Positions 1 to 64,000 are shown, numbered from the stretch's first letter. The stretch: 64,000 nt of DNA from Thermoplasmata archaeon (GCA_021797355.1 JAJZZX010000003.1:124001-188000), one strand, 5' to 3'. Notes: a model not told the origin generated them from the letters alone. Program-made: numbers and translations.

Positions 1-446
1 GGATATCTTCCTGCGAAATAAGTGGGGACGGCCACTGGAGAAACGTATGGGGACAAAAAAGCAATGTAAATTATGAGAATCTCTCTGTTGAAATCACTCG
101 TGGCAATCAGTGAGTTCCCTTTCCTGTATATTGTTCCAACCTCAAGGCTGCCACTACTTATCTTTACCATATCAGAATTGCCTCCTATGAAAGCCGATAA
201 CTCGCCCATCCTGATTCCATAGGTCTGCCCGTCAAGATAAATGCTCAGCCCCCTTTTCTCCTCTCCAATTTCTGTGCCGTTCCGGTAAATTGAGAAGGTA
301 CCAGAGCTCTTGCGCACAATACTGAAGTTATACTGCCCTGTTATTTCAATGGATGAAGTCCTGATTCCGCTCTGTGACCTTGATATATGTGCAATTTCCC
401 TGTTATCATCATATATGATGCCATCGGCGTACCTTAATTCTCCCAT
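1..446 (-). CDS. hypothetical protein, cut by window edge
   Basis: An open frame reads leftward from an ATG at 446 and runs off the window without a stop, giving at least 148 residues. The product begins MGELRYADGIIYDDNREIAH and alternates short hydrophobic and charged stretches, suggesting a beta-rich soluble domain. The last visible residues are more hydrophobic (ILIIYIAFL), so a membrane segment may begin there. No family was recognised. Codon use resembles neighbouring genes, so I treat it as real. The C-terminal part lies outside the window. Confidence 0.6.
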   Translation of the reverse strand, partial: MGELRYADGIIYDDNREIAHISRSQSGIRTSSIEITGQYNFSIVRKSSGTFSIYRNGTEIGEEKRGLSIYLDGQTYGIRMGELSAFIGGNSDMVKISSGSLEVGTIYRKGNSLIATSDFNREILIIYIAFLSPYVSPVAVPTYFAGRY

Positions 447-519
447 GATCTGAAATGGTAAATTGCCTCTATGGCTATATATTTATTTCTCACGAAAATG
501 AAATATAACTAAGGAAATG

Positions 520-1011
520 TTATGGATGATAGAAAGGAAGAGTAAAAGCAAGCACTGCAATTAAAGCCATAAGTGCCAGTGTTATGAATGAAGCAACGTG
601 AGTTATCCTGCGAATTTTTCTCACCTCATCCAGCTTCCCCTCCCTGGAGAGACGCACTATCTTTTTTCCATGGTAAAGGTTATTGGCGTACATCAGAACA
701 AGCATTATTACAACCACTATTCCCTTTACCAGAAGAATCTTACCACCAGTTGTTGTGGTAAGGTCAGAGAGGGTAGGAAGGTATTCATATCCAAGGTAAA
801 GGCCGGTGGTAATTAGTATGGCAACTGATATGTCAGTAGCCGTGCCAAAGATCCTGCCAATATTCCCCAGGATCTTGGTCCTCTCCTTCTCATCTGAAGT
901 AATCCTGAAAGTAGCAGGCCAGACCACAATCCAAATGAAAAATGACCCGCCGATGAAGAAGAGTGCTGTGAATGCATGTATCCAGAGGATGATTAGGAAA
1001 GTTATGTTCAT
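520..1011 (-). CDS. CopD-like four-helix membrane protein
   Basis: A 163-residue integral membrane protein with four predicted helices (about residues 4-31, 55-75, 90-111 and 138-158). Histidines lie near helix ends (H12, H114, H138, H162). The pattern of an early histidine in helix 1, a charged loop and a paired C-terminal helix resembles the CopD/DUF2269-type copper-resistance and heme-associated family, which is known from metal handling and respiratory contexts. The specific substrate cannot be read here. It has no operon partner: the upstream gene is over 300 bases away and the next leftward gene is separate. Confidence 0.55.
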   Translation of the reverse strand: MNITFLIILWIHAFTALFFIGGSFFIWIVVWPATFRITSDEKERTKILGNIGRIFGTATDISVAILITTGLYLGYEYLPTLSDLTTTTGGKILLVKGIVVVIMLVLMYANNLYHGKKIVRLSREGKLDEVRKIRRITHVASFITLALMALIAVLAFTLPFYHP

Positions 1012-1347
1012 GGCCGAGTATCATTTTGGTGCCCATATTTTTTCTCATCCACAGAACACTTATGGTATCAGCATCGGGATTCTAAATGCTACCAAAGCCT
1101 GGAGCCTGCGATTTTCACATTTTTTATTAGCTTTTGTCTTCATGAGTCATACTCAGGACGATTCTCAGGGGAATAATTGTCGGGTTTTGAGGAAGCTGCT
1201 GTCCTGAACTCATCCTTCCTAAGGGGGATTTACTAAGGGAATCACCATTTTTCATGGCATATCAATTGGATTCATCCTACGGCTTAAGTCCTAGACTATC
1301 TGCTAATATGAGCGTAAATCATTAATCTTGACAAGGAATACCAGATC
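1012..1347. other. intergenic region, no gene seen
   Basis: A 336-base gap between the CopD-like gene and the next rightward gene. An open frame entering from 806 on the plus strand mostly lies antisense to the CopD-like gene and has no recognisable protein features. No tRNA, direct repeat or strong stem-loop was found. The right end must hold the promoter of the gene at 1348. Confidence 0.5.
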
Positions 1348-1632
1348 ATGAAGCTTTACGATTGCAACAAGATTCACAGGATAACCATAATGTATCTGCC
1401 ATCTGGGCCTGGCCAGTATGCTGGCGATAAGATAAAGGTCCTGGCTCCGGAAGAATCAAGGGCTGTTTGCGAGGAGGCAAACAGCAGGGAGATATCAATT
1501 GAGAAGCTTCTCAAATCCAGAGAAAAAATTGAATCTGTCGTAATAAACCTTGTAGTCCCATTTCCTGAGCACGTGCCAAAATCTCCCGCTGTTCAGCAAA
1601 AGCATGAGGCAGACGCCGTTCCAGCTCAGTGA
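1348..1632 (+). CDS. small hypothetical protein
   Basis: A 94-residue predicted cytosolic protein starting MKLYDCNKIHRITIMYLPSG. It has no membrane segment and no metal-binding cysteine pairs. The middle is charged and helical (residues 35-60) and the last 25 residues are proline- and alanine-rich and probably disordered. No family was recognised. It lies 64 bases before the SIS-domain gene in the same direction, but the operator-like dyad between them suggests the SIS gene has its own promoter. Confidence 0.5.
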   Translation: MKLYDCNKIHRITIMYLPSGPGQYAGDKIKVLAPEESRAVCEEANSREISIEKLLKSREKIESVVINLVVPFPEHVPKSPAVQQKHEADAVPAQ

Positions 1633-1664
1633 TGGGTGTCAATATTTCAGCAGATTTTTTGCAA

Positions 1665-1679
1665 ATGGTTATTAACCAT
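1665..1679. promoter_or_regulatory. perfect 7+1+7 dyad over TATA-like box
   Basis: The 15 bases ATGGTTATTAACCAT form a perfect inverted repeat around one central base. The dyad centre is 25 bases before the ATG of the SIS gene, where an archaeal TATA box for a leaderless mRNA is expected, and the core TTATTAA is TATA-like. A repressor bound here would compete with TBP, so this is a good candidate operator for a sugar-responsive regulator. That role is inferred. Confidence 0.5.
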
Positions 1680-1696
1680 AAGTTTTTCAGAAGATC

Positions 1697-2734
1697 ATGA
1701 CAGATGATCTTCCAGAGATGAGATCAAGGCATCCATACGTCATGTATGATATGCTCAAATCCACTCCATCAGGCATAAAAAAGACCCTGGAAATAATGGA
1801 AAAGGCAGAAATACAGTTCAATGGCGACAGGCTTTACATGACAGGGAACGGCACGGCTTTTCACTCAGCAGTCATGGGGTCAGCCTTTCTCTCTGGAACA
1901 GACAGGCAATGGTACCCAGTGCAGGCATTTGAGCTTGAGAAATATCACAAACCTGCCGGTACTATAGCCGCTTTTTCTCACACTGGCAAGACAAGATCCA
2001 CCATAGATGCGGTTAAGGTTGCCAGAAAAACTGCCCACGTAATTGGGGTTACGCATTACAGGGGAAGCCCCCTCTTCATGGAATCTGATGTCCCCATCGT
2101 AATTGGGGATTCGCCAGACTTGTCGCTATGCAATACGAAGGCTTTTTTTGACAACGCATTCGCATCAATGGAAATAGCTTCCAGATTTTCAGGAATTGAT
2201 GTGAATCCCACTGAGGTTCTGGATGCTGTTGTAAAAAACCTTAATCATACTGAAAGGCAGGCTGCAGAGGCGGCGTCCAGCCTCAAGAGCTGCAGGGACA
2301 TTTTTGTGCTGGGTGCAGGGCCAAATTACTATGCTGCCAGGGAGGCTGCACAGAAGATGAAGGAATCCACTCACCTGCACGCAGAAGGTATCGAACTTGA
2401 GGAATTTAACCACGGATGTACAGCTGTTCTAGATGAGCACTCCCTTGTAGTCATAATCAATTCCCCTGAAGTGAGCGAAAGGGCATCACAGATAATGCGA
2501 GCCTGCAGGCATACATCCACAAAGACACTAGTTATTGACGGAGACGGAGACTTTTCAATTCATACAGAGAGGACTGGAGACATAAATATGGACACAATCC
2601 CGGAGATGGTGCCGCTCTACTATCTAGCATATTATCTGGCAGTGGAAAAGGGCATAAATCCTGATATGCTAAGATTTGAGGACAGGAGATATCTTGATTT
2701 TGACAACGTAGTATTCCCGCCAGGGGCACATTGA
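1697..2734 (+). CDS. double-SIS-domain sugar phosphate isomerase/deaminase
   Basis: A 345-residue protein with two sugar isomerase (SIS) domains. The first carries the phosphosugar-binding signature SHTGKT at residues 94-99. The second begins near residue 202 with a glycine-rich turn (VLGAG) and has ELEEFNHG at 233-240, matching the EFxHG motif of GlmS-type isomerase halves. The N-terminal glutamine amidotransferase of full GlmS is absent, so the enzyme cannot use glutamine alone. It is probably a glucosamine-6-phosphate deaminase/isomerase of the archaeal GlmD or AgaS type. The start is set by the ATG 25 bases from the TATA-like dyad. Confidence 0.8.
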   Translation: MTDDLPEMRSRHPYVMYDMLKSTPSGIKKTLEIMEKAEIQFNGDRLYMTGNGTAFHSAVMGSAFLSGTDRQWYPVQAFELEKYHKPAGTIAAFSHTGKTRSTIDAVKVARKTAHVIGVTHYRGSPLFMESDVPIVIGDSPDLSLCNTKAFFDNAFASMEIASRFSGIDVNPTEVLDAVVKNLNHTERQAAEAASSLKSCRDIFVLGAGPNYYAAREAAQKMKESTHLHAEGIELEEFNHGCTAVLDEHSLVVIINSPEVSERASQIMRACRHTSTKTLVIDGDGDFSIHTERTGDINMDTIPEMVPLYYLAYYLAVEKGINPDMLRFEDRRYLDFDNVVFPPGAH

Positions 2735-2803
2735 TGCCATAAAGAACACACGGATGGCATTTCCATGTTTTCCGGATGCGTGAGACGTTACCCTGATGAG
2801 ATT

Positions 2804-3583
2804 TCAGCGTAAGGTTTTGCCATTCATGAGTTCATCATACTTTGCCTTTAGGCGCTTAAGTGTTGTTTCAACAAGATTCCTGGCAGCAGAATCATCTGTT
2901 GCCGATGCAGATACCTCTATTTCCAGGACAGGAGTGTTAAGCTCAAAGGATACGGGGTGGCTCTTAATATAAACACTTCCTCCAGCCAGCTTCATCTCCT
3001 CTGCCACAATGGGGGCAAAGGTGCTTTCCATTACGCCGTGAAGCGTTATGCTGTCCTCATAGTAAGCCCTGTCCCTCACCTTTATCCTGGAAATGATCGA
3101 ATCAAGTATGGCCTTCATCTCAGAGGGAACACCGGGAAGTATGATCACAGTTCTCCCCCTATACTGCAAAAAGACTCCTGGGGCAGTGCCCACGGGATTT
3201 GGCAGTGGTTCAGAACCCCTCGGGAGCATGGCCATCTTCATTCTTTCAGGTGTTAGTTCCAGATTTTGGGCAAGATACTTGCTTTTGATCATGGAGAGCG
3301 CTTCTGCATTTGTCTCCACTGGGAGGCCAAGTGCATCCGAGATACATTTTACAGTCATGTCATCAAAGGTTGGGCCCAATCCGCCAGAAGTGACAACTAG
3401 ATCACTGAAGCCCACGCACTGGGTAATTCCCCAGGCTATCTCAGCTGGGTCATCCCTGACAACAATGCCGCGGTAAACATCATAACCGGCAAAGGTCAGC
3501 ACCCTGCCTATGTGGGAAAAATTTGTATTTATGGTTCTGCCCTTAAGGATCTCATTTCCAATTGTGAGTATGGAAGCTCTCAC
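2804..3583 (-). CDS. CinA/MoaB-like molybdopterin-binding domain protein (COG1058)
   Basis: A 259-residue protein with the MoCF-biosynthesis fold also found at the N-terminus of CinA. It begins with the typical LTIGNEIL (residues 6-13), followed by TSGGLGPTFDDMT at 65-77 and LPGVPSEMKA at 149-158. The CinA C-terminal nicotinamide-nucleotide amidase domain is missing, which is usual for archaeal COG1058 proteins. Its substrate is not established and a pyrophosphatase role on nucleotide cofactors is possible. Its start overlaps the stop of the small upstream gene by four bases, so the two are probably translated as a pair. Confidence 0.8.
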   Translation of the reverse strand: MRASILTIGNEILKGRTINTNFSHIGRVLTFAGYDVYRGIVVRDDPAEIAWGITQCVGFSDLVVTSGGLGPTFDDMTVKCISDALGLPVETNAEALSMIKSKYLAQNLELTPERMKMAMLPRGSEPLPNPVGTAPGVFLQYRGRTVIILPGVPSEMKAILDSIISRIKVRDRAYYEDSITLHGVMESTFAPIVAEEMKLAGGSVYIKSHPVSFELNTPVLEIEVSASATDDSAARNLVETTLKRLKAKYDELMNGKTLR

Positions 3584-3783
3584 GCACTACCGGCCTTTTT
3601 CTGAAGTTTGCTCATTTTCCTCTGGTGTTTCTGGATCTTGTCCTTCAGTTTCTTGAGTCCATACGCATCAAGAGGCTCCTTCTTTTTCTGCACCCACTGC
3701 TTGAGTTTCTCCCTATATTCAGAATCCTGGCACATGTCAAGAGCATTCAGCTCAAATTTCTCAAGATCTCTCATCTGGGCCAT
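3580..3783 (-). CDS. small basic coiled-coil protein upstream of CinA-like gene
   Basis: A 67-residue, highly charged, lysine-rich protein beginning MAQMRDLEKFELNALDMCQD. The C-terminal half (residues 30-65) is a strongly helical run of lysines and glutamates with heptad character. Its stop overlaps the COG1058 start by four bases, supporting co-translation. No family was recognised. The helical basic tail would suit nucleic-acid or ribosome binding, but nothing in the sequence proves it. Confidence 0.6.
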   Translation of the reverse strand: MAQMRDLEKFELNALDMCQDSEYREKLKQWVQKKKEPLDAYGLKKLKDKIQKHQRKMSKLQKKAGSA

Positions 3784-4237
3784 CTTATCAAAGAGTAATT
3801 GGCACTGAAATTAAGAATTTTCGCTAAAAATATGTTTCAGAACATGCTCCAGATATCCAACTGCCATGCTGAATGGACTCAGGCTTTAGCGGAAATCGCA
3901 TTTCCCTCCAGGGTTGTAGATATGATAATGGTTCAGCATCCATATGCCTTGAGGAAACATTGATCAGGGTAAATTTCTTTACACAGCATGCAGTAAGAAA
4001 TTTAGAACTCAATGACAAGCACGAGGAAGTGGGGGGAGGGAATTCTGGAAAAGATTTCTTAACACATGTTTATGGCAAACATAGTTTCAGTAATGCAAGA
4101 TATGGGTCGTAATTATTATGCAAGCACGGGACAGATAATGCCCTCATCAGCTAAGGGTATTATGTTTACCCATAGATAAACAGTCGTGAAAATAATGGCA
4201 TAGTCATGTTTATATAACAAGAATTCAATCATCATAC
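3784..4237. other. intergenic region between divergent genes
   Basis: A 454-base gap between the divergent CinA-pair and the heme-oxygenase-fold gene. Open frames on both strands across 3824-4112 are shadows of each other and show no domain, signal peptide or good start. The right end contains the TATA box for the gene at 4238. No RNA gene or repeat was seen. Confidence 0.5.
4209..4217 (+). promoter_or_regulatory. TATA box of heme-oxygenase-fold gene
   Basis: The sequence TTTATATAA is centred about 25 bases upstream of the ATG at 4238. In archaea this spacing places transcription initiation at or next to the start codon, so the mRNA is probably leaderless. No Shine-Dalgarno sequence is visible. 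Confidence 0.6.
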
Positions 4238-4927
4238 ATGATAAACCAGAAGAATGATTTCTACAGCGAGGCATATAATTTTGTGAAGAAACATAAAGCC
4301 GTAAATAATGAGTTCATCGACAGATTTGCAAGAGGTGATATCACAGAGACTGAGTTCAGGAGGTTCTCGGAGGAATTCTATCACTTTACAAGGGAGTGGC
4401 CATCAATACTTTCAGTGCTTCTTGTCAACACTCCGGATGAGGAAGACGCTGCAAACCTCACCACAATACTGGTTTCAGAGCTCGGCGATCAGGACCCCAG
4501 GAAAAGGCATGAGCTTCTCTACCGGATGTATCTCAGGAGCTTGGGCATAGACCCAGCATCTCTTGTAAAGAAGAAACAGCTCCCCTCCACAAAGGCATGG
4601 CTCGATGGCATGAGAAGATATTTTGCCGGCAACCATTTCGAGGCTCTTGGTGCTGAATTCGGCCTTGAAAACATGGCAATACCCATGTGGGACAAGATTC
4701 TAGCGGGAATGAAGATCTGGGTTGAGAAACATCCAGAATATTCAAACATGGACATCAAATATTTCACCTTCCACAGGGAGCTTGAGGAACATCACGAGGA
4801 AGCAATGGAAAACGTGCTTGGCGCGCATGCAAACGATCCTGCTGCCAGAGAGATGTTTCTTAGCGGAGCCGATGGCATACTCAACCTGGAAGAAAAATTC
4901 TGGCTAGGAATTGCGGATAAGAACTGA
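4238..4927 (+). CDS. heme-oxygenase-like diiron oxidase (HDO/PqqC-TENA fold)
   Basis: A 229-residue all-helical protein of the iron-containing redox enzyme family with a heme-oxygenase-like fold. Candidate metal ligands are E81 and H91 in the segment ELGDQDPRKRH, E140 in ALGAEFG, and H179, E183 and H186 spaced as HxxxExxH. That last triad matches the C-terminal H-D-H ligand spacing of characterised HDOs such as CADD. These enzymes use O2 at a di-metal site for C-C or C-N chemistry; the substrate here is unknown. It is followed 20 bases later by a histidine phosphatase, which may be co-transcribed. A PqqC-like cofactor oxidase is the main alternative. Confidence 0.7.
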   Translation: MINQKNDFYSEAYNFVKKHKAVNNEFIDRFARGDITETEFRRFSEEFYHFTREWPSILSVLLVNTPDEEDAANLTTILVSELGDQDPRKRHELLYRMYLRSLGIDPASLVKKKQLPSTKAWLDGMRRYFAGNHFEALGAEFGLENMAIPMWDKILAGMKIWVEKHPEYSNMDIKYFTFHRELEEHHEEAMENVLGAHANDPAAREMFLSGADGILNLEEKFWLGIADKN

Positions 4928-4947
4928 ATTATACACCGCAATGATCT

Positions 4948-5553
4948 ATGGCGGTGGATACCACCATATATTTTCTCAGGCACGGAATAACTGATTCAAA
5001 TAAGAAAGGCATCTGGCAGCTTTCCCTGGATGAAGGCCTGAGCCCTGAGGGTGCGGAACAGGCGAGGAAAGTGTCCGTAGCAATAGAGGGGTTGAGGCCT
5101 GATGTCGTTGTATCGAGCCCCATGAAAAGGGCCCTGATCACAGCTCAGATTGTTTCAGAGGAAGTTGGTATAGGGAGTATCGTCACAATCCCGGAACTTG
5201 CCGAGAGAAAGGGCGGAGTAATAGAGGGGATGACTTCCCAGCAGATATATGACAAGTTCGGCATTTCTATTCACACAATACTTGACGTATCCATTGATAG
5301 GCTGTCCGGTGTAGAGCCTGTTGATGCATTCAGTCAAAGAGTAATGTCTGCAGTTCGTAAGATTGAGGAAAAGTACCGCGGAAAAAGAATTCTTGTGGTA
5401 ACCCACGGAGGAGTGATCAGGGCATTCTACACCTTCTTCGTGTCAAATAACTCCGATAGGCGTGTGTTTCGTAACTGTTCAATTCTTGGCGTCAAGAGGG
5501 AGGCCGGAACCTGGGCTGCCTTCTACTTTCTGGACACGGAATATCAGCAGTAG
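4948..5553 (+). CDS. histidine phosphatase family protein (phosphoglycerate mutase-like)
   Basis: A 201-residue cytosolic enzyme. The RHG motif with the phosphorylated histidine is at residues 11-13 in FLRHGITDSN. The substrate-phosphate arginine segment is SSPMKRALITAQ at 56-67, and the second catalytic histidine is H153 in VTHGGVIRAF. E84 or E87 probably supplies the acid. Family members include cofactor-dependent phosphoglycerate mutases, alpha-ribazole phosphatase and phosphoserine phosphatases. Motifs alone do not separate them, although a phosphatase is more likely than a mutase at this length. It sits 20 bases after the HDO gene in the same direction. Confidence 0.8.
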   Translation: MAVDTTIYFLRHGITDSNKKGIWQLSLDEGLSPEGAEQARKVSVAIEGLRPDVVVSSPMKRALITAQIVSEEVGIGSIVTIPELAERKGGVIEGMTSQQIYDKFGISIHTILDVSIDRLSGVEPVDAFSQRVMSAVRKIEEKYRGKRILVVTHGGVIRAFYTFFVSNNSDRRVFRNCSILGVKREAGTWAAFYFLDTEYQQ

Positions 5554-5603
5554 TGTGGAACTTATTTTATGAAAAAATTTCGCCATTGCCTAAGATACGA
5601 TCC

Positions 5604-5612
5604 TTTTAATAA
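5604..5612 (+). promoter_or_regulatory. TATA box of PPC-domain gene
   Basis: TTTTAATAA is centred about 23 bases before the ATG at 5631, again the spacing of a leaderless archaeal transcript. It lies in the 77-base gap after the histidine phosphatase stop, so the PPC gene appears to have its own promoter. Confidence 0.45.
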
Positions 5613-5630
5613 CTGCAGCGATACTGGCCC

Positions 5631-6047
5631 ATGCAGGCCAAGTCTGAAGGGAACAGAATAATGGTCAAGGCTGAATATGGCGAGGACGTCAAGGATGTCA
5701 TCAATTCAGTGCTGGACAAATTTCACATTTCATCCGGCGAGATAACATGGGGTCTCGGAAAGATAAGGGACCTTGAAATAGGATATCATGATGGCAAGGA
5801 CTATCTGCGGAGAGTTTTCCGCGATGGCCTTGAGATTGTTTCCTTCCATGGATCGATAGCCTCCGTTGAGCCAAGGCTGCATATTCACTGTGCTGGAGCC
5901 GGTCCTGATCATGCGCTTGTTGGCGGTCATTTCTTCGGAGGGATTGCAGAACCGCTACTTGAAATGAGCATAACAAAATTTGATGAGATCAATATTGTCC
6001 GCGAGAAATCCCAGAAATCAGGTCTCATGGAGGCAAGGCTTATCTAG
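5631..6047 (+). CDS. PPC/DUF296 domain protein
   Basis: A 138-residue protein consisting of one PPC (plants and prokaryotes conserved, DUF296) domain. Visible signatures are GLGKIRD at 41-47, SFHGSIA at 71-77, the HIH pair at 84-86 and VGGHFFGG at 97-104. In archaea and bacteria the domain forms trimers with a metal-binding histidine cluster; in plants it is fused to AT-hooks. No AT-hook is present here. Biochemical function is unknown. Its 3' end overlaps the end of the oppositely oriented Fe-ADH gene by four bases. Confidence 0.8.
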   Translation: MQAKSEGNRIMVKAEYGEDVKDVINSVLDKFHISSGEITWGLGKIRDLEIGYHDGKDYLRRVFRDGLEIVSFHGSIASVEPRLHIHCAGAGPDHALVGGHFFGGIAEPLLEMSITKFDEINIVREKSQKSGLMEARLI

Positions 6048-7072
6048 AGCATCTCACGCAGAAGCTTTTCTGCTAGGTCTCTGGGGCCGCCAAGTTTCTC
6101 CGCTATGTAGTTGAAATCCTTCTCAGTTATGCCGTATTCGCTTAGGGTAGATGCCAGCCCAAGATTTTCAATGAAGCTTGCTACGCTGGCAGAAAACTGC
6201 TTTGCTAGTGCCTTTATGTCGGTGGATTCCATCCCAAGAGCTTGTGCCATCAAGGCGAGAGGGGCAGGTTCTGTGCGGGCATAATGGCTCAGTACAGCCG
6301 GCAGAGTGATACAACTAGTCACGCCATGAGGAATTTCCCATTTAGCGCCAATTATTCTTCCAATGCGGTGGCTGAGCCCAAATGGCGAATCGAAAACCTC
6401 GAAGTAAGAATACCATGCTGCAAGCTGGCATTCATGACGTGCATCCAGGGAATCGTTGCCAAGGTTGTAGATGATTTTCCGGAGTGCCGCCAGGGCCATG
6501 ATCCGTGCGGGTTCGCTCTGGAAATTTGATGTCATTGTCTCAATGACGTGATCCAGTGTCCTTATGCCAGTTGTCCTCCACAACCTTTGAGGCGTCTCAA
6601 CAACAGCCTCAGGATCCAGGAAGACGTACTGCGGCGTTATTTCCCTGTCCCGGATCCCACTCTTTTCTCCCCCGATGGAGTACCCAGCAGAATGTGAAAA
6701 TTCAGCTGCTGAGAGGGTGGTTGGGATAGATATCTGCACAGCATCGTGCCTATAATAATACCTAACAATCTTGGCAGCATCCTGTACGCTGCCTCCTCCA
6801 ATTGAAATGATTCCGTCACAGCCTTTGTTCCTCATCATCTCCGTGGCGTGCTCTATCTCTTCCATGGGAGCATGCTGGGTAATCTCCCTGAATTCGGAAA
6901 AGCCCGTCTGGAGATCAGCCAGGAAGTCGGAATAGAACACTGTCCTGGAAACGGAATTGGACGAAATAATGAGCGGATTATTTATGCCAAGTTCTCCAAG
7001 GAGGCCAGGGAGCTCCAAGGTGGCGTTCTTTCCGTGATAGACTGTCCTGAGGGGAAGGTAGTTGAACTTCAT
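6044..7072 (-). CDS. Fe-ADH superfamily protein, maleylacetate reductase-like
   Basis: A 342-residue protein of the iron-containing alcohol dehydrogenase superfamily, at the short length typical of maleylacetate reductases. The NAD(P)-binding SIGGGSVQDAAK is at 90-101 and SIPTTLSAAE at 115-124. Metal-site positions are altered: the position of the FucO metal-ligand Asp is R171, while H175, H235 and H249 are kept. Maleylacetate reductases also lose that Asp. It is last in the HPPD-FAH-HGO operon, overlapping the HGO stop by four bases. I infer it reduces an HGO ring-cleavage product; a general aldehyde reductase cannot be excluded. Confidence 0.75.
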   Translation of the reverse strand: MKFNYLPLRTVYHGKNATLELPGLLGELGINNPLIISSNSVSRTVFYSDFLADLQTGFSEFREITQHAPMEEIEHATEMMRNKGCDGIISIGGGSVQDAAKIVRYYYRHDAVQISIPTTLSAAEFSHSAGYSIGGEKSGIRDREITPQYVFLDPEAVVETPQRLWRTTGIRTLDHVIETMTSNFQSEPARIMALAALRKIIYNLGNDSLDARHECQLAAWYSYFEVFDSPFGLSHRIGRIIGAKWEIPHGVTSCITLPAVLSHYARTEPAPLALMAQALGMESTDIKALAKQFSASVASFIENLGLASTLSEYGITEKDFNYIAEKLGGPRDLAEKLLREML

Positions 7073-8214
7073 TTGTACCAGGATTCCATATAGCCGGCAT
7101 CCTCTGCCTTCAGTGCAGATGAAGTAACCATCAGCGGCTCGTAGGCTTCCACCATTACCGCGATTTCATCCGTGCCTTCCTTGCCAATTGCAGCCTCCAT
7201 GGCCCCCGGTTGTGGTCCATGGATCAAGCCCCTGACATGAAGAGTTATTGATCCTGGGGATATCCCCCGACGGCTCATGAAATTGCCTGACGAGTAAAAG
7301 AGGACTTCATCCGTATCGATGTTGCTATGGTAATATGAAATTGGGATGGAACGGGGATGGAAATCGAACTTCCGCGGCAGGAAAGTACCTAGCATGAAGG
7401 AAGGGGAGCTGAATGTCTCGTGGACAGGCGGCGGTTGATGCAACTTTCCAACAATTGGTGCCATCAGGCGGGTGCTTATGGCGAATGGGTATAGATAGCC
7501 ATCCCAGCCTGCAACATCAAAGGGGTTGCGGTCCCTCAACTCTTCCAGGAAGTAGTCGCCATAATCCACCATGACAATATATTCCCCGGGTGAATCGTCC
7601 GGCTTGGCCAGTGAAGGCACCCGTATGTCTCTTGTATAGAATGGTGCCCCCTCCTTGATCTGCCCGTAAACATTGAGGTATCTTGGAGGGATGGAGCATC
7701 TCTGCCTTGATTCCACCAGGAATGCCTCAATTCCAGATGCGCCAGATATTCTGTAGGTTGTCCCCTTGGGAATGTAAAGATAGTCATCTTTCTGGAAGGC
7801 GATGTTGCCAAGCATTGTTTCAAGCAATCCAGACCCCTTATGTATGAACCATATCTCGTCGTGTACTGCATTCCTGTAAAGTCTTTTGGTCTCATTGAGC
7901 GGCTTGACAACTGATAGCACTAATGATGAGTTGAACATGAGCGGAATTCTTCCATCAACAAAATCCCCTCTGGCTTCAATGTCAAAGGACTTTATGTGCC
8001 TGTGCCTCATCTCTGCCTGTGAACCTTTGGCAAGGGAACCTTTCTCCTTCCTGGAAAGCGACTTCACACGCGTAGGCTCCCCGAGGTGGTATAGAAGCGA
8101 ATAGGGGCCTTCAAAACTCTCCTCTCCAAAAAGCTCCTCACGCAGAATACTTTCCCTGCTGTCATATGTATGCCTGCTCTCAGGCATCCTTCCCTGTTTA
8201 ACGTAGAAAACCAT
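7069..8214 (-). CDS. hmgA: homogentisate 1,2-dioxygenase
   Basis: A 381-residue cupin-fold dioxygenase that opens the ring of homogentisate to maleylacetoacetate. The C-terminal iron site is intact: H296 and E303 in YYHSNIDTDEVLF, and H332 in GLIHGPQPG. An N-terminal cupin half includes HDEIWFIHKGSG (118-129). It is somewhat shorter than the roughly 440-residue bacterial and animal enzymes, mainly at the N-terminus, as in other archaeal homologues. It lies third of four genes in a tyrosine-catabolism operon, eight bases after the FAH-family gene and overlapping the reductase-like gene. Confidence 0.9.
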   Translation of the reverse strand: MVFYVKQGRMPESRHTYDSRESILREELFGEESFEGPYSLLYHLGEPTRVKSLSRKEKGSLAKGSQAEMRHRHIKSFDIEARGDFVDGRIPLMFNSSLVLSVVKPLNETKRLYRNAVHDEIWFIHKGSGLLETMLGNIAFQKDDYLYIPKGTTYRISGASGIEAFLVESRQRCSIPPRYLNVYGQIKEGAPFYTRDIRVPSLAKPDDSPGEYIVMVDYGDYFLEELRDRNPFDVAGWDGYLYPFAISTRLMAPIVGKLHQPPPVHETFSSPSFMLGTFLPRKFDFHPRSIPISYYHSNIDTDEVLFYSSGNFMSRRGISPGSITLHVRGLIHGPQPGAMEAAIGKEGTDEIAVMVEAYEPLMVTSSALKAEDAGYMESWYK

Positions 8215-8222
8215 GCTGTCAC

Positions 8223-9134
8223 CTACACTATTCCTGATACGAGTTCCCCAAGGACACTGGAATGAAATCTGACCACATCACCCTTTTTGAGCCACCCATT
8301 CTTTTCAGGGCCAATTTCAAGTATGCACCCTCCTCCTGCAGTGCCGCTCATAATGATATCGCCAGGCTTCAGGCTGGTTCCGGTGGATGCCCACGAAATC
8401 ATTTCCTGGAATGTCCAGTGCATCCTGTTCAGGTTTGAGGATGCGTACTCATTATCGTTGACATATGCCTTGAGATCGCAATCCAGCTTTCTTTCCGGAT
8501 CAAGCCGGGATGCCATCTCATCCGCAGTCACAAGGAACCGCCCAAAGCTTGTGGCAAAATCCTTGCTCTTTGCAGGGCCAAGGCCGATCTTCATCTCCTT
8601 TCTCTGTATGTCCCTTGCGCTCCAGTCATTTGCAAGCATAAACCCGAATATGTACTGCCAGGCATCGCTCTTCGGTATGTCCTTGCCCTCCTTCCCAATC
8701 ACTGCAGCCACCTCAAGTTCAAAATCAAGTTCGCTGCTGAACTCGGGATACGTTATATCATGATCACTGGGGAAAAGCGAGGAATTTCCGGAGTAATAAT
8801 AGGCTGGAAACTCGTACCATTCAGGCACCATTTCGAGGCCCCTCCTTGCCCGTGCGGCCCTGACATGATCCTCAAATGCATAAAAGTCCCTTATCTGGTT
8901 CACCATTGGAATCGGAACAAGATATGAAGACGGGACATAGTCAGTTATTCCTGAAAGCCTGCCCTCTCTTAGAAAGGCGGCAACCTTTCCAGAACTCCTT
9001 GACACATCGGAAAAGAAAGTTCTTGGGGATTCTCCTGGATCAACTCCTGCAATCTCATAGAAATCCAGGAAAGACTCTCCGTGTACCACAACGGTTTTTG
9101 GCCCATCGTCGGTATTTATTCTTGCTATCCTCAT
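8223..9134 (-). CDS. fumarylacetoacetate hydrolase family protein
   Basis: A 303-residue FAH-fold hydrolase. The catalytic Asp/His pair is D83 and H90 (DFYAFEDH), corresponding to human FAH D126/H133. The metal ligands are E139 and E141 (ELE), with D170 in ANDWSARD. A C-terminal SWASTGTSLKPGDIIMSGT is the family's GD-GTP region. Human FAH is 419 residues; this is the compact form. From its position two bases after HPPD and before HGO, it should release acetoacetate plus a C4 acid (fumarate, or succinate if the product is first reduced). Related FAHD-type acylpyruvases are an alternative, but context favours the homogentisate route. Confidence 0.88.
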   Translation of the reverse strand: MRIARINTDDGPKTVVVHGESFLDFYEIAGVDPGESPRTFFSDVSRSSGKVAAFLREGRLSGITDYVPSSYLVPIPMVNQIRDFYAFEDHVRAARARRGLEMVPEWYEFPAYYYSGNSSLFPSDHDITYPEFSSELDFELEVAAVIGKEGKDIPKSDAWQYIFGFMLANDWSARDIQRKEMKIGLGPAKSKDFATSFGRFLVTADEMASRLDPERKLDCDLKAYVNDNEYASSNLNRMHWTFQEMISWASTGTSLKPGDIIMSGTAGGGCILEIGPEKNGWLKKGDVVRFHSSVLGELVSGIV

Positions 9135-9136
9135 GG

Positions 9137-10222
9137 CTAAAGGTTACCCCTTCTTGCCTGCTCGGCCTCAATGGACTTGAAGAGCTCCCTGAAATTGCCC
9201 TTTCCGAATGACGTTGCCCCTTTTCTCTGTATGACCTCGTAGAAAAAGGTTGGCCTGTCACCCACGGGCTTGGTGAAGATCTGAAGAAGATAGCCATCAT
9301 CATCCCTGTCCACAAGTATGTTCAGGCGCCTTAGGTCCTCAAGCTTTTCGTCTATTTTCCCCACCCTCTCAAGAAGTGTATCATAATATACGGAAGGTGT
9401 TGGCAGGAATTCAACACCACGTTTCTTCATCTCCTCAACGGTCTTCACAATGTTGCCGGTCTCAATGGCAATGTGCTGTACACCTGGTGAGTTGTAGTAG
9501 TCCAGGTACTCCTGTATCTGTGATTTCTTCAGCCCTATTGCCGGCTCGTTAATGGGAAATATGATCTTCCTGTTGCCATAGTGGACCACCTTTGATCGAA
9601 GGGCAGAGTATTCGGTACTTATGTCCTTGTCGTCAAAGCTGATGAGCTGATCAAAACCCATGCCCTTCACATAATAGTCAACCCATGAGTTCATCATCCT
9701 GTCTTCGACATTTCCCACTATATGATCGATCTTCTTCAGACCAACTGGTTTTGCCCTGCTACCAACCTCCACAAAATTTGGAGGTATATCGGAGCCGTAG
9801 TCTGCAGTTTCCTCCAGAGTGTGTAACGTATCACCGAATGATGACACAACGGCGGTGTTCATGACACCATCGCGGCCCTTGATTCTTACTGTATTTCCCA
9901 CCCTGGCAATTCCGCGTTTGCGGATGAATTCAACTGTATCGCCGAGGTTTTCAACGCTTAATGATACATCCCTGACTCCATCCCCATGAAGCCGCACATG
10001 ATCTGCAATTGGAGAATTATAGTTCAGAAAGCTTGTGAAGATGAGCTTTACGTCACCCTGCCTGAGAAGGTATGATACCCTGTCCCTGATGCCTGTTTCC
10101 GGCCCGGAATAGGCAACCAGATCGAAGCCGAGTGCCTGTTGATGGTAATAGGCCCACTGCCTGGCTGATCCGACGTAATATTCGACAGCGTTGACCGAAT
10201 CGAACAGGTTTTCATTGTCCAT
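9137..10222 (-). CDS. hpd: 4-hydroxyphenylpyruvate dioxygenase
   Basis: A 361-residue Fe(II) extradiol-type enzyme that converts 4-hydroxyphenylpyruvate to homogentisate. It has two vicinal-oxygen-chelate halves, and the C-terminal one carries the iron ligands H167 (KKIDHIVGNV), H250 (GVQHIAIETG) and E329 (FFYEVIQRKG). Length is normal for the family. It is the first gene of the leftward operon, so the promoter should lie in the 107-116-base divergent gap shared with the HemQ-type gene. No tyrosine aminotransferase is nearby, so the keto acid must be made elsewhere. Confidence 0.92.
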   Translation of the reverse strand: MDNENLFDSVNAVEYYVGSARQWAYYHQQALGFDLVAYSGPETGIRDRVSYLLRQGDVKLIFTSFLNYNSPIADHVRLHGDGVRDVSLSVENLGDTVEFIRKRGIARVGNTVRIKGRDGVMNTAVVSSFGDTLHTLEETADYGSDIPPNFVEVGSRAKPVGLKKIDHIVGNVEDRMMNSWVDYYVKGMGFDQLISFDDKDISTEYSALRSKVVHYGNRKIIFPINEPAIGLKKSQIQEYLDYYNSPGVQHIAIETGNIVKTVEEMKKRGVEFLPTPSVYYDTLLERVGKIDEKLEDLRRLNILVDRDDDGYLLQIFTKPVGDRPTFFYEVIQRKGATSFGKGNFRELFKSIEAEQARRGNL

Positions 10223-10267
10223 GTATGAATAACAATAATACAGTAATAAGGATTATTCATGATAAAC

Positions 10268-10279
10268 CGCTAAATAGCG
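10268..10279. promoter_or_regulatory. inverted repeat in HPPD/HemQ divergent promoter
   Basis: The 12 bases CGCTAAATAGCG form a 5+2+5 dyad about 45 bases upstream of the HPPD start and about 60 bases upstream of the HemQ-type start. It could be a regulator site for the tyrosine operon. The role is inferred from position only. Confidence 0.35.
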
Positions 10280-10337
10280 ATGTCACATGATATCCAGTGC
10301 CATCACTCAGGCGGAAATGCATAACTAATTGAATGCA

Positions 10338-11021
10338 ATGGAGGAAATGATAAAGTTGGGCGAAGAGATTTACACATCTGTCCTCACCTACAGGTTCCGG
10401 CAAGAATTTTACGCCTCTCCTGACAGCCAGAAGGACAGGACTGTTGATTCCATTAATTCGTTCTTCAACCAGTGGTCCGGGAAACTGATCAACCTCAGGA
10501 TGTACAGATCAGTGCGGTACGACTGCGACATAATTTTCTGGTTTTCATCCCATGATCCGGCTTCCATTGCAGGTTTCCGGGAATCACTGAACCACTCTTT
10601 TTCGGGGATGGCTGAGCCTGCTTACAGCATGTTTTCACTCTATGAGCATTCCCCCTATCTCAAGGCTGGCAAGAGACTGGAAGATACACTGAGGTTCCCG
10701 CCAAAGAGGTATTTTGTTGCATACCCGATGAGCAAGACTCCGGACTGGTACCTCATAGACTATGACGAGCGAAAGAAGATACTGGCTGAGCACATCGGAA
10801 TGGCATCATCACATCCGGAAAACCAGGACATTAGATCATATACAACCTACTCATACGGGCTTGGAGACCAGGAGTTCGTGGTTCTTTACGAAACTGATTC
10901 ACTTGCGCAATGGTCGCACGTGACTGCAAAACTAAGGGAGGCAACTGCAAGGAAATGGATCATAAAGGAAGAACCAATATTCATTGGAATACTGTCTGAG
11001 CCATTTGCCATGCAGAGGTGA
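10338..11021 (+). CDS. hemQ: chlorite dismutase-family heme protein, HemQ-type
   Basis: About 227 residues, with YPMSKTPDWY and EHIGMASSH giving the signature of the chlorite dismutase/HemQ family. The tyrosine of YPM matches the residue implicated in coproheme decarboxylation, and the histidine of EHIG the proximal heme ligand. HemQ makes heme b from coproheme and is also found in archaea. I prefer the ATG at 10338; a TTG three codons earlier (10329) is in frame. The gene is divergent from HPPD and ends three bases before the convergent zinc-ribbon gene. A non-HemQ heme-binding Cld-like role is possible. Confidence 0.75.
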   Translation: MEEMIKLGEEIYTSVLTYRFRQEFYASPDSQKDRTVDSINSFFNQWSGKLINLRMYRSVRYDCDIIFWFSSHDPASIAGFRESLNHSFSGMAEPAYSMFSLYEHSPYLKAGKRLEDTLRFPPKRYFVAYPMSKTPDWYLIDYDERKKILAEHIGMASSHPENQDIRSYTTYSYGLGDQEFVVLYETDSLAQWSHVTAKLREATARKWIIKEEPIFIGILSEPFAMQR

Positions 11022-11023
11022 TT

Positions 11024-11656
11024 TTACGGCTGGTTCTGCTTTCCCATTGCATCCTTCACTCGCTTGACTAGCCCTCCAAGGGCATCTCCAACGTTGGTGC
11101 CCTTCCTCATTGTGAAGGAATATCGGCCCTGGCTATCCTGGCTTAGCCCAAGGGAGGCCAGCATGGCATTCTTGATCCTCTCCTTTTGCCAGTTGTCCTG
11201 AATTTCACGCAGCTTTGACATTGTATCTGTGAGGCTTGTGGTCAATATTCCTGCCTTCATTGACAGTATCATCTCATCGCTGCTGATCGATCTCATGGAA
11301 TTTTCATCTACAACCAGGGCCAGTATGTCGGCACCCATCCTGTACTTCGCAAGGACAAGCGCCTCCCACACCTTCTCGCTCAGGCGGGAAGATGAATATG
11401 CCACGAGGACTGATATTTCAGGAGACACCATTAGCAGGTTATCCATGCCTGAAAGTTCCGGGGGCAGGCTTCTCACACTGTTTGCAGACCAGCCCAGTGC
11501 TCTGGAGTGCTTCTTAAGGGCAACCATCATTTCAGATTCTCTAGAGTCCGCTGCAGAAGCACTGTGATCTGCATTATTATGCATTGGAGAACCGCATTTC
11601 TGGCAGTATGCTACACCTTCCGGCATATGTGAACCACAGTTCGGGCACACAATCAT
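11024..11656 (-). CDS. zinc-ribbon protein at the end of the phospho-signalling operon
   Basis: A 210-residue soluble protein. An N-terminal zinc ribbon with CPNC (C4, C7) and CQKC (C18, C21) is followed by a short linker and an unrecognised alpha/beta domain (about residues 45-205). The latter has a LLMVSPEISVLVAYSSS-type strand near 75-91 and a charged helical C-terminus. The ribbon resembles that of the FHA protein in the same operon, which suggests a shared docking element. It begins 63 bases after the membrane kinase stop in the same direction and is probably the last gene of the operon. Its function is unknown. Confidence 0.65.
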   Translation of the reverse strand: MIVCPNCGSHMPEGVAYCQKCGSPMHNNADHSASAADSRESEMMVALKKHSRALGWSANSVRSLPPELSGMDNLLMVSPEISVLVAYSSSRLSEKVWEALVLAKYRMGADILALVVDENSMRSISSDEMILSMKAGILTTSLTDTMSKLREIQDNWQKERIKNAMLASLGLSQDSQGRYSFTMRKGTNVGDALGGLVKRVKDAMGKQNQP

Positions 11657-11719
11657 GAAATAACCATGGCAGAAGATGATTTGAAAACTTCCACTGGCAT
11701 CAAACTCGAATCGGGAGCA

Positions 11720-14071
11720 TCATTCATGTAAGCTCTTGAACCCGTAGTCATGATTGGCACAGTGCAAGAGGCTCTTCCTAATCTCGCTCATGTCGCTGTA
11801 TCTGTTTGCGGGGTCTGGATCAATGCACCTCATTATTATGTACTGCAGCGGCTTCTTGACGAATGGGTTTACCTTTGACGGTTCCGTTACCGGAACAGAA
11901 CTGGCATCCCTGATGAGCTGGTTCCTGTCTGAATAGAACTTGCTGGAATTGACCCTGCTCTCAATGAAGACCTGCCTCTTTGCAAGGTTCTTCGCAGACT
12001 TGAAATCGTTGTGCGATCCCGTCAGCATGTAATACATTACCATTCCGAATTCATATACATCATAAGTTTCATCTGTGTTATAGTTGTTCAGGAGTATTTC
12101 TGGAGGTGAATAAAGGACGGAGAACTGTGAGAAGACTATGTTGCCAAATCCCCTTACCTTTGCTGATCCGAAATCGACTATTTTTGGAACCATGACGTCC
12201 TTTCTCATGTCCTGGATAAGCCTTTCCGGCGTCCTAGCGTAAGACTTGACAGAGAGCCCATTTCTGCTGGAAAACATTATGTTATCTGGCTTTATGTCAC
12301 CGTGCAGTATCTTTGCGTCATGGGCATCCTGTAGCCCCTGCTCAACCCTGGTGACAATCTCAAAGAACAGCTCGATCTGCTTCTGTGTGTTGAACTTTAT
12401 TTCAAGGTCAGACAGCTTTCCTCCCTGAAGCAGTTCCATGATAATTGCAGGGGGGTTCTCCTTGTATTTCTCCATCTTTGTGCCGTCTTCCGGATACGTC
12501 CTGAGGCCAACCCCTATGATATTTACAACATATTTCTTTCCATTGAGGATCATCACATTCTGGAACTCAAGCAGAAACTTTCTCAGGAATTCGTTGTCAA
12601 ACGCAATCTTGGTCCCGTCTGATGCGAACGGTTTCAGTATCTTGATGGCGACCTCTGCCTCGCCCGGCTTCACAGCCTTGAGAACATAAGCAAAGCCTGT
12701 TTCCCTGCTGATTATATCAGTTACCCGATATCCAGATATTTCCCTGCCAATCCAGAAGTCCGGGACATTTTGGGAATTGCCTGAATGCTGTGCCGGCCTT
12801 GGCTGAGGCTTTGGCTTTGGTGTGGGCTGCACCACCTGTACACTCTGCTTCCTGGCAGCCGGTTTACGGTTTACCTGGACAGTCTTGAGCAGATCATAGT
12901 TGGCAAGAAACTTCTCCTTCATTGATCCGGAAATGTATCCGGCAGTTCCCACAACTACAGACGACAGTGCCATGCCTGCAATAAGGGGCACCTGGAATTT
13001 CCCCCCATCGCCAGCCATATAAAGGGAGATAAGCCCCATGGCAAGGATAGTGCCAAATACAATTGTAGACTTCCCACCCTTTGAAGCGATTATTCTGCCA
13101 GCCAGGACAAAGAACGTCAGGATAAGAATAGCTATTAGGACGATGAAATAAACCCTGGGAGACAGGAACTCCCTGAATCCAATCTTTCCGTCAATGAAGG
13201 ACGTAGGCAGGAGGCCGAAATAAAGGAGAATGAAGTATCCTCCAACTGTTGGAATTACCGCACCTGCCAGCTTCTTAAGAGACATCGGCCGGGAAAAGCC
13301 CCTGAATATGTATACTATTGAGATGGACGCAATTATTGCAAGAACATATGACAGAAGCAGGTAAGCTAAAGGAAAAACCAGTGTTGCTGGATGAACTAGG
13401 CCGGAGAGGAAATACTTCAGGCTGCCTTGTAAATACAGGGGCACCATTACCATGTTCCCGTACAGCAGTATTGCTGGTATCCTTCTGTGAAATTTGAACC
13501 TTGCATAATAGGCCTCCACGGCAATCATTGGGATTGAGATGTAAAATACTTCGTGAACGAATGTTGAGAGGGAATCCATGTAAACAAGATTTCTGTTAAG
13601 CTGCGGAATGAATGCGAGAAGCATGAAGGTTCCGGTGATTATGGCCTCCCCTGAGATCTTGTTCTTCAGTGGTGCCTTCTTCAGTAGTGCTGAAAAGAAG
13701 GAACCTGTTACAAGGATAAGTGCAAAATACGGCATGTAGAGGAGCCCGATAGCCATGTAGGGTTCGGCAGGGAGGAGGAATGACATTGACCTGTATTCCC
13801 TAACAAGAAGCAGGAGAAAGCTCAGAAGGAAGAAGAGCCACGCAAATCCCACAATGGACTTCCTGGCTGCCTTGTAGCCGCCCTGTGGATTCTTTGCGAC
13901 AGTTCCGAAGGCAACCAGAACTATTGCCAGCTCGAGAGTTAGGGCTGTGACTAGATGTGCATGCGGTATAGCAGGGAACACAAGGACATAGCTGTTGGCA
14001 AATATTATGAGCGCTACCAGAACAAGTACGGATCCTGCGGCCTGGAGTATCAGGCCCGCTTTAGAGGCCAT
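11720..14071 (-). CDS. polytopic membrane protein with C-terminal Ser/Thr protein kinase domain
   Basis: A 783-residue receptor-like kinase. Residues 1 to about 385 contain around a dozen hydrophobic helices. A Pro/Lys/Gln linker (about 400-435) leads to a Hanks-type kinase domain (about 440-780). Conserved elements are the lysine in VAIKILKP, the catalytic loop HGDIKPDN near 590, DFG in KIVDFGSAK, PPE in place of APE, and the helix-F region YDVYEFGMVMYY. The glycine loop is degenerate (ISRETGFAYV). The start overlaps the phosphatase gene by 22 bases, indicating tight coupling. Its likely substrates are the co-encoded FHA and VWA proteins. The sensed signal is unknown. Confidence 0.85.
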   Translation of the reverse strand: MASKAGLILQAAGSVLVLVALIIFANSYVLVFPAIPHAHLVTALTLELAIVLVAFGTVAKNPQGGYKAARKSIVGFAWLFFLLSFLLLLVREYRSMSFLLPAEPYMAIGLLYMPYFALILVTGSFFSALLKKAPLKNKISGEAIITGTFMLLAFIPQLNRNLVYMDSLSTFVHEVFYISIPMIAVEAYYARFKFHRRIPAILLYGNMVMVPLYLQGSLKYFLSGLVHPATLVFPLAYLLLSYVLAIIASISIVYIFRGFSRPMSLKKLAGAVIPTVGGYFILLYFGLLPTSFIDGKIGFREFLSPRVYFIVLIAILILTFFVLAGRIIASKGGKSTIVFGTILAMGLISLYMAGDGGKFQVPLIAGMALSSVVVGTAGYISGSMKEKFLANYDLLKTVQVNRKPAARKQSVQVVQPTPKPKPQPRPAQHSGNSQNVPDFWIGREISGYRVTDIISRETGFAYVLKAVKPGEAEVAIKILKPFASDGTKIAFDNEFLRKFLLEFQNVMILNGKKYVVNIIGVGLRTYPEDGTKMEKYKENPPAIIMELLQGGKLSDLEIKFNTQKQIELFFEIVTRVEQGLQDAHDAKILHGDIKPDNIMFSSRNGLSVKSYARTPERLIQDMRKDVMVPKIVDFGSAKVRGFGNIVFSQFSVLYSPPEILLNNYNTDETYDVYEFGMVMYYMLTGSHNDFKSAKNLAKRQVFIESRVNSSKFYSDRNQLIRDASSVPVTEPSKVNPFVKKPLQYIIMRCIDPDPANRYSDMSEIRKSLLHCANHDYGFKSLHE

Positions 14072-14940
14072 TCTATGCTACCCTCCACCTCATCCGGCAC
14101 AATTCCTATTTTCTGGCTTTCCTTCCCGAGGCCGCCATCGACCTGTACATCAAGAATGGCAGCCTTTCCCTTGTGATACCTGGAGGAGAAAATTGAAACA
14201 AGCATATCGCCAAACATGTATTCATATCCGTTCTTCTTCACTTCATGTGCCCTGACCATCAGTTTGATTCCATTTTTCCGGGCAAAATCATTGAACGCGT
14301 CCGGGCCAAAGAGATAGGTGCCCTCACCCCTAGTTCCCGGAAGAAATCCGTCAACGTATTCCCTGGGATCATTCCACAGTATCTGGAATGCATCCTGGTT
14401 GGCTGGCTCCAGGTCATCCATTGGCAGTTTCTCCCAACTGCCAATTTCTGTCGCGCCCTGCGGTATTCCCCCATGGACGGCAATCAGCTGGCCGTTTATG
14501 AAAAGGGCGTATGGCAGCCGGCCATAAAGCCTGAGTATGTGCGGATAAACCGATTCAAGCAGGCCAAATTCCTTAAGCTCATCCATGAAACCATAGTATT
14601 CGTTCGTAAGGGAACTCTCATGATTTCCCCTCACTATTACTATCCTCGTGGAAAAGATTGCACATTCTACCGGGAATAAAAGATTGAGCAGCTGGTTCTT
14701 GCCTCTGTCAACAAGATCGCCCACAAAGCACACCATTCTGCTGTTCACAGAGACTGCAAGAGCATAGGATGTTACGTCAAGCGCACCATGGGTATCGCCA
14801 ATAAATGTAACTGTCCCCGATTCAATCACGACCTTCTTGACAGGAACGGGATGGCCCAGCTTTTCCACATACCTGTCAATGGTGTCATTAATCTGGTTTG
14901 GAATTGCTAAATACATTTGAAGCACCGATTCAAACTGCAT
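14050..14940 (-). CDS. PPP-family serine/threonine phosphatase
   Basis: A 296-residue metallophosphatase of the PP1/PP2A/PP2B family. The dimetal motifs are complete: GDTHG at 48-52, GDLVDRG at 74-80 and RGNHE at 104-108, followed by H156 in AVHGGIP and R230/H232 in VRAHE. This is the full PPP signature, so activity is expected. It should reverse phosphorylation by the co-encoded kinase. It overlaps the FHA gene by 11 bases upstream and the kinase gene by 22 bases downstream. A diadenosine-tetraphosphate hydrolase of the same fold is less likely given the operon. Confidence 0.9.
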   Translation of the reverse strand: MQFESVLQMYLAIPNQINDTIDRYVEKLGHPVPVKKVVIESGTVTFIGDTHGALDVTSYALAVSVNSRMVCFVGDLVDRGKNQLLNLLFPVECAIFSTRIVIVRGNHESSLTNEYYGFMDELKEFGLLESVYPHILRLYGRLPYALFINGQLIAVHGGIPQGATEIGSWEKLPMDDLEPANQDAFQILWNDPREYVDGFLPGTRGEGTYLFGPDAFNDFARKNGIKLMVRAHEVKKNGYEYMFGDMLVSIFSSRYHKGKAAILDVQVDGGLGKESQKIGIVPDEVEGSIEWPLKRA

Positions 14941-15484
14941 TCAGTGACGTAACCTTTATTATGGTCCCCTCTCCGAACTTTATCAGTGATTTTTCAGCAA
15001 TCTTTGTCTTCTCCTTTATCTCAACAAACTTCACTCCATCATAGAGGAAGGAACCATTGCTGCTCCCGACATCTTCCAGGTAGTAAGAGCCGCCGTCTAG
15101 GACTATTTTTGCATGCATCCTGGAGACGCTGCCGTCCGGAATCTGAAGCACATTCTCCGGGGATCTTCCCACAGAAACCGCAGGAAAGACGGAGAAATTG
15201 ACCCTGACCTTCTTTCCCATAAGCCCTTCAACTGGCGTCTGGACAAACTGAATCTCGAGGAAACTCTCGTTTTCTGGAGGAGGGGATTCCACCTTCTGTG
15301 ATTTTTCCTGAACGGGCGGCTGCGGTGCAGATCCCTGGGGCGGAGGGGCCTGCTGGCTCTCCTGAAGCCTAACTTCTGCCCCTGTTTCCACCACACTGAT
15401 CTTTCCTGAGCCGCAAACTATGCACACGTCTTCTGAATCCTCATTCTGGGAACCACACTTAGTGCAAAACCATGTCATTTTCAA
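14930..15484 (-). CDS. FHA-domain protein with N-terminal zinc ribbon
   Basis: A 184-residue adaptor. The zinc ribbon uses C7/C10 and C21/C24. A proline- and glutamine-rich linker (about 38-72) leads to a forkhead-associated domain (about 76-184). Phosphothreonine-binding residues are conserved: GRS at 105-107, SRMH at 120-123 and SSNGS at 140-144. FHA domains bind phosphothreonine peptides, so this protein probably reads marks made by the membrane kinase and recruits partners. It overlaps the VWA gene by four bases and the phosphatase gene by 11 bases. Confidence 0.9.
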   Translation of the reverse strand: MKMTWFCTKCGSQNEDSEDVCIVCGSGKISVVETGAEVRLQESQQAPPPQGSAPQPPVQEKSQKVESPPPENESFLEIQFVQTPVEGLMGKKVRVNFSVFPAVSVGRSPENVLQIPDGSVSRMHAKIVLDGGSYYLEDVGSSNGSFLYDGVKFVEIKEKTKIAEKSLIKFGEGTIIKVTSLNAV

Positions 15485-16665
15485 TTCCTCTTTATCTTTG
15501 TTGTCTGGTTGTACGCTTCTTTCTTGTCCACATCTCCACTGCCAGAGGACAGCACCCGGTCAAGTTTCCTCGTAGCCTCTATGAACTCGATCTTCCTGGT
15601 TGCGTTTGCTGCCTCCATGGCCTGCTTGTTTATCCTGGTGGCGGTGTCAAAGTCTCCCTGAGCAATCAGGTATTCCACCTGGTTCATCTGCATCTTTAGC
15701 CTTGCCTCGTTTACCAGGTCCCTGTTAATATGTGATACAACGGTTTCTGAATTCTTGGTCCTGGTAAGGTTCAAAGTTTCCCGCAAATCCTTCTGTGAGC
15801 CGTCATTGTCCCTGAAGGAAAGGGTTGCCTGCATTGCGGCAATGTTCCCTTCAGCCCCTCCCTTTATGTCTATGGACCCTGTGACATTGACTGGAGTTGA
15901 ACCTATTGACCCAAGGGATACGGTTGCAATGCCGTCATCAACGGTGAATGACTGGTCAAAGATATTTATTGATCCGGATTCGCGAGGTACAATCTTAAGA
16001 ACTGCTGATGAACCCCCGGAGGTTGCTGCTTCAACGGCGTACTTTCTGAAGGTATCGGAAACAAGGCTCCTGTCTGTGGCGTTTACAAAATCACCGTTTG
16101 TTATGTCTGAAATCCTCTTCAGTATGGTCTCATCATAGTCGCCTATTCCTATTGAAACGATTTTCATTCCTATTTCAGATGCGTTGGCAGCAAGCTTCTC
16201 ATACTGGTCCAGGTCATTGACATCTGACGGCTGGCCGTCAGTGAGAATTATCGCTGTCACTGAACCGCCCTCCTGGCTGAATTTCCTGGAATCATCATAC
16301 ACCGTCTGTAGCGCCCGGTACAGGCTGGTTCCACCTGAGGCTTTAATCTTGTCAATTTCTCGGGTTATCTTATCTATGTCGTCAACCGGAGACATTGGTA
16401 TTATTCTTTCTACCCTGTTTGCGAAGGAATAAAGTGCCAGCTCATTGCTTTCCCCAAGGACATCCAGAACCATTTTGGCAGCATCCTTGGCATCATCCAG
16501 TTTCTCTCCATGCATGGAGCCGCTTCTGTCAATTACAACCGCAATGGCGGATCCCGAACCGGTATCTTCACCCTCCACGGCACTTACTGCTATCTGGAAA
16601 TATATCTTGGTAAGCGTGTCAGAGAAGCAGTAGGAATTGCTTGCCTTAAGTTCCATTTTCAGCAT
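15481..16665 (-). CDS. von Willebrand factor A (VWA) domain protein
   Basis: A 394-residue protein whose VWA domain (about 35-215) has an intact MIDAS metal site: DRSGS at 46-50, T113 in SGGTSLYRA and D143 in ILTDGQPSD. A beta-rich region (about 220-330) follows, then a helical C-terminal part with charged residues. No signal peptide is seen, so it acts in the cytosol. VWA/MIDAS domains bind protein partners through a metal-bridged acidic residue. It is the first gene of the leftward signalling operon, overlapping the FHA gene by four bases. A second ATG at codon 4 could be the true start. Confidence 0.88.
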   Translation of the reverse strand: MLKMELKASNSYCFSDTLTKIYFQIAVSAVEGEDTGSGSAIAVVIDRSGSMHGEKLDDAKDAAKMVLDVLGESNELALYSFANRVERIIPMSPVDDIDKITREIDKIKASGGTSLYRALQTVYDDSRKFSQEGGSVTAIILTDGQPSDVNDLDQYEKLAANASEIGMKIVSIGIGDYDETILKRISDITNGDFVNATDRSLVSDTFRKYAVEAATSGGSSAVLKIVPRESGSINIFDQSFTVDDGIATVSLGSIGSTPVNVTGSIDIKGGAEGNIAAMQATLSFRDNDGSQKDLRETLNLTRTKNSETVVSHINRDLVNEARLKMQMNQVEYLIAQGDFDTATRINKQAMEAANATRKIEFIEATRKLDRVLSSGSGDVDKKEAYNQTTKIKRN

Positions 16666-16847
16666 ATTATGGAAAGAAATAATTAAAGTTTAAGAATATT
16701 TTGGTCTATAATTATATATTTCACAAAAGAGGCAGAAGTGCGGTATAATTCCATACAGAGAAGGTTCCACGGCAAATTAGGCATATGGCTGGCGAGAAAA
16801 TTGAACATTGCGTCTCAGCAGGAGGAATGGTTTCAGCAGCTTAAAAT

Positions 16848-16871
16848 TGGCATAGGGCCCAAGTTATGCCA
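16848..16871. repeat. 7-bp inverted repeat in divergent promoter region
   Basis: TGGCATA at 16848-16854 and TATGCCA at 16865-16871 are perfect inverted copies separated by ten bases. They lie in the 250-base gap between the VWA operon and the rightward gene at 16916. This could be a regulator site or a short RNA hairpin. No other clear feature was found in this gap. Confidence 0.3.
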
Positions 16872-16915
16872 GTGTAATTCAGAATGTTATTATAATAAAA
16901 TTCAGTTTGGAACTC

Positions 16916-17440
16916 ATGACAGAAAACGCGAACCTTTCAGAGTTGATTGAGAAGTCAAGGAAAATTTCTGAGGATGGGGCATTGGTCACATATGACCTGA
17001 CGCTGGGACTGGATTTCAGCAACCCGGCATTGGTGGCCAGATCCCTTGCGGAGGTCTTCTTCAAGGAGGATGCTTCAGGCTGGTTTCGGGTTGACGGAGA
17101 TGAGGTCAAATTCGCGCCTACGCACAAGGTAAGAATAGTTCTGTCGCAGGATCATGGAAAGATGCTTGAAAATGTCATAGATGATTTCCTGAAGGATATG
17201 AAGATAGAGGAACTGCCTGAGCATTTTGCTGCCCAGATAAGGGATGAAACGGATGAATCGGCCAGGCTAAAGGCCAAGATGGTGGCCCATAGCCTCACTT
17301 CTTCACTTTTCAGTCACAGCGAAAAAAAGGTCCTAAGGGAATACATAACGGATGATCTGCTGGTCGATCTACTGGGAAGCCTGGAAATTCGCACACTCAG
17401 CGGACAGGACTTAATCGACTGGAAGAATATCCCAATATAG
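16916..17440 (+). CDS. hypothetical protein divergent from the VWA operon
   Basis: About 174 residues, soluble, acidic and mixed alpha/beta. It starts MTENANLSELIEKSRKISED; an in-frame TTG three codons earlier is less likely. The C-terminal half (105-165) is helical and charged, with the segment HSLTSSLFSHSEKKVLREY. No catalytic motif or family was recognised. It is divergent from the phospho-signalling operon and could share its regulation. The GC-rich hairpin begins 16 bases after its stop. Confidence 0.6.
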   Translation: MTENANLSELIEKSRKISEDGALVTYDLTLGLDFSNPALVARSLAEVFFKEDASGWFRVDGDEVKFAPTHKVRIVLSQDHGKMLENVIDDFLKDMKIEELPEHFAAQIRDETDESARLKAKMVAHSLTSSLFSHSEKKVLREYITDDLLVDLLGSLEIRTLSGQDLIDWKNIPI

Positions 17441-17456
17441 TGATACTTGGGATACG

Positions 17457-17502
17457 GCCCGCCGCCCTTCATGATGCCATGGCAGCACTCATGGGGCCGG
17501 GC
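17457..17502 (+). other. GC-rich imperfect hairpin upstream of thiI
   Basis: GCCCG pairs with CGGGC, GCCC with GGGC and CATGA with TCATG. On the 5' arm these are interrupted only by CC and TT bulges, giving 14 base pairs closing a 14-base loop that contains the palindrome TGCCATGGCA. It is far more GC-rich than the flanking sequence and ends 49 bases before the thiI ATG. Candidates are a leader regulatory structure, a small RNA or a hairpin at the end of the upstream transcript. There is no U-run after it and no tRNA T-loop. Confidence 0.5.
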
Positions 17503-17551
17503 TAGAGCCGCACTCTTGATGAACCTAAGGTAACGGATACGCACTGCTTTT

Positions 17552-19039
17552 ATGGCAGGTTGGTATGCTCAGTCATTGATCATAGTCAGATATTCAGAAA
17601 TAGGCCTCAAGGGCGCAAGGGCAAGGAGAAGAATGGAGAGCCTGCTACGGAGGAACATTTCTGCCGGGCTCTCTGCCAGCGGTGAAAAATGTGGCTTCAG
17701 GTGGGAGCGCGGAAGACTATTTCTGGATGGATACAGCAATAGCGCTGTTTTGTACGACGTGCTCTCCAGGACAATGGGGGTGAAGTCATTCTCAGAGGTG
17801 GTCTCACTCAGGTTCAAGCATCCGGATGAGATAGCCAGGAAAGCCGTTGCACTTTACTCAGGAACTGTAGCTGGCAGGAAATTTGCTGTTAGATCCAGGA
17901 GGGCAGGAGGGCAGAACTTCAACTCCGTAAACCTGAACGTCCTGGTGGGGGATGCGCTCTTTCCATTTTCAGCGGGTGTTGACCTCGATAACCCGGAGGT
18001 GGAGGTGAGCATTGAGATCAGAAATGATATTGCTTACTTCTTCACTGATACACATAAGGGTCCTGGAGGGCTGCCCATTGGTTCCGAGGGCAACCTGGTA
18101 GCTCTTGTTTCAGGAGGTATTGACTCCCCGGTTGCAGCGTGGATGATGCTCAAGCGTGGATCACCTCTCTCATTTGTGTTTGTTTCACTGGCCCATCCAG
18201 TTGACACCATGGACTTTCTTGAGTCGCTGGAAGTCCTTGCCGGAAGGTGGTCCCATGGATATGATCCTGAAATCCATATTATTAATGGCAGGATACTTGT
18301 TGAAAAAATGGCTGACGGCAATTCATATACAGCACCGAGTGTCACATTCAAGAGGATTCTCTATACTGTAGCAATGCGTATTGCAGAGTCCTCGGGTTCA
18401 TTTGGTATAGTTACGGGCGAATCCCTGGGGCAGGTCTCGTCACAGACCCCTGAGAATCTTTTTGCCATTAACCACGGAATAGCCTTCCCAATATACAGGC
18501 CGCTCATAGGCATGGACAAGGACGAGATTTCAGATCTGGCGAGGAAGATAGGCACATTTCCGCGGAACAGCAGGGGTGAATTCTGTTCTCTTTTCTCCCG
18601 CAACAGCATCATAGGCGTTACCCCGGACCAGGTGGACCAGGATATGCTGCGTTATGATCTGGTTTCATCGCTACTTTCCAGCCAAGAGATAATTCATGGC
18701 AGCGGCATAAGAGAATACATGGACTCGCTAGGATTCCATGACATGGCACCGCAGGATGTGACCGGGGACATGGTAGTTGTTGATCTGAGGTCCGGGGAAA
18801 AATTCAGCCAGTGGCACGTTCCCGGTGCATTGAGGGCGGGAATAGGCGACATTAAAGGCATTGTTTCACAGTTCGGCACAGGCAAGCCCTATGTATTCTA
18901 CTGTCAGAAAGGCCTTCAGAGTGCTTTCGCGGCAACTGAAGCAAGGAAGATGGGGGCCCTTGCATACTACACTGACGTTGAGGGCATCAGGCGTGTTGTG
19001 GCGAAGCAGCAGTTGCAGCAGCATTTGGGGAGAGACTGA
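17552..19039 (+). CDS. thiI: tRNA 4-thiouridine synthetase ThiI with rhodanese domain
   Basis: A 495-residue enzyme that adenylates and thiolates U8 of tRNA. An N-terminal ferredoxin-like/THUMP region (about 1-170) is followed by a PP-loop ATPase with SGGIDSP at 187-193 and a C-terminal rhodanese domain (about 400-495). The rhodanese cysteine C451 (FYCQKGLQS) and C345 (GEFCSLF) correspond in position to the E. coli ThiI C456/C344 catalytic pair. Many archaeal ThiI proteins lack the rhodanese domain, so its presence implies persulfide relay on one chain. It ends two bases from the convergent gene at 19042. Confidence 0.92.
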   Translation: MAGWYAQSLIIVRYSEIGLKGARARRRMESLLRRNISAGLSASGEKCGFRWERGRLFLDGYSNSAVLYDVLSRTMGVKSFSEVVSLRFKHPDEIARKAVALYSGTVAGRKFAVRSRRAGGQNFNSVNLNVLVGDALFPFSAGVDLDNPEVEVSIEIRNDIAYFFTDTHKGPGGLPIGSEGNLVALVSGGIDSPVAAWMMLKRGSPLSFVFVSLAHPVDTMDFLESLEVLAGRWSHGYDPEIHIINGRILVEKMADGNSYTAPSVTFKRILYTVAMRIAESSGSFGIVTGESLGQVSSQTPENLFAINHGIAFPIYRPLIGMDKDEISDLARKIGTFPRNSRGEFCSLFSRNSIIGVTPDQVDQDMLRYDLVSSLLSSQEIIHGSGIREYMDSLGFHDMAPQDVTGDMVVVDLRSGEKFSQWHVPGALRAGIGDIKGIVSQFGTGKPYVFYCQKGLQSAFAATEARKMGALAYYTDVEGIRRVVAKQQLQQHLGRD

Positions 19040-19041
19040 CC

Positions 19042-20205
19042 TTAATTCTTGCCACTGAATGAATCAAGAAGTCCGGGCACACCAATGAGTGCAGATACGG
19101 TCTCCACCCTGTCACCCAGCAGCGTGAGCCGCTGGATCAGGAAATCCCTGGTAACTGCTACATGCTCCTGATCCACAGTGACTTCAGTCGGATTTAGTAT
19201 GGAGGCAATCTCCGACGAAAGCGCAGGAGCCAGAATTTCAAGTACTGTAAGGAAGAAATCCGGCACCTTCATTGTGGAAATTATATCAACATCCCTGAGG
19301 GTGAGCCTGCTGAGCCTTAGCTTGTGGTCTCTCAGGTAGAGAAGGGCGACCCTAATCTGGCCGAGCAGCGACATGAGGGCATCCCTGTTCAGTGCACTGT
19401 TCATGGCAGGCTGAGAAGTTATGTTCACAGACTGCATCTGATCCTTGTACTCAATTTCAAGGAATGATGAATCGTCCGAGACAGAGGAGTGAAACATGTA
19501 TGATGAGCCCACTTCATCACTGGCGAATGTGATAACGAGATTGGTGGAACTCAGAATCGCAGAAGAAAGATAATAATGATCCAGCTTTTCAAAATCAATG
19601 ACAGGATCCTTACTGACCCAGGTCTTGCCCATCCTTGCTGGCAGCTTTATCCCCTTCACCAAGGTCTCAGCCTCAAGCTTTGTCTTCAGAAACTCCACCT
19701 CGGAAGCGTTGAGGAGGAACTCGTAAACAAGATCCTTCTGGCTGGTGCATACGTACCGCACCTCATAGCCGCCTTCAACATAACGAAGGCGGATTTCCCA
19801 CTCAAGAAGGGGAAGCGGCTCCCTGGAAAGGAAAGCCTCTATGGCCTTTATGCTCTTGGCCCTGTATGAATTCATCTCCTGCTGCTTGGAATCTATGTCC
19901 CTGTCAAGAAGGGGTACAAGTTTTTCCTCGAATGCCTGGAGAGTTGCCCTGGTAAAATCAAGTATGCTGTCACGGTAGGTTTTGAACAAATCTATATTTT
20001 CTTCCCTTATGTAAGAATCAAGAGCCGATGCCACGTCATCAGCGATCCTTCGCTCACGCTTTATGCTCTCGTTCTTCCTGTTTATGAGGTCAACAAGCTC
20101 AAGGTTGCAGTCAGCTGCCCTATCGGAACTCAGCACTGCATCAACGAGCTCAGTTAGAACCTGCCTTAGGAGGCGTGAACTGTCTGCCCTGTTTCTGGTC
20201 TCCAT
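19042..20205 (-). CDS. hypothetical coiled-coil protein
   Basis: A 387-residue soluble protein without a recognised family. The N-terminal third (about 1-125) is highly charged and probably a long coiled coil. The middle (about 135-270) looks beta-rich, and the C-terminus (280-380) is helical with leucine repeats. There are no cysteine motifs, membrane segments or nucleotide-binding loops. It is divergent from the small membrane protein/APC permease pair and convergent with thiI. It lies near the kinase-phosphatase operon, but nothing in the sequence ties it to that system. Confidence 0.65.
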   Translation of the reverse strand: METRNRADSSRLLRQVLTELVDAVLSSDRAADCNLELVDLINRKNESIKRERRIADDVASALDSYIREENIDLFKTYRDSILDFTRATLQAFEEKLVPLLDRDIDSKQQEMNSYRAKSIKAIEAFLSREPLPLLEWEIRLRYVEGGYEVRYVCTSQKDLVYEFLLNASEVEFLKTKLEAETLVKGIKLPARMGKTWVSKDPVIDFEKLDHYYLSSAILSSTNLVITFASDEVGSSYMFHSSVSDDSSFLEIEYKDQMQSVNITSQPAMNSALNRDALMSLLGQIRVALLYLRDHKLRLSRLTLRDVDIISTMKVPDFFLTVLEILAPALSSEIASILNPTEVTVDQEHVAVTRDFLIQRLTLLGDRVETVSALIGVPGLLDSFSGKN

Positions 20206-20293
20206 CTTGGTGCTTATAGTGGTTCAGATTTAATATTGTTTCCCCATATCATGGTTAAATATTTATCAAGGGTGCCATAATATATATGATAAC

Positions 20294-20785
20294 GTGGCAG
20301 ACAGAAATTTAGAAGTCAGCGACAGTTTTGCCAGGATGTCCGAGAAGCTGAAGCTTGAGATAAAGGGTTCCATGTCACTGGCCAGGAACAGCAACAGGTA
20401 CTTGAGCTATCTCAGTGACCAGATACTGCAATCTCAGGACCCTGAAATCAGGGCCTTCATTGATCTTATAACATCCAGGCAGAAGATATCAGTGCGAGGC
20501 CTCATATTCATTGCAATGGGCGAAATAGCCTTCTCTGCACTGCTCATATTCATCAGCCTCTCGTTCATCATCCCTGCTTTCTTCGCCTACGCCAGCCCTG
20601 ATGTAATATTACACTATTTTTCCATAGCCTTGGGAACAGTTTCTAGCAGCCGGATAATAACAACTGCAGTTACGCTCATAGACTTCGTCATATGTGTTGT
20701 TATGCTCCTTTCCGCCCTGCAGCTACTGAGGGCGGCCTCAGAGACTTTACGCAACGCAGGTATAAGGGTGTCTGAGGCAAATTGA
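20294..20785 (+). CDS. small membrane protein upstream of APC permease
   Basis: A 163-residue protein with a charged helical N-terminus (1-65) and two predicted membrane helices (about 72-97 and 117-146). It uses a GTG start at 20294, because no ATG gives the full N-terminal helix. Its stop overlaps the likely TTG start of the permease within ATTGA, so the two should be translated together. It may be an accessory subunit of the transporter; this is inference. No family was recognised. Confidence 0.6.
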   Translation: MADRNLEVSDSFARMSEKLKLEIKGSMSLARNSNRYLSYLSDQILQSQDPEIRAFIDLITSRQKISVRGLIFIAMGEIAFSALLIFISLSFIIPAFFAYASPDVILHYFSIALGTVSSSRIITTAVTLIDFVICVVMLLSALQLLRAASETLRNAGIRVSEAN

Positions 20786-22641
20786 CAGCAGTGGCATCTT
20801 ACATAAGATCATCGGTTATTGCCTTCAAGATCATCACTGTTGTCATAGGAATAATATTCATTGTCGTTTCTGCAACTATTCTCTACGGTTCATCCGGCAT
20901 GTTCCTTGGAACCAGCAAAATTCAGTTCAGTGGAACAATTCTCATATTCGCAGCCCTTGCATCTCTAGTGTCAGGGATAACTCTTGTGGTTATCCTTCCT
21001 GAGTCGGTGAAGGTAAGATTTGCCAGGCCTAGAGCCAGGACGCAGCCGAATCCCACCTATGGCTTTGTAACCCTTCTGGCCATAGGGGTGGGCGCAACAA
21101 TCGGTTCACCCCTATTCATCATTCTTCCGGTGAATATTGTCCAGTATGCCATTGTTTCTATACTCTCCCTTATCCTTGCCGGCGCATTGAGTCTCGGGAT
21201 TGCCAGGATATATTCCTTCATGTACAAGTATTCGGTGGAAAACAAGGTTGAAGTAGTGGGCGGACCAACATATGTTCTCATTTCAACCAGGGACAGGTCA
21301 GTGAGGTATTTCATTGCCCGTTTCTCTCTCTGGATAGCAAACACTTCCCTTGCGGCATTCTGCGCAATATTCTTCTTCCAGTTCACCTTCCAGACGCTTC
21401 CGGTAATTGCTCCCGCGATCGGGCTAACTTCTGCACAGGCTGAAACAGCGGGCTACATTGTGGTCGGCCTCTTTGCTGTCTGGTTCATAATAAATGCATT
21501 CATGGAGAAGAAGTTCATCAGGGTCATAGCTGGAGCACAGGTTGTTTTCCTCGTGATCATGGTTGGCATCATCCTCCTTCAGGGTTTCTTGCTTGGCTTC
21601 CATGGCGACTGGAACCTCTCAGGCATCGGTCACTACTCCGGGAGCAACATCTACCTTGACATAATAGAGAACACAGGGTATCTCTTCATTCTGTTCTTCG
21701 GGTTCCAGGAGATTCAGAGCGTTACAAAGGAGAGCCTGGCACAGTCAAGGGTTCCATTGATATCGAGGCTTTTCAATGGAAATAGGCCGTATCCTAATAG
21801 CAAATACATACCGATGTCAATGTATGCGACCGTGCTCATTGCCACAGCAATCATGATTTTTGATGCACTGACGATGTATTCTGTCCACCCCTCGCTTACC
21901 ACATTGCAGCAGTCAACGATCCCTGCCCTGTACATAGTCAAGACATACATCAGCCCCCAGTTCCAGCTTTACACGCTCATTGCTTTCCTCCTTGCTACAG
22001 TTACAACTTTCATTCCGGCATTCATTGCCGCATCAAAACATCTCAGGGAGCTTGTTGAAGACGGGTTTTTCCCCAGGTCCCTGAAGGGTCTTTCCTGGGT
22101 ATTCACGCTTCTCCTCATAATTGTGCTCTCACTTACCAATCCAAATTTTCTCGTAAATATAACAGATTTCATGGTCCTCGTTGCCCTGGCACTCATCTGC
22201 TTGTCTGCTTTCTGGCTCAGGAATGTCTTCAGCAGGGTTCCCAGGAGAGTTATGGCTGTATCGGTCATGTCAGGGCTCTTTGCCTTCTTTGTTGATGCCC
22301 TCCTATATCCAGGAAATCCCACAGTTGTGCTTCTAGGTGTCATTGCTGTGATACTCAGCTTCCTGACTTATGACGTCGTATCCTTAGGGACAATAGGGCT
22401 CCAGATATTCGTAATATTCTTTGACCTTGTGGCATTTCTTTTTGAAACTTCATTCCCCTCCGGGATCACCATATTGTATCCCGCCATCTTCGGTCCCCTC
22501 TCCGGGAGGATATTCTATCCTGGATCCATACTGGGTGTCATGCTTCTTCTAAGTGCCGTAACCGTCTTCGTGAACATAATCATGGATGTGTTTGTAATAA
22601 AGAGGACGGATTATCTCAGCAGGCCAGCGAAGGAAGATTAG
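20782..22641 (+). CDS. APC-superfamily amino acid permease
   Basis: A 619-residue polytopic protein with about 12-14 membrane helices. The APC signature is visible around residues 90-115 (LAIGVGATIGSPLFIILP), resembling the helix-1 unwound GxG region. A second conserved stretch, FGFQEIQSVTKES, lies near residue 310. The N-terminal 80 residues add two helices before the APC core, an unusual extension. Substrate is probably an amino acid or amine, but motifs do not say which. The start is a TTG overlapping the upstream gene; a GTG three codons later is possible. Confidence 0.8.
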   Translation: MTAVASYIRSSVIAFKIITVVIGIIFIVVSATILYGSSGMFLGTSKIQFSGTILIFAALASLVSGITLVVILPESVKVRFARPRARTQPNPTYGFVTLLAIGVGATIGSPLFIILPVNIVQYAIVSILSLILAGALSLGIARIYSFMYKYSVENKVEVVGGPTYVLISTRDRSVRYFIARFSLWIANTSLAAFCAIFFFQFTFQTLPVIAPAIGLTSAQAETAGYIVVGLFAVWFIINAFMEKKFIRVIAGAQVVFLVIMVGIILLQGFLLGFHGDWNLSGIGHYSGSNIYLDIIENTGYLFILFFGFQEIQSVTKESLAQSRVPLISRLFNGNRPYPNSKYIPMSMYATVLIATAIMIFDALTMYSVHPSLTTLQQSTIPALYIVKTYISPQFQLYTLIAFLLATVTTFIPAFIAASKHLRELVEDGFFPRSLKGLSWVFTLLLIIVLSLTNPNFLVNITDFMVLVALALICLSAFWLRNVFSRVPRRVMAVSVMSGLFAFFVDALLYPGNPTVVLLGVIAVILSFLTYDVVSLGTIGLQIFVIFFDLVAFLFETSFPSGITILYPAIFGPLSGRIFYPGSILGVMLLLSAVTVFVNIIMDVFVIKRTDYLSRPAKED

Positions 22642-23195
22642 CCCACCTGATCGTGCCTCTGGCCAGAGGACCTGAATCTCTTTGCCTCTTCAATGGCAAG
22701 CCTTACAGCACCTTCCGGATCAGGAGCTTTTATGAATCTGCCATCATCAATCTTGATGTGATCAATATGCATGTCGCCAAGTGCAATGACAGATTTTCCT
22801 TCAGTAAGTGCAAAGGCGGCCTCGGAAAGGGTTCCGGTGGCTCCATCAATAGCTATCACGGAATCTGAGGCCCTTATTATGAGAAAATTTCTTGCATAGC
22901 CAATGCCCGTAGGTATGCCATAGGTTAGGTACCTGTTGCCCTCATCCGCACGCCATCCTGGCAGTATGCCAATAACGGTCCCTCCAGCCTCCGAGACGCC
23001 CTGGGATACCCACTCCATAACTCCTGACATTCCGCCGCATATCACAAGGGCTTTCTCTTCTGCAAGCTTGTTTCCCACTCTGATAGCAAGGGGCTTATAC
23101 TTCTGGTCTGCCTGGCTCCCCCCAATTACAGCGATATTGTACACCTGGAAGTCATGAAATGGTACTATAGAACTGTTGGGAATGCCAAGCCACAT
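22638..23195 (-). CDS. LOG/TIGR00725-family Rossmann protein (lysine decarboxylase-like fold)
   Basis: A Rossmann-fold protein with the LOG-family signatures NIAVIGGS, CGGMSGVMEWVSQG and GATGTLSEAA, the last matching the PGGxGTxxE element in altered form. LOG proteins release cytokinin-type bases from nucleotide monophosphates; archaeal TIGR00725 members are uncharacterised nucleotide-binding proteins. A longer frame reaches 23390 but would cover the start of the divergent DUF1028 gene, so I choose the ATG at 23195. A GTG at 23144, directly before NIAVIGG, is also plausible. Its 3' end overlaps the APC permease end by four bases. Confidence 0.75.
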   Translation of the reverse strand: MWLGIPNSSIVPFHDFQVYNIAVIGGSQADQKYKPLAIRVGNKLAEEKALVICGGMSGVMEWVSQGVSEAGGTVIGILPGWRADEGNRYLTYGIPTGIGYARNFLIIRASDSVIAIDGATGTLSEAAFALTEGKSVIALGDMHIDHIKIDDGRFIKAPDPEGAVRLAIEEAKRFRSSGQRHDQVG

Positions 23196-23233
23196 TATGG
23201 CAAATTTTATCATCATCAGAAGATTGAACATAA

Positions 23234-24058
23234 ATGACATTTTCCGTTGTTGCATTTGATCCAGAGGAGAGGAAATGGGGAGTCGGCGTAGCCAGCAGAT
23301 TTCTTTCCGTGGGATCAGTGGTCCCCTGGGCGTCAGCTGGGGTAGGATGCATTGCCACTCAATCATACGCCAACTACTCTTACGGACCAAGGGGACTAGA
23401 GCTACTTCGCAAGATGAGTGCTCCAGATGTTGTTAAAGAACTCACAGGAAGTGATCCTGACAGGGAGAAAAGGCAGCTTGCTGTTGTGGATTCCAGGGGC
23501 GGCGTTGCAGCATTTACCGGAAAAGACTGCCACGATTATGCTGGCCATATCACAGGGAAGTATTTCTCTGTGCAGGGAAACATCCTTGCAGGTGAAAGCG
23601 TGCTTAATGCAATGGTTGCCGCAATGGAGGGAAATGGCCCACTCGAGGACCGGATTATGAGGGCTCTTTTCGGTGCTGAATCAATGGGCGGTGATAAGAG
23701 GGGGAAGCAAAGTGCAGCTTTGCTCGTCGTGTCCGAAACCATGGTGTTTGAGGAGGGATCAGACCGGTTTATGGATATCAGGGTTGAGGATGCAAGAAAT
23801 CCAATACACGAGCTGAACAGGCTTGCCGGCCTGTGGAAAGCTACCTTCCTTGACAGAAGTTCAGTTGATGTTTCAATTCATGAGAAAGAGATCAGCAAGA
23901 GGCTGAGGCATGTGGGATATGAAAGCCTTGAAGAATGGCTCAGGGCAAACAGCCTCGAGCACAGCCTGAACAACGGGAAACTTGGGTTGGTGGCAATGCG
24001 CATCTTAATGGGTAATGAGAATCCTGAACTTCCTCCACCACCAAAAAATGGAAGATAG
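23234..24058 (+). CDS. DUF1028 family protein
   Basis: A 274-residue protein with the classic DUF1028 start, MTFSVVAFDPEERKWGVGVA, then SVGSVVPWASAGVGCIATQ and SYGPRGLELL. DUF1028 proteins have an Ntn-hydrolase-like fold, and their substrate is unknown. The region after residue 200 is helical and ends in a proline-rich tail. The ATG at 23234 gives the conserved N-terminus exactly. It is divergent from the LOG-like gene, with 38 bases between the chosen starts, and convergent with the surface-protein gene. Confidence 0.85.
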   Translation: MTFSVVAFDPEERKWGVGVASRFLSVGSVVPWASAGVGCIATQSYANYSYGPRGLELLRKMSAPDVVKELTGSDPDREKRQLAVVDSRGGVAAFTGKDCHDYAGHITGKYFSVQGNILAGESVLNAMVAAMEGNGPLEDRIMRALFGAESMGGDKRGKQSAALLVVSETMVFEEGSDRFMDIRVEDARNPIHELNRLAGLWKATFLDRSSVDVSIHEKEISKRLRHVGYESLEEWLRANSLEHSLNNGKLGLVAMRILMGNENPELPPPPKNGR

Positions 24059-24072
24059 GTGTGGGATCACCA

Positions 24073-25425
24073 CTACTTCTTCTCTTCAGGAAGTTCACGG
24101 TGCTCCAGTGAAGGTGGCTGCTTTTTCTCACTTTTTCCAGTTTCCCTGTTTGCACTCCTTCCTCTAGAGGCAACAACAATCAGCGCAATCACCAGAGCCA
24201 CTATAACTGCAAGAATCACAATGTTCAGTGGCGTGAACTTAAAGGAATTCTGTATTTGCTGTACCGGAGTTGGAGTTACCTTCTCAGCGAAGTTGTATAC
24301 CTGTAAAAACTGCTGCTGTGAATTGTTGGCATACCACTGTATAACAAGCTGGGCAGGATAGCTCTGTATATTTGCTGATGAGCTGACATCGACAAGGAAT
24401 GTGACGGTAGCCTGCTGGCCAGGGAGCAGCTCCCCGATGGTTACGTTGTCAGCCGTAAGTGCACTGAGTGGATCGGAGCTTGATACATGGATGGAAATGA
24501 CGCTTGGAGAAAGCAGATGTATCTCAAGATCATACATTGTTACGTTGCCCACATTGGTAATATTGAATTCTTCAACGACCTTTGTTGCGCCTGGCTGCAA
24601 AGTCCCCAAGGTACTGGATATGCCAAGACTGTCGTGCCCGTGGATATAAAGCCCAATTTCAGCTGAGTATTTTCCATAGTTAATGGTAATTATTGAGTTT
24701 CCGGTCACATTGTGTGCATCAAGCAGGAATGTGATATTCTGCGTTGAACCGGGGGCAAAATATGGTATATGGTAGGGCGCAGTCAGGGTGGTGAAATCCT
24801 GCGAGCTTACAGATACATTAAAATTTTCATACGGCCCCTCGCCTGTGTTGGCAAACACTGCATTCAGGGTAATGTATTTCTCATCCTGGTAGATCACCGG
24901 AGGATTTGTGAAGTAGTTTACAAGGCTGATCTGGGGTGTTGCCAGTACTCCAACCTGGAACGGTATGTGCAAATTTCCTGATGTGAGGTTTGTGGTCACA
25001 TTTACGTATAGTTCATAGACACCGCGAGGGGTTGCAGAACTGATGTTAATTAGCTGCTCAAGTGTTATTGTATGGGACGTGGAATTGGCGGATGTCGGAA
25101 AAGTGAGATTTTGGTAATCTGCATAAGGTTCATTTGGGCCATTAACGTAGCTGTAGGAGAAAAATCCTGAGCTGCCCAAGTCTATGGAGAAGTTCTGGTA
25201 ATTTGTACCTCCAAGATATGTGTCGTCAATAGTGACAAATAGGGGAACATAGGATGAGTTGGGTGAGACCTGCACTGATGAATCAGGAGCGTACCATGTG
25301 GCGGAAACCACCTTAACATCAGCAAATCCGGACGCGGGAGCTGCGCCAGAAACTGAAACCAAAGAGCCAGCAAGTATAAGCAAGGCAGTTAAAGCCAGCG
25401 TTATAATAGTTCCTTTCTGTTTCAT
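24073..25425 (-). CDS. secreted membrane-anchored beta-domain surface protein (CARDB/S-layer-like)
   Basis: A 450-residue type I membrane protein. An N-terminal Sec signal (about 5-27, ending VSVSGAAPA) is followed by roughly 370 residues of beta-sandwich-like sequence rich in N-x-S/T glycosylation sites. A membrane helix (about 402-422, NIVILAVIVALVIALIVVA) and a charged cytosolic tail follow. Segments such as FNITNVGNVTMYDLEI resemble CARDB/COG1361 archaeal adhesion-like domains. It is encoded six bases after the MFS exporter gene in the same operon, suggesting it assists export or forms an extracellular part of it. Confidence 0.75.
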   Translation of the reverse strand: MKQKGTIITLALTALLILAGSLVSVSGAAPASGFADVKVVSATWYAPDSSVQVSPNSSYVPLFVTIDDTYLGGTNYQNFSIDLGSSGFFSYSYVNGPNEPYADYQNLTFPTSANSTSHTITLEQLINISSATPRGVYELYVNVTTNLTSGNLHIPFQVGVLATPQISLVNYFTNPPVIYQDEKYITLNAVFANTGEGPYENFNVSVSSQDFTTLTAPYHIPYFAPGSTQNITFLLDAHNVTGNSIITINYGKYSAEIGLYIHGHDSLGISSTLGTLQPGATKVVEEFNITNVGNVTMYDLEIHLLSPSVISIHVSSSDPLSALTADNVTIGELLPGQQATVTFLVDVSSSANIQSYPAQLVIQWYANNSQQQFLQVYNFAEKVTPTPVQQIQNSFKFTPLNIVILAVIVALVIALIVVASRGRSANRETGKSEKKQPPSLEHRELPEEKK

Positions 25426-25431
25426 TGTCTA

Positions 25432-26868
25432 TCACCTTTTTTTTCCAAAAGTTATGTTTTTCATATAAAGCGCGAATACAACTGTAAGGGCAAGAAATGC
25501 CATTCCAACAAGATAGATGTATTCAAACGAGAGTGAGTATGGCAGGTTCTCAAATACCGGAAGGAAGGGGAGCCCTCCCAGCTTTACGTTGACGACACCA
25601 ACCATAACCGGTATGGTGTAGGTGGTTTCTATGACACCCCCAATGGCAGGAGCGATAGAGGTACCGATGTTCCTGAATACGGTGTTCATTCCGGTGGATA
25701 GTCCTGCATCGCCTGGTGGCGTCGATATTAGGAGGATATTTATGACTCCAACGAAGATGAAGGAAAGGCTAATTCCAAGGATTGTGGCATCCTCAAGGAT
25801 TGATATTGTAGTTTGCCTGTTAAGCAGCAGCGCCAGGTATGACATGAATAATATTACGGAACCGATGAGTATGGAAACCTTTGGCCCCTTCTCCGTTGTT
25901 ATCTTTGCGGAAAGAGGTGCGAAAAGCATCGAAGCCAGGGCAGCAGGAAGTAGCGTCAGTCCAGAGGTAAGTATGGAAACGCCAAAACCGGCAGGCTCTG
26001 GATCCTGAAGCATTGTGGGAACAGTGTAGAAGAGGAAGAACATCCCTGCCATTGCAAAGAGCCCAGCCATGTTGGCCAGGAAAATGTTCCTGATCCTGAG
26101 AAGCTTCAGGCTGACGAATGGCATGGAAACGTGCCTCTCCACCATTATGAATATAATGAAGCTAATCACTGAGGCGACAAAAGAACTGGTGGTGAGAGTA
26201 GATCCCCATCCCCAGTACTGCCCCTCTGACAGTCCTAGAATGAGGAGTATCACTGCTGCGGCTAGAGAGGCAACCCCGGCGAAGTCAATTGTTTCCTTCT
26301 TCCTTGGGGCAAAATCCTTGATTATGTATATTGATGCAATGAACAGTCCAAAGGCAACCGGTATTGCCGAGTGATATGACCACTGCCATCCATAGTATTG
26401 AGTTATATATGCTCCTATTACAAGCCCAATTGCAGCTCCGCCTGTGAAAGTTGAGCTGACAATTCCCTGGGCAAGAGCAAGATTTTCTCTTGGAACCTGG
26501 TCATTAAGGAGTGCGTACGCTACCGGGAACATACCCATTCCAAGCCCCTGGACGGCACGAATTGCAATGAACTGTGGCAGAGTGGTGGCAAACCCACCGA
26601 AAGAAATAGCTACTGTGTAAATCCCGGCTAGGATGACGAAAATTCTCTTTTTTCCATATATGTCAGCAAGGCGGCCGAATATTGCGGCTGAAATTGTGCC
26701 CATTAATATGTAAGCCGTTATGATCCACGATAACTGGTCATAATTAGTATCAAAAAACTTGACAAGGACAGGAAGGGCAGGCGTTACCATGGTTTCAACA
26801 TATGTGATTAGGATGCCCATCATTGCCATAAGCACAATGGTCTCCTTTGCCCTCCTAGTGAATGCCAT
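25432..26868 (-). CDS. MFS drug/H+ antiporter, DHA2 (EmrB/QacA) type
   Basis: A 478-residue transporter with about 14 predicted membrane helices, the DHA2 topology. Helix 1 contains VETMVTPALPVL, related to the DHA2 LDxTIVNVALP motif. Loop 2-3 carries motif A as GRLADIYGKKRI (about 65-76), and a motif C-like GAAIGLVIGAYI follows near 150-161. It should export hydrophobic or toxic compounds using the proton gradient. It is first in a two-gene operon with the secreted beta-domain protein. Confidence 0.85.
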   Translation of the reverse strand: MAFTRRAKETIVLMAMMGILITYVETMVTPALPVLVKFFDTNYDQLSWIITAYILMGTISAAIFGRLADIYGKKRIFVILAGIYTVAISFGGFATTLPQFIAIRAVQGLGMGMFPVAYALLNDQVPRENLALAQGIVSSTFTGGAAIGLVIGAYITQYYGWQWSYHSAIPVAFGLFIASIYIIKDFAPRKKETIDFAGVASLAAAVILLILGLSEGQYWGWGSTLTTSSFVASVISFIIFIMVERHVSMPFVSLKLLRIRNIFLANMAGLFAMAGMFFLFYTVPTMLQDPEPAGFGVSILTSGLTLLPAALASMLFAPLSAKITTEKGPKVSILIGSVILFMSYLALLLNRQTTISILEDATILGISLSFIFVGVINILLISTPPGDAGLSTGMNTVFRNIGTSIAPAIGGVIETTYTIPVMVGVVNVKLGGLPFLPVFENLPYSLSFEYIYLVGMAFLALTVVFALYMKNITFGKKR

Positions 26869-27025
26869 GTATGGATGCCCTCCTCACCCTGAAGTTCGTG
26901 TGTATGTTCTTTCGGGGTAAATAATTAACTACTTATTAATATTATGTCCATCAAAAAAGAAATATCCCTGGCCAATTAGAATATGTGACTAACACTTAAA
27001 TCGCTTTCTTTCATTAGACAAGAGA

Positions 27026-27367
27026 ATGCTATTGAAAAAGGTAGAGGAACTGAACCCCTGGGATCTGCAGGAAAAACTTGAAAGAGGTGATCCTATATTG
27101 ATTGTCGACGTCAGGGAGCCATCAGAATTCATTGGAGAAATGGGCCACATTTCGGGCTCAATCAACATTCCAACATCTCAGATTGCCTCAGGGTTTGAAG
27201 ATATGAAGAAGAATTTCCAGGGCGAGATTGTACTGGTATGCCATACGGGAGAGAGAAGTTATGCTGTATGCCGCTATCTGATGGAACAGGGGTTAGAGAA
27301 GGTCTCACACATAAGAGGCGGGATTGTCCAATGGCATCTTTCGGGGCTTGGGGTGGAATATGAGTGA
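27026..27367 (+). CDS. single-domain rhodanese (sulfurtransferase)
   Basis: A 113-residue protein that is one rhodanese domain. The active-site loop is CHTGERS with C72 as the persulfide residue, preceded by IVDVREPSEF (26-35) and GHISGSINIP (40-49). Such stand-alone domains carry sulfane sulfur for thiolation or detoxification. Its last codons overlap the glycerate kinase start (ATG at 27360) by eight bases, making it first gene of a rhodanese-glycerate kinase-TrmI operon. Confidence 0.9.
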   Translation: MLLKKVEELNPWDLQEKLERGDPILIVDVREPSEFIGEMGHISGSINIPTSQIASGFEDMKKNFQGEIVLVCHTGERSYAVCRYLMEQGLEKVSHIRGGIVQWHLSGLGVEYE

Positions 27368-28673
27368 CATTTCCATCAGGGATTACAGCTCGGTTGCCTC
27401 CTCTGGAATTAGAAAGATCATTCTGGATTCTGTTGTGTCAACGCTTTCCGATCTAGATCCTGCCAGGATAACAAAGAATTTTCTGGAAAACTCCCCACTT
27501 CATGCTGGCAATGATGCCAGGCTTCATGTCTTTGGATTTGGAAAGGCCTCCATTGGCATGGTGGAGGGTGTAAAGGCATTTCTGGGCAATCTCCCGGAAG
27601 GCACCGCAGTCATAGTCCCAAAGGGCCTTGAGGTACCAAGGGAATTTTCAGGGGCAACGGTGCTGAGAGGGAGCCACCCCGTGCTGGATGACGACAGCGT
27701 CAAGTCCACTTCAGCCATTCTTTCCCGGCTGACTGACCTAGGGACAGAGGATCAAGTCATTGTGCTGATATCAGGAGGGGGTTCTGCACTTTTTGAATTG
27801 CCGATCCAAGGATTGAGCGCTGCGGATATTGGCCGGATTTCCAAGTGTGTAATGAATAACGGTGCGGATATAGTGGAACTGAACAGCATAAGGCAGGCGC
27901 TTTCCCAGGTAAAGGGTGGAAAGCTGGCTGCAAAGTTATATCCAGCAAGCGTAACATCACTAATAATTTCAGATGTTCCAGGAGATGATCCCTCGATTAT
28001 AGCTTCAGGACCCCTGGTTCCACCATCTGTACCCGAGGAACAGAGGAAGAAGATCATTGACAAATATTCAGTGACCTGCAGTGACCTTTCCAGGTACAGG
28101 TCGCGTCTGGATATGAAAATGCCAATGGCCGATGACATGATCTTCAAGCATGTATCAAATTCAATAATCCTTAAAAACATGGATTTCGTGGAACGAATAG
28201 CAAGTTATTTGATGAAATCCGGCACAGCAGTAAAGGTGCTGAGGCAGCCAATTGTTGGTGACGTTGCGGATGCAGCTGCAATGATACGCCGTGAGGCATT
28301 GCAGTTTTACAGCCAGACAGGGGAACCAGTCTTCCTTGTGGGCGGAGGGGAGACTACTGTAAAAGTCAGGGGCAATGGCATCGGAGGCAGGAATACTGAA
28401 ATGGCAATACGCGTTGCACAGTATTTCGGTCCAGGCCATAATTTCACATTTGCCAGTCTTGGCACTGACGGCATTGATGGTGTCAGCCCGGCAATGGGCG
28501 GTATAACGGATAGGGCTTTCCTGCAGGACGCAATGCCACTTATTCCCGATTATCTTGAGAGAAGCGATTCTTATACTCTCCTTGACAGGTTCAACTCAGC
28601 TGTTGTCACTGGCTTCACCGGCAACAATGTCTCTGATGTTTTTGTTTGTCACTACGGTGGGAAGGTGGCCTGA
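27360..28673 (+). CDS. glycerate 2-kinase (MOFRL family)
   Basis: A 437-residue enzyme that phosphorylates glycerate to 2-phosphoglycerate. Conserved segments are ISGGGSALFELP, IRQALSQVKGGKLA, SDVPGDDPSIIASGP and the C-terminal SLGTDGIDGVSPAMGG. In Thermoplasmatales this kinase completes the non-phosphorylative Entner-Doudoroff pathway. I choose the ATG at 27360, which overlaps the rhodanese stop; upstream in-frame codons lie inside the rhodanese gene and add no conserved sequence. The stop overlaps the TrmI start by one base (TGATG). Confidence 0.9.
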   Translation: MSDISIRDYSSVASSGIRKIILDSVVSTLSDLDPARITKNFLENSPLHAGNDARLHVFGFGKASIGMVEGVKAFLGNLPEGTAVIVPKGLEVPREFSGATVLRGSHPVLDDDSVKSTSAILSRLTDLGTEDQVIVLISGGGSALFELPIQGLSAADIGRISKCVMNNGADIVELNSIRQALSQVKGGKLAAKLYPASVTSLIISDVPGDDPSIIASGPLVPPSVPEEQRKKIIDKYSVTCSDLSRYRSRLDMKMPMADDMIFKHVSNSIILKNMDFVERIASYLMKSGTAVKVLRQPIVGDVADAAAMIRREALQFYSQTGEPVFLVGGGETTVKVRGNGIGGRNTEMAIRVAQYFGPGHNFTFASLGTDGIDGVSPAMGGITDRAFLQDAMPLIPDYLERSDSYTLLDRFNSAVVTGFTGNNVSDVFVCHYGGKVA

Positions 28674-29440
28674 TGCCTGTTTACGCGCTATTTTCCGCAA
28701 ATGCGAAGGGCACTGTTAATACTGACACTAGAACTGCCAGGATAGAAGGAAAGAGCATAATTCTTGACCCTGGAAAGGAGATTGCGCCTGGCGACATGGT
28801 CAGGCTTGGGGGCAGCCTATTCATTGTTAAGAGGATTACACCGGCTGATTTTCCGCACTCAGTGAAACGAGGTGCCCAGATAATTCAATTCTGGGATTCC
28901 GCTTTTATCATTTCGTATATGGGAGTAAAATCTGGCTCTTCAATAATTGAGTCGGGCGTTGGCACAGGATCGATGTCATTCTCAATTCTCTCTGCCCTTT
29001 CCGGTCGTGGGAGGCTCTTATCGGTAGACATCAACAAGGAAGCCATAGAACTGGCAAGAAGCAATGTATCCAGCATCCTAGGGGAAGAATACACTTCCAT
29101 TTGGGAAACGGAGATTGGTGACATATCTTCATTAAATATCCCAGGAGCATTTGATTTCTGCATACTGGACGTTCCACAGCCATGGGAGGCACTTGAAAGT
29201 CTGTCGGGCAGCCTGAGATCCGGAGCGATACTCTGCTTCTATTGTCCAACATTCAATCAGGTGGAACACACCGTTGCCGATCTTGCCAGGCACGGTTTTA
29301 GATTTCTGGAATCTCACGAACTAATAGACAGGAAGCTGCTGGTAAGGGACAATGCCACAAGGCCGGACAGTGACCTCATAGGACATACGGCATTCCTATC
29401 ATTTGCCATCAAAACCTCCGGCATATCCGTTAAATTTTAG
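28673..29440 (+). CDS. trmI: tRNA (adenine-N1)-methyltransferase TrmI
   Basis: A 255-residue class I SAM methyltransferase of the archaeal TrmI type, which makes m1A at position 57/58 of tRNA. A small beta N-terminal domain (1-65) precedes KRGAQIIQFWDSAFI, the SAM loop ESGVGTGSMSFSIL, the acidic ribose-binding SVDINKEAIELA and the catalytic-region motif LDVPQPW. I choose the ATG at 28673, directly overlapping the glycerate kinase stop. It is the third gene of the rhodanese-kinase-TrmI operon. Confidence 0.88.
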   Translation: MPVYALFSANAKGTVNTDTRTARIEGKSIILDPGKEIAPGDMVRLGGSLFIVKRITPADFPHSVKRGAQIIQFWDSAFIISYMGVKSGSSIIESGVGTGSMSFSILSALSGRGRLLSVDINKEAIELARSNVSSILGEEYTSIWETEIGDISSLNIPGAFDFCILDVPQPWEALESLSGSLRSGAILCFYCPTFNQVEHTVADLARHGFRFLESHELIDRKLLVRDNATRPDSDLIGHTAFLSFAIKTSGISVKF

Positions 29441-29509
29441 ATCTTCCTAAGCCAGATCATGCCTGCTTCTTATTTTGTCAACTGACCTGTTAAGTTGCAT
29501 AGAAATACC

Positions 29510-29860
29510 ATGAATGCATGTTGCAACGTGGAAAGGGAGTTGGTCTGCAGCAAATGCAATGGCACGGGCTATGCCACTGACAGTTCAGGACATGTTGAGG
29601 TCTGCCCGGAATGTTTTGGCCTTGGAACAGTCAAGACAACAGATCCGCCACCTCCTCTTTCAAAGAGCAAGAGAAGTATTCGGAAAGTATTGCTGTCTAC
29701 ATTCATAGGTCTTGGCATCTACTATGGCGTCTTTTTCTATTATTACGATTCTGGAATGCTATCGATTACAGACGCAATTGTCATACTTCTCGCGGGCCAC
29801 TTCGTGGCAATATCCTTTATTGTGCTCTACGTGCTCTTTTCCTCGGTTTATTCAGCCTGA
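29510..29860 (+). CDS. zinc-binding DnaJ-type motif membrane protein
   Basis: About 116 residues. The N-terminus carries CSKCNGTGY and CPECFGLG, the CxxCxGxG pairs of DnaJ-type zinc fingers. A basic linker follows, then two membrane helices (about 58-78 and 86-112). The start is the ATG at 29510; an in-frame TTG at 29495 is weaker. Such small zinc-finger membrane proteins are of unknown function, and the cytosolic finger could bind unfolded or partner proteins. Confidence 0.65.
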   Translation: MNACCNVERELVCSKCNGTGYATDSSGHVEVCPECFGLGTVKTTDPPPPLSKSKRSIRKVLLSTFIGLGIYYGVFFYYYDSGMLSITDAIVILLAGHFVAISFIVLYVLFSSVYSA

Positions 29861-29987
29861 TAACGATTGGTTCAGTCTGAAAAGGCAGCATAACTGTGCC
29901 TTTGCCTGCAGTTTCGCATCAAATGGCAATATGTATCTTTGGTCTATGATTCTTTATATCCCATATTGGCTATAACATTATGAGAAG

Positions 29988-30332
29988 ATGGATGATAATG
30001 GCCTGGATCCTGTCCTGAACATACTGAATTCGGTGATATTTGACTTCAGAAGGCGCAATCCATCAATTGACGAGACAGATGTCATTCTTTCGCTGAGGAG
30101 ACTCAGAATGTTCCTGAAGAGGAAGGAAGTCATGCTTTCATCTCTTGATAATGAATTATTTAACGGCATTGTTGGGATATCTTCACTGGCTGGTTACGGA
30201 AAGCCGGAAATAATTGCAGCCATAATTCGCCTCGAAAAAATTGTTGGTGAATGCGCCAGTTCTGGCCAGAGTTATTTCGATACCATTGGCGCACAAGCAT
30301 TAATAATGCAGAAAAGCAGGGACAACAATTGA
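29988..30332 (+). CDS. small helical hypothetical protein
   Basis: A 114-residue predicted all-helical soluble protein beginning MDDNGLDPVLNILNSVIFDF. The segment ILSLRRLRMFLKRKE (about 48-62) is strongly basic. No family, metal site or membrane segment was recognised. It precedes the dyad-rich element at 30371 in the same direction. Confidence 0.55.
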   Translation: MDDNGLDPVLNILNSVIFDFRRRNPSIDETDVILSLRRLRMFLKRKEVMLSSLDNELFNGIVGISSLAGYGKPEIIAAIIRLEKIVGECASSGQSYFDTIGAQALIMQKSRDNN

Positions 30333-30370
30333 ATTGAATACTCACCAGATTCCGAAGCGAGCGTAGTGAG

Positions 30371-30503
30371 CCATTCAGGGAAAAAATACAATATCCGCGG
30401 ATACGCTGCCGTGCAGCCACTTTCACTCTGTGAAACATTCTCCTTTCCCACCCATATATCAGGGGTAATATGAGTCCATGAATCTCGGGAGATCCCTGAA
30501 TGG
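30371..30503 (+). ncRNA. candidate structured RNA or palindromic mobile element
   Basis: The 133-base segment is bounded by a perfect 11-bp inverted repeat, CCATTCAGGGA (30371-30381) and TCCCTGAATGG (30493-30503). Inside are a 12-base palindrome TATCCGCGGATA (30392-30403) and hairpins GCTGC/GCAGC (30405-30417) and TTTCAC/GTGAAA (30421-30435). A further ATCTC/GAGAT hairpin (30482-30493) competes with the outer stem by one base. Together they draw a multi-branched RNA. Overlapping reading frames are antisense or featureless. A MITE-like element is an alternative, but no target duplication was seen. Strand is not determined; plus is arbitrary. Confidence 0.45.
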
Positions 30504-30704
30504 AAAGTATACAATTCAACGTAAACGCTTTGCAACCATGTGTCAGATGTAATTATGCATGTCTGGATACCAGCAAAGAGTGTCTGCGAATGGGGCAAGA
30601 ACCAGATCGCAAGGATTGATCCGTCTGATCGGCTGTAAGAAGCGCGCACCACATGAGCTTCATAGAAATAACAAGCTTGTAACTGCATTGAACAAACTTA
30701 GTTA

Positions 30705-30807
30705 TCCCGGCTTCCGGATTTGAACCAGAGACCTGCGGATTACGGCGGTCTTCCATGCCGTGGATTCCCTCTACAGTCCGCCGCTCTACCAACTGAGCTA
30801 AGCCGGG
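30705..30807 (-). tRNA. tRNA-Tyr (GUA) with 30-nt intron
   Basis: On the minus strand the acceptor CCCGGCT pairs with AGCCGGG, with C1-G72 as in archaeal tRNA-Tyr. The D arm is GCTC...GAGC, the anticodon stem GCGGA/TCCGC and the T arm TCTGG-TTCAAAT-CCGGA. The anticodon loop reads CTGTAG before a 30-base intron inserted after position 37, the canonical archaeal site. The intron contains ACGGC/GCCGT, consistent with a bulge-helix-bulge for the splicing endonuclease. The discriminator A73 is at 30705 and CCA is not encoded. The mature length is 73 bases. Confidence 0.93.
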
Positions 30808-30857
30808 TTCTTCCTGATTAAAAGGCATAATAAAAATTTTGGGTTTCGGAACCCGCA

Positions 30858-30956
30858 CTATATTGCAACGTTAAGTAGCGCTATTAGAACCAGGAGACTC
30901 ATATTGAGAAGTATGATGAGGATCACAACTAGGAAGATTTTTACCCTTTGCTCCAC
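30858..30956 (-). CDS. putative 32-residue single-helix membrane micro-protein
   Basis: A GTG-initiated frame encodes MEQRVKIFLVVILIILLNMS followed by 12 more residues: a basic N-terminus and one continuous hydrophobic helix of about 24 residues. This is the profile of a real small membrane protein rather than random sequence. It lies just upstream of the tRNA-Tyr gene on the same strand and 43 bases after the micro-ORF at 31000. Without comparative data it remains tentative. Confidence 0.35.
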   Translation of the reverse strand: MEQRVKIFLVVILIILLNMSLLVLIALLNVAI

Positions 30957-30999
30957 AGAAGATAATGAAAAACGGAGATAAATAATTCTTGTCTGGATT

Positions 31000-31092
31000 T
31001 TATCTTAAGTCTGGTTCGCCAGTTTCCCTGATTATTTCCATTATTCTTGCGAGCTCATCCCTCAAGGTCTCTCTCCATCTGAAGTTCCTCAT
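31000..31092 (-). CDS. putative 30-residue charged helical micro-protein
   Basis: An ATG frame encodes MRNFRWRETLRDELARIMEI plus ten residues, ending TAA. The peptide would be an amphipathic helix with alternating arginine and glutamate. It is in the same direction and just upstream of the single-helix membrane micro-protein, so the two may form a bicistronic transcript. It is supported only by composition and pairing. Confidence 0.35.
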   Translation of the reverse strand: MRNFRWRETLRDELARIMEIIRETGEPDLR

Positions 31093-31308
31093 ATTAAGTC
31101 ATTTAATTGGAAGGATATAAATTTTGTCTGACAATGGCATACATCAATTCGACTGAGCTTTTTTCTGTTATGTACTAGCTATACATTTCGCTACGTTATT
31201 GCAAAATTGGCTCTTCTTAAATACTATATTTTCCATTTATAGGCATCTGTCGAATTCTTAAAGTTGAATTTAGAATTAATACCTGCAGCCTTAATTTTGC
31301 AGGAAAAA

Positions 31309-31328
31309 GTGCACGTTTTCCAGTGCAC
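31309..31328. repeat. paired GTGCAC palindromes
   Basis: The six-base palindrome GTGCAC occurs at 31309-31314 and again at 31323-31328, in similar contexts (AGTGCACG and AGTGCACA), 14 bases apart. Such spacing suits cooperative binding of a dimeric regulator. It lies 165-184 bases upstream of the winged-helix gene. Confidence 0.35.
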
Positions 31329-31348
31329 AATGGAACCTGCCTAAATAA

Positions 31349-31438
31349 TGTCGGACACTATTGAAATCAAAAAATAGTTTTAGCACAATAAATTAAAGGA
31401 AATTTTAAAATAGAACGAACCTAGGGAGTGTCGGACAC
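31349..31438. promoter_or_regulatory. two TGTCGGACAC operator-like dyads 80 bp apart
   Basis: The ten bases TGTCGGACAC occur at 31349-31358 and 31429-31438. The core TGTC-G-GACA is a perfect dyad, extended to GTGTCGGACAC in the second copy. The proximal copy ends about 27 bases before the TATA box of the regulator gene. A likely explanation is autoregulation by the winged-helix protein encoded at 31493, with looping between the sites; this is inferred. Confidence 0.5.
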
Positions 31439-31465
31439 AATTCCAGCCTAGCTCCTTACAAAATG

Positions 31466-31474
31466 TATATATAA
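31466..31474 (+). promoter_or_regulatory. TATA box of the winged-helix gene
   Basis: TATATATAA is centred 23 bases upstream of the GTG start at 31493, the leaderless arrangement. It supports the GTG as the true start, since no ATG lies near it in this frame. Confidence 0.6.
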
Positions 31475-31492
31475 TGATGAATACATTTATTT

Positions 31493-32281
31493 GTGATACG
31501 AAAAGCGAAGGGTGATTGTTTGGAAATTACGGAGATTCCTGCGAAGAGGAAGGTTCATCAGCTGAGTCAGGACGAGGCGGTTTTTAATCTGGAAGAGTGG
31601 GACCTGAAAACTGATTTCAACATTATGGGTACGAGCAAAATTATACACCATTTTGACTATGCACTAATATCCCGGGCCAACAGGTCAGAAATCATACCAA
31701 TAACGGTTCTAAGTGGTAATAAGCAAGACAGAATGGATGCTCTTGTCCTTCTCTACCTTAGGTCAAAGGATCTTGGAACGTCGAAGAGATTTTCAATTTC
31801 ATCTCAGACCGTATCTCCCTATGAAAACTTCCTTTCCGGGATTTTTAATGTCCCAGTTGTTAGGTCCATTCTTCTAAGGGGCGATGAAAAATCTATGGTA
31901 ATAACTCCTGATGGGATATCTCATAAGGAGAACCCAGCTGAAAAGGTTGCTGAGATGGAAGAGAAGCCTTCAAGGTATGAGCCGGTAACTGTGAGGGATG
32001 AAAGAAATGACCCCGTATCCAGGCACAGGAGAGACCACACCATGATTATGCACGATATACTGGCTCTTGCCAGAACCTATGGTGATCTGGGCATTACCAA
32101 TATTATCTATAAGTGCAACCTGAATTACAGATCAGCACTGAGGGCCGTGAATGAGCTCCTCGAGAACAGGCTCCTTGAGATTTCAGATACTGGTGGTGCA
32201 AAGCAGAAATACAAGATTACCAACGAGGGTATTTCAAAGCTTGAGGATATCAGGAAATTAAGCTTTACAAGGTTCGATTGA
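31493..32281 (+). CDS. archaeal winged-helix (HTH_45-like) DNA-binding protein with unknown N-terminal domain
   Basis: A 262-residue protein. The C-terminal 80 residues match the archaeal PF14947-type winged helix: HDILALARTYGDLGITNII, then NLNYRSALRAVNELLENRLL and YKITNEGISKLE. The N-terminal half (about 35-130) is alpha/beta and includes FDYALISRANRSEIIPITVL. This faintly recalls the strand-acid-strand core of restriction-like nucleases, but no complete catalytic set is visible. It starts with GTG just after a TATA box. The repeated dyads upstream suggest self-regulation. Confidence 0.7.
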   Translation: MIRKAKGDCLEITEIPAKRKVHQLSQDEAVFNLEEWDLKTDFNIMGTSKIIHHFDYALISRANRSEIIPITVLSGNKQDRMDALVLLYLRSKDLGTSKRFSISSQTVSPYENFLSGIFNVPVVRSILLRGDEKSMVITPDGISHKENPAEKVAEMEEKPSRYEPVTVRDERNDPVSRHRRDHTMIMHDILALARTYGDLGITNIIYKCNLNYRSALRAVNELLENRLLEISDTGGAKQKYKITNEGISKLEDIRKLSFTRFD

Positions 32282-32435
32282 GTCCGCTGGGATTCACATA
32301 AGCACCACAACCTTTCATGTCCGAAGATTGGAACTCTACATGACAAGATGGATTTTTTCCTTGCAAAGGACGTTATCCTGTGAAATATCAATCATATCGG
32401 AATAGGATTATTCAATTATCGGTAATCCTAATTCC

Positions 32436-33110
32436 ATGGTGAAATCTCACGATACTGCAATCATCAGTGAAAATATTTTAAGTATGTGGGCAGTTTACCT
32501 TCATCTGATGAATCCAATCTTATACCTTATCCCAACTGCAGTTCTCGTTGCCACTGTGCTAATATCCAGAGTGGTTAAGATTGGTTTTGGGGATTATGTG
32601 GCCGATCTGGAGCGCAAGGTGTCTGAACTCGAAGGAATCCTGAACCTTACATTCATGCGCGAGCTTCTAAATTTCTTTGTATCAAGCAAGGCCAGTGAGG
32701 CAGCCGAAAAACTGGTCAGTTCCGTGAACAATAATCCGGAAAATGCCGTGGATTCAGTGAGTGGTGCTGCAAGGATTTCTGGTAAGGACGTGGAAAATCT
32801 ATATTCGTCCATGAAGAAGGCCATACAACCATCAATTGATCTTGAAAGGGTGAGGTTTGTTTCTGGGCTCATATACAGGATCGTCCTAATCTACGGATTA
32901 TCAATTTCAGCAGTGATGTATGCCATCATTGCTATCTCAGGCATGTCAGGCAGCCTTGCTTTTACAAGGACCCTGCTGGGTGCATTTTTTGGTGTAACAA
33001 TAATTTTCAGCATATTCCTTGTAGTCATTGTCCTTGATCTGACCAGGTATTCAGGCCGAATACGCGGTGCCATGAAGAAACTCTCCGGAGAAGTATCACA
33101 GGCAGACTAA
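32436..33110 (+). CDS. hypothetical membrane protein with coiled-coil loop
   Basis: A 224-residue protein with one N-terminal membrane helix (about 25-47), a helical charged region (50-130) and two C-terminal helices (about 148-170 and 178-202). The cytoplasmic stretch DYVADLERKVSELEGILNL is a likely coiled coil. No family was recognised. It follows the winged-helix gene by 154 bases in the same direction and has an ATG start; a second ATG at codon 17, just before the first helix, is possible. Confidence 0.6.
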   Translation: MVKSHDTAIISENILSMWAVYLHLMNPILYLIPTAVLVATVLISRVVKIGFGDYVADLERKVSELEGILNLTFMRELLNFFVSSKASEAAEKLVSSVNNNPENAVDSVSGAARISGKDVENLYSSMKKAIQPSIDLERVRFVSGLIYRIVLIYGLSISAVMYAIIAISGMSGSLAFTRTLLGAFFGVTIIFSIFLVVIVLDLTRYSGRIRGAMKKLSGEVSQAD

Positions 33111-33197
33111 CCATCTGTGGGACTCGAAAAACGTTCAAGGAATATTTTCCATATGTGGGAATACTAGCAGGAAAAGAATTAATAAATGTGGATAAAT

Positions 33198-33365
33198 ATG
33201 GATTATAAAGAGGATAAAGTGTGTACTGTTTGTAACGATGGGGGTTATCACGCATCATCTAATGCTCTTGCTCCCGTCGTTTCCTGCAAATGGAAAGATA
33301 AATCTGGCATTTCAGGGTTTATCCTGATAAGATATGATCTGCCTTGGAGCGGTGATTCTGTTTGA
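33198..33365 (+). CDS. putative 55-residue CxxC micro-protein coupled to DUF211
   Basis: A short frame beginning MDYKEDKVCTVCNDGGYH, with CTVC and a later CKW, suggests a small zinc- or thiol-binding protein. An in-frame ATG four codons earlier (33186) would give 59 residues. Its stop overlaps the TTG start of DUF211 within TTGA, the coupling seen between real operon genes here. It falls below usual gene-calling lengths, so homologue conservation is needed. Confidence 0.42.
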   Translation: MDYKEDKVCTVCNDGGYHASSNALAPVVSCKWKDKSGISGFILIRYDLPWSGDSV

Positions 33366-33646
33366 ATGTCAGGAGAGTTATACTGGACGTTGACAAGGCC
33401 CTTAACAGGCCTACGCTTCTTGAACTTGCCACAGCCATAGAGAAAGTTCCGGGTGTTGAAGCTGTGAACGTCAGTGTTACAGAAATGGACATGGAAACCA
33501 TGGGAACAATTATCACTGTTGAAGGAAACGGGATCGATTATTCAGAGCTGATAAACGCAATAGAGGAAACAGGCTCTGTTATCCATTCGGTCGATGAGAT
33601 TGCCGTAGGGAAAAGAATCATAGAGAGCATCAGAAGAGATGAATAA
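33362..33646 (+). CDS. DUF211 family protein
   Basis: A 94-residue protein matching the archaeal DUF211 family (ferredoxin-like fold): RRVILDVDKALNRPTLLELA, then VPGVEAVNVSVTEMDMET, GIDYSELINAIEETGSVIHS and the terminal DEIAVGKRI. DUF211 proteins are oligomeric and of unknown function, possibly ligand- or metal-responsive. The start is a TTG at 33362, since no ATG precedes the conserved strand. It overlaps the CxxC micro-protein and the VIT-like gene (eight bases). Confidence 0.85.
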   Translation: MNVRRVILDVDKALNRPTLLELATAIEKVPGVEAVNVSVTEMDMETMGTIITVEGNGIDYSELINAIEETGSVIHSVDEIAVGKRIIESIRRDE

Positions 33647-34166
33647 GAGTGTCCTGACATTTCCGCTTACCTTGGGTCTCTCAGATGGCATAATTACAAC
33701 GCTAATGCTAATATCCCATACCATACTTCATGGCAACCTGATAAGTGCGGGGCTCGCCCTCAGGGTTGCCTTTGGCTCTGCCTTCGTAGGCGGTTTCAGT
33801 TTCTTTATAGCTGAATATTCCAGGCTCAGGGGCGAGATATCAAGAACCTCAAAGCAGCTTATGCTCAGATCGCCAGCATACCTTATAAGGAGTAGGATCG
33901 GCCGTGATATTCTCGTAGAGTCTGTCACTGGAACTGGGGCATCGGTGCTGAGCGGCTTTATAGGCTCTTTGCTTCCGCTTGCCATAGCCGTTGCCTTCCC
34001 GAGGACAGGGGCCTACGCAGTATATACAGCTGATGGAGTTTTGGCATTCCTCGGGGCGGGGATCGCAAAATCAGTCAGCGGCAATTATGTCTTCTGGATA
34101 ATGACGATGTTCATTCTGGGAGTTTCTGTAAGCTTGATGGGCGATTTCCTGAACCTTGTTGGCTGA
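33639..34166 (+). CDS. VIT1/CCC1-like membrane protein
   Basis: A 175-residue protein with about five hydrophobic helices. The first contains LGLSDGIITTLML, resembling the helix-1 GLSDG(L/I) signature of VIT1/CCC1 iron and manganese transporters. The cytosolic metal-binding domain of full VIT proteins is short or absent: only a charged loop (SRLRGEISRTSKQ) is seen. It overlaps DUF211 by eight bases. A divalent-metal transport role is inferred from the helix-1 motif alone. Confidence 0.6.
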   Translation: MNKSVLTFPLTLGLSDGIITTLMLISHTILHGNLISAGLALRVAFGSAFVGGFSFFIAEYSRLRGEISRTSKQLMLRSPAYLIRSRIGRDILVESVTGTGASVLSGFIGSLLPLAIAVAFPRTGAYAVYTADGVLAFLGAGIAKSVSGNYVFWIMTMFILGVSVSLMGDFLNLVG

Positions 34167-34186
34167 CCGGATAATTTGGCGAAAAC

Positions 34187-35230
34187 TCATGCACTGATCC
34201 GACTCTGGACAGCAGAAACAAATCTCCCCATCTTAATTGGAATTTTTTCTCCGCAAACCGGACACCGGCTTTCGTCCGTGATCCTAACGGATATGGTGTG
34301 CATCATGTCCCGTTCAACTAGCAGAGAACCACACGAGGGGCAATATGTGTTCTGCTCCCTGATCCCGGGAACGTTCCCTATGTATACATATTTCATGCCC
34401 ATATTGTGGGCAATCTGGTAATGATGCTTCAGCAGATCAAGGGGAGTGGCTGGCTCAGACATCTTGTAATCAGGATGGTACCGAAGAAAGCTTATTGGCA
34501 GCTCATCGCCAGCTATTTTCAGAAGCCTTTCAATCATGGAGATAAGTGGAGCATCTCCCGAAACCAGCCCCGGGATGACAAGGTCGGTAATTTCCAGGTG
34601 CACTCCTCTTCTGTACAAGCGTTCAACTGTATCAAATATATGTGATGGATAAGGCACAGACATATACCTGCGATAAAAATCCACGGAGGCGTCACCCTTG
34701 AAATCAACGGTGGCAAAGTCAAGGAAATCAGCTATAAGGTCAACCGCTTCAGGGGTTTCGTAGCCATTTGTCACAAAGATGTTGAAGAGCCCCTTCTTGT
34801 GTGCAATTAAGCCCACATCCCTTGAAAACTCAGCGAAGATTGTTGGTTCATTGTATGTGAACGCTATTCCTGTGCAGTGGAGCCGGACGGCATCTTCAAC
34901 TATCTCCTCCGGGGTCATCCCAACTCCCGTAACAGAGCGCCTCTGGCTCATCTCGAAATTCTGGCAGAACATGCAGGCGAAATTGCATCCTGCTGTCCCC
35001 AACGAGTAAATCCTGGAACCAGGGTAAGCATGCAGGACAGGCTTCTTCTCTATTGGATCCACGTTAATTGCGAATGGCAGGGAATGAACCTCCAGGTCAA
35101 GCTTGCCGCCCATATTGGTTCTGACCCCACAGAAACCAGTCTGCCCCGCTCTGAGGCGGCAGTACCTTCTGCATGCTGTACATGTCAGAGTACCATCACG
35201 GTTATCCCTGTAAAGAAGAGCTGTGGCCAT
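34187..35230 (-). CDS. amrS: AmmeMemoRadiSam system radical SAM enzyme
   Basis: A 347-residue radical SAM protein. The 4Fe-4S cluster motif is C82, C86, C89 (GCNFACMFCQNFEMS), preceded by N-terminal cysteines (C17, C20, C24, C34) and followed by a C-terminal zinc-knuckle-like region (CPSCGS and CPVCGEK). This architecture is characteristic of AmrS. The start overlaps the AmrB stop by one base. With AmrB and AmrA it forms the complete AmmeMemoRadiSam set, whose reaction is unknown. Radical SAM chemistry on an RNA or protein substrate is an open possibility. Confidence 0.92.
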   Translation of the reverse strand: MATALLYRDNRDGTLTCTACRRYCRLRAGQTGFCGVRTNMGGKLDLEVHSLPFAINVDPIEKKPVLHAYPGSRIYSLGTAGCNFACMFCQNFEMSQRRSVTGVGMTPEEIVEDAVRLHCTGIAFTYNEPTIFAEFSRDVGLIAHKKGLFNIFVTNGYETPEAVDLIADFLDFATVDFKGDASVDFYRRYMSVPYPSHIFDTVERLYRRGVHLEITDLVIPGLVSGDAPLISMIERLLKIAGDELPISFLRYHPDYKMSEPATPLDLLKHHYQIAHNMGMKYVYIGNVPGIREQNTYCPSCGSLLVERDMMHTISVRITDESRCPVCGEKIPIKMGRFVSAVQSRISA

Positions 35231-36066
35231 TATTCTTCCCCACCGGTATACGCAACCAGAGAAGCATATCCAACAACGCTGCCTGGATCCCCGGACGCTT
35301 CAAATGATGTAGAATAATGCAGGAGCCGCATCCTTCCATTGAGTTGCCTGGTTATCTCCATCAGAACTGCAATGGGCCCATAACCGCATGCCGTGATCAT
35401 CTTATCCATGAGCGTCCTGTAGAACCTTTTTGTATCCAGAGAAACAACAGCATCTAGAACCGAATGATCCTTTCTGTTGGCCACCTCCAGGGGCTCGTAG
35501 TGCGTAAGGTCAGACGATGCAATGATTACCGGCATGTCATGAGAACTAAGTATTGATTGGGCTAATGATCTAGCTGTATCAGCCCCCTGATCCCCCATTA
35601 CTATCGGCGCAAATTCAAGCCTATTCCCGTAGATGTACTGCAGGAAGGGAATCTGTACCTCTACAGAATGCTCCTTCGAGTGTGCCATTTCATTAAATGC
35701 CGCCCTAACGTGAGCTGCACTGCCGATGTTACCATATAGAGAACGGTCAACCCTCACCCTTCCAAGTGGAGTAATCCATTCCTCCCCTGGGTAAAGGGAG
35801 ACCTCAGGAGGGTAAGAAGAATGGTTGGGGCCGATCACCATAAACTTGCCTGCATTAATATTCCTTAGTGTTGAATAGAAATAAGCAGCAGTCTGCCCAG
35901 AGTATATGTATCCTGCATGGGGCACAATGCCACCGATGATTACTGCTCCCGGAGGAACATGTGCTCCCTGCACCCTGGAAAGGAATCCGGATATCATATC
36001 CGTGATTTCCGCTGGGCTAGAGGGATAAAAAGTACCGCTCACAGCTGGTGGCCTGGCAATTCCCAT
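35230..36066 (-). CDS. amrB: AmmeMemoRadiSam system protein B (MEMO1 family)
   Basis: A 278-residue Memo-family protein with a class III dioxygenase-like fold. The metal-binding residues of human MEMO1 (H49, H81, H192, C244) are matched by H50 (VPHAGYIYSG), H82 (GPNHSSYP), H189 (SSDLTHYE) and C227 (TACGYGPIA). It should therefore bind iron or copper. It is co-transcribed with AmrS and divergent from AmrA. The start codon lies inside one copy of a 13-base repeat shared with the AmrA start. Confidence 0.93.
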   Translation of the reverse strand: MGIARPPAVSGTFYPSSPAEITDMISGFLSRVQGAHVPPGAVIIGGIVPHAGYIYSGQTAAYFYSTLRNINAGKFMVIGPNHSSYPPEVSLYPGEEWITPLGRVRVDRSLYGNIGSAAHVRAAFNEMAHSKEHSVEVQIPFLQYIYGNRLEFAPIVMGDQGADTARSLAQSILSSHDMPVIIASSDLTHYEPLEVANRKDHSVLDAVVSLDTKRFYRTLMDKMITACGYGPIAVLMEITRQLNGRMRLLHYSTSFEASGDPGSVVGYASLVAYTGGEE

Positions 36067-36151
36067 GCATAATCATTTAAATCGAGAACATAAGAGTTGC
36101 CATTGGCTCTAAAGTAAAAAGTAGAATAACCCTTTCGACATGCATAATCAT
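36064..36151. promoter_or_regulatory. 13-bp direct repeat at both starts of divergent amrB/amrA
   Basis: CATGCATAATCAT occurs at 36064-36076, overlapping the amrB start codon on the minus strand, and at 36139-36151, overlapping the amrA start codon. The copies are exactly 75 bases apart and in the same orientation. The rest of the gap is A+T-rich and includes TTTAAAT next to the first copy. Shared regulation of the divergent genes is the simplest reading. Confidence 0.45.
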
Positions 36152-36725
36152 GAAGATTCAGGAAGATGTGTCAGCGGAGACTTTGCAGGAGCTTGCTGGA
36201 CTCGACGGAATTAAGCTCAAGGACATTGCAGCAACTGCCATAAGATCACATCTTTCAGGAATGAAGTACAGGCCCACAATTGATGATCCGGCACTTAGGA
36301 GAAAAGCCGGCGTTTTTGTTACCATCAGGAATAATGGGGAGCTCAGAGGTTGCATAGGTTTCATCTATCCGTCAAATGAGCTCTGGGATGCTACCAGAAA
36401 GGCGGCTGTGCTGGCGGCAACTGAAGATCCGAGGTTTCGGCCTGTTACTAAGGCGGAGATAGATTCTCTGGACATCGAGGTGACAGTCCTTGGCCCAATT
36501 GAGCCACTTAAGGCAAAGGATATTTCCGCAATAAAGCTCGGAGAGGAAGGTTTGATGGTTGTGAGCGCAGTTGGTTCTGGCCTGCTCCTGCCTCAGGTTG
36601 CCACTGAGAATAACTTCACAGCCATTGAATTCGTTGAGGCTACGTGCGAAAAGGCAGGCCTTTCCCGGGATGCCTGGCGCAACCAGTCAGTGTCTTTATA
36701 CAAGTTCAAGGCACTTATATTCTAG
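36150..36725 (+). CDS. amrA: AmmeMemoRadiSam system protein A (AMMECR1 domain)
   Basis: A 191-residue AMMECR1-domain protein. The invariant LRGCIG motif is at 65-70 (NNGELRGCIGFIYP), followed by AATEDPRFRPVTKAEIDSLD and IEVTVLGP. The domain is widespread and conserved to humans, but its biochemical role is unknown. The conserved LRGCIG lies in a cleft in the known archaeal structure. It is divergent from AmrB with 83 bases between the starts and may run on into the sugar genes downstream. Confidence 0.93.
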   Translation: MKIQEDVSAETLQELAGLDGIKLKDIAATAIRSHLSGMKYRPTIDDPALRRKAGVFVTIRNNGELRGCIGFIYPSNELWDATRKAAVLAATEDPRFRPVTKAEIDSLDIEVTVLGPIEPLKAKDISAIKLGEEGLMVVSAVGSGLLLPQVATENNFTAIEFVEATCEKAGLSRDAWRNQSVSLYKFKALIF

Positions 36726-36807
36726 CATCGCGCCAGATGACGGAATCTATCCCAACGGCAATGTGGCAAAGAATTGTTTATTATTATCCTGTTGTTATCC
36801 TGCCTGT

Positions 36808-37719
36808 ATGAAAAACAAAAAAGTTATTGTTACCGGCGGTGCAGGATTCATTGGAACAAACCTTGTTGAAAAACTGGTAAACGACAACGAGGTTCTTGTT
36901 ATCGATAATCTGCATACCGGATCAAACCAGAATCTAAAGGAATTTGAATCGGAGAATCTCAAGGTAGTCAATGACGATGCAAAATCAATAACAAAAATGG
37001 ACTTTGATGCTGATGTTGTATTTCACCTTGGTTTCTATTCAGCCTCACCAATGTACAGGAGTAATCCCATGCTGGTCTCCGAGGTTGTGGCCGGCATGAC
37101 TGCGGTACTTGAGTACGCCAGGGAGAGGCAGGCTCCTGTGGTCTTCTCCTCAACATCATCGATCTACAATGGGGTAAAGCCACCTCACAGGGAGGACATA
37201 ATCCCAGAGGTCACGGATCTCTACACTGAGGGAAGGATAGCCTCGGAAAGGCTTGGCCTTCTCTACCAGAAGCTGCATGGAGTAAACGTTGCCGCCATGA
37301 GGTTCTTCTCCGTTTATGGATACCATGAAAAGGCAAAGGATGGCTATGCAAATCTTGCAACCCAGTTCCTCTGGGCAATGAAAAGGGATGAGGCGCCTGT
37401 CATATATGGTGATGGCGAGCAGAGAAGGGATTTTATTTTTGCTGGAGACGTTGCTGACGCGCTGATCAAGGCATCCGATGTAAAGGGCTTCGAGATCTTT
37501 AACGTAGGGTACGGGAAAAATTACAGCCTGAACGAGCTCGTTGAAAAACTCAACAGGATGCTTGGAAAGGATATCAAGCCAAAATATATCCCAATGCCTG
37601 TTAAGAACTACGTCATGGAAACGCTGGCTGATACAACCAAAATGCGGACAAAGCTGGGGTTCACCCCGAAGGTCAGCTTGGACGAGGGACTACAACTGAT
37701 TAACAAATACTACCGGTGA
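36808..37719 (+). CDS. NAD-dependent epimerase/dehydratase (GalE-like SDR)
   Basis: A 303-residue extended SDR. The NAD loop is TGGAGFIG (9-16) and the serine region SSTSSIY (114-120). The catalytic YxxxK is read as Y139-TEG-R143, so the usual lysine is an arginine. The C-terminal RDFIFAGDVADAL and NVGYGKNYSLNELV are typical of nucleotide-sugar epimerases. A frame extending upstream to 36571 overlaps amrA; the ATG at 36808 gives the exact family N-terminus. It lies eight bases before the GHMP kinase, so both probably make a nucleotide sugar for surface glycans. Confidence 0.85.
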   Translation: MKNKKVIVTGGAGFIGTNLVEKLVNDNEVLVIDNLHTGSNQNLKEFESENLKVVNDDAKSITKMDFDADVVFHLGFYSASPMYRSNPMLVSEVVAGMTAVLEYARERQAPVVFSSTSSIYNGVKPPHREDIIPEVTDLYTEGRIASERLGLLYQKLHGVNVAAMRFFSVYGYHEKAKDGYANLATQFLWAMKRDEAPVIYGDGEQRRDFIFAGDVADALIKASDVKGFEIFNVGYGKNYSLNELVEKLNRMLGKDIKPKYIPMPVKNYVMETLADTTKMRTKLGFTPKVSLDEGLQLINKYYR

Positions 37720-37727
37720 TCTTCTGA

Positions 37728-38750
37728 ATGTTGCAGGATGAAAGTAGCCTGGCGGCACATGTTAGAAGAAGAATGATCATGTCAAGGACACCTCTCAGAA
37801 TAACATTTGTGGGTGGGGGTACTGACATACCATCATTCTATCGGGATCATGGGCCTGGTGCCGTAATTTCTGCATCAATAAACAAATATATTTACGTAAT
37901 TGTCAACAAGAAGTTTGATTCCAAGATAAGAGTGAGCTATTCAGTCACCGAGATTGTAGATCATGTGGATCAGATCAGGCATCCTACGGTGAGGGAAGCC
38001 CTGAAATTCCTTGGCATAACAGGGGGGATAGAGATTGTTAGCATATCGGATATCCCTTCAAGGGGAACTGGCCTCGGGTCTAGCAGCACCTTTATAGTTG
38101 GATTGCTGAATGCACTTCATGCCTATCTTGGAGAACACGCGTCTCCAAAACAGCTCGCGGAAGAAGCCGTAAAGATTGAAAGGGAAATTCTCCAGGAACC
38201 CGGGGGAAAACAGGACCAGTACATGGCGGCTTATGGGGGAATCCAGATGATGGAGTTTTTCCCAGATGAGCGTGTCGAGGTCCGTCCCGTAATTATGAGC
38301 GAGAGATCAAGGGACCGGCTTCAGAATTCCCTGCTTCTCTTCTACACCGGCCGTGAAAGAAGTTCCACGGAGATACACAAGAACCAGGCACAGGCGGTAG
38401 TTGATAAGGTCAACAGTTACAGGATAATGAAAGACCTTGCTTACAGAACTTTTGATGCATTATCGTCCGACAGGGTTGAAGACGTGGGAAGAATGATGCA
38501 CGAGAACTGGCTGCAGAAAAAATCCCTGGCGGCTGGCATATCCGATTCATGGATTGACGCCCTTTATGATAAGGCAATTTCGGCAGGCGCCATTGGGGGA
38601 AAGATGATAGGGGCCGGCGGAGGAGGCTTTCTCCTCGTATTTGCGGAACCCTCTGCCCACGAGAGAATCGCATCCAGCTTGTCTGAACTCAGGCGGGAAG
38701 ACTTCAGGATTGAATATCAGGGAAGCCGCATAGTTTTTGTAGGGGACTGA
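37728..38750 (+). CDS. GHMP sugar kinase (HddA-like)
   Basis: A 340-residue kinase of the galacto-/homoserine/mevalonate kinase superfamily, close to D-glycero-D-manno-heptose 7-phosphate kinase-like proteins. Motifs are TPLRITFVGGGTD (21-33), the ATP loop GTGLGSSS (113-120), GGKQDQYMAAYGG and the C-terminal KMIGAGGGGFLL. It should phosphorylate a heptose or hexose as part of nucleotide-sugar synthesis. It follows the epimerase by eight bases. The ATG at 37728 adds about 18 residues before the conserved core; ATGs at codons 16 and 18 are alternatives. Confidence 0.85.
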   Translation: MLQDESSLAAHVRRRMIMSRTPLRITFVGGGTDIPSFYRDHGPGAVISASINKYIYVIVNKKFDSKIRVSYSVTEIVDHVDQIRHPTVREALKFLGITGGIEIVSISDIPSRGTGLGSSSTFIVGLLNALHAYLGEHASPKQLAEEAVKIEREILQEPGGKQDQYMAAYGGIQMMEFFPDERVEVRPVIMSERSRDRLQNSLLLFYTGRERSSTEIHKNQAQAVVDKVNSYRIMKDLAYRTFDALSSDRVEDVGRMMHENWLQKKSLAAGISDSWIDALYDKAISAGAIGGKMIGAGGGGFLLVFAEPSAHERIASSLSELRREDFRIEYQGSRIVFVGD

Positions 38751-38823
38751 TTCCAAGACAAGCTATCTTTCTTACTCGCAAATGAGTTTCGCAGTGCAAT
38801 GTATTTAATCTGTACTTCCATAT

Positions 38824-39387
38824 ATGGACATGGACTGGCACAACCATAGCTATGAGCACATGCACAGAAGGCGATCTGGATTCATGGACACTGGCAGAAT
38901 TATTTCAGCTCTCAATCCATCCCCGGAGGATATTGTCATTGATGTTGGAAGCGGAGACGGCATTTTCTCCATAGAGCTTTCTCAGATGGTAAAGGAGGTC
39001 TATGCAGTTGACGTCAGCAATGAAGCCCATAAGATCATGGAAAGGAGGATAAGGGAAGCCAATGTTAGAAATGTGCATCCTCTCCAGGCCGATGTTTGTG
39101 AGGGCATACCAGTCAAGGGGTTCAATGCCGTGCTCCTAGTCACAAGTTTCCATGATTTTCCCTGCAGGGAAGAGCTCCTTGATGAGTTCAGAAGAAATTC
39201 TACAGGAGAACTCAAGGTGGCAATAGCTGAATTCAAGAAAGAGGAAACTTCCATGGGACCACCCATGGAGATAAGAATTGCAAGGGATGAACTTGACAGG
39301 CTATTCAGTAAGCACGGGTTTGTTTCCAGATATTACGACGAGATGGGGCCGCTTTACATCAACAGGTATGAATTGGTTCCCGCCTGA
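38824..39387 (+). CDS. class I SAM-dependent methyltransferase
   Basis: A 187-residue methyltransferase. SAM motif I is DVGSGDGIF (40-48), motif II is YAVDVSNEAHKI and motif IV is AVLLVTSFHDFP. It resembles small UbiE/arsenite-type enzymes without accessory domains. The N-terminus HNHSYEHMHRRR is histidine-rich, which is unusual. The substrate is unknown. TATTTAAT about 20 bases before the ATG looks like its promoter, so it is probably separate from the sugar genes. Confidence 0.8.
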   Translation: MDMDWHNHSYEHMHRRRSGFMDTGRIISALNPSPEDIVIDVGSGDGIFSIELSQMVKEVYAVDVSNEAHKIMERRIREANVRNVHPLQADVCEGIPVKGFNAVLLVTSFHDFPCREELLDEFRRNSTGELKVAIAEFKKEETSMGPPMEIRIARDELDRLFSKHGFVSRYYDEMGPLYINRYELVPA

Positions 39388-39425
39388 TTCCCTGGAAAGT
39401 TCAGCAATCCCCTGTGGCGAAAAAA

Positions 39426-39785
39426 TCAGAAATACCACACTGTTACGCTGCTCGCATCTATATAACGGAAATTCAGCAGAAAGCCAGTAGCTCCATGGAC
39501 TGTTCCATGCACAAGTACATGTGATCCCAGTGAGGGGATGGTTCCATTCCACATTACTGCCACAGAATGGTTTCCCTGACGGAGCTCAAAGAGGCTTATG
39601 GACCCAGCAGCAAATCGTGACGTCACATTGCCATAAACATAGACAGTGGTGCCTGGGGTCAGCTTTCCAATGCTAGTTGTAGCTGCATAAGGTATTATTC
39701 CGTAGACCAGAATTGCAACCACTGCCACAGCAACTATGATAACCAGTATCCTGTTTCCGTGGCGACTCTCCGACATGAGGCTCAA
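39426..39785 (-). CDS. membrane-anchored OB-fold protein (CcmE-like shape)
   Basis: A 119-residue protein with one N-terminal membrane helix (about 13-35) and an extracellular beta domain (45-119). The pattern TTVYVYGNVTSRF, LFELRQGNHSVAVMW and SHVLVHGTVHG matches OB-fold proteins such as CcmE or NirD-like archaeal domains. The heme-binding His of CcmE is not evident, so a cytochrome maturation role is unproven. It is convergent with the methyltransferase gene. Confidence 0.55.
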   Translation of the reverse strand: MSLMSESRHGNRILVIIVAVAVVAILVYGIIPYAATTSIGKLTPGTTVYVYGNVTSRFAAGSISLFELRQGNHSVAVMWNGTIPSLGSHVLVHGTVHGATGFLLNFRYIDASSVTVWYF

Positions 39786-39871
39786 TATCCAGGCTCAATT
39801 AAAATATTTGCAATGGCAAAAGAGACCAGATAATCACGTGATGCCACTAAAAAGCATTGTGCTGCTTCGTG

Positions 39872-40276
39872 TCACAAGGTCGAGATCATCTGGATAAGCT
39901 CTTCCTCATATTTTCTCGCAACAGAAGGATCATCGCCAAGGTAATCTTCTGCCATTGCAGAAACCCTTGCAAGCAAAACCCTGGAACTCTTGCCCTTCTG
40001 GATTATTGTGATTTTGCATGGAAGGAATAGCCCATAATTCTCATTCCTGCCAATCATTTCCCTTGCTGCACCAGGCTTGCAAACCTCCATTATGTAGTAC
40101 GGTTCCATCTCAGTGCCGAAATTTTTTTTCAGTATCTCCTTCATGTCGACATAGGATAGAAGAACAAAGCCGATGCCCCTCAGGGATGATGATATCTTTG
40201 CAAAGCAGCTATCTCCGTCAAGCTGGGTAATCCTTTCAAAGAAGAATTTTGGCATTCTTACGCATGAATTCATCAA
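39872..40276 (-). CDS. DUF302 domain protein
   Basis: A 134-residue protein of the DUF302 family. Visible features are FAKISSSLRGIGFVLLSYVD (25-44), YYIMEVCKPGAAREMIG and the signature LFLPCKITII. The conserved cysteines of the CxP and PC motifs are both present. DUF302 proteins are small, dimeric and of unknown function, often near redox or metal genes. No operon partner is obvious. Confidence 0.8.
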   Translation of the reverse strand: MMNSCVRMPKFFFERITQLDGDSCFAKISSSLRGIGFVLLSYVDMKEILKKNFGTEMEPYYIMEVCKPGAAREMIGRNENYGLFLPCKITIIQKGKSSRVLLARVSAMAEDYLGDDPSVARKYEEELIQMISTL

Positions 40277-40562
40277 TTAAGTAATTTGCACTTCGATCCC
40301 TTGGAATTCATGACTTCATTTACCATTCATCTACATCCTGGTTTTTGGAGAATTGACTGCGCCAATATCACCGATGACTTCCGTTAGCAGATTGGCGTTC
40401 CACGATTAACCCGCATCGGAAATGCACATTCAAACTGGATCATCGCATCAATGAGGAAAGCAGAAAGCTTTTCCAGGGACAGCCACCATTCAGGGGAATT
40501 GGAAGTAAGTCCCAGATGCTGCAGCAGGATGCCTCTTCAGGCATGTACACTGAAAATAAGGC

Positions 40563-40901
40563 TTACCTTTTGGCAAATGCTTCCACAGCATCTTTCACTA
40601 GCTTGACATGCATAAGAGCTGGCGCACCACCCATAAGCACTGCAACGAATGAAGCTTCCATGATCTCGTTTCTTGTTGCCCCTGCGTCGAGTGCCATCTT
40701 CGTATGATAAGTTATGCACCACTCACAGGTGCTCGTAAGAGATGTGGCAATGGCGATGAGCTCCTTGGTCTTGACATCAAGTGCACCAGAGGAAAGAACC
40801 TGTTTGTTGAACGACATGAATCCGGCCTGGAGTTCCGGAACAATTTCTCCTGCATAGCCAAGTGTTTCATTTACATCCTTCATTAAATCTCTTGCCGTCA
40901 T
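40563..40901 (-). CDS. AhpD-like carboxymuconolactone decarboxylase family protein
   Basis: A 112-residue protein. The AhpD catalytic pattern E-x11-C-x2-C-x3-H is complete: E47, C59, C62 and H66 in TSTCEWCITYHTKMA. This supports thiol peroxidase or disulfide-reductase activity rather than true decarboxylation. The start is set at the ATG at 40901, which gives the normal family length; a longer frame to 40997 adds an unconserved 32-residue N-terminus. It stands alone, with an A+T-rich gap to the permease gene. Confidence 0.85.
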   Translation of the reverse strand: MTARDLMKDVNETLGYAGEIVPELQAGFMSFNKQVLSSGALDVKTKELIAIATSLTSTCEWCITYHTKMALDAGATRNEIMEASFVAVLMGGAPALMHVKLVKDAVEAFAKR

Positions 40902-41251
40902 GTTTAGTCCTTCTCCACAATTGAAAGTAACACTTATGATTTTCCATAGGTGCAATCTCGGATATCTTGCAAATTTACAATCATATTCTTGTTGCATTAA
41001 GAGTTATTTATCTTACCATTGTTGACATGAGAATGGCATCGATGTAGCTACTCTATATACATACATGTCATGAAGGATCCTAATCAAATTTATACATGTC
41101 TAAAAATAGGCTCTTATAGCCATGAATTATATGCATCATCTGGTAAGCGTTATACTCATCATGGTATAATTAGCTAATGGTGCGACATTCATTTAAATAT
41201 TTTACTGCATATATTAGTAACATTTAATAAGGTTGGCGGATAAAGAGTATC

Positions 41252-42934
41252 ATGGATAACCAGTACAGTGGGATTAAGGGCAGAGGTGAAAGGAGGCGTC
41301 TAAGAAGAGAACTTACCTTTTCACAGCTCGTTATGATCGGTGTTGTTGGTGCACTGGGAAACGGAGCACTCTTTGGAACCATAGAGATGGTGGGGTTCTC
41401 TGGACCTGGTGCAATTCTGGCCTTCATATTCGGAGCTTTCATTTACACTCTTGTCGGCCTGACATACATGGAACTGAGCAGGGTATATCCGGAAGCAGGT
41501 GGCCCCACCAGATACTCAATATATACGCATGGCAGATGGACAAATATCATCAATGCATTCTCTGACCTGGTATGGTATATTTTCATTCCACCAATAGAGG
41601 TTGTGGCGATTCTGTATGGGCTGGACTTTTTTGTGAAGAATGCGTTCATAAACGCACATGGTAATCCAACAATTCTAGGGGTTCTGGCAGGAGCGGCAAT
41701 GCTTCTTGCATTTGTGCCTTTCAACTACTTTGGAATACGAATATTCGGCAATTCCACCCTCAAGATTGGCATAGTGAAGCTATTTTTCTACCTTTCACTT
41801 GTTCTGGGCCTGATTGGTGTGGTCTTCAACTACAGGAACCTCTATGCATATGGCACCCTCCCGTACGGAGGAGTTGCGGTGCTGGGAGTGATGCCATTTG
41901 CAATGTATGACTTTGGTTCAATAAGGGTCATACCCGATCTTGCTGAAGAAGCAAAGATGAAGGACAAGGTACCAAAGGCCATAATTCTCACAGTCATAAT
42001 AGAATCCCTCATATACATAGGGATAGCTTTTGCGGTTCTGATGGGTTTCCACTGGAGCACATTCGGAGTTGCCAGGGGGAATTTCCTGGGACTATACAAT
42101 GCAGTTGCAGACAAGACTAACCCCTTTTTCACGTTTGCAGCCAACACAAACGTGCTGTATATCCTCATAGCTGCCCTCATAACTGGCCTTCTGACCCCTT
42201 TCGTCACCGGTTACATCTATCTTGGCAGTGGCACTAGGGTTCTCTTTGCCATGGGCAGATCCGGATTCATAAGCAGGGCGCTTAAGAAAATCGACGCCAA
42301 GCATGCCGTCCCCATATGGTCACTCATTATATTTGCAGTTCTGGGTGCTGTCCTCGTCCTAATCACGGCGCCTGAACCCTCAATATATACATTCATTGAC
42401 GATGCAACTGCAGCTGGTTATCTTGGCCTTGTGGTAAACCCCATAGCACTTATGGTTACCAGAAGACAGGGTGTGACCCGGGAGGATCAAAAGGTTAGGG
42501 GCATGACTGTATTGGCACCCCTCTCAGTTGGCCTCAGTTCCCTCATTGTTTTCTGGACAGGCTGGCCTTCAGAACCATACGCTGTTGTTCTTGTTGCCGC
42601 AGCATCCGTAATCTTTGGAATCCTTTCCAGGGTAAGGATAGGTGCCAGGAACGCTGTCTGGTATGTAACTTACATAATTTTCGTAACAGTCATGACAATG
42701 ATAGGGACAGATGGCTTTGTGGGCCCAGTGGTATCTCTTCTTGGTTATCACGGGCCGCTTGGGGACCTGATACCATTCACATGGGGAACACTGATTGTAT
42801 TCCTCGTATCAATTGGGGTTTTCTATCCATGGGGAGTATTGTCAGGCTTCAAGAGGCAGTTCAGCCACCCGGAGTGGACAGATCCTTACATTGATCAGAT
42901 GGCGCAGGAGGATTCACCTGTTGGTGGATCCTGA
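41252..42934 (+). CDS. APC-superfamily amino acid permease
   Basis: A 560-residue transporter with about 12 membrane helices. The helix-1 region is GVVGALGNGALFGTIEMVG (about 31-49), with LVGLTYMELSRVYPEAGGPT following, a clear match to the APC family. The segment DFGSIRVIPDLAEEAKMKDK is a typical cytosolic loop after helix 6. The N-terminus is strongly basic (RGERRRLRRE). It should take up amino acids with protons. A TTTAATAA-type box lies about 28 bases before the ATG. Confidence 0.88.
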   Translation: MDNQYSGIKGRGERRRLRRELTFSQLVMIGVVGALGNGALFGTIEMVGFSGPGAILAFIFGAFIYTLVGLTYMELSRVYPEAGGPTRYSIYTHGRWTNIINAFSDLVWYIFIPPIEVVAILYGLDFFVKNAFINAHGNPTILGVLAGAAMLLAFVPFNYFGIRIFGNSTLKIGIVKLFFYLSLVLGLIGVVFNYRNLYAYGTLPYGGVAVLGVMPFAMYDFGSIRVIPDLAEEAKMKDKVPKAIILTVIIESLIYIGIAFAVLMGFHWSTFGVARGNFLGLYNAVADKTNPFFTFAANTNVLYILIAALITGLLTPFVTGYIYLGSGTRVLFAMGRSGFISRALKKIDAKHAVPIWSLIIFAVLGAVLVLITAPEPSIYTFIDDATAAGYLGLVVNPIALMVTRRQGVTREDQKVRGMTVLAPLSVGLSSLIVFWTGWPSEPYAVVLVAAASVIFGILSRVRIGARNAVWYVTYIIFVTVMTMIGTDGFVGPVVSLLGYHGPLGDLIPFTWGTLIVFLVSIGVFYPWGVLSGFKRQFSHPEWTDPYIDQMAQEDSPVGGS

Positions 42935-43003
42935 TTTATTGCATGAAGTTCAGACATCATTATCAGTGAAAAGCTTTTAGTACGTTTCAGGAAATCCCAA
43001 TAC

Positions 43004-43567
43004 ATGGTCGACTACAGCTCCCTGAAGGATGAAATAGGCAAGGCTGACAGATTCAACAGGGTGCTGCTGCTTTCTGGCGAAGTCAAGAGGCTTAAGGATA
43101 AGATTCCATTCAGCATTTACAAGGATCTTGAAAGCAAGGTAAACGAGAAGCTGCATACGTTTGACTATCCGCTTTGTGATCGTGCGCAGATTCGCATAAT
43201 ATATTCAAACGGGCTCAGGGAAACCCTGGATCCGCAAATATGTTACCGTGCACTGCAGAAAGGCCAGAAACTTTCAGAATACATTTTTGCAAATTTTGTA
43301 TCTGCCAGGGACTACCAGATCCTGGAACCAAATACTGTTGGAACACTTGACGGCATCAGTCCAGATTCCGCTCAGATTCCACTGGCAGACCAAAAACTGG
43401 ATCCGCAGTCCATTGTCCTGCCAAGCAAGGGAGCCGAGATACTGATGGCAAAGATAGACAGACTGGAAAGAATATACATGGAGACAATACCAAAGATATC
43501 AAAGGATATCAGAGATATCAAGGAGACTCTGGACCAGCTCAGCAAGAAAATTGAAGCAAGAAAGTGA
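43004..43567 (+). CDS. hypothetical protein with C-terminal coiled coil
   Basis: A 187-residue soluble protein beginning MVDYSSLKDEIGKADRFNRV. Residues 1-110 are mixed alpha/beta, a loop follows, and residues 145-187 form a coiled coil (KDIRDIKETLDQLSKKIEA). No family was recognised. It ends two bases from the stop of the convergent gene at 43570. Confidence 0.6.
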   Translation: MVDYSSLKDEIGKADRFNRVLLLSGEVKRLKDKIPFSIYKDLESKVNEKLHTFDYPLCDRAQIRIIYSNGLRETLDPQICYRALQKGQKLSEYIFANFVSARDYQILEPNTVGTLDGISPDSAQIPLADQKLDPQSIVLPSKGAEILMAKIDRLERIYMETIPKISKDIRDIKETLDQLSKKIEARK

Positions 43568-43569
43568 TT

Positions 43570-43962
43570 TTATATATAATCCCAGAGCCGATCCTGCCAA
43601 AGGTCATACTCCTCCTTTAGATCTATTATGCGTGAGTTCAGGAATCCGGCCATTCTCCTTTGCTCTTCATAAAGCTTCATGAGGTCGCTAAATTTCATGT
43701 GCGAAAGGGCATCAAATTTTTCCCTTATTTCCCTGTGAACTCCTGGGTGCAGCCTTCCAGTACCTTTTCCTGTAAAGAGGATGCGGTAATATTTCTGGTC
43801 TCCAAGCGTTACATGGAACACCCTCCACTGTATGTCAAGGTGGGTTGCAAAAAAATTCCCGGTCAGGTCCGCCAGTGCTAAAACTGTATTTCTATCATCA
43901 CGGCCGTTAAGCTGGAAGGCAATATCCAGTCCTTTCTCCATGCCCTTAGACATTTGAAGCAT
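43570..43962 (-). CDS. hypothetical protein
   Basis: A 130-residue soluble protein. The first 70 residues are beta-rich (TVLALADLTGNFFATHLDI, VFHVTLGDQKYYRILF), and the rest is helical and charged, ending EEYDLWQDRLWDYI. No cysteines, membrane helices or known motifs are present. It is probably co-directional with the small gene upstream (44008), with 45 bases between them. Confidence 0.55.
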   Translation of the reverse strand: MLQMSKGMEKGLDIAFQLNGRDDRNTVLALADLTGNFFATHLDIQWRVFHVTLGDQKYYRILFTGKGTGRLHPGVHREIREKFDALSHMKFSDLMKLYEEQRRMAGFLNSRIIDLKEEYDLWQDRLWDYI

Positions 43963-44007
43963 AATAGAAATAGTTTTTCGTGCATCTTGAGGATCATGTT
44001 CAACAGT

Positions 44008-44277
44008 TCATATCCTGGAACGATGCAGCCTGAGCATTTTACTTCTAGGAAATTCCCTGGAAAGGATTTTCTTGACGTAACTGTGTGCTTCTGCCCTGTC
44101 TATTGAGAATGTGCCTGTGATAATTCCGTGTTCAGCAATTTCAAGCTGACCATCTTTCAGTGCAGATATTTCCATCCAGCGGTCTCTTTTAAAACTCTCG
44201 ATCCTTATGCGGTAGCCTGGCTGCATTGCTTCTAGTTGCGCCTGGATCTCCTTCCATGCATTTCTAGCGTTGATCAT
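44008..44277 (-). CDS. small hypothetical protein
   Basis: An 89-residue basic soluble protein beginning MINARNAWKEIQAQLEAMQP. The middle (about 20-60) looks like a four-strand beta sheet and the C-terminus is very basic (KKILSREFPRSKMLRLHRSR), which could contact nucleic acid. No family was recognised. It is upstream of the gene at 43570 in the same direction. Confidence 0.5.
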   Translation of the reverse strand: MINARNAWKEIQAQLEAMQPGYRIRIESFKRDRWMEISALKDGQLEIAEHGIITGTFSIDRAEAHSYVKKILSREFPRSKMLRLHRSRI

Positions 44278-44619
44278 CCGTCTGGCTTCCTTCTGGGTTG
44301 GGTTGCCATCATATGATAAAGGTGGTTATTTTTTTATTTCATGAAAATCATTTCAGCACCGGGCCAATGATGCTCTTCCCTTTCTTGGAAGTGCATATTA
44401 AATTGCAGCAGACGCCCAGAATGGCATTATTGGGGAATAAAATGATCAGCTTCACAGTTCCATCGACTCGTGGATGAAGTGCAACTTTGCCCTATTAATT
44501 TACCACCCAATTTGCAGTTAGATTCCTTGGATCCCGTCTGAAATCCTTAAAAGTTCAGGTTCTAAATGAAAAGCTGGCCATAAGGATAATATTAAAATAT
44601 CATTTGTTATGTATATTTA
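44278..44619. other. intergenic region between divergent genes
   Basis: A 342-base gap. Near the left end is a run of seven T on the plus strand; the right end is A+T-rich, with AATATTAAAATATC about 25-30 bases before the gene at 44620 as its probable promoter. No gene, RNA or repeat was seen between. Confidence 0.5.
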
Positions 44620-47109
44620 ATGGGCAAATTAACTGCATATCTTGCCGGGGTTTCTGCCTCTCTTGTCATTGTATATTATTACCTGTCAACATTCTATTCC
44701 CCATTAGTCCAGTGGATCAGCCCGTATGTTGGGCCTGACATTGCGATTGTGATGGGCATCGCCTTCCTCTTCCTTGGGAATCCGCTTCACTGGCCTGTAC
44801 TAATAGCCAGCTGGATTCTTATAGGGGCTGTGGTTGGTTTGGGTGCGAGGAAAGGGAGCAGGGCAGTTGGCGCCGCACTTCTTGTCTATTACACTGTTGC
44901 AGGATTTCTCGGTCTCGCCCTTCTTTCCATGATAGTTGGCCAGGGCACTGGTATACTGGGCGGGAATGTGTCTGGTGCCTCATACATAAGTGATCTTGCT
45001 TCGGGAGCCCTCGCGCCACCTCCAGGAACAAATCTTTACACAATACTGACAGAGCCGCTTATCGGAAGAATGGTTTCCGTCATCTCCATACTTACGGGAA
45101 GCCTATCAACTGGAGGTTTAACTGTCAACGCAGCTGTTGCCTTTCCCATCTCAGCAGGTGGATCGCAGTACTATGCCCTTGCTGATAAGATCATTTTCAT
45201 ATTCCTTCCATCAATGATTGCAAATTTCGTGTTTTTCCTCATTGTTTCTGGCCTTGTGGGCTGGTATCTCAACAGGAAGATCAACCCAGGCAGGAGCAGC
45301 AAGAGAGGGGGCGGCAGGAATGCTGTAATGGCGGCAGTCTCAATAATTGCGGTCCTGATGGTTGTGTCGATGCTGCCCGCTGGAGGCAGCCATGCTGAAG
45401 AAATAGGCAGTCCAGCAGGCTTTTCGTACACTGGACAGATTCCGCCAGCGCCTTCATCCCCCTTTAGTATTGAGACGCAATCTCCCCTCTTTGGAGGGGT
45501 TTTTCCCTTGTCGTTATCTGTTTCCAACATTTCACAGGTGTCAGGAATTAATTACGCGGCAGCTGTTGTTGGAAGGTATGGAGATCTCTACAATATTTTC
45601 AGTTTTGTTGGCAGGCAAAATGGAAACGCCCCTTCTGGTTGGGCAGGCGTGGCCCGCAACTACTCTTCAATTTTTACCCTGATAGCTTTCTCCAGCAACA
45701 TTTCAAGCCTTGTCTCAGCAATGGAAAGTGATTCCCTCTTTGGCCTCTCATCATCCTTCTCGTCTTCGCAGGGATTGGGGGGAACATTTGACAGGTACCT
45801 GAACCTAATTCCAGGGACAACAATTGTTGAGGATTTCCCTGGAAATTTTTCAGAAACCTCAGCAATTGCTTCCAATGAGTCCAGCCTGATCAGCAGTTCC
45901 ATGAATCTTTCAGGAGTGAGCCTGCTAGCTTCCTTTACTCTTCCCCAGGGATATGTGGCAAACGTCACAACAGCATCTACCCTTTATCTGTATGGAGCGG
46001 GACACGCAACAAGCGGCTCGCAGTATTCGGCACTCCAGACAATAAGCAATTATCTTCCCCGGTCTGGAACCTATGGCGCCTTCTCCAGTGGCATCAGAGA
46101 TGGATATCTAGTTCCTGGTTCCACAGATTCATCAGTGAATTCCTCTCTCATGATGGTGGGGTACCTGAATTCAGATGAGATAGAGAATCTCGTTTCAGGA
46201 ACAATGGGCTCGCAGAACCTTACCTCAATATTGGGAAATGGCGTCTACCTTGCAGGGGGCGTCTTCCAGAAGTCTTCAGTATTCTTCTCTCCACCATACA
46301 GAGTCAATATAACTGCATCTGAAATGCTCAACTATAGTACTCCTTTGACATTCCCGTCCAACTCAACAATTTACGGGCTTACGCTGGCCATCCCTGAGGA
46401 ACTTTCAGGCGGAAACGAGAACTACAGCTATTATTCGTACTCCAACGTCAACAATCTTCCAGAATCTCTCTCCGGTACAGGATTATACATTCCTGTAAAC
46501 TACAGCACCGTTCTGCATCCATCGCTGATGGCATTCAATACAACGCAGACCTTTCCGGCTCGCCTTAGCTTATCAATCAGCACTGCTCTATTAAACGGCA
46601 CCACCGTGCAGGTCAATACTACATTCCACACATATAATGGCACAGTCCTGGACAATTTTAGAATAAGCGAATACGGCCTCATATCATCCTATTCAGGTAT
46701 GGTTACCCTTGTCAGCGGACAGACCAATTTCTCCACTCCGCTTCTTGATGGTCAGGGAATGAGTTACAACTACGTGGTCCGCTTCAAGAATCCTGGCACA
46801 TATTTCCTGCCCGCTCCTGCACTTTCCTATTCCCTCAATGGGACCGAGTTTTCGTACAGTTATTCCGATCCCGTCATTGTGATACCATTGCCAAATGTCG
46901 CCTCCACAGTAAACCTGATGGAATATAACTCAGCACTTATTCTTTCAAAATTCATTGGACTGCCTTTCCTTGTTGCGCAACTCTGGCCAGGCCTCTACGT
47001 GTTTGATCTGATACCGGTTGCGCTTGTCCTCATAGATATTCCGCTTGAGTACTTCTGGTTCAAAAGGACTATGGAGAAGAGGAGGGCGGCAAGGAGCAGA
47101 AAGCCATGA
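44620..47109 (+). CDS. large membrane protein with extracellular Ser/Asn-rich domain
   Basis: An 829-residue protein of unrecognised family. Residues 1 to about 265 hold five or six membrane helices. Residues from about 270 to 770 are extracellular, rich in Ser, Asn, Gly and N-x-S/T sites and probably glycosylated. Two hydrophobic segments (about 773-813) precede a basic tail (KRTMEKRRAARSRKP). The extracellular part has no ETGLPSG repeats, unlike the giant protein at 51841. It may be a surface receptor, an export component or a structural glycoprotein; the sequence does not decide. Confidence 0.7.
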   Translation: MGKLTAYLAGVSASLVIVYYYLSTFYSPLVQWISPYVGPDIAIVMGIAFLFLGNPLHWPVLIASWILIGAVVGLGARKGSRAVGAALLVYYTVAGFLGLALLSMIVGQGTGILGGNVSGASYISDLASGALAPPPGTNLYTILTEPLIGRMVSVISILTGSLSTGGLTVNAAVAFPISAGGSQYYALADKIIFIFLPSMIANFVFFLIVSGLVGWYLNRKINPGRSSKRGGGRNAVMAAVSIIAVLMVVSMLPAGGSHAEEIGSPAGFSYTGQIPPAPSSPFSIETQSPLFGGVFPLSLSVSNISQVSGINYAAAVVGRYGDLYNIFSFVGRQNGNAPSGWAGVARNYSSIFTLIAFSSNISSLVSAMESDSLFGLSSSFSSSQGLGGTFDRYLNLIPGTTIVEDFPGNFSETSAIASNESSLISSSMNLSGVSLLASFTLPQGYVANVTTASTLYLYGAGHATSGSQYSALQTISNYLPRSGTYGAFSSGIRDGYLVPGSTDSSVNSSLMMVGYLNSDEIENLVSGTMGSQNLTSILGNGVYLAGGVFQKSSVFFSPPYRVNITASEMLNYSTPLTFPSNSTIYGLTLAIPEELSGGNENYSYYSYSNVNNLPESLSGTGLYIPVNYSTVLHPSLMAFNTTQTFPARLSLSISTALLNGTTVQVNTTFHTYNGTVLDNFRISEYGLISSYSGMVTLVSGQTNFSTPLLDGQGMSYNYVVRFKNPGTYFLPAPALSYSLNGTEFSYSYSDPVIVIPLPNVASTVNLMEYNSALILSKFIGLPFLVAQLWPGLYVFDLIPVALVLIDIPLEYFWFKRTMEKRRAARSRKP

Positions 47110-47112
47110 CCA

Positions 47113-48276
47113 TCAAGGATGCGGCCTCAGCGCATTGATGAACATTCCCGATGGCGGCTTTGGGTAGAAGTATGTAGACTTCTGGGGGAGATAACCCCTG
47201 TTAAGTATGAGTCCCATGAGGGAATTCTTATCCCAGTCAGGAATGACTGCGGCAAAATTTGCCAATCCTGCATCAACTTTCCTCACAGCCTCTTCTTCAC
47301 TGTGGGTGTACGATACCCGATCCTGGAAATCGCAGTCTGTGAATCCAAATCCTGATTCAAGGATCAGACTGTTCAGTGTGTGCACAGGCGAAAGGCACGC
47401 ATCAGCATTCTCAGAACAGGTTTCTGACGATGGTGAAACCGTGTGCCATTCTCCATCATATACAGCAAGAAGCCGACTATCTGTCCTGCCATCATGCGTT
47501 TCAATCAGGCTGCTTCTCCATCCTGGCATGGAATTCTTCAGTCCTGTAGTGTCAACATACCTGTGAATGCCAGATATCTTAAGCCCTGAGCTGTTCAATG
47601 GAACAATATATGCCATGATCCAGCTCCAGAATTCTTTTTCCTCGCCCGAGGAACGGATTGCCAGCTCCCTTGATGCTGCGGTTCTGTGGTGCCCGTCTGC
47701 CACCACTGCTGGAATCCCGGCAAGCAGGTCAGCCACACCGCCAGCCTCAGCGTCATTACAAAAGTAGACCCTGTTGTGCACCCCTGATAGGTCCACGAAC
47801 TCCATGCCTGGCTCTCTATCTGAAATTATTGATCGAAGCATGGATTCAAGGCCACTGGAATCCACAAAAAGGTATACTGGCTCCAGCTGGGCAGAAGCTG
47901 CCTTCATGATCCGGATTCTTTCACTAATTGGCCTTGGAAATGTTTTCTCATGGGGCATGATGCTCCCGTCATCCGGAAATATGTTGGCCAAGGCCACGAT
48001 GCCAGTAAGTCTGCAGCTTTCACCGGTTGAATATGTCTGGTCAAGGATCACATACTGGCTGCCAGGTAATCGCTGAAGGACACCCTCCGAGATCCACCTA
48101 TCCAGTATCTCCCCTGGATCAGTATGTGTTTCAGGAAGGGTGAGATGTGTGATGTTGTGTTCGCTCTGCTTTAACCTGGATTCTAGCTCCTCGGATATTG
48201 AATCGAAAGGTGGAGAAATCACATTGACAATATTATCTGCAAATATGTAGGGATTGAATGGCCTTATTCTTACCAT
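47113..48276 (-). CDS. DUF1015 family protein (putative serine kinase-like)
   Basis: A 387-residue protein of the DUF1015 family. It begins with RPFNPYIFAD and SPPFDSISEE, includes PHEKTF (108-113) and carries the hallmark ADGHHRTAASRE (193-204). DUF1015 genes often accompany serA and serC-type genes. The related SbnI protein is a free-serine kinase, which suggests a phosphorylation step on serine, but this is inference. Here it is divergent from a SerA-like dehydrogenase and aminotransferase, fitting that linkage. It converges on the large membrane protein gene with three bases between them. Confidence 0.85.
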   Translation of the reverse strand: MVRIRPFNPYIFADNIVNVISPPFDSISEELESRLKQSEHNITHLTLPETHTDPGEILDRWISEGVLQRLPGSQYVILDQTYSTGESCRLTGIVALANIFPDDGSIMPHEKTFPRPISERIRIMKAASAQLEPVYLFVDSSGLESMLRSIISDREPGMEFVDLSGVHNRVYFCNDAEAGGVADLLAGIPAVVADGHHRTAASRELAIRSSGEEKEFWSWIMAYIVPLNSSGLKISGIHRYVDTTGLKNSMPGWRSSLIETHDGRTDSRLLAVYDGEWHTVSPSSETCSENADACLSPVHTLNSLILESGFGFTDCDFQDRVSYTHSEEEAVRKVDAGLANFAAVIPDWDKNSLMGLILNRGYLPQKSTYFYPKPPSGMFINALRPHP

Positions 48277-48532
48277 GGGAAATCTTCAACCTTGCGAATA
48301 ACCAGAAAGCTTGGCTTAATGTACCTACAGTCAGATTTCTCTTCCATGTCCTTTAATCGGTCAAGAACTTAAATCTGTTATTATCATCTGTCATCACAAA
48401 ATGACGGCAGAATGATCCAGGCACTTCCTGATGTCAGGTTACAGAAATGCGCAGATCAAGCTTCCAGAATTAATATGTAATCCACTTCAGGAAATAGCGA
48501 GGCAACAATATGTCTGTTGCTGGTCCTCTGAT

Positions 48533-48540
48533 TTTATAAT
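48533..48540 (+). promoter_or_regulatory. TATA box of the serA-like operon
   Basis: TTTTATAA is centred about 31 bases before the ATG at 48568, allowing a very short leader. It is the best TATA match in the 291-base divergent gap shared with DUF1015. No dyad was noticed beside it. Confidence 0.45.
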
Positions 48541-48567
48541 GAAACTCTCCATCCCTGTCCGTTCCAC

Positions 48568-49509
48568 ATGGCTGCAAAAAATGATTATAAGGTACTGATC
48601 TGTGATCCGGTGGATTCAGCCCTCATCAATGGGCTGCAGTCTGCCGGCTTTCCTGTTTCATACAGGCCCTCGATCACTGGAACTGAACTTGTTGAGGCAA
48701 TTCCGGAATACAGAATCCTGGTCGTAAGGAGCAGGACGAAGGTTACATCTGCTGTCCTGGATAGGGCTGACAACCTCAGGATCATAGCGAGGGCAGGCAT
48801 TGGTACTGACAATATTGATATCAAGGCTGCTTCAAAGAAGGGCGTGCACATAGTTACTGCAGCCGGTTCCTCAACCCAGTCCGTGGCTGAGCTCAACGTT
48901 GCACTGATGGTCAATCTTGCCAGGAACGTGCCCCGACTCAGCAGCATGGTAAAGAGTGGCACATGGTCGAAGGAGACTGGAATGGAGCTCTTCGGAAAGA
49001 TTGCGGGAATAATTGGCTTTGGAAGGATAGGTCTAGCTACGGCAATGATACTTCGATCCATGGGAATGGCGGTAGTAGCGCATGACATTGTCACCAGTGA
49101 TGAGCGTATATCGAGTGTGGAAGGGAGATACGTGAGCCTGGATGAACTTCTAAGGCTATCGGATGTCATATTCATTCTTGCAACCCTCTCGGAGGAAGCT
49201 GGTGGAATGATTAATGGGGAGCACCTCAATTCCATGAAGAAAGGTGCACTTATCATTAATACAAGCAGGTCCGAATTCATAGATGGCCCGGACCTCCTAT
49301 CAGCACTGAAGAACAGGCAGATCGGCGGATACGCTGCTGATGTAACCTGGAATGAGCCTCCGTCGGCACCGTGGGAAAAAGAACTAATTGCCATGGACAA
49401 TGTAATAATTACACCCCACATAGGTGCACAGACCATAGAGGCCCAGAGGAGGGTTGCTGAATATACTTTGAAGAATCTCTTGGTGAAGATGGAGGAGATC
49501 GCAAAATGA
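48568..49509 (+). CDS. serA: D-3-phosphoglycerate dehydrogenase-like 2-hydroxyacid dehydrogenase
   Basis: A 313-residue NAD-dependent D-2-hydroxyacid dehydrogenase. The nucleotide loop is GFGRIG (150-155) and the catalytic triad is R233 (TSRSEFID), E262 (WNEPP) and H283 (TPHIGAQT). It lacks the C-terminal ACT/regulatory domains of long PGDHs, giving the minimal form found in archaea. It overlaps the class V aminotransferase by four bases, and that partner makes 3-phosphoglycerate oxidation the most likely role. Glyoxylate/hydroxypyruvate reductase is the alternative. Confidence 0.82.
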   Translation: MAAKNDYKVLICDPVDSALINGLQSAGFPVSYRPSITGTELVEAIPEYRILVVRSRTKVTSAVLDRADNLRIIARAGIGTDNIDIKAASKKGVHIVTAAGSSTQSVAELNVALMVNLARNVPRLSSMVKSGTWSKETGMELFGKIAGIIGFGRIGLATAMILRSMGMAVVAHDIVTSDERISSVEGRYVSLDELLRLSDVIFILATLSEEAGGMINGEHLNSMKKGALIINTSRSEFIDGPDLLSALKNRQIGGYAADVTWNEPPSAPWEKELIAMDNVIITPHIGAQTIEAQRRVAEYTLKNLLVKMEEIAK

Positions 49510-50624
49510 TGCTTATCCCCGGTCCTGTGGACGTACCTGTGAGCGTCCTGAAGGCTTCAGCTTACGTAGTGAATCACCGATCCAAGGAATTCAGGTCAGT
49601 TGTGCAGAAATCTGAGGAATACCTGAAAAAGTTTGGAAACGCGGAAGCGGCTGCCATAACGACCGGCTCAGGTACCACAGCCGTTGAATCCATGGTGTTC
49701 TCCATGACAAGCCCGGGTGATCATGTAATTGCAGTATCCTTCGGGGAATTTGGGAACAGGCTGATTGAGAGCCTCAGGAGGAGATCCCTTCATGTCACAA
49801 AGATCATCAAGACAGCAGATGATGTCCTGTTGCCTGAAGAGATCGAGGATGCCTTCAGGAAGGACATCAAGTCAAAATCTGTATTCCTTGTGCAGAATGA
49901 GACTGGCAACGGTACTTCAATAAGGAATCTGCAGGAAATCGCAATACGGTCAAAGAATATTGGGCTAAACGTTTACGTTGATGCAGTCTCATCATTTGGT
50001 TCTGTACCCATCAAGGTGAATGAGTGGGGAATCGATGCAGTGGCAACATGCAGCCAGAAGGGGCTTGCCTCTGTGCCCGGACTTGGCATTGTGCTGTTTG
50101 GCTCTGATGCCCTTTCCACTGTTAAACCCAGGAAAGACATTCCACAGTATCTCGATCTGGGAATATCCCTTGAATTCATGTCGAAGCATGAGACACCCTA
50201 TACACCATCCACGGGAAGCTTCCGGGCACTGCTCCAGGCACTGGAAATACTTGAAGCGGAAGGTCTTCAGGCAAGATGGGACAGGCATTCTGCCAATGCA
50301 AGAGTGCTGCGTAATAAACTCTCAGCTTCAGGAGCAAGTATCCTTGGCAACGAAAAGAATTTCTCGGATACGGTTATTGCTTTCCGCCCAAAGCTTCCTG
50401 TATCGGCTACGATCGAGCAGCTTGCTGAGCGTGGGATCATGGTATCGAAGGGCATGGGCAACCTAGCCTCTGAGATCATAAGGCTGGGAAATCTTGGGAT
50501 AGTTAGCTCCAGTCAGCTGACTGAGTTCCTCAATGCTTACTTCGATATTTCCCATATCGACATAAGGGTGAGCGAATCAGATTTTCCCAAGGAATCGCAC
50601 ATGGATGATGATCTGCTTCGCTGA
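49506..50624 (+). CDS. class V aminotransferase (serine-pyruvate/phosphoserine type)
   Basis: A 372-residue PLP enzyme of fold type I. The Schiff-base lysine is K185 in CSQKGLASVPG and the pyridine-nitrogen Asp is D159 in VDAVSSFG. TGSGTTAVES (53-62) binds the PLP phosphate. It resembles alanine-glyoxylate/serine-pyruvate aminotransferases, which serve as SerC substitutes in archaea. Coupled to serA-like, it should convert 3-phosphohydroxypyruvate to phosphoserine, or the dephospho forms. No serB-type phosphatase is adjacent. Confidence 0.88.
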   Translation: MMLIPGPVDVPVSVLKASAYVVNHRSKEFRSVVQKSEEYLKKFGNAEAAAITTGSGTTAVESMVFSMTSPGDHVIAVSFGEFGNRLIESLRRRSLHVTKIIKTADDVLLPEEIEDAFRKDIKSKSVFLVQNETGNGTSIRNLQEIAIRSKNIGLNVYVDAVSSFGSVPIKVNEWGIDAVATCSQKGLASVPGLGIVLFGSDALSTVKPRKDIPQYLDLGISLEFMSKHETPYTPSTGSFRALLQALEILEAEGLQARWDRHSANARVLRNKLSASGASILGNEKNFSDTVIAFRPKLPVSATIEQLAERGIMVSKGMGNLASEIIRLGNLGIVSSSQLTEFLNAYFDISHIDIRVSESDFPKESHMDDDLLR

Positions 50625-50677
50625 ATTATCTCATATTTATATGATAAGTACGAATACTCATCACAGGATCTGAAGTC

Positions 50678-51772
50678 ATGGATGATAAAAATCTGGAGGA
50701 ACTATTCGGTCTCCTTGACAATGAGAATTTCCAGGAGGCTCTTACGCGTGTTGAAAAGTTAATGAAGGATGGCGGAGACGATCCGTATCTTCACGCAATA
50801 AAGGCCATATGCCTGCTGGAATTGGATATGGACCCCAAAAAAGCAGTCGCCGAGGCAAAAATGGCTTATTCTGCCCAGAAGGAACCATTTATGAAATATG
50901 TTCTGGGCTGGGCCACTGCAGTGAATGGCGATCTGAAGGAGGGCATAAAGCTTCTTAATGCAGCAGTGACCGAAGATCCTGAAAATATCGAGTATCTTAT
51001 CAAGCTGGCCGAACTGAATGAGGAAAATGATGACTTGCAAAACGCCCTTAAGTCAATAATCAGGGCACAGAAAGTGTCATCTGACGACATGAGGCTTATG
51101 CTCCTTAAATCAGGTGTCCTGAACAAGCTTGGAAGACACAAGGAGGCAGTTTACGAGATAAATAGGGCCATAAACCTTGCGCCGAATTTCGACTACGCTC
51201 ACTTTCTGCTTGCCCAGACATACGCTGCATCAGGAGATTCAGGTGCAGCCAGAAAATCCCTTCAGGATGCAATAAGGCTTTCATCATCAGAACATCCAGA
51301 ATACCATGAACTCATGGCGGAGTTTGATCTGGAAGAGGAGAACTTTGTAGGGGCATTAACGAATCTTGACAGGGCGATTTCAGGATCGTCAGGAGATGAA
51401 CAGATAGGCTACATTCTTGAGAAGAGCAAGGTTCTGGATTATTCTGGCAGGGAGAACGAATCTCTTGACCTCATTGAATCAATTTATAAGAGAGACCCGA
51501 CAAACCCGCTTGTAGCATTTGGCCTAATCGACTTCCATTCCTCGCATAAAAGAAATGCAGAACTTGACAAGCTGATGTCAGACATGAATCTCAGCGAGCC
51601 CATTCGAGAAATCGTGCGCTTTTACTCCGGGCAGAGAAATGAGGTCGATCAGGAAGGTTTCATCAAACTCCTATCCTCTGCACGTGATGCTTCAGGTGAC
51701 GATCCATTCCAGAGCGAAATACTTGAGATGATCATTGAAACAATGATAACTGCGGCATCCCTCGACGGATGA
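50678..51772 (+). CDS. TPR-repeat protein
   Basis: A 364-residue soluble acidic protein built almost entirely of helix-turn-helix repeats of about 34 residues. Typical units include NAALKSIIRAQKVS-like and KEAVYEINRAINLAPNFDYA segments with the conserved A, Y and P positions. About eight to nine repeats are visible. It probably acts as a protein-interaction scaffold in the cytosol. ATATTTATATGATAAG about 40 bases before the ATG gives a promoter with a short leader. No partner is evident from the neighbours. Confidence 0.8.
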   Translation: MDDKNLEELFGLLDNENFQEALTRVEKLMKDGGDDPYLHAIKAICLLELDMDPKKAVAEAKMAYSAQKEPFMKYVLGWATAVNGDLKEGIKLLNAAVTEDPENIEYLIKLAELNEENDDLQNALKSIIRAQKVSSDDMRLMLLKSGVLNKLGRHKEAVYEINRAINLAPNFDYAHFLLAQTYAASGDSGAARKSLQDAIRLSSSEHPEYHELMAEFDLEEENFVGALTNLDRAISGSSGDEQIGYILEKSKVLDYSGRENESLDLIESIYKRDPTNPLVAFGLIDFHSSHKRNAELDKLMSDMNLSEPIREIVRFYSGQRNEVDQEGFIKLLSSARDASGDDPFQSEILEMIIETMITAASLDG

Positions 51773-51824
51773 TTCCGTTCCTCGTTAAGCCTATAAAGAA
51801 GAAAGGGCAGTTTGACCTGTAAAA

Positions 51825-51830
51825 TTTTTT
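51825..51830 (+). terminator. oligo-T transcription terminator candidate
   Basis: A run of six T about 50 bases after the TPR gene stop. Archaeal RNA polymerase commonly terminates at oligo-T without a hairpin. It lies just before the start of the giant surface-protein gene, so it could separate the two transcripts. Confidence 0.3.
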
Positions 51831-51840
51831 GTTAATATAC

Positions 51841-54800
51841 ATGTTTCAGTCTCTTACCTACACAAATTTCTTTTTATGCAGATACAATCATGAATCCTTG
51901 AGAAAGGGTTTGAAAGTTACAGCAATAATGATTTCCATATTGGTGGTTTCTTCAGCCTTGGCTATGGTGGGTGCAAGCTTCACCCATGGACAGCCCATAG
52001 GTAAGGAAAAACTTCCACCAACCAATACTAAAGTGAATTATTTCTCTATGCCCTATCACATTAATAAAAAGCATTCTTCAGCAGAGTCTGATACGGTTCA
52101 GTTATCCGGGTCGGGGCTCATGGAACAATTTACTTTCATTGAGTCCGGCCTCCCCTCTGGCACTCTATGGTCAGTTGCCATCGCAAATCAGACAATTTCC
52201 TCAAGAAACCAGAGCATGTCGTTGAACCTGGAATCAGGACTTTACTCTTACCGGGAGAATAATGCCGTCAACTTTTTTTCACCACAGTCTAGTGGTACCA
52301 TAAACACTGCCTCCAGATCATTGCTAATCCAATTTTATGGGATTTTTAATGTCACCAAGAGCCTTAACCTGACATCCGGCTCTTTATCGTCTGCGCTGCC
52401 TTCTCTCAATAATTCAGCTGCCCTTTCCTATGGAGTTTACGATAAATGGAGCAGTTCCATCCTTGTAGCAGACTATTCAAGCGGAAAAATTGTAGAAGTA
52501 AACGCAACATCACTTGCAATTGAAAAAGCAGTTAATTTGGGATATGCCCCTAAGGATATTGCTGTTGGCAACCTCGGCACTGTTTACGTACTGTCAAGTT
52601 CTTACATTACCGAACTGAACAGCTCGCTGATTCCTGTCAGATTTATAAAGCTCGACACAACAGATGCAAGATCAATTGCTTATAATCCCTCATCTGGACT
52701 TATTTTTGTTGGCACATATTCAAATGGCACGCTTATCTTCAATTCCTCTAGCATGCAGCAGACAGGGTCACTTCCTTATGCTGATGTCCAGAGCACTCAG
52801 GGCATATTCGTGTTACCTGATTCCGTGAATACATATATTGCCAGTTATAGTAACGATACTCTAATAGAACTTGCTGGCACTAATGTTGTCAGGTATTACA
52901 CAATTCCAGCTTCGCCAATATCCATTCTGGAAATCCCTCATGGTACCATGATTATTTCCACATTTCCAAGCCCGCAAACTGGCTTCTCACTTTTCAGGCT
53001 TAATCTTTCCAGTGGAAACGTCACTGGCATAATTAATGCCACAATCGAAGTTGCATTAGCTTATGACCCGCAGATAGATACTGTGCTGGCAGGATCAGTT
53101 TGTGCTTCCCCAGAAGTCTTGGTTATGAATTCCCGGTATTCAGGGTTAGCTGAGAATATATCTACCGTTATGCAGCCATATTTCATGATATATGATCCGG
53201 AGATTGATGCAGTAGTTTCCGGCGGTATCTTTTCCAACGGACTTGAAATCCTTTCATTATCAGATCTTCCTGTCACGCTAACATTTTCAGAAACCGGCCT
53301 GCCAAATGGAGTAACATGGTCAGTAAAGGCAGATAACTATACCATATCATCAGACTCAAGCCATCTTAATTTTACTGTGATTCCAGGTAACATAAGCTAC
53401 GTCGTTAAAGCGCCCCAAAACTTTACTGCACAGACGCAGGGATATGCCGTTGTAGGCAGCCAAAACTATTCTGTTAAGATTGAATTCTATCCCCTCTATG
53501 ATGTTAAATTTATAGAATCAGGGCTTCCCAGTGGTTCTGAATGGAATGTTAATTTTACCGGATTTAATCTGTCATCAGATTCACATTCTTTGGTATTCAA
53601 GGCCACAAGTGGACTTCACAGCTATGTCATTTACGGCAGTGGCATGTATTCAAGCAGTTTTCCGAAGGGATACATCAATGTATCAGGGAACGAGACAATA
53701 AATGTAGAATTCACAGGTAATCCTTCAAGGGTTCAGTTTAGATCTAGTGGCCTACCAGCGTCGCAGCCCTGGTATGTCAAAGTGGATGGACTCATCCTGG
53801 CATCGAGTGGGAATTATTTGAACACATCAGCGGCTCCTGGAAGTTACAACTACACTATCCTTTCAATTCCGGGTTACAAGGCTTACCCATCCACTGGATC
53901 TTTCTTGTCATCCTCATCCGTTCCTATCAACATTACCTGGAAGCCTGTCTTGTATAATGTCACGATTACTGAAACTGGCCTCCCCTCTGGATATACCTGG
54001 GCGATCAATGTGTCCGGCTCCGTTTACTGGAACAATGGGAATACCACAGTGCTGCAGCTGCCCAATGGATCTTTCCAGATGCATGCATTCGTTAAAGGTG
54101 CGGTATACTCCGCACTTCCGGTTCATTTTAGCATAAATGGCTCAGAAATTGCAGTTTCAGTAATTTTCACGGCAGTTCTCTATGATATTGCGATTCATGA
54201 GGAAGGCCTTCCACAAGGATATTCCTGGAAAATATCTCTTAGCAATGGAATGGTGGCTGCCGCTGCTGCCGGAATTCCAATCAGTCTTTCGTTGATGAAT
54301 GGCACATACCAGGCATCTTTACAGGATTCAAGCACTTCATATCGGCCCATTTATGAGCAGATAAACTTAACAGTTGACGGCGCTTCCTACAATTATACTG
54401 TCACGTTTGTTCCAGTTGTCTTCAAGATTGAACTGGAAATACTGAATCTTCCTCAGAATACTAGCTGGTCACTATTCATTGGTACAGCCTCATATACAGG
54501 TATAAGTGGACCGCAGTTTGTCACCTATCTTCAAAATGGAACATATGGAATAAAGGTCGTCCCTTCAAACCATGATTATCATTCATTTTCAGGCAGCGTA
54601 AATGTCTCCGGGGCAGGTAAAACTATTAAGGTTATCCTAAGTCCTGTACTGTTCGTGGTTAATTTCACCGAGAGAGGATTGCCCCCTGGATCAGAGTGGT
54701 ACATTGCAGGTCAAAACGGATCTAACCTAATTACATCTGGCAGCGTACAGTCAGCTCTCTTCATGAATGGTTCCTATTCACTTAGATACATATCATTCAG

Positions 54801-56184
54801 CCCTGAATTTAAGGGAGGAACTGTTAGTTTTGTTGTTGATGGTCACAGCCTCAATTTATCTCTGCATTTTACGCTAGTTCAGTATGAGGTTGTTTTCTCC
54901 GTTGCAGGCCAGTACAGGCCTGAGTCATGGTACCTTTCTATAGATGGTGGAAAATATGTTGAGTACAATTCACTAAGTGCAGCTCTGTTTCTGCCAAATG
55001 GAACATACACATTTCTGGCATCTCAGGGGAACACCTCGTGGGGAGAGGCAACTGGGAATTTCACCGTTTCAGGTTCTGCCTTAAGTGTTACAATAATTTT
55101 TAAACCTGTAGAATACAGGGTCAATTTCACTCTTGACGATGCAAGTCACATTGCTTCTTGGTATCTGAACATCTCAGGAATGAAGTATCTTGCATCAGGG
55201 AAATCGTATTCCGTTTACTTGCAAAATGGCACATATTCATTTTCTATCAGCGGAATTCCAGGTTTCATCTCATATACGTCAAACTTTTCAGTTGACGGCA
55301 AAAATATGGATATATCTGTGCATCTAGCATCAGATAGCCACCTAGTCATCTTCAAAACCGATCTTGCGAGGGGTGAGAACTGGTACTTGAATATGTCCAA
55401 TGGCGAAAACTTTACAATTGACACTCCCGTTTTTCATGTTGCTCTCGCTAACGGAAACTACTCATTCACAATTTACAGCAGCGGGTATCGGCTATATGCT
55501 GGTAACTTAACTCTGAAAGATACCAATATTGTTCTGCATATAGATCTAATTCCCGTAAAGTTACAAGTTATATTCAGGGAAACAGGGTTGCCTTCTGGCA
55601 CCATCTGGGGCATAAACATCAATGGCAGCACTTTCCGTTCATCTGCCAGAACAATACAGGTGGAACTCCCGGCAGGACATTATTCATTAAACGTTTCAGC
55701 TATTCCAGGGTATATGGCGCAGGCACCGGGCAATTTTAATTTGAATCATGCCCACATGCATATTCATATTCATTTCCGTAAGGTGCATGAGCAATTTTAC
55801 CCTGTTACAATATCGTCTTTTGCGCCACCAGGGGTTTTGATTTCTGTAAGTATTAACGGTACAGCCATATTGCATCCAATATTTCAGTTGCCGGATGGAA
55901 ACTACACCGTTGATGTTTCTATCTGGCAGAAAGGAAGCCCATGTACAGCAGAGTTTAATTTCTCTGTGAATGGAACCGGTGTCTCTATCCTAATAATCAT
56001 CGCTCCACCGGCAGTTGCAACATTTATAGTATATAATTTACCACCAGGGCCTCTCTTGCCTGGCCCAGAAAATATGCCGGCAAACATTCCGCCTTCTCAA
56101 CCGCTTCCTCCGCCACCACCACCGCCTCTTCCTGGTTTAAATCCAGGTTTTCACCCAGTGGAACAATTTTTTACAAGAATCTGA
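51841..56184 (+). CDS. giant secreted repeat protein with ETGLPSG-type domains
   Basis: About 1447 residues. A hydrophobic N-terminal segment (KVTAIMISILVVSSALAMV) is a signal or anchor. A TTG at 51898 directly before RKGLK, the ATG at 51841 and a TTG at 51829 are all possible starts. One repeat near residue 100 is followed by a beta-propeller-like region (about 190-470) with NG-rich blades. About 12 further repeats of 75-85 residues follow, each opening with a variant of ESGLPSGxxWxV. The C-terminus is a polyproline stretch. Such repeats are typical of Thermoplasmatales surface proteins. It converges on the gene at 56171 with a 14-base overlap. Confidence 0.85.
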   Translation: MFQSLTYTNFFLCRYNHESLRKGLKVTAIMISILVVSSALAMVGASFTHGQPIGKEKLPPTNTKVNYFSMPYHINKKHSSAESDTVQLSGSGLMEQFTFIESGLPSGTLWSVAIANQTISSRNQSMSLNLESGLYSYRENNAVNFFSPQSSGTINTASRSLLIQFYGIFNVTKSLNLTSGSLSSALPSLNNSAALSYGVYDKWSSSILVADYSSGKIVEVNATSLAIEKAVNLGYAPKDIAVGNLGTVYVLSSSYITELNSSLIPVRFIKLDTTDARSIAYNPSSGLIFVGTYSNGTLIFNSSSMQQTGSLPYADVQSTQGIFVLPDSVNTYIASYSNDTLIELAGTNVVRYYTIPASPISILEIPHGTMIISTFPSPQTGFSLFRLNLSSGNVTGIINATIEVALAYDPQIDTVLAGSVCASPEVLVMNSRYSGLAENISTVMQPYFMIYDPEIDAVVSGGIFSNGLEILSLSDLPVTLTFSETGLPNGVTWSVKADNYTISSDSSHLNFTVIPGNISYVVKAPQNFTAQTQGYAVVGSQNYSVKIEFYPLYDVKFIESGLPSGSEWNVNFTGFNLSSDSHSLVFKATSGLHSYVIYGSGMYSSSFPKGYINVSGNETINVEFTGNPSRVQFRSSGLPASQPWYVKVDGLILASSGNYLNTSAAPGSYNYTILSIPGYKAYPSTGSFLSSSSVPINITWKPVLYNVTITETGLPSGYTWAINVSGSVYWNNGNTTVLQLPNGSFQMHAFVKGAVYSALPVHFSINGSEIAVSVIFTAVLYDIAIHEEGLPQGYSWKISLSNGMVAAAAAGIPISLSLMNGTYQASLQDSSTSYRPIYEQINLTVDGASYNYTVTFVPVVFKIELEILNLPQNTSWSLFIGTASYTGISGPQFVTYLQNGTYGIKVVPSNHDYHSFSGSVNVSGAGKTIKVILSPVLFVVNFTERGLPPGSEWYIAGQNGSNLITSGSVQSALFMNGSYSLRYISFSPEFKGGTVSFVVDGHSLNLSLHFTLVQYEVVFSVAGQYRPESWYLSIDGGKYVEYNSLSAALFLPNGTYTFLASQGNTSWGEATGNFTVSGSALSVTIIFKPVEYRVNFTLDDASHIASWYLNISGMKYLASGKSYSVYLQNGTYSFSISGIPGFISYTSNFSVDGKNMDISVHLASDSHLVIFKTDLARGENWYLNMSNGENFTIDTPVFHVALANGNYSFTIYSSGYRLYAGNLTLKDTNIVLHIDLIPVKLQVIFRETGLPSGTIWGININGSTFRSSARTIQVELPAGHYSLNVSAIPGYMAQAPGNFNLNHAHMHIHIHFRKVHEQFYPVTISSFAPPGVLISVSINGTAILHPIFQLPDGNYTVDVSIWQKGSPCTAEFNFSVNGTGVSILIIIAPPAVATFIVYNLPPGPLLPGPENMPANIPPSQPLPPPPPPPLPGLNPGFHPVEQFFTRI

Positions 56185-57019
56185 TAACATTGGACAAAAC
56201 AGTTGCAATGAAGAACAAATAAGCAAGAAGAGTGAAGTAGAAGGATGTTCTGTATATGTTCCGTAGGCTTCTGAGTTGGGGCAGTATTGCCCCTATGGAA
56301 AGAAAAAGGGCGAGCAGCGTTACATATACAACTATTTTTCCAGTGAGGTTAAAGGCATTAATCCATGACATTGAGGGTGCAAATAAGGATGCGGTGAAAA
56401 CAGCTAAAATTGCACTTTCCACCACTATAACGGTATGGCGTGAAATGCCAGCAGTAAAATAAATCATTGAAATGATTGCTTCGAAAATGGATACCGAAAG
56501 GACAACTGCTATTGCAATGTTTCCGGCAGTAGTTAAGTGGGGAAGAAAAACATAAAGATATTTAAACGGAGTGGTAAGAAGCAAAATGCCGGCCCAAACC
56601 ATAATGGCTAAGAATATTCTATAAGCAGCAAATAAAGGGCTGTTCCAGGGAATGCTATGGCGAATATCGCTCTCAATCTTGGTGCTCAACTTATACAGAT
56701 CAGGCCTGAACATGCCACAATTTAATGCGTACAACAGTGAGAATGGAAGTTTTGAAGGCTTGTAATCCTTTCGAAGCTGTGTCGAAAGATAACCGCCGCC
56801 TTGCCAGAGCATTCCAGTAATGTTTGCATCTGTCCAGTCCATATAATAAAAGGGTGATGAAAATGGCGAGACTTCCAGCTTTCCCGTAACTATGAATTTT
56901 AAGGAGGAATACGATTTTCCAATCCATCCAAGAACGATAAACAGCAGTAAAGCTAGAACTGTTGCTAAAAGATATTGCGGCCAGAAAATAATAACGTTCC
57001 CAATGGCTATTGTAATCAT
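56171..57019 (-). CDS. six-helix membrane protein of surface operon
   Basis: A 282-residue protein with an N-terminal membrane helix (about 8-32), a 100-residue charged loop (about 33-135) and five C-terminal helices. The loop includes MDWTDANITGMLWQGGGYL, which may be a functional site. No family was recognised, and it is not a SipW-type signal peptidase by motif. It is last in an operon after two secreted beta-proteins, 11 bases after the second, so it may help anchor, assemble or export them. Confidence 0.6.
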   Translation of the reverse strand: MITIAIGNVIIFWPQYLLATVLALLLFIVLGWIGKSYSSLKFIVTGKLEVSPFSSPFYYMDWTDANITGMLWQGGGYLSTQLRKDYKPSKLPFSLLYALNCGMFRPDLYKLSTKIESDIRHSIPWNSPLFAAYRIFLAIMVWAGILLLTTPFKYLYVFLPHLTTAGNIAIAVVLSVSIFEAIISMIYFTAGISRHTVIVVESAILAVFTASLFAPSMSWINAFNLTGKIVVYVTLLALFLSIGAILPQLRSLRNIYRTSFYFTLLAYLFFIATVLSNVIRFL

Positions 57020-57030
57020 GTTTGACTTAC

Positions 57031-57636
57031 CTAGTACAATGTCACGTAATTAACTGTGGTTTTGAGAGAATAACTAGATCCAACAAAGCTTGAACCATTC
57101 AAAGTATTGAAAGGCAAGGCCAAAGTTATGCTGAACTGTGCCTGTCCTTGTTCTGTAAATTCACTTGAGACCGTGAATAATTCCCCGATTGTAACTAAGC
57201 TATTGGAAGCGATTGTTATGTTACTACTTTTTTCTGATATGGCTGTTCCATTGCTGAAATTAGCAACTATTACCCTACAGTATCCCTTATCCGGCAAATA
57301 ACCATAGACAGTTACCGATGTAACATACTTCATTCCCGAATATTGAGAAAGAGTTGCTGTCAGATTTAGTTCGTAAGAACCTCCGTTTTTAAAGTCCACT
57401 GCCTTTGAAATGTTGATGCTCCCAGGGCTGGATGTTGAATAAGAAAGCTGTGCAGAGCTGTTGTAGGGATTCATCTTGTCTGTCAGCCCGTTAAAGGTTG
57501 TTGCAGAAAGTTTAAGGTCAGAAGACGAGTGTATTACAGATACCTCATACCCATTGCTAACTATTACAGATCCAGCAGAAGCAACTGGAAGTACTACAGC
57601 AATGATAATAAATAAAATGAGGTATCGCAATCTCAT
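57031..57636 (-). CDS. Sec-secreted beta-rich protein, second of pair
   Basis: A 201-residue protein. The signal peptide MRLRYLILFIIIAVVLPVAS ends before a likely cleavage at SAG, followed by VIVSNGYEVSV. The rest alternates hydrophobic residues with Ser, Asn and Thr, has several N-x-S/T sites and contains no C-terminal membrane helix. The hydrophobic strand directly after the signal matches that of its neighbour (AVVVNNNIDVSV), as in TasA/archaeal bundling-pilus subunits that polymerise by donor-strand exchange. That comparison is structural inference. Seven bases separate it from the upstream gene. Confidence 0.65.
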   Translation of the reverse strand: MRLRYLILFIIIAVVLPVASAGSVIVSNGYEVSVIHSSSDLKLSATTFNGLTDKMNPYNSSAQLSYSTSSPGSINISKAVDFKNGGSYELNLTATLSQYSGMKYVTSVTVYGYLPDKGYCRVIVANFSNGTAISEKSSNITIASNSLVTIGELFTVSSEFTEQGQAQFSITLALPFNTLNGSSFVGSSYSLKTTVNYVTLY

Positions 57637-57643
57637 TTTGCCC

Positions 57644-58177
57644 TCAGCTTACCTGCATATTCAGTGAGAATGTTCCAGCCTGAGCATTTTCTGTCACAAT
57701 GGACAGATAAAGTACTACACCCTGCCCTGAAATATGTATTGGGCCATTGCTGCCAGATATTAGGGCAACGCCACCTAAGTTGCCTGATAAGTCTCCGGTG
57801 AAAGTCATTAGAGAAGAGCTGTAATATATGAAGACCCCTGACGGAATCGAGCCATTGAACCATATATATACAGGTGAATTAGACGTAGAATCGTTGTATA
57901 CTTCGAGTACATTTGTCATAACAACATATCCAGTTCCAGGTATTGAGTTCAACGTGACCGTTGTATTTGTAAACTTTGAATTATCTCCCACTATCCCGAT
58001 ATAACCGCTAGAGTTTGCCTGTCTGTAGGCTGGTCCAGCTGTAAGGTAAACTTGATTGGGATGGAAATTTGATACGCTAACGTCGATATTATTGTTAACA
58101 ACAACAGCAGCGGTAGTAACAAGAGGTACAAGCATGGCGAGAACAACAGAAATGGCAATCACAAAATTTTTGCGCAT
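57644..58177 (-). CDS. Sec-secreted beta-rich protein, first of pair (filament subunit candidate)
   Basis: A 177-residue protein with signal peptide MRKNFVIAISVVLAMLVPLV, a likely cleavage near TTA, then AVVVNNNIDVSVSNFH. The mature part is beta-rich with multiple N-x-S/T sites, no cysteine and no anchor, a composition suiting an acid-stable extracellular filament or sheath. It is similar in layout to the downstream 201-residue protein and is likely a paralogue. It is first in the operon, behind a strong TATA box. Confidence 0.65.
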   Translation of the reverse strand: MRKNFVIAISVVLAMLVPLVTTAAVVVNNNIDVSVSNFHPNQVYLTAGPAYRQANSSGYIGIVGDNSKFTNTTVTLNSIPGTGYVVMTNVLEVYNDSTSNSPVYIWFNGSIPSGVFIYYSSSLMTFTGDLSGNLGGVALISGSNGPIHISGQGVVLYLSIVTENAQAGTFSLNMQVS

Positions 58178-58197
58178 GCCTAATAATTACCATGCAT

Positions 58198-58206
58198 TAT
58201 ATAAAT
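58198..58206 (-). promoter_or_regulatory. strong TATA box of secreted-protein operon
   Basis: Read on the minus strand, TTTATATAA lies centred about 25 bases before the ATG at 58177, giving a leaderless mRNA. It is among the best TATA matches in the window, which fits high expression of an abundant surface component. Confidence 0.6.
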
Positions 58207-58871
58207 TTCTCATTCTTTGAAACAACAAGGTGCATTAGTAGAATCATTAACCGATATAGACTTCCTCCTGGAACTGCAAATTGCAGGTTTCCTGAAATCT
58301 TACATATGGTGTTGGATTCCATAGGGTTTAATGGAAACTGCTCCATATATTTCGCATTCATTTCTTTTTAAAGATTATTTATGGGTAGATTCTACAGGAC
58401 AGACTGTATCGATGCCGATGCTCTTTCTATATTGAATGCCTGAAACATAAGATAATTAAAAATCCAAACGACCGGATCCTTCGGAATCATTATGCCAATC
58501 ATAGGAGAGGTCATTTCATCGCCATTGTTAAGTTCAGAACTCAGATAGATGGTTCTAGGTCATACCCAAGACCATTGTCATATCATGGGGAATTCAGGAT
58601 CAAAAGAAATGAAAGGTTGAACCATCCTCTGTCTAATTCAGTTTTCAGTTTGCCCAATCAGTGTCAGTATGGAGCGATCAGAATGTCATTTCCATATCTG
58701 AAAAAATTTTGCATATGCAATCCCAAAGCGCCTTAAGGCAATCCGCTGAAGATTTATAAATTCATGACGCTACAGCCTTTGACCTGATGGCAAAGCCTTG
58801 CTTTAATTGGCAAAAAATTGACACTAGAACCTACATATTATTCTTAAATATGATTCACCGTATTTTATCTT
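58207..58871. other. long intergenic region between divergent surface genes
   Basis: About 665 bases without a convincing gene. The only clear symmetric element is the 13-base dyad CTGCAAATTGCAG at 58274-58286, about 100 bases upstream of the secreted-protein operon. TTCTTAAATATG near 58842 fits a TATA box for the DUF2079 gene. Short frames on both strands lack protein-like features. No tRNA was found. Confidence 0.5.
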
Positions 58872-60836
58872 ATGATAACAGGATCGGCTGAAAGATTCAG
58901 GGCACAGTTCAGGTTCACTGGAATATCGTCCATAATTAACGCAATTCCATTTGCTGCCCTTGTTTTATCCCTATTTTACTGGATTCCTGTCATATGGCTC
59001 AAATATTTCACCCTTCATGACTACGTTTTTGATAGTGGCGTATTCTATGGATCACTGCATTCAATTTTCTTCCAGCACACCCAACAGTTGCTGCTGCAAT
59101 ATGCTGCTGGATCGACAATTCGCATTATACTCTCCCCTCTGTCAACGTTCAACAGCATCCTTCTACTCTTGTATCTGCAGCTTATCCTTGTTCTTGGATC
59201 TTCAATAACGGTCTTTCTCATCGCCAGGAAAATGTTTTCGGGCAGGGTTGCACCAGTTCTCCTCTCTTTGTCTTATCTGCTGTATTTCCCAGTTAATGGT
59301 TCAATTTTCTTCGATGTACATGCACAGACTTTCTTCCTTCCCTTGATGCTGGTAGCATACTACCTGGAGATTTCAGGAAAGTACAGGGCTTCATTGGTAT
59401 TCTTTGTTTTAGCCGGAATCACGAGGTTTCCGATAATAGGAATAATAGTGCTTTACTCAATGGCAGACTTTATCTACAGTTACAGGACGCTCAGGAATCC
59501 TGAATCAAGAGAAATCAGGAACAAACGTGCCAGGTTTGCCATGATACTATTTTCCGTCTCCTTCATCATCACGCTCCTGCAGTATTACGAAAACACCTAT
59601 GTCCTCGGGGTTTCCTCACTGGGAAATATACACTATGTTGCAGGATCCACGGTCCTTGGGGGATCACTGGGCACTGACCTTATAACTGTTCTCATATTTG
59701 CGGCTCCCCTCCTCCTGCTTCCGCTCTATTACTCAGAATTTTCCATTATCCTCTGGGCTCTCTTTGGTTTTGCATTCTATACCAACTACTACGGTTACCT
59801 GTATCCGTCAGTCTTTACGGATCAGTACTCAGCTCTGTTCGTGCCGCTTATCTTCATAAGCCTGTTTGCCGGGATCGCTGCGAGAAGCAGCACGGGTAAA
59901 ATTTATAGTGAAAATAAGACAGGCCGCTTCAATATCGGCAAGCCTTCACCGCAGATGGCTACAGCCATAAAGATATTCGTAGCTGTTGCAGTCTTTGCGG
60001 TGCTTTTCCAGCCATACAGCCCATTGTCTTCACATACCAGCGGATCAATGGATATAGCCAACTATACCACCATAGGCATGCTGAATGAAAGAGAGATGCA
60101 GTCAGTCATAAACCTCATTCCAACTGATGCTTCCGGAATAATCTTTCCCGGGAATATGCCGGAAGTGATGATTCATTCGGCCAATGTGAACGGAAGCCTG
60201 ATTGCTGATACCATAAATGGATATCCACTGTACTGGTCCCCCCAGTTTTTCCAGTATAATAATTCAATACAGTATGTCATTGGGGACACTACAGACCTTT
60301 CAACCACCCCTGTTCCTAACGCATACAATCAGTACGAGATAACAAGAAATGCCATTTCATCTGGACAGTTTGGTGTCATGGCGGAATACCATGGCGCTTA
60401 TCTCCTTGGGCGAAATTATTTCGGAAAGCCTGTACTATTCAGCCCAATCGCATATCCAAAGGTGGGGTACAGCAGGATGGTCGCCTTGAATTCATCATAC
60501 AGCATTGACAACGGCCTGCTGCTTCAGAATGCATCATCGGCTTCAATATTACCTGCGGAAAGCACGATACTGTATCCAGGTTCTTATGTGGCATACCTGA
60601 ACCTATCCGAAGTCAAGATAACAGGCCATGGAACATTTGAGCTCCGCCTTTCTGCCTTTGATGTGCCAGGAAATACTGTCCTTGACGTTGCAAATCTGAT
60701 GGACGGGCAATCAACAATAATGATGAACTTTACGCTGGACAATTTCTATTCTAATGCAAATATATTTATAACAAATCTCACATTTACAGGAACAGTAGCT
60801 GTTAACAGCATTTACATGGAGGAAACAGCGGCATAA
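58872..60836 (+). CDS. DUF2079 membrane protein (GT-C-like glycosyltransferase candidate)
   Basis: A 654-residue protein with about ten membrane helices in the first 380 residues and a C-terminal extracellular beta domain. The DUF2079 signature near the first loop is seen as DYVFDSGVFYGSLHSIF (about 50-66), followed by FFDVHAQTFFLPLMLVAYYLE (corresponding to the family's EFHPE region). DUF2079 proteins share GT-C topology and are predicted lipid-linked sugar transferases. It is just upstream of an oligosaccharide flippase gene, supporting a role in surface glycan assembly. Confidence 0.8.
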   Translation: MITGSAERFRAQFRFTGISSIINAIPFAALVLSLFYWIPVIWLKYFTLHDYVFDSGVFYGSLHSIFFQHTQQLLLQYAAGSTIRIILSPLSTFNSILLLLYLQLILVLGSSITVFLIARKMFSGRVAPVLLSLSYLLYFPVNGSIFFDVHAQTFFLPLMLVAYYLEISGKYRASLVFFVLAGITRFPIIGIIVLYSMADFIYSYRTLRNPESREIRNKRARFAMILFSVSFIITLLQYYENTYVLGVSSLGNIHYVAGSTVLGGSLGTDLITVLIFAAPLLLLPLYYSEFSIILWALFGFAFYTNYYGYLYPSVFTDQYSALFVPLIFISLFAGIAARSSTGKIYSENKTGRFNIGKPSPQMATAIKIFVAVAVFAVLFQPYSPLSSHTSGSMDIANYTTIGMLNEREMQSVINLIPTDASGIIFPGNMPEVMIHSANVNGSLIADTINGYPLYWSPQFFQYNNSIQYVIGDTTDLSTTPVPNAYNQYEITRNAISSGQFGVMAEYHGAYLLGRNYFGKPVLFSPIAYPKVGYSRMVALNSSYSIDNGLLLQNASSASILPAESTILYPGSYVAYLNLSEVKITGHGTFELRLSAFDVPGNTVLDVANLMDGQSTIMMNFTLDNFYSNANIFITNLTFTGTVAVNSIYMEETAA

Positions 60837-60931
60837 AGGTGATCTTCGGTGCACACTTTTGGAATTTTTTGCAGCGCAATGCTCAGCGGGTTCCCAAAGA
60901 ATTTTAATCATCATCACGCATACTGGTGGAA

Positions 60932-62467
60932 ATGACAGAACCCGCCTCCAGATCCCTGGGAATGGATGCCATATTCCAGTATACTGGATCAGGTGTGCAA
61001 CTCTTTTCCGGCGCAGTTTTTTACATAATCATTGTGCGAATGTTCAGTACCACAGCAGTTGGGGCAATAGCCCTTTTTTTGGCCATAGTGGGTCTTTTCA
61101 ACATTGTCTTTTCCTTCGGGCTTGGCACTGCTGCCCAGCATTTTACCTCATACAACCTGGGAATCAGGGACTATCCCAGCGTCAGAAAAACAATCAGGAA
61201 AATCATAGGCTTCGGGTTCGTGCTTTCCATCTTAGGCTTTCTTGCTCTTCTGTTTTCAAGCCGCGAGATTTCTCTGCTGTTCCTGCACAACCCATCATAT
61301 TCCTTCCTAGTAAGGCTCCTTAGCGTTGTGTTGCTTGGTAACATCCTTTTCGGCATACTCAATGGTGCACTTCTGGGCCTTCAGAACTTCAGGCTGTCTG
61401 CCATAATCAACATCGTAATATGGGTCTTCTACTATTTTGGATCAATTGCACTGGCAATATATGCAAGGACTCTTGACATCATTATTATCGGTTGGATAAC
61501 TGGCATATTCCTAGGGGTTGCCCTTGAACTTGTTATAATACTGAGGCAGATATCCAGGTATCCTGGGCAGGGAAGGGCTCCCGGGGGAAATTACATACTG
61601 AAATATTCCCTGCCGGTACTTCTCTCTGGCATAATAGGGTACGGTGCTTCATACATGGACAGGTTTGTGGTTGCAGGACTCCTTACTCTCTCTTCCCTGG
61701 GAGTGTACAACTTTGCCCTTCTCATTGCATCATCCCTTGGTTTCGTTGCAGTTCCGTTCAACAATATCCTTATGCCTAAATTCTCAGAACTCTTCGGGGA
61801 AGGAAGAAAGGCAGACATTTCAAGCATAGTTGATGGCTCATCGGTGCTCCTTTCCTCTATTTATGTGCCTGCAGCAATGGGTGTGGCGGCACTCTCGCCA
61901 ATGGTGCTTGATCTCCTTGGCGGTTCACAGTACATCGGAGGATCTGTTGCTCTGTCAATAATAATGGGATTTTCGGCACTGTTCATATCTGTCAACATTC
62001 TGACTCAGGCCATCGCTTCCGTCAGAAGAACCCAGTTGTTCATATATTCAAGTGCAGCAGCACTTGCCTCTAATATAGTCATATCAATCCTGCTCATACC
62101 ACGATTCGGCCTGATTGGGGCTGCTTTCGGCTTCTCTTCTGTATATGTTGCAACATTCATTATACAGTATTTCTATGCCAGGAAGAACGGAATCGTGAAA
62201 TTTAACTACTGGGCCTTTGGGAAGGTATGGATCGCTGCCCTCATAATGTTCGGAGCAGTGATGTCAGTCGAAGAGCCATTGGAGAATTACCTGCACCATA
62301 CCCTTCTGCTTCTTCCGATCTACATTGCCTTTGGCTTCGTCGTGTATGTAGTAATGGCAAGGTTGCTCCAGTTTTTCAAGAGGGAGGACAAGGACCTCAT
62401 ACTTTCGCTTTTCCCGCCGAAGTATTCGAGGATTAGGAAAGCAATCGAATTTCTCATACTGCACTGA
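60932..62467 (+). CDS. oligosaccharide flippase, Wzx/MOP family
   Basis: About 511 residues with 12-14 membrane helices, typical of Wzx-type flippases in the MOP superfamily. The N-terminal TGSGVQLFSGAVFYIIIVRM and the mid-protein YSLPVLLSGIIGYGASYMDRF are characteristic. It would flip lipid-linked glycans across the membrane for N-glycosylation or surface polysaccharide. I use the ATG at 60932; a GTG two codons earlier is in frame. It follows the DUF2079 gene by about 95 bases. Confidence 0.88.
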   Translation: MTEPASRSLGMDAIFQYTGSGVQLFSGAVFYIIIVRMFSTTAVGAIALFLAIVGLFNIVFSFGLGTAAQHFTSYNLGIRDYPSVRKTIRKIIGFGFVLSILGFLALLFSSREISLLFLHNPSYSFLVRLLSVVLLGNILFGILNGALLGLQNFRLSAIINIVIWVFYYFGSIALAIYARTLDIIIIGWITGIFLGVALELVIILRQISRYPGQGRAPGGNYILKYSLPVLLSGIIGYGASYMDRFVVAGLLTLSSLGVYNFALLIASSLGFVAVPFNNILMPKFSELFGEGRKADISSIVDGSSVLLSSIYVPAAMGVAALSPMVLDLLGGSQYIGGSVALSIIMGFSALFISVNILTQAIASVRRTQLFIYSSAAALASNIVISILLIPRFGLIGAAFGFSSVYVATFIIQYFYARKNGIVKFNYWAFGKVWIAALIMFGAVMSVEEPLENYLHHTLLLLPIYIAFGFVVYVVMARLLQFFKREDKDLILSLFPPKYSRIRKAIEFLILH

Positions 62468-62669
62468 TAGCAGAATATCGCATTTAGACATGGCATCTTA
62501 TGTATGCTCTCAATTTACTAAAATCCCATAAGTGCTGTCTCCAACAATTTTCCAGTTATGGCTTCTTCCTAAATTTCTTCGTCTGTATTATGTGGATTTT
62601 CCCCATACATATCAGCGCTACTTTATCGCAATTATGGCATCCCCCTCAAAAAATTATTTCAGATTGATG

Positions 62670-62675
62670 TATAAA
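62670..62675 (+). promoter_or_regulatory. TATA box upstream of the MFS gene
   Basis: TATAAA followed by A+T-rich sequence lies 42 bases before an ATG at 62712. It would place transcription start around 62695-62700 and so supports translation beginning at 62712 rather than at the internal TTG at 62885. Confidence 0.45.
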
Positions 62676-62711
62676 TTTTGAAAAGATCTCTGTTGTAAAA
62701 CTAGCGGCATC

Positions 62712-63997
62712 ATGTTCATTAAGTCCCATGCCCTGAAGGAAAGACGAGCAAAACACCTTACGGATACAAAATAAAGGGTCTGGATCGGAGAGTATGGATT
62801 CTCAGTCTAACTAGGTTCATACGTGCCTTCGGCCGTGGGTCTTCCTTTGTCTTCGTACCACTTGTCTTCATAGTTGTATACCACTTGGGATTTGTAATAA
62901 CCGGATTTTTCCTTGGCTTCGCTACACTATTAATGGCTTTTATTCAGTATTACTCCGGAATACTGACTGATAGGATAGGCAGGAGGGCAATCCTTGTCTA
63001 TTCCCAGATACCTGCAGTAGTCTTCTACCTCATGATTTTCTATTCAATTGCAGAACCTCACTATCTCTCTCTCCTTCTCCTCTCATGGTATGGCACTATT
63101 GTCATAAATTCAATACAGTACCCCGCTGTCCAGGCCGCAGTTGCAGATGTAACATCAGTTAGTGACCGACTATCAGGATACACCATCATGAGGGTGATGG
63201 CTAACCTAGGAATAGCAATTGGCCCACTTATGGGTGCATATCTGGCCTATCATGGACTGCAGTATATTTTCGCTGTATCAGCCGCTGTTACTGTTATTGA
63301 GATAGTCATGCTCTACTCACTGTTCAGTGAGACGTATGTTCCCTCTGAACACCTTGTCCTGAAGAGAGGGGACCTTGGAAGAGCCTACCGGAATGATAGG
63401 TTCTTTCTCTACTTCATAATCGTTGGCATTGCGCTTGGCATATTCATGAGACAGAGGGGTTCTACTTTTACGGTTTACACAATAGTCGTGGAGCATCTCC
63501 CGTATCTATACCTTGGCATAGTGTGGGCACTTAATGGAGCCCTCGTCGTAGGGTTACAGTTTCCTTTCCTCAGGATCATGACGAAAGCGGGAAATCCCAT
63601 GATGTGGCGTGGCATAGGTACTGTTTTTTACGCCATATCGTTCCTGATACTGACATCTTCGCCTGCATTCGTAATCCTTGTAGCATTCATGACAGTGGCA
63701 ACAGTTGGGGAGGACATGTTATCGCCGACAACCCAGAGCATTATAACAACTCTGGCGCCTGAAAATATGCGTGGTTCCTACATAGGCGTCTATAACCTCT
63801 ATACGAGCTTTGGTGGATTCGCAGGGGCAATAATAGGCCTCTATCTCTTGTTTGTTCTTCAGAAGGTTCCAAGCACATACTGGTTATACATTGCGCTTGG
63901 CACTACCGTTGTCGCAATTTCATACGTACTGCTGGGAAGAATGTTCACCAGGCGCATATCAATGGTTGCCACCACGCCGGTGACATCGGCCAAGTGA
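62712..63997 (+). CDS. MFS transporter with apparent -1 frameshift near its 5' end
   Basis: The uninterrupted frame from 62885 gives 370 residues but lacks the first membrane helix. That helix is encoded just upstream in the same frame (VWILSLTRFIRAFGRG, then SSFVFVPLVFIVVYHLG), where no ATG, GTG or TTG exists; a CTG at 62780 is the only near-cognate. An ATG at 62712 opens a 20-codon frame ending in TAA at 62772, exactly one base out of register. Restoring one A in the A-run 62768-62771 joins the two. Motif A is present as GILTDRIGRRAIL. It is an exporter of unknown substrate. Confidence 0.7.
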
Positions 63998-64000
63998 GCA

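Follow-up and report, generated by a model that had tools for sequence, protein, structure and literature searches.

The five genes at positions 11024-16665 of the window, the 64,000-nt stretch of a Thermoplasmata archaeon genome analysed here, appear to form an Arn-type (archaellum regulatory network) phospho-switch that carries its own membrane kinase, a reading to which we assign a probability of about 0.78. In the Sulfolobus Arn switch, which controls swimming, the kinases ArnC and ArnD act as writers, a PP2A-type PPP phosphatase acts as the eraser, and archaellum and pilus genes are repressed. The basis for our reading is homology, intact motifs, conserved phospho-site positions, conserved gene order and the presence of an archaellum operon in the genome. 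The region is filled by five minus-strand ORFs, in agreement with the five co-directional genes of the initial annotation. Read in the direction of transcription, they start with the gene for a VWA protein (394 aa), followed by those for a zinc-ribbon/FHA protein (182 aa), a PPP phosphatase (296 aa), a membrane kinase (783 aa) and a further zinc-ribbon protein (210 aa). The GC content of the region is approximately that of the remaining window. The host genome comprises 1.74 Mb in 15 contigs, and the named genomes closest to it are MAGs of Thermoplasmata, that of the Thermoplasmatales E-plasma among them.

The first gene (15481..16665, minus strand) encodes a VWA domain, a beta-sandwich and a C-terminal ArnB_C helical domain, with Pfam matches to ArnB_C ('Archaellum regulatory network B', PF18677; 1.6e-26) and VWA (PF00092; 4.9e-19). 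The best solved relative is ArnB of Sulfolobus acidocaldarius (8s05_A, 6e-36, residues 5-373, 369 residues), with the paralogue ArnE/vWA2 (5a8j, 5.6e-20) ranking behind it, and alignment shows the MIDAS residues (D46-x-S48-x-S50, T113 and D143) to be invariant in 10 homologues. The second gene (14930..15478, minus strand) encodes an N-terminal C4 zinc ribbon, a Pro/Gln linker and an FHA domain (Pfam FHA, 3.3e-15); it matches ArnA in the PDB (5a8i, 9.4e-37; 8s05_C, 3.5e-36) over the zinc ribbon as well, its ribbon cysteines C5, C8, C19 and C22 are invariant in the homologues aligned, and the FHA residues G104-R105, S119, H122 and N141-G142 are invariant in 8 homologues. Judged by sequence, the VWA protein is thus ArnB and the FHA protein with its zinc ribbon is ArnA, and since these are the best solved relatives the operon carries the archaeal Arn pair, an identity that the initial annotation had missed.

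Four threonines of the ArnB C-terminal region, T343, T356, T365 and T388, correspond in our alignments to T322, T335, T344 and T375 of the Sulfolobus protein and are invariant in ten homologues (the 8s05 chain numbering is offset by 2 from that of the ArnB paper). The extended alpha8-alpha9 segment of Sulfolobus ArnB, which holds SIETT and T353/T363 and distinguishes ArnB from ArnE, is absent from the aligned operon protein; all module members of the host's own genus (g1), the E-plasma genus (g11) and family f4 have an eight-residue gap there, the segment being present only in the protein of one genome of the host's family (G024, discussed below). The main FHA docking site must therefore differ from that of Sulfolobus.

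The phosphatase (14050..14940, minus strand) belongs to the PP2A/calcineurin-type PPP family of Ser/Thr phosphatases, matching Pfam Metallophos at 3.1e-23 and, in the PDB, rdgC, calcineurin, PP2A, PP1 and PP5 at 1e-27 to 1e-20. The motifs GDTHG, GDLVDRG, GNHE, HGG and RAHE are present, and the metal and catalytic motifs are kept across seven homologues. The PPP type is expected here, because the partners of ArnA and ArnB in Sulfolobus already include the PPP-type PP2A, which co-purifies with both proteins (PMC7472852), alongside Ser/Thr kinases. The Pfam matches and the motif residues present or invariant in these three proteins uphold the earlier view that the VWA, FHA and PPP motifs are intact.

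The kinase (11720..14071, minus strand) consists of a block of membrane helices (residues 1-390), a linker and an ePK domain (about 440-783; Pfam Pkinase 3.1e-21, residues 460-764). The initial annotation had noted that the catalytic loop is kept, and more than the loop is intact: K477 (VAIK), HGD-x-K-x-x-N (590-597) and DFG (633-635) are all present, the glycine loop is degenerate, and by these motifs the protein is a non-RD kinase. The figure of about 12 membrane helices given earlier is plausible but not firm; hydropathy indicates 9 clear helices in this protein and between 9 and 12 in orthologues from complete operons, and a structure model of very low confidence (mean pLDDT 38, three sequences) contains about 12 long helices. 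The membrane half is only 49% identical to that of a same-genus orthologue and the kinase half 83%, with corresponding values against E-plasma of about 26% and about 66%, which is the pattern to be expected where a sensor varies and the output domain fused to it is conserved. Neither ArnC nor ArnD has membrane helices, and the ArnC kinase domain is preceded by a TPR region (PMC5300886), for which Pfam found no match in the operon kinase. The latter is a putative functional counterpart of ArnC/ArnD. Paralogues of the operon kinase that lack the VAIK lysine, HxD and DFG, and so are membrane pseudokinases, occur in the E-plasma genus (L072:2218-4686, L070:10115-12586), where their genes adjoin large surface-type proteins.

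The operon is tightly packed. All close homologues of arnA start at the in-frame ATG (MTWFCTKCG...), which lies at 15478 here, is preceded at a distance of about 9 nt by a GAGG ribosome-binding sequence and leaves a 2-nt gap to arnB. Of the overlaps of 4, 11 and 22 nt reported initially, the 22-nt PPP/kinase overlap stands and is kept in same-genus relatives (25 nt in E-plasma), the 11-nt arnA/PPP overlap depends on the choice of the ATG, and the 4-nt arnB/arnA overlap falls away, resting as it does on the alternative TTG at 15484. Across the relatives inspected the junctions arnB-arnA, arnA-PPP and PPP-kinase range from a 15-nt gap to a 25-nt overlap; a 63-nt gap separates the kinase from the zinc-ribbon gene. 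Upstream of arnB, a T/A-rich element around TTTAAA or TTTATA lies ~30 nt before the ATG in eight genomes (compared by eye only), and we mark a putative TATA-box region for the operon promoter at 16680..16712 (minus strand, approximate limits placed by eye; AAATATTCTTAAACTTT in the window, AATATTTTTAAACTTA in relatives), about 15-47 nt upstream of the ATG, which is a leaderless-type spacing.

The order arnB-arnA-PPP-kinase is complete in two further genomes of the same genus (G210 and G323), is cut within the kinase by a contig end in a third (G324) and is spread over two contigs in a fourth (G322). It is likewise complete in one genome of the E-plasma genus (G162) and cut by contig ends in three (G258, G310 and G294), and it recurs in G246, which belongs to a second family of the order. 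The PPP phosphatase adjoins arnAB in every relative whose contig reaches far enough. Within the genus the flanking genes are kept, whereas outside it the operon genes match and the flanks do not. Conservation across two genera and a second family in unrelated surroundings points to a conserved functional unit rather than chance, and we regard this gene-order comparison as strong evidence that the four genes are such a unit. The search for the VWA-FHA-PPP-kinase order suggested in the initial annotation was therefore successful, and the cluster is not confined to this strain. The same conservation, with the TATA-like element and the tight junctions, supports the proposal that writer, reader and eraser are co-transcribed. 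To call the operon complete, as was done initially, is generous: writer, eraser and reader are present, and there is neither a DNA-binding output nor a signal among the identified parts.

Alternatively, the genes could be neighbours whose functions are in part separate, with many proteins as targets of the kinase and the phosphatase and ArnAB as one client among them. In Sulfolobus, PP2A is involved in growth, cell shape and archaellum synthesis (PMC7693658), and the operon kinase is one of only two proteins in the host genome with a Pkinase match (the second adjoins a PP2C), so it could be a general kinase. The tight junctions, the conserved upstream element and the recurrence of the four-gene unit in unrelated surroundings nevertheless make this improbable, and we retain the reading of a dedicated Arn-type switch.

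The module is rare and patchy, since profile scans of 300 genomes of the class and 117 of the order found ArnB_C in only 6 and 10, respectively. Among the ten plasmid matches listed there was only generic VWA, at most 27% identical. A different arrangement, ArnA-PP2A-ArnB, occurs in G024, a genome of the same family and another genus. As in the operon, ArnA, the PPP phosphatase and ArnB are adjacent, but the order differs, the ArnB is far nearer to that of Sulfolobus (8s05, 1.2e-96), no membrane kinase adjoins the cluster and the genome has no archaellin; this Sulfolobus-type cluster probably reflects transfer between acidophiles. That two gene orders both place the PPP phosphatase with ArnAB supports their coupling. 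G024 also encodes a 611 aa kinase with several membrane helices away from the cluster (L075:5721-7556), a possible partner. In the host assembly itself, a second arnB-arnA-PPP-kinase copy (L019; contig C2, 3666 bases) has DNA 88% identical to that of G323 and 71% identical to the window copy, and this contig probably entered the bin from another species of the genus instead of arising by duplication.

In a paper on E-plasma, a PP2A-family phosphatase and a membrane-associated Ser/Thr kinase are among the gained genes, as separate gains, and the word ArnA is absent from it (PMC10354927). A further paper treats ArnA-ArnB pairs in general and finds that the two genes frequently lie together but are not part of any archaellum or T4P locus (PMC4858521). 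Neither the four-gene operon nor an ArnAB-dedicated membrane kinase is described in the literature searched, subscription papers aside.

The initial annotation had taken the bacterial TerY-P triad as the nearest analogue, which is wrong. A TerY-P-type stress triad with a swapped phosphatase would contain the same kinds of parts, since VWA, phosphatase and kinase lie in one cluster in both, but TerY-P has a PP2C rather than a PPP enzyme and neither FHA nor ArnB_C, and the VWA protein here carries ArnB_C and matches ArnB best. Given these family assignments (ArnB, ArnA and PPP) and a separate TerY-P-like triad elsewhere in the genome, we find such an identity scarcely credible and reject it. That triad (L087:5463-8477, contig C7 about 153462-156476) comprises a weak VWA match with DxSxS, a PP2C (3.8e-5) and a convergently placed kinase (9e-13).

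Membrane kinase, phosphatase and FHA reader are often encoded together in bacteria as well, as PknB/PrkC with PrpC/PstP and GarA, OdhI or FhaB, where the phosphatase is of PP2C type and the kinase has a single membrane helix and a PASTA sensor. The FHA domain of those systems is similar to that of the operon, and they have no ArnB. An anti-phage or conflict system was also considered, as the kinase domain resembles MADS6 and PD-T4-6 kinases in PADLOC (best 5e-28). These matches span only the generic kinase domain, however, and the other operon proteins gave weak noise at most against defence models; PADLOC found no partner genes of the MADS or PD-T4-6 systems in the operon, no nuclease or other effector was identified, and the flanking genes are kept in same-genus relatives, so that a defence role seems very unlikely and an Arn-type switch remains the preferred reading.

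In comparison with the Arn system of Sulfolobales, whose kinases also include ArnS, the operon shares homologous ArnA (zinc ribbon and FHA) and ArnB (VWA, beta-sandwich and ArnB_C), a PP2A-type PPP phosphatase, a Ser/Thr kinase and conserved phospho-threonine positions. It differs in that its kinase carries 9-12 helices in cis, whereas helix-free ArnC and ArnD are encoded at other loci, in that its ArnB lacks the T353/T363 segment, and in its added zinc-ribbon accessory gene. In S. acidocaldarius the zinc ribbon of ArnA loosely holds unphosphorylated ArnB, ArnC phosphorylates the ArnB C-terminal helical domain (T353, T363 and T375 first, T322 and T335 later), and the ArnA FHA domain then tightly binds phospho-threonine ArnB (PMC12852372). 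For the present operon we infer the substrate relation of kinase to ArnB, the binding of ArnA to ArnB, the signal and the output. The multi-helix part of the kinase would sense a signal at or in the membrane and set the activity of the cytoplasmic kinase domain, which would phosphorylate ArnB on threonines of its C-terminal helical domain and tail, T343, T356, T365 and T388 being the best candidates. ArnA, loosely held on unphosphorylated ArnB through its zinc ribbon, would then clamp the phospho-threonines by its FHA domain to give a tight complex, and the operon phosphatase would reverse this clamping. The membrane kinase may thereby replace ArnC as the writer, while docking would rely on the threonines that are conserved, together with the NQTTKIKR tail. 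If the system works as it does in Sulfolobus, formation of the tight complex would alter the expression of surface-structure genes (archaellum and pili), and perhaps of stress or metabolic genes, via a DNA-binding partner encoded outside the operon.

The fifth gene (11024..11656, minus strand; Pfam Zn_Ribbon_1, 4e-7) is a fast-evolving accessory. Its product is 35% identical within the genus, compared with 63-81% for the other four proteins, and the gene is present in relatives of the host's own genus, is displaced downstream in the E-plasma genus after two extra genes, and in G246 does not occur downstream of the kinase. Its C-terminal domain perhaps has a restriction-endonuclease-like fold with no obvious active site, a weak assignment that comes from a model of pLDDT 65 with EcoT38I as the best Foldseek match (E 1.8e-3, TM 0.37).

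Several observations concern the neighbourhood. A 177 aa orphan ORF (16907-17440) lies between arnB and thiI and is absent from that position in G210, G322 and G324. On the other side, a co-directional cluster at 6044-10222, to judge by eye from the ORFs listed, resembles a pathway for breaking down aromatic amino acids (homogentisate type), and is adjoined by a HemQ-like gene (profile match, 10329-11021). The Arn operon of E-plasma continues with a 1257-1258 aa DUF2341/surface-type protein (L015:12842-16618, L074:4133-7906), a distant relative of the 1451 aa PEGA-domain protein of the window (51829-56184), and kinase paralogues at other loci likewise neighbour DUF2341/surface-type proteins.

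The initial annotation had called the output unknown. This view is too pessimistic: a class of outputs is known for the Arn system, namely archaellum, pili and stress genes. The host genome contains an archaellum operon (archaellin, DE, further genes, H, I and J), and archaellum or pilus control is on this account the likeliest output by analogy, though weakly supported. An Arn-type switch with some output other than the archaellum, whether stress/DNA-damage, pilus or metabolic genes or a post-translational effect, stands at only slightly less than an even chance. In Saccharolobus islandicus, ArnA represses genes of the DNA-damage response and of ups pili (PMC10470591), and ArnA/B are also found in non-archaellated Sulfolobales (PMC5300886). 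The module is moreover present in G246, where no archaellin match was found (genome 89% complete), and a family-wide scan identified seven archaellated genera of the host's family, the majority of them, without ArnB. On the other side, of the nine genomes of this family (f1) that carry the module or its kinase, only one, which is 66% complete, has no archaellins. The module is found there in just two independent genera, however, and the association is not significant: if 9 of 19 genera are archaellated, it would arise by chance with a probability of about 0.2. Co-occurrence with the archaellum, which had looked promising in the first four genomes, was therefore dropped after the family-wide scan.

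A second archaellin gene of the host lies away from the archaellum operon (L067:8146-9946, contig C10), divergent from a gene for a helix-turn-helix protein that could regulate it. A site-2-protease-like gene is found two genes after the archaellum operon (L066:17884-18504) and, in several archaellated genomes, close to that operon; in E-plasma, a second copy lies within the Arn operon (L015:16622-17233). As the gene is near-universal (59 of 61 genomes of the order) and the Arn-operon copy is the second one, this link to the archaellum locus is a hint only.

The Sulfolobus Arn switch is well understood in its structure, less so in the entry of its signal and in the route to DNA. We tentatively suggest, as a possibility that still falls well short of even odds, that the kinase is a dedicated receptor of the Arn switch, a membrane sensor encoded in cis with ArnA, ArnB and PP2A, with modular input in some relatives, as in E-plasma, where the operon adds the surface-type protein and the second protease-like copy. 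To our knowledge no complete membrane-to-ArnAB pathway has been known in archaea, and this would, if true, be the first. What is new is that an Arn circuit is encoded as an operon together with a membrane kinase of its own, the ArnA-ArnB pair and its PP2A partner being already known. With reader, substrate, eraser and membrane writer together, the operon offers a candidate input sensor and a four-component set for in vitro reconstitution, and the PP2A-ArnAB coupling, which recurs beyond Sulfolobales in two gene orders, appears to be either old or mobile. A regulatory network that is scattered in Sulfolobus thus appears here as one compact unit, in an acid-loving archaeon.
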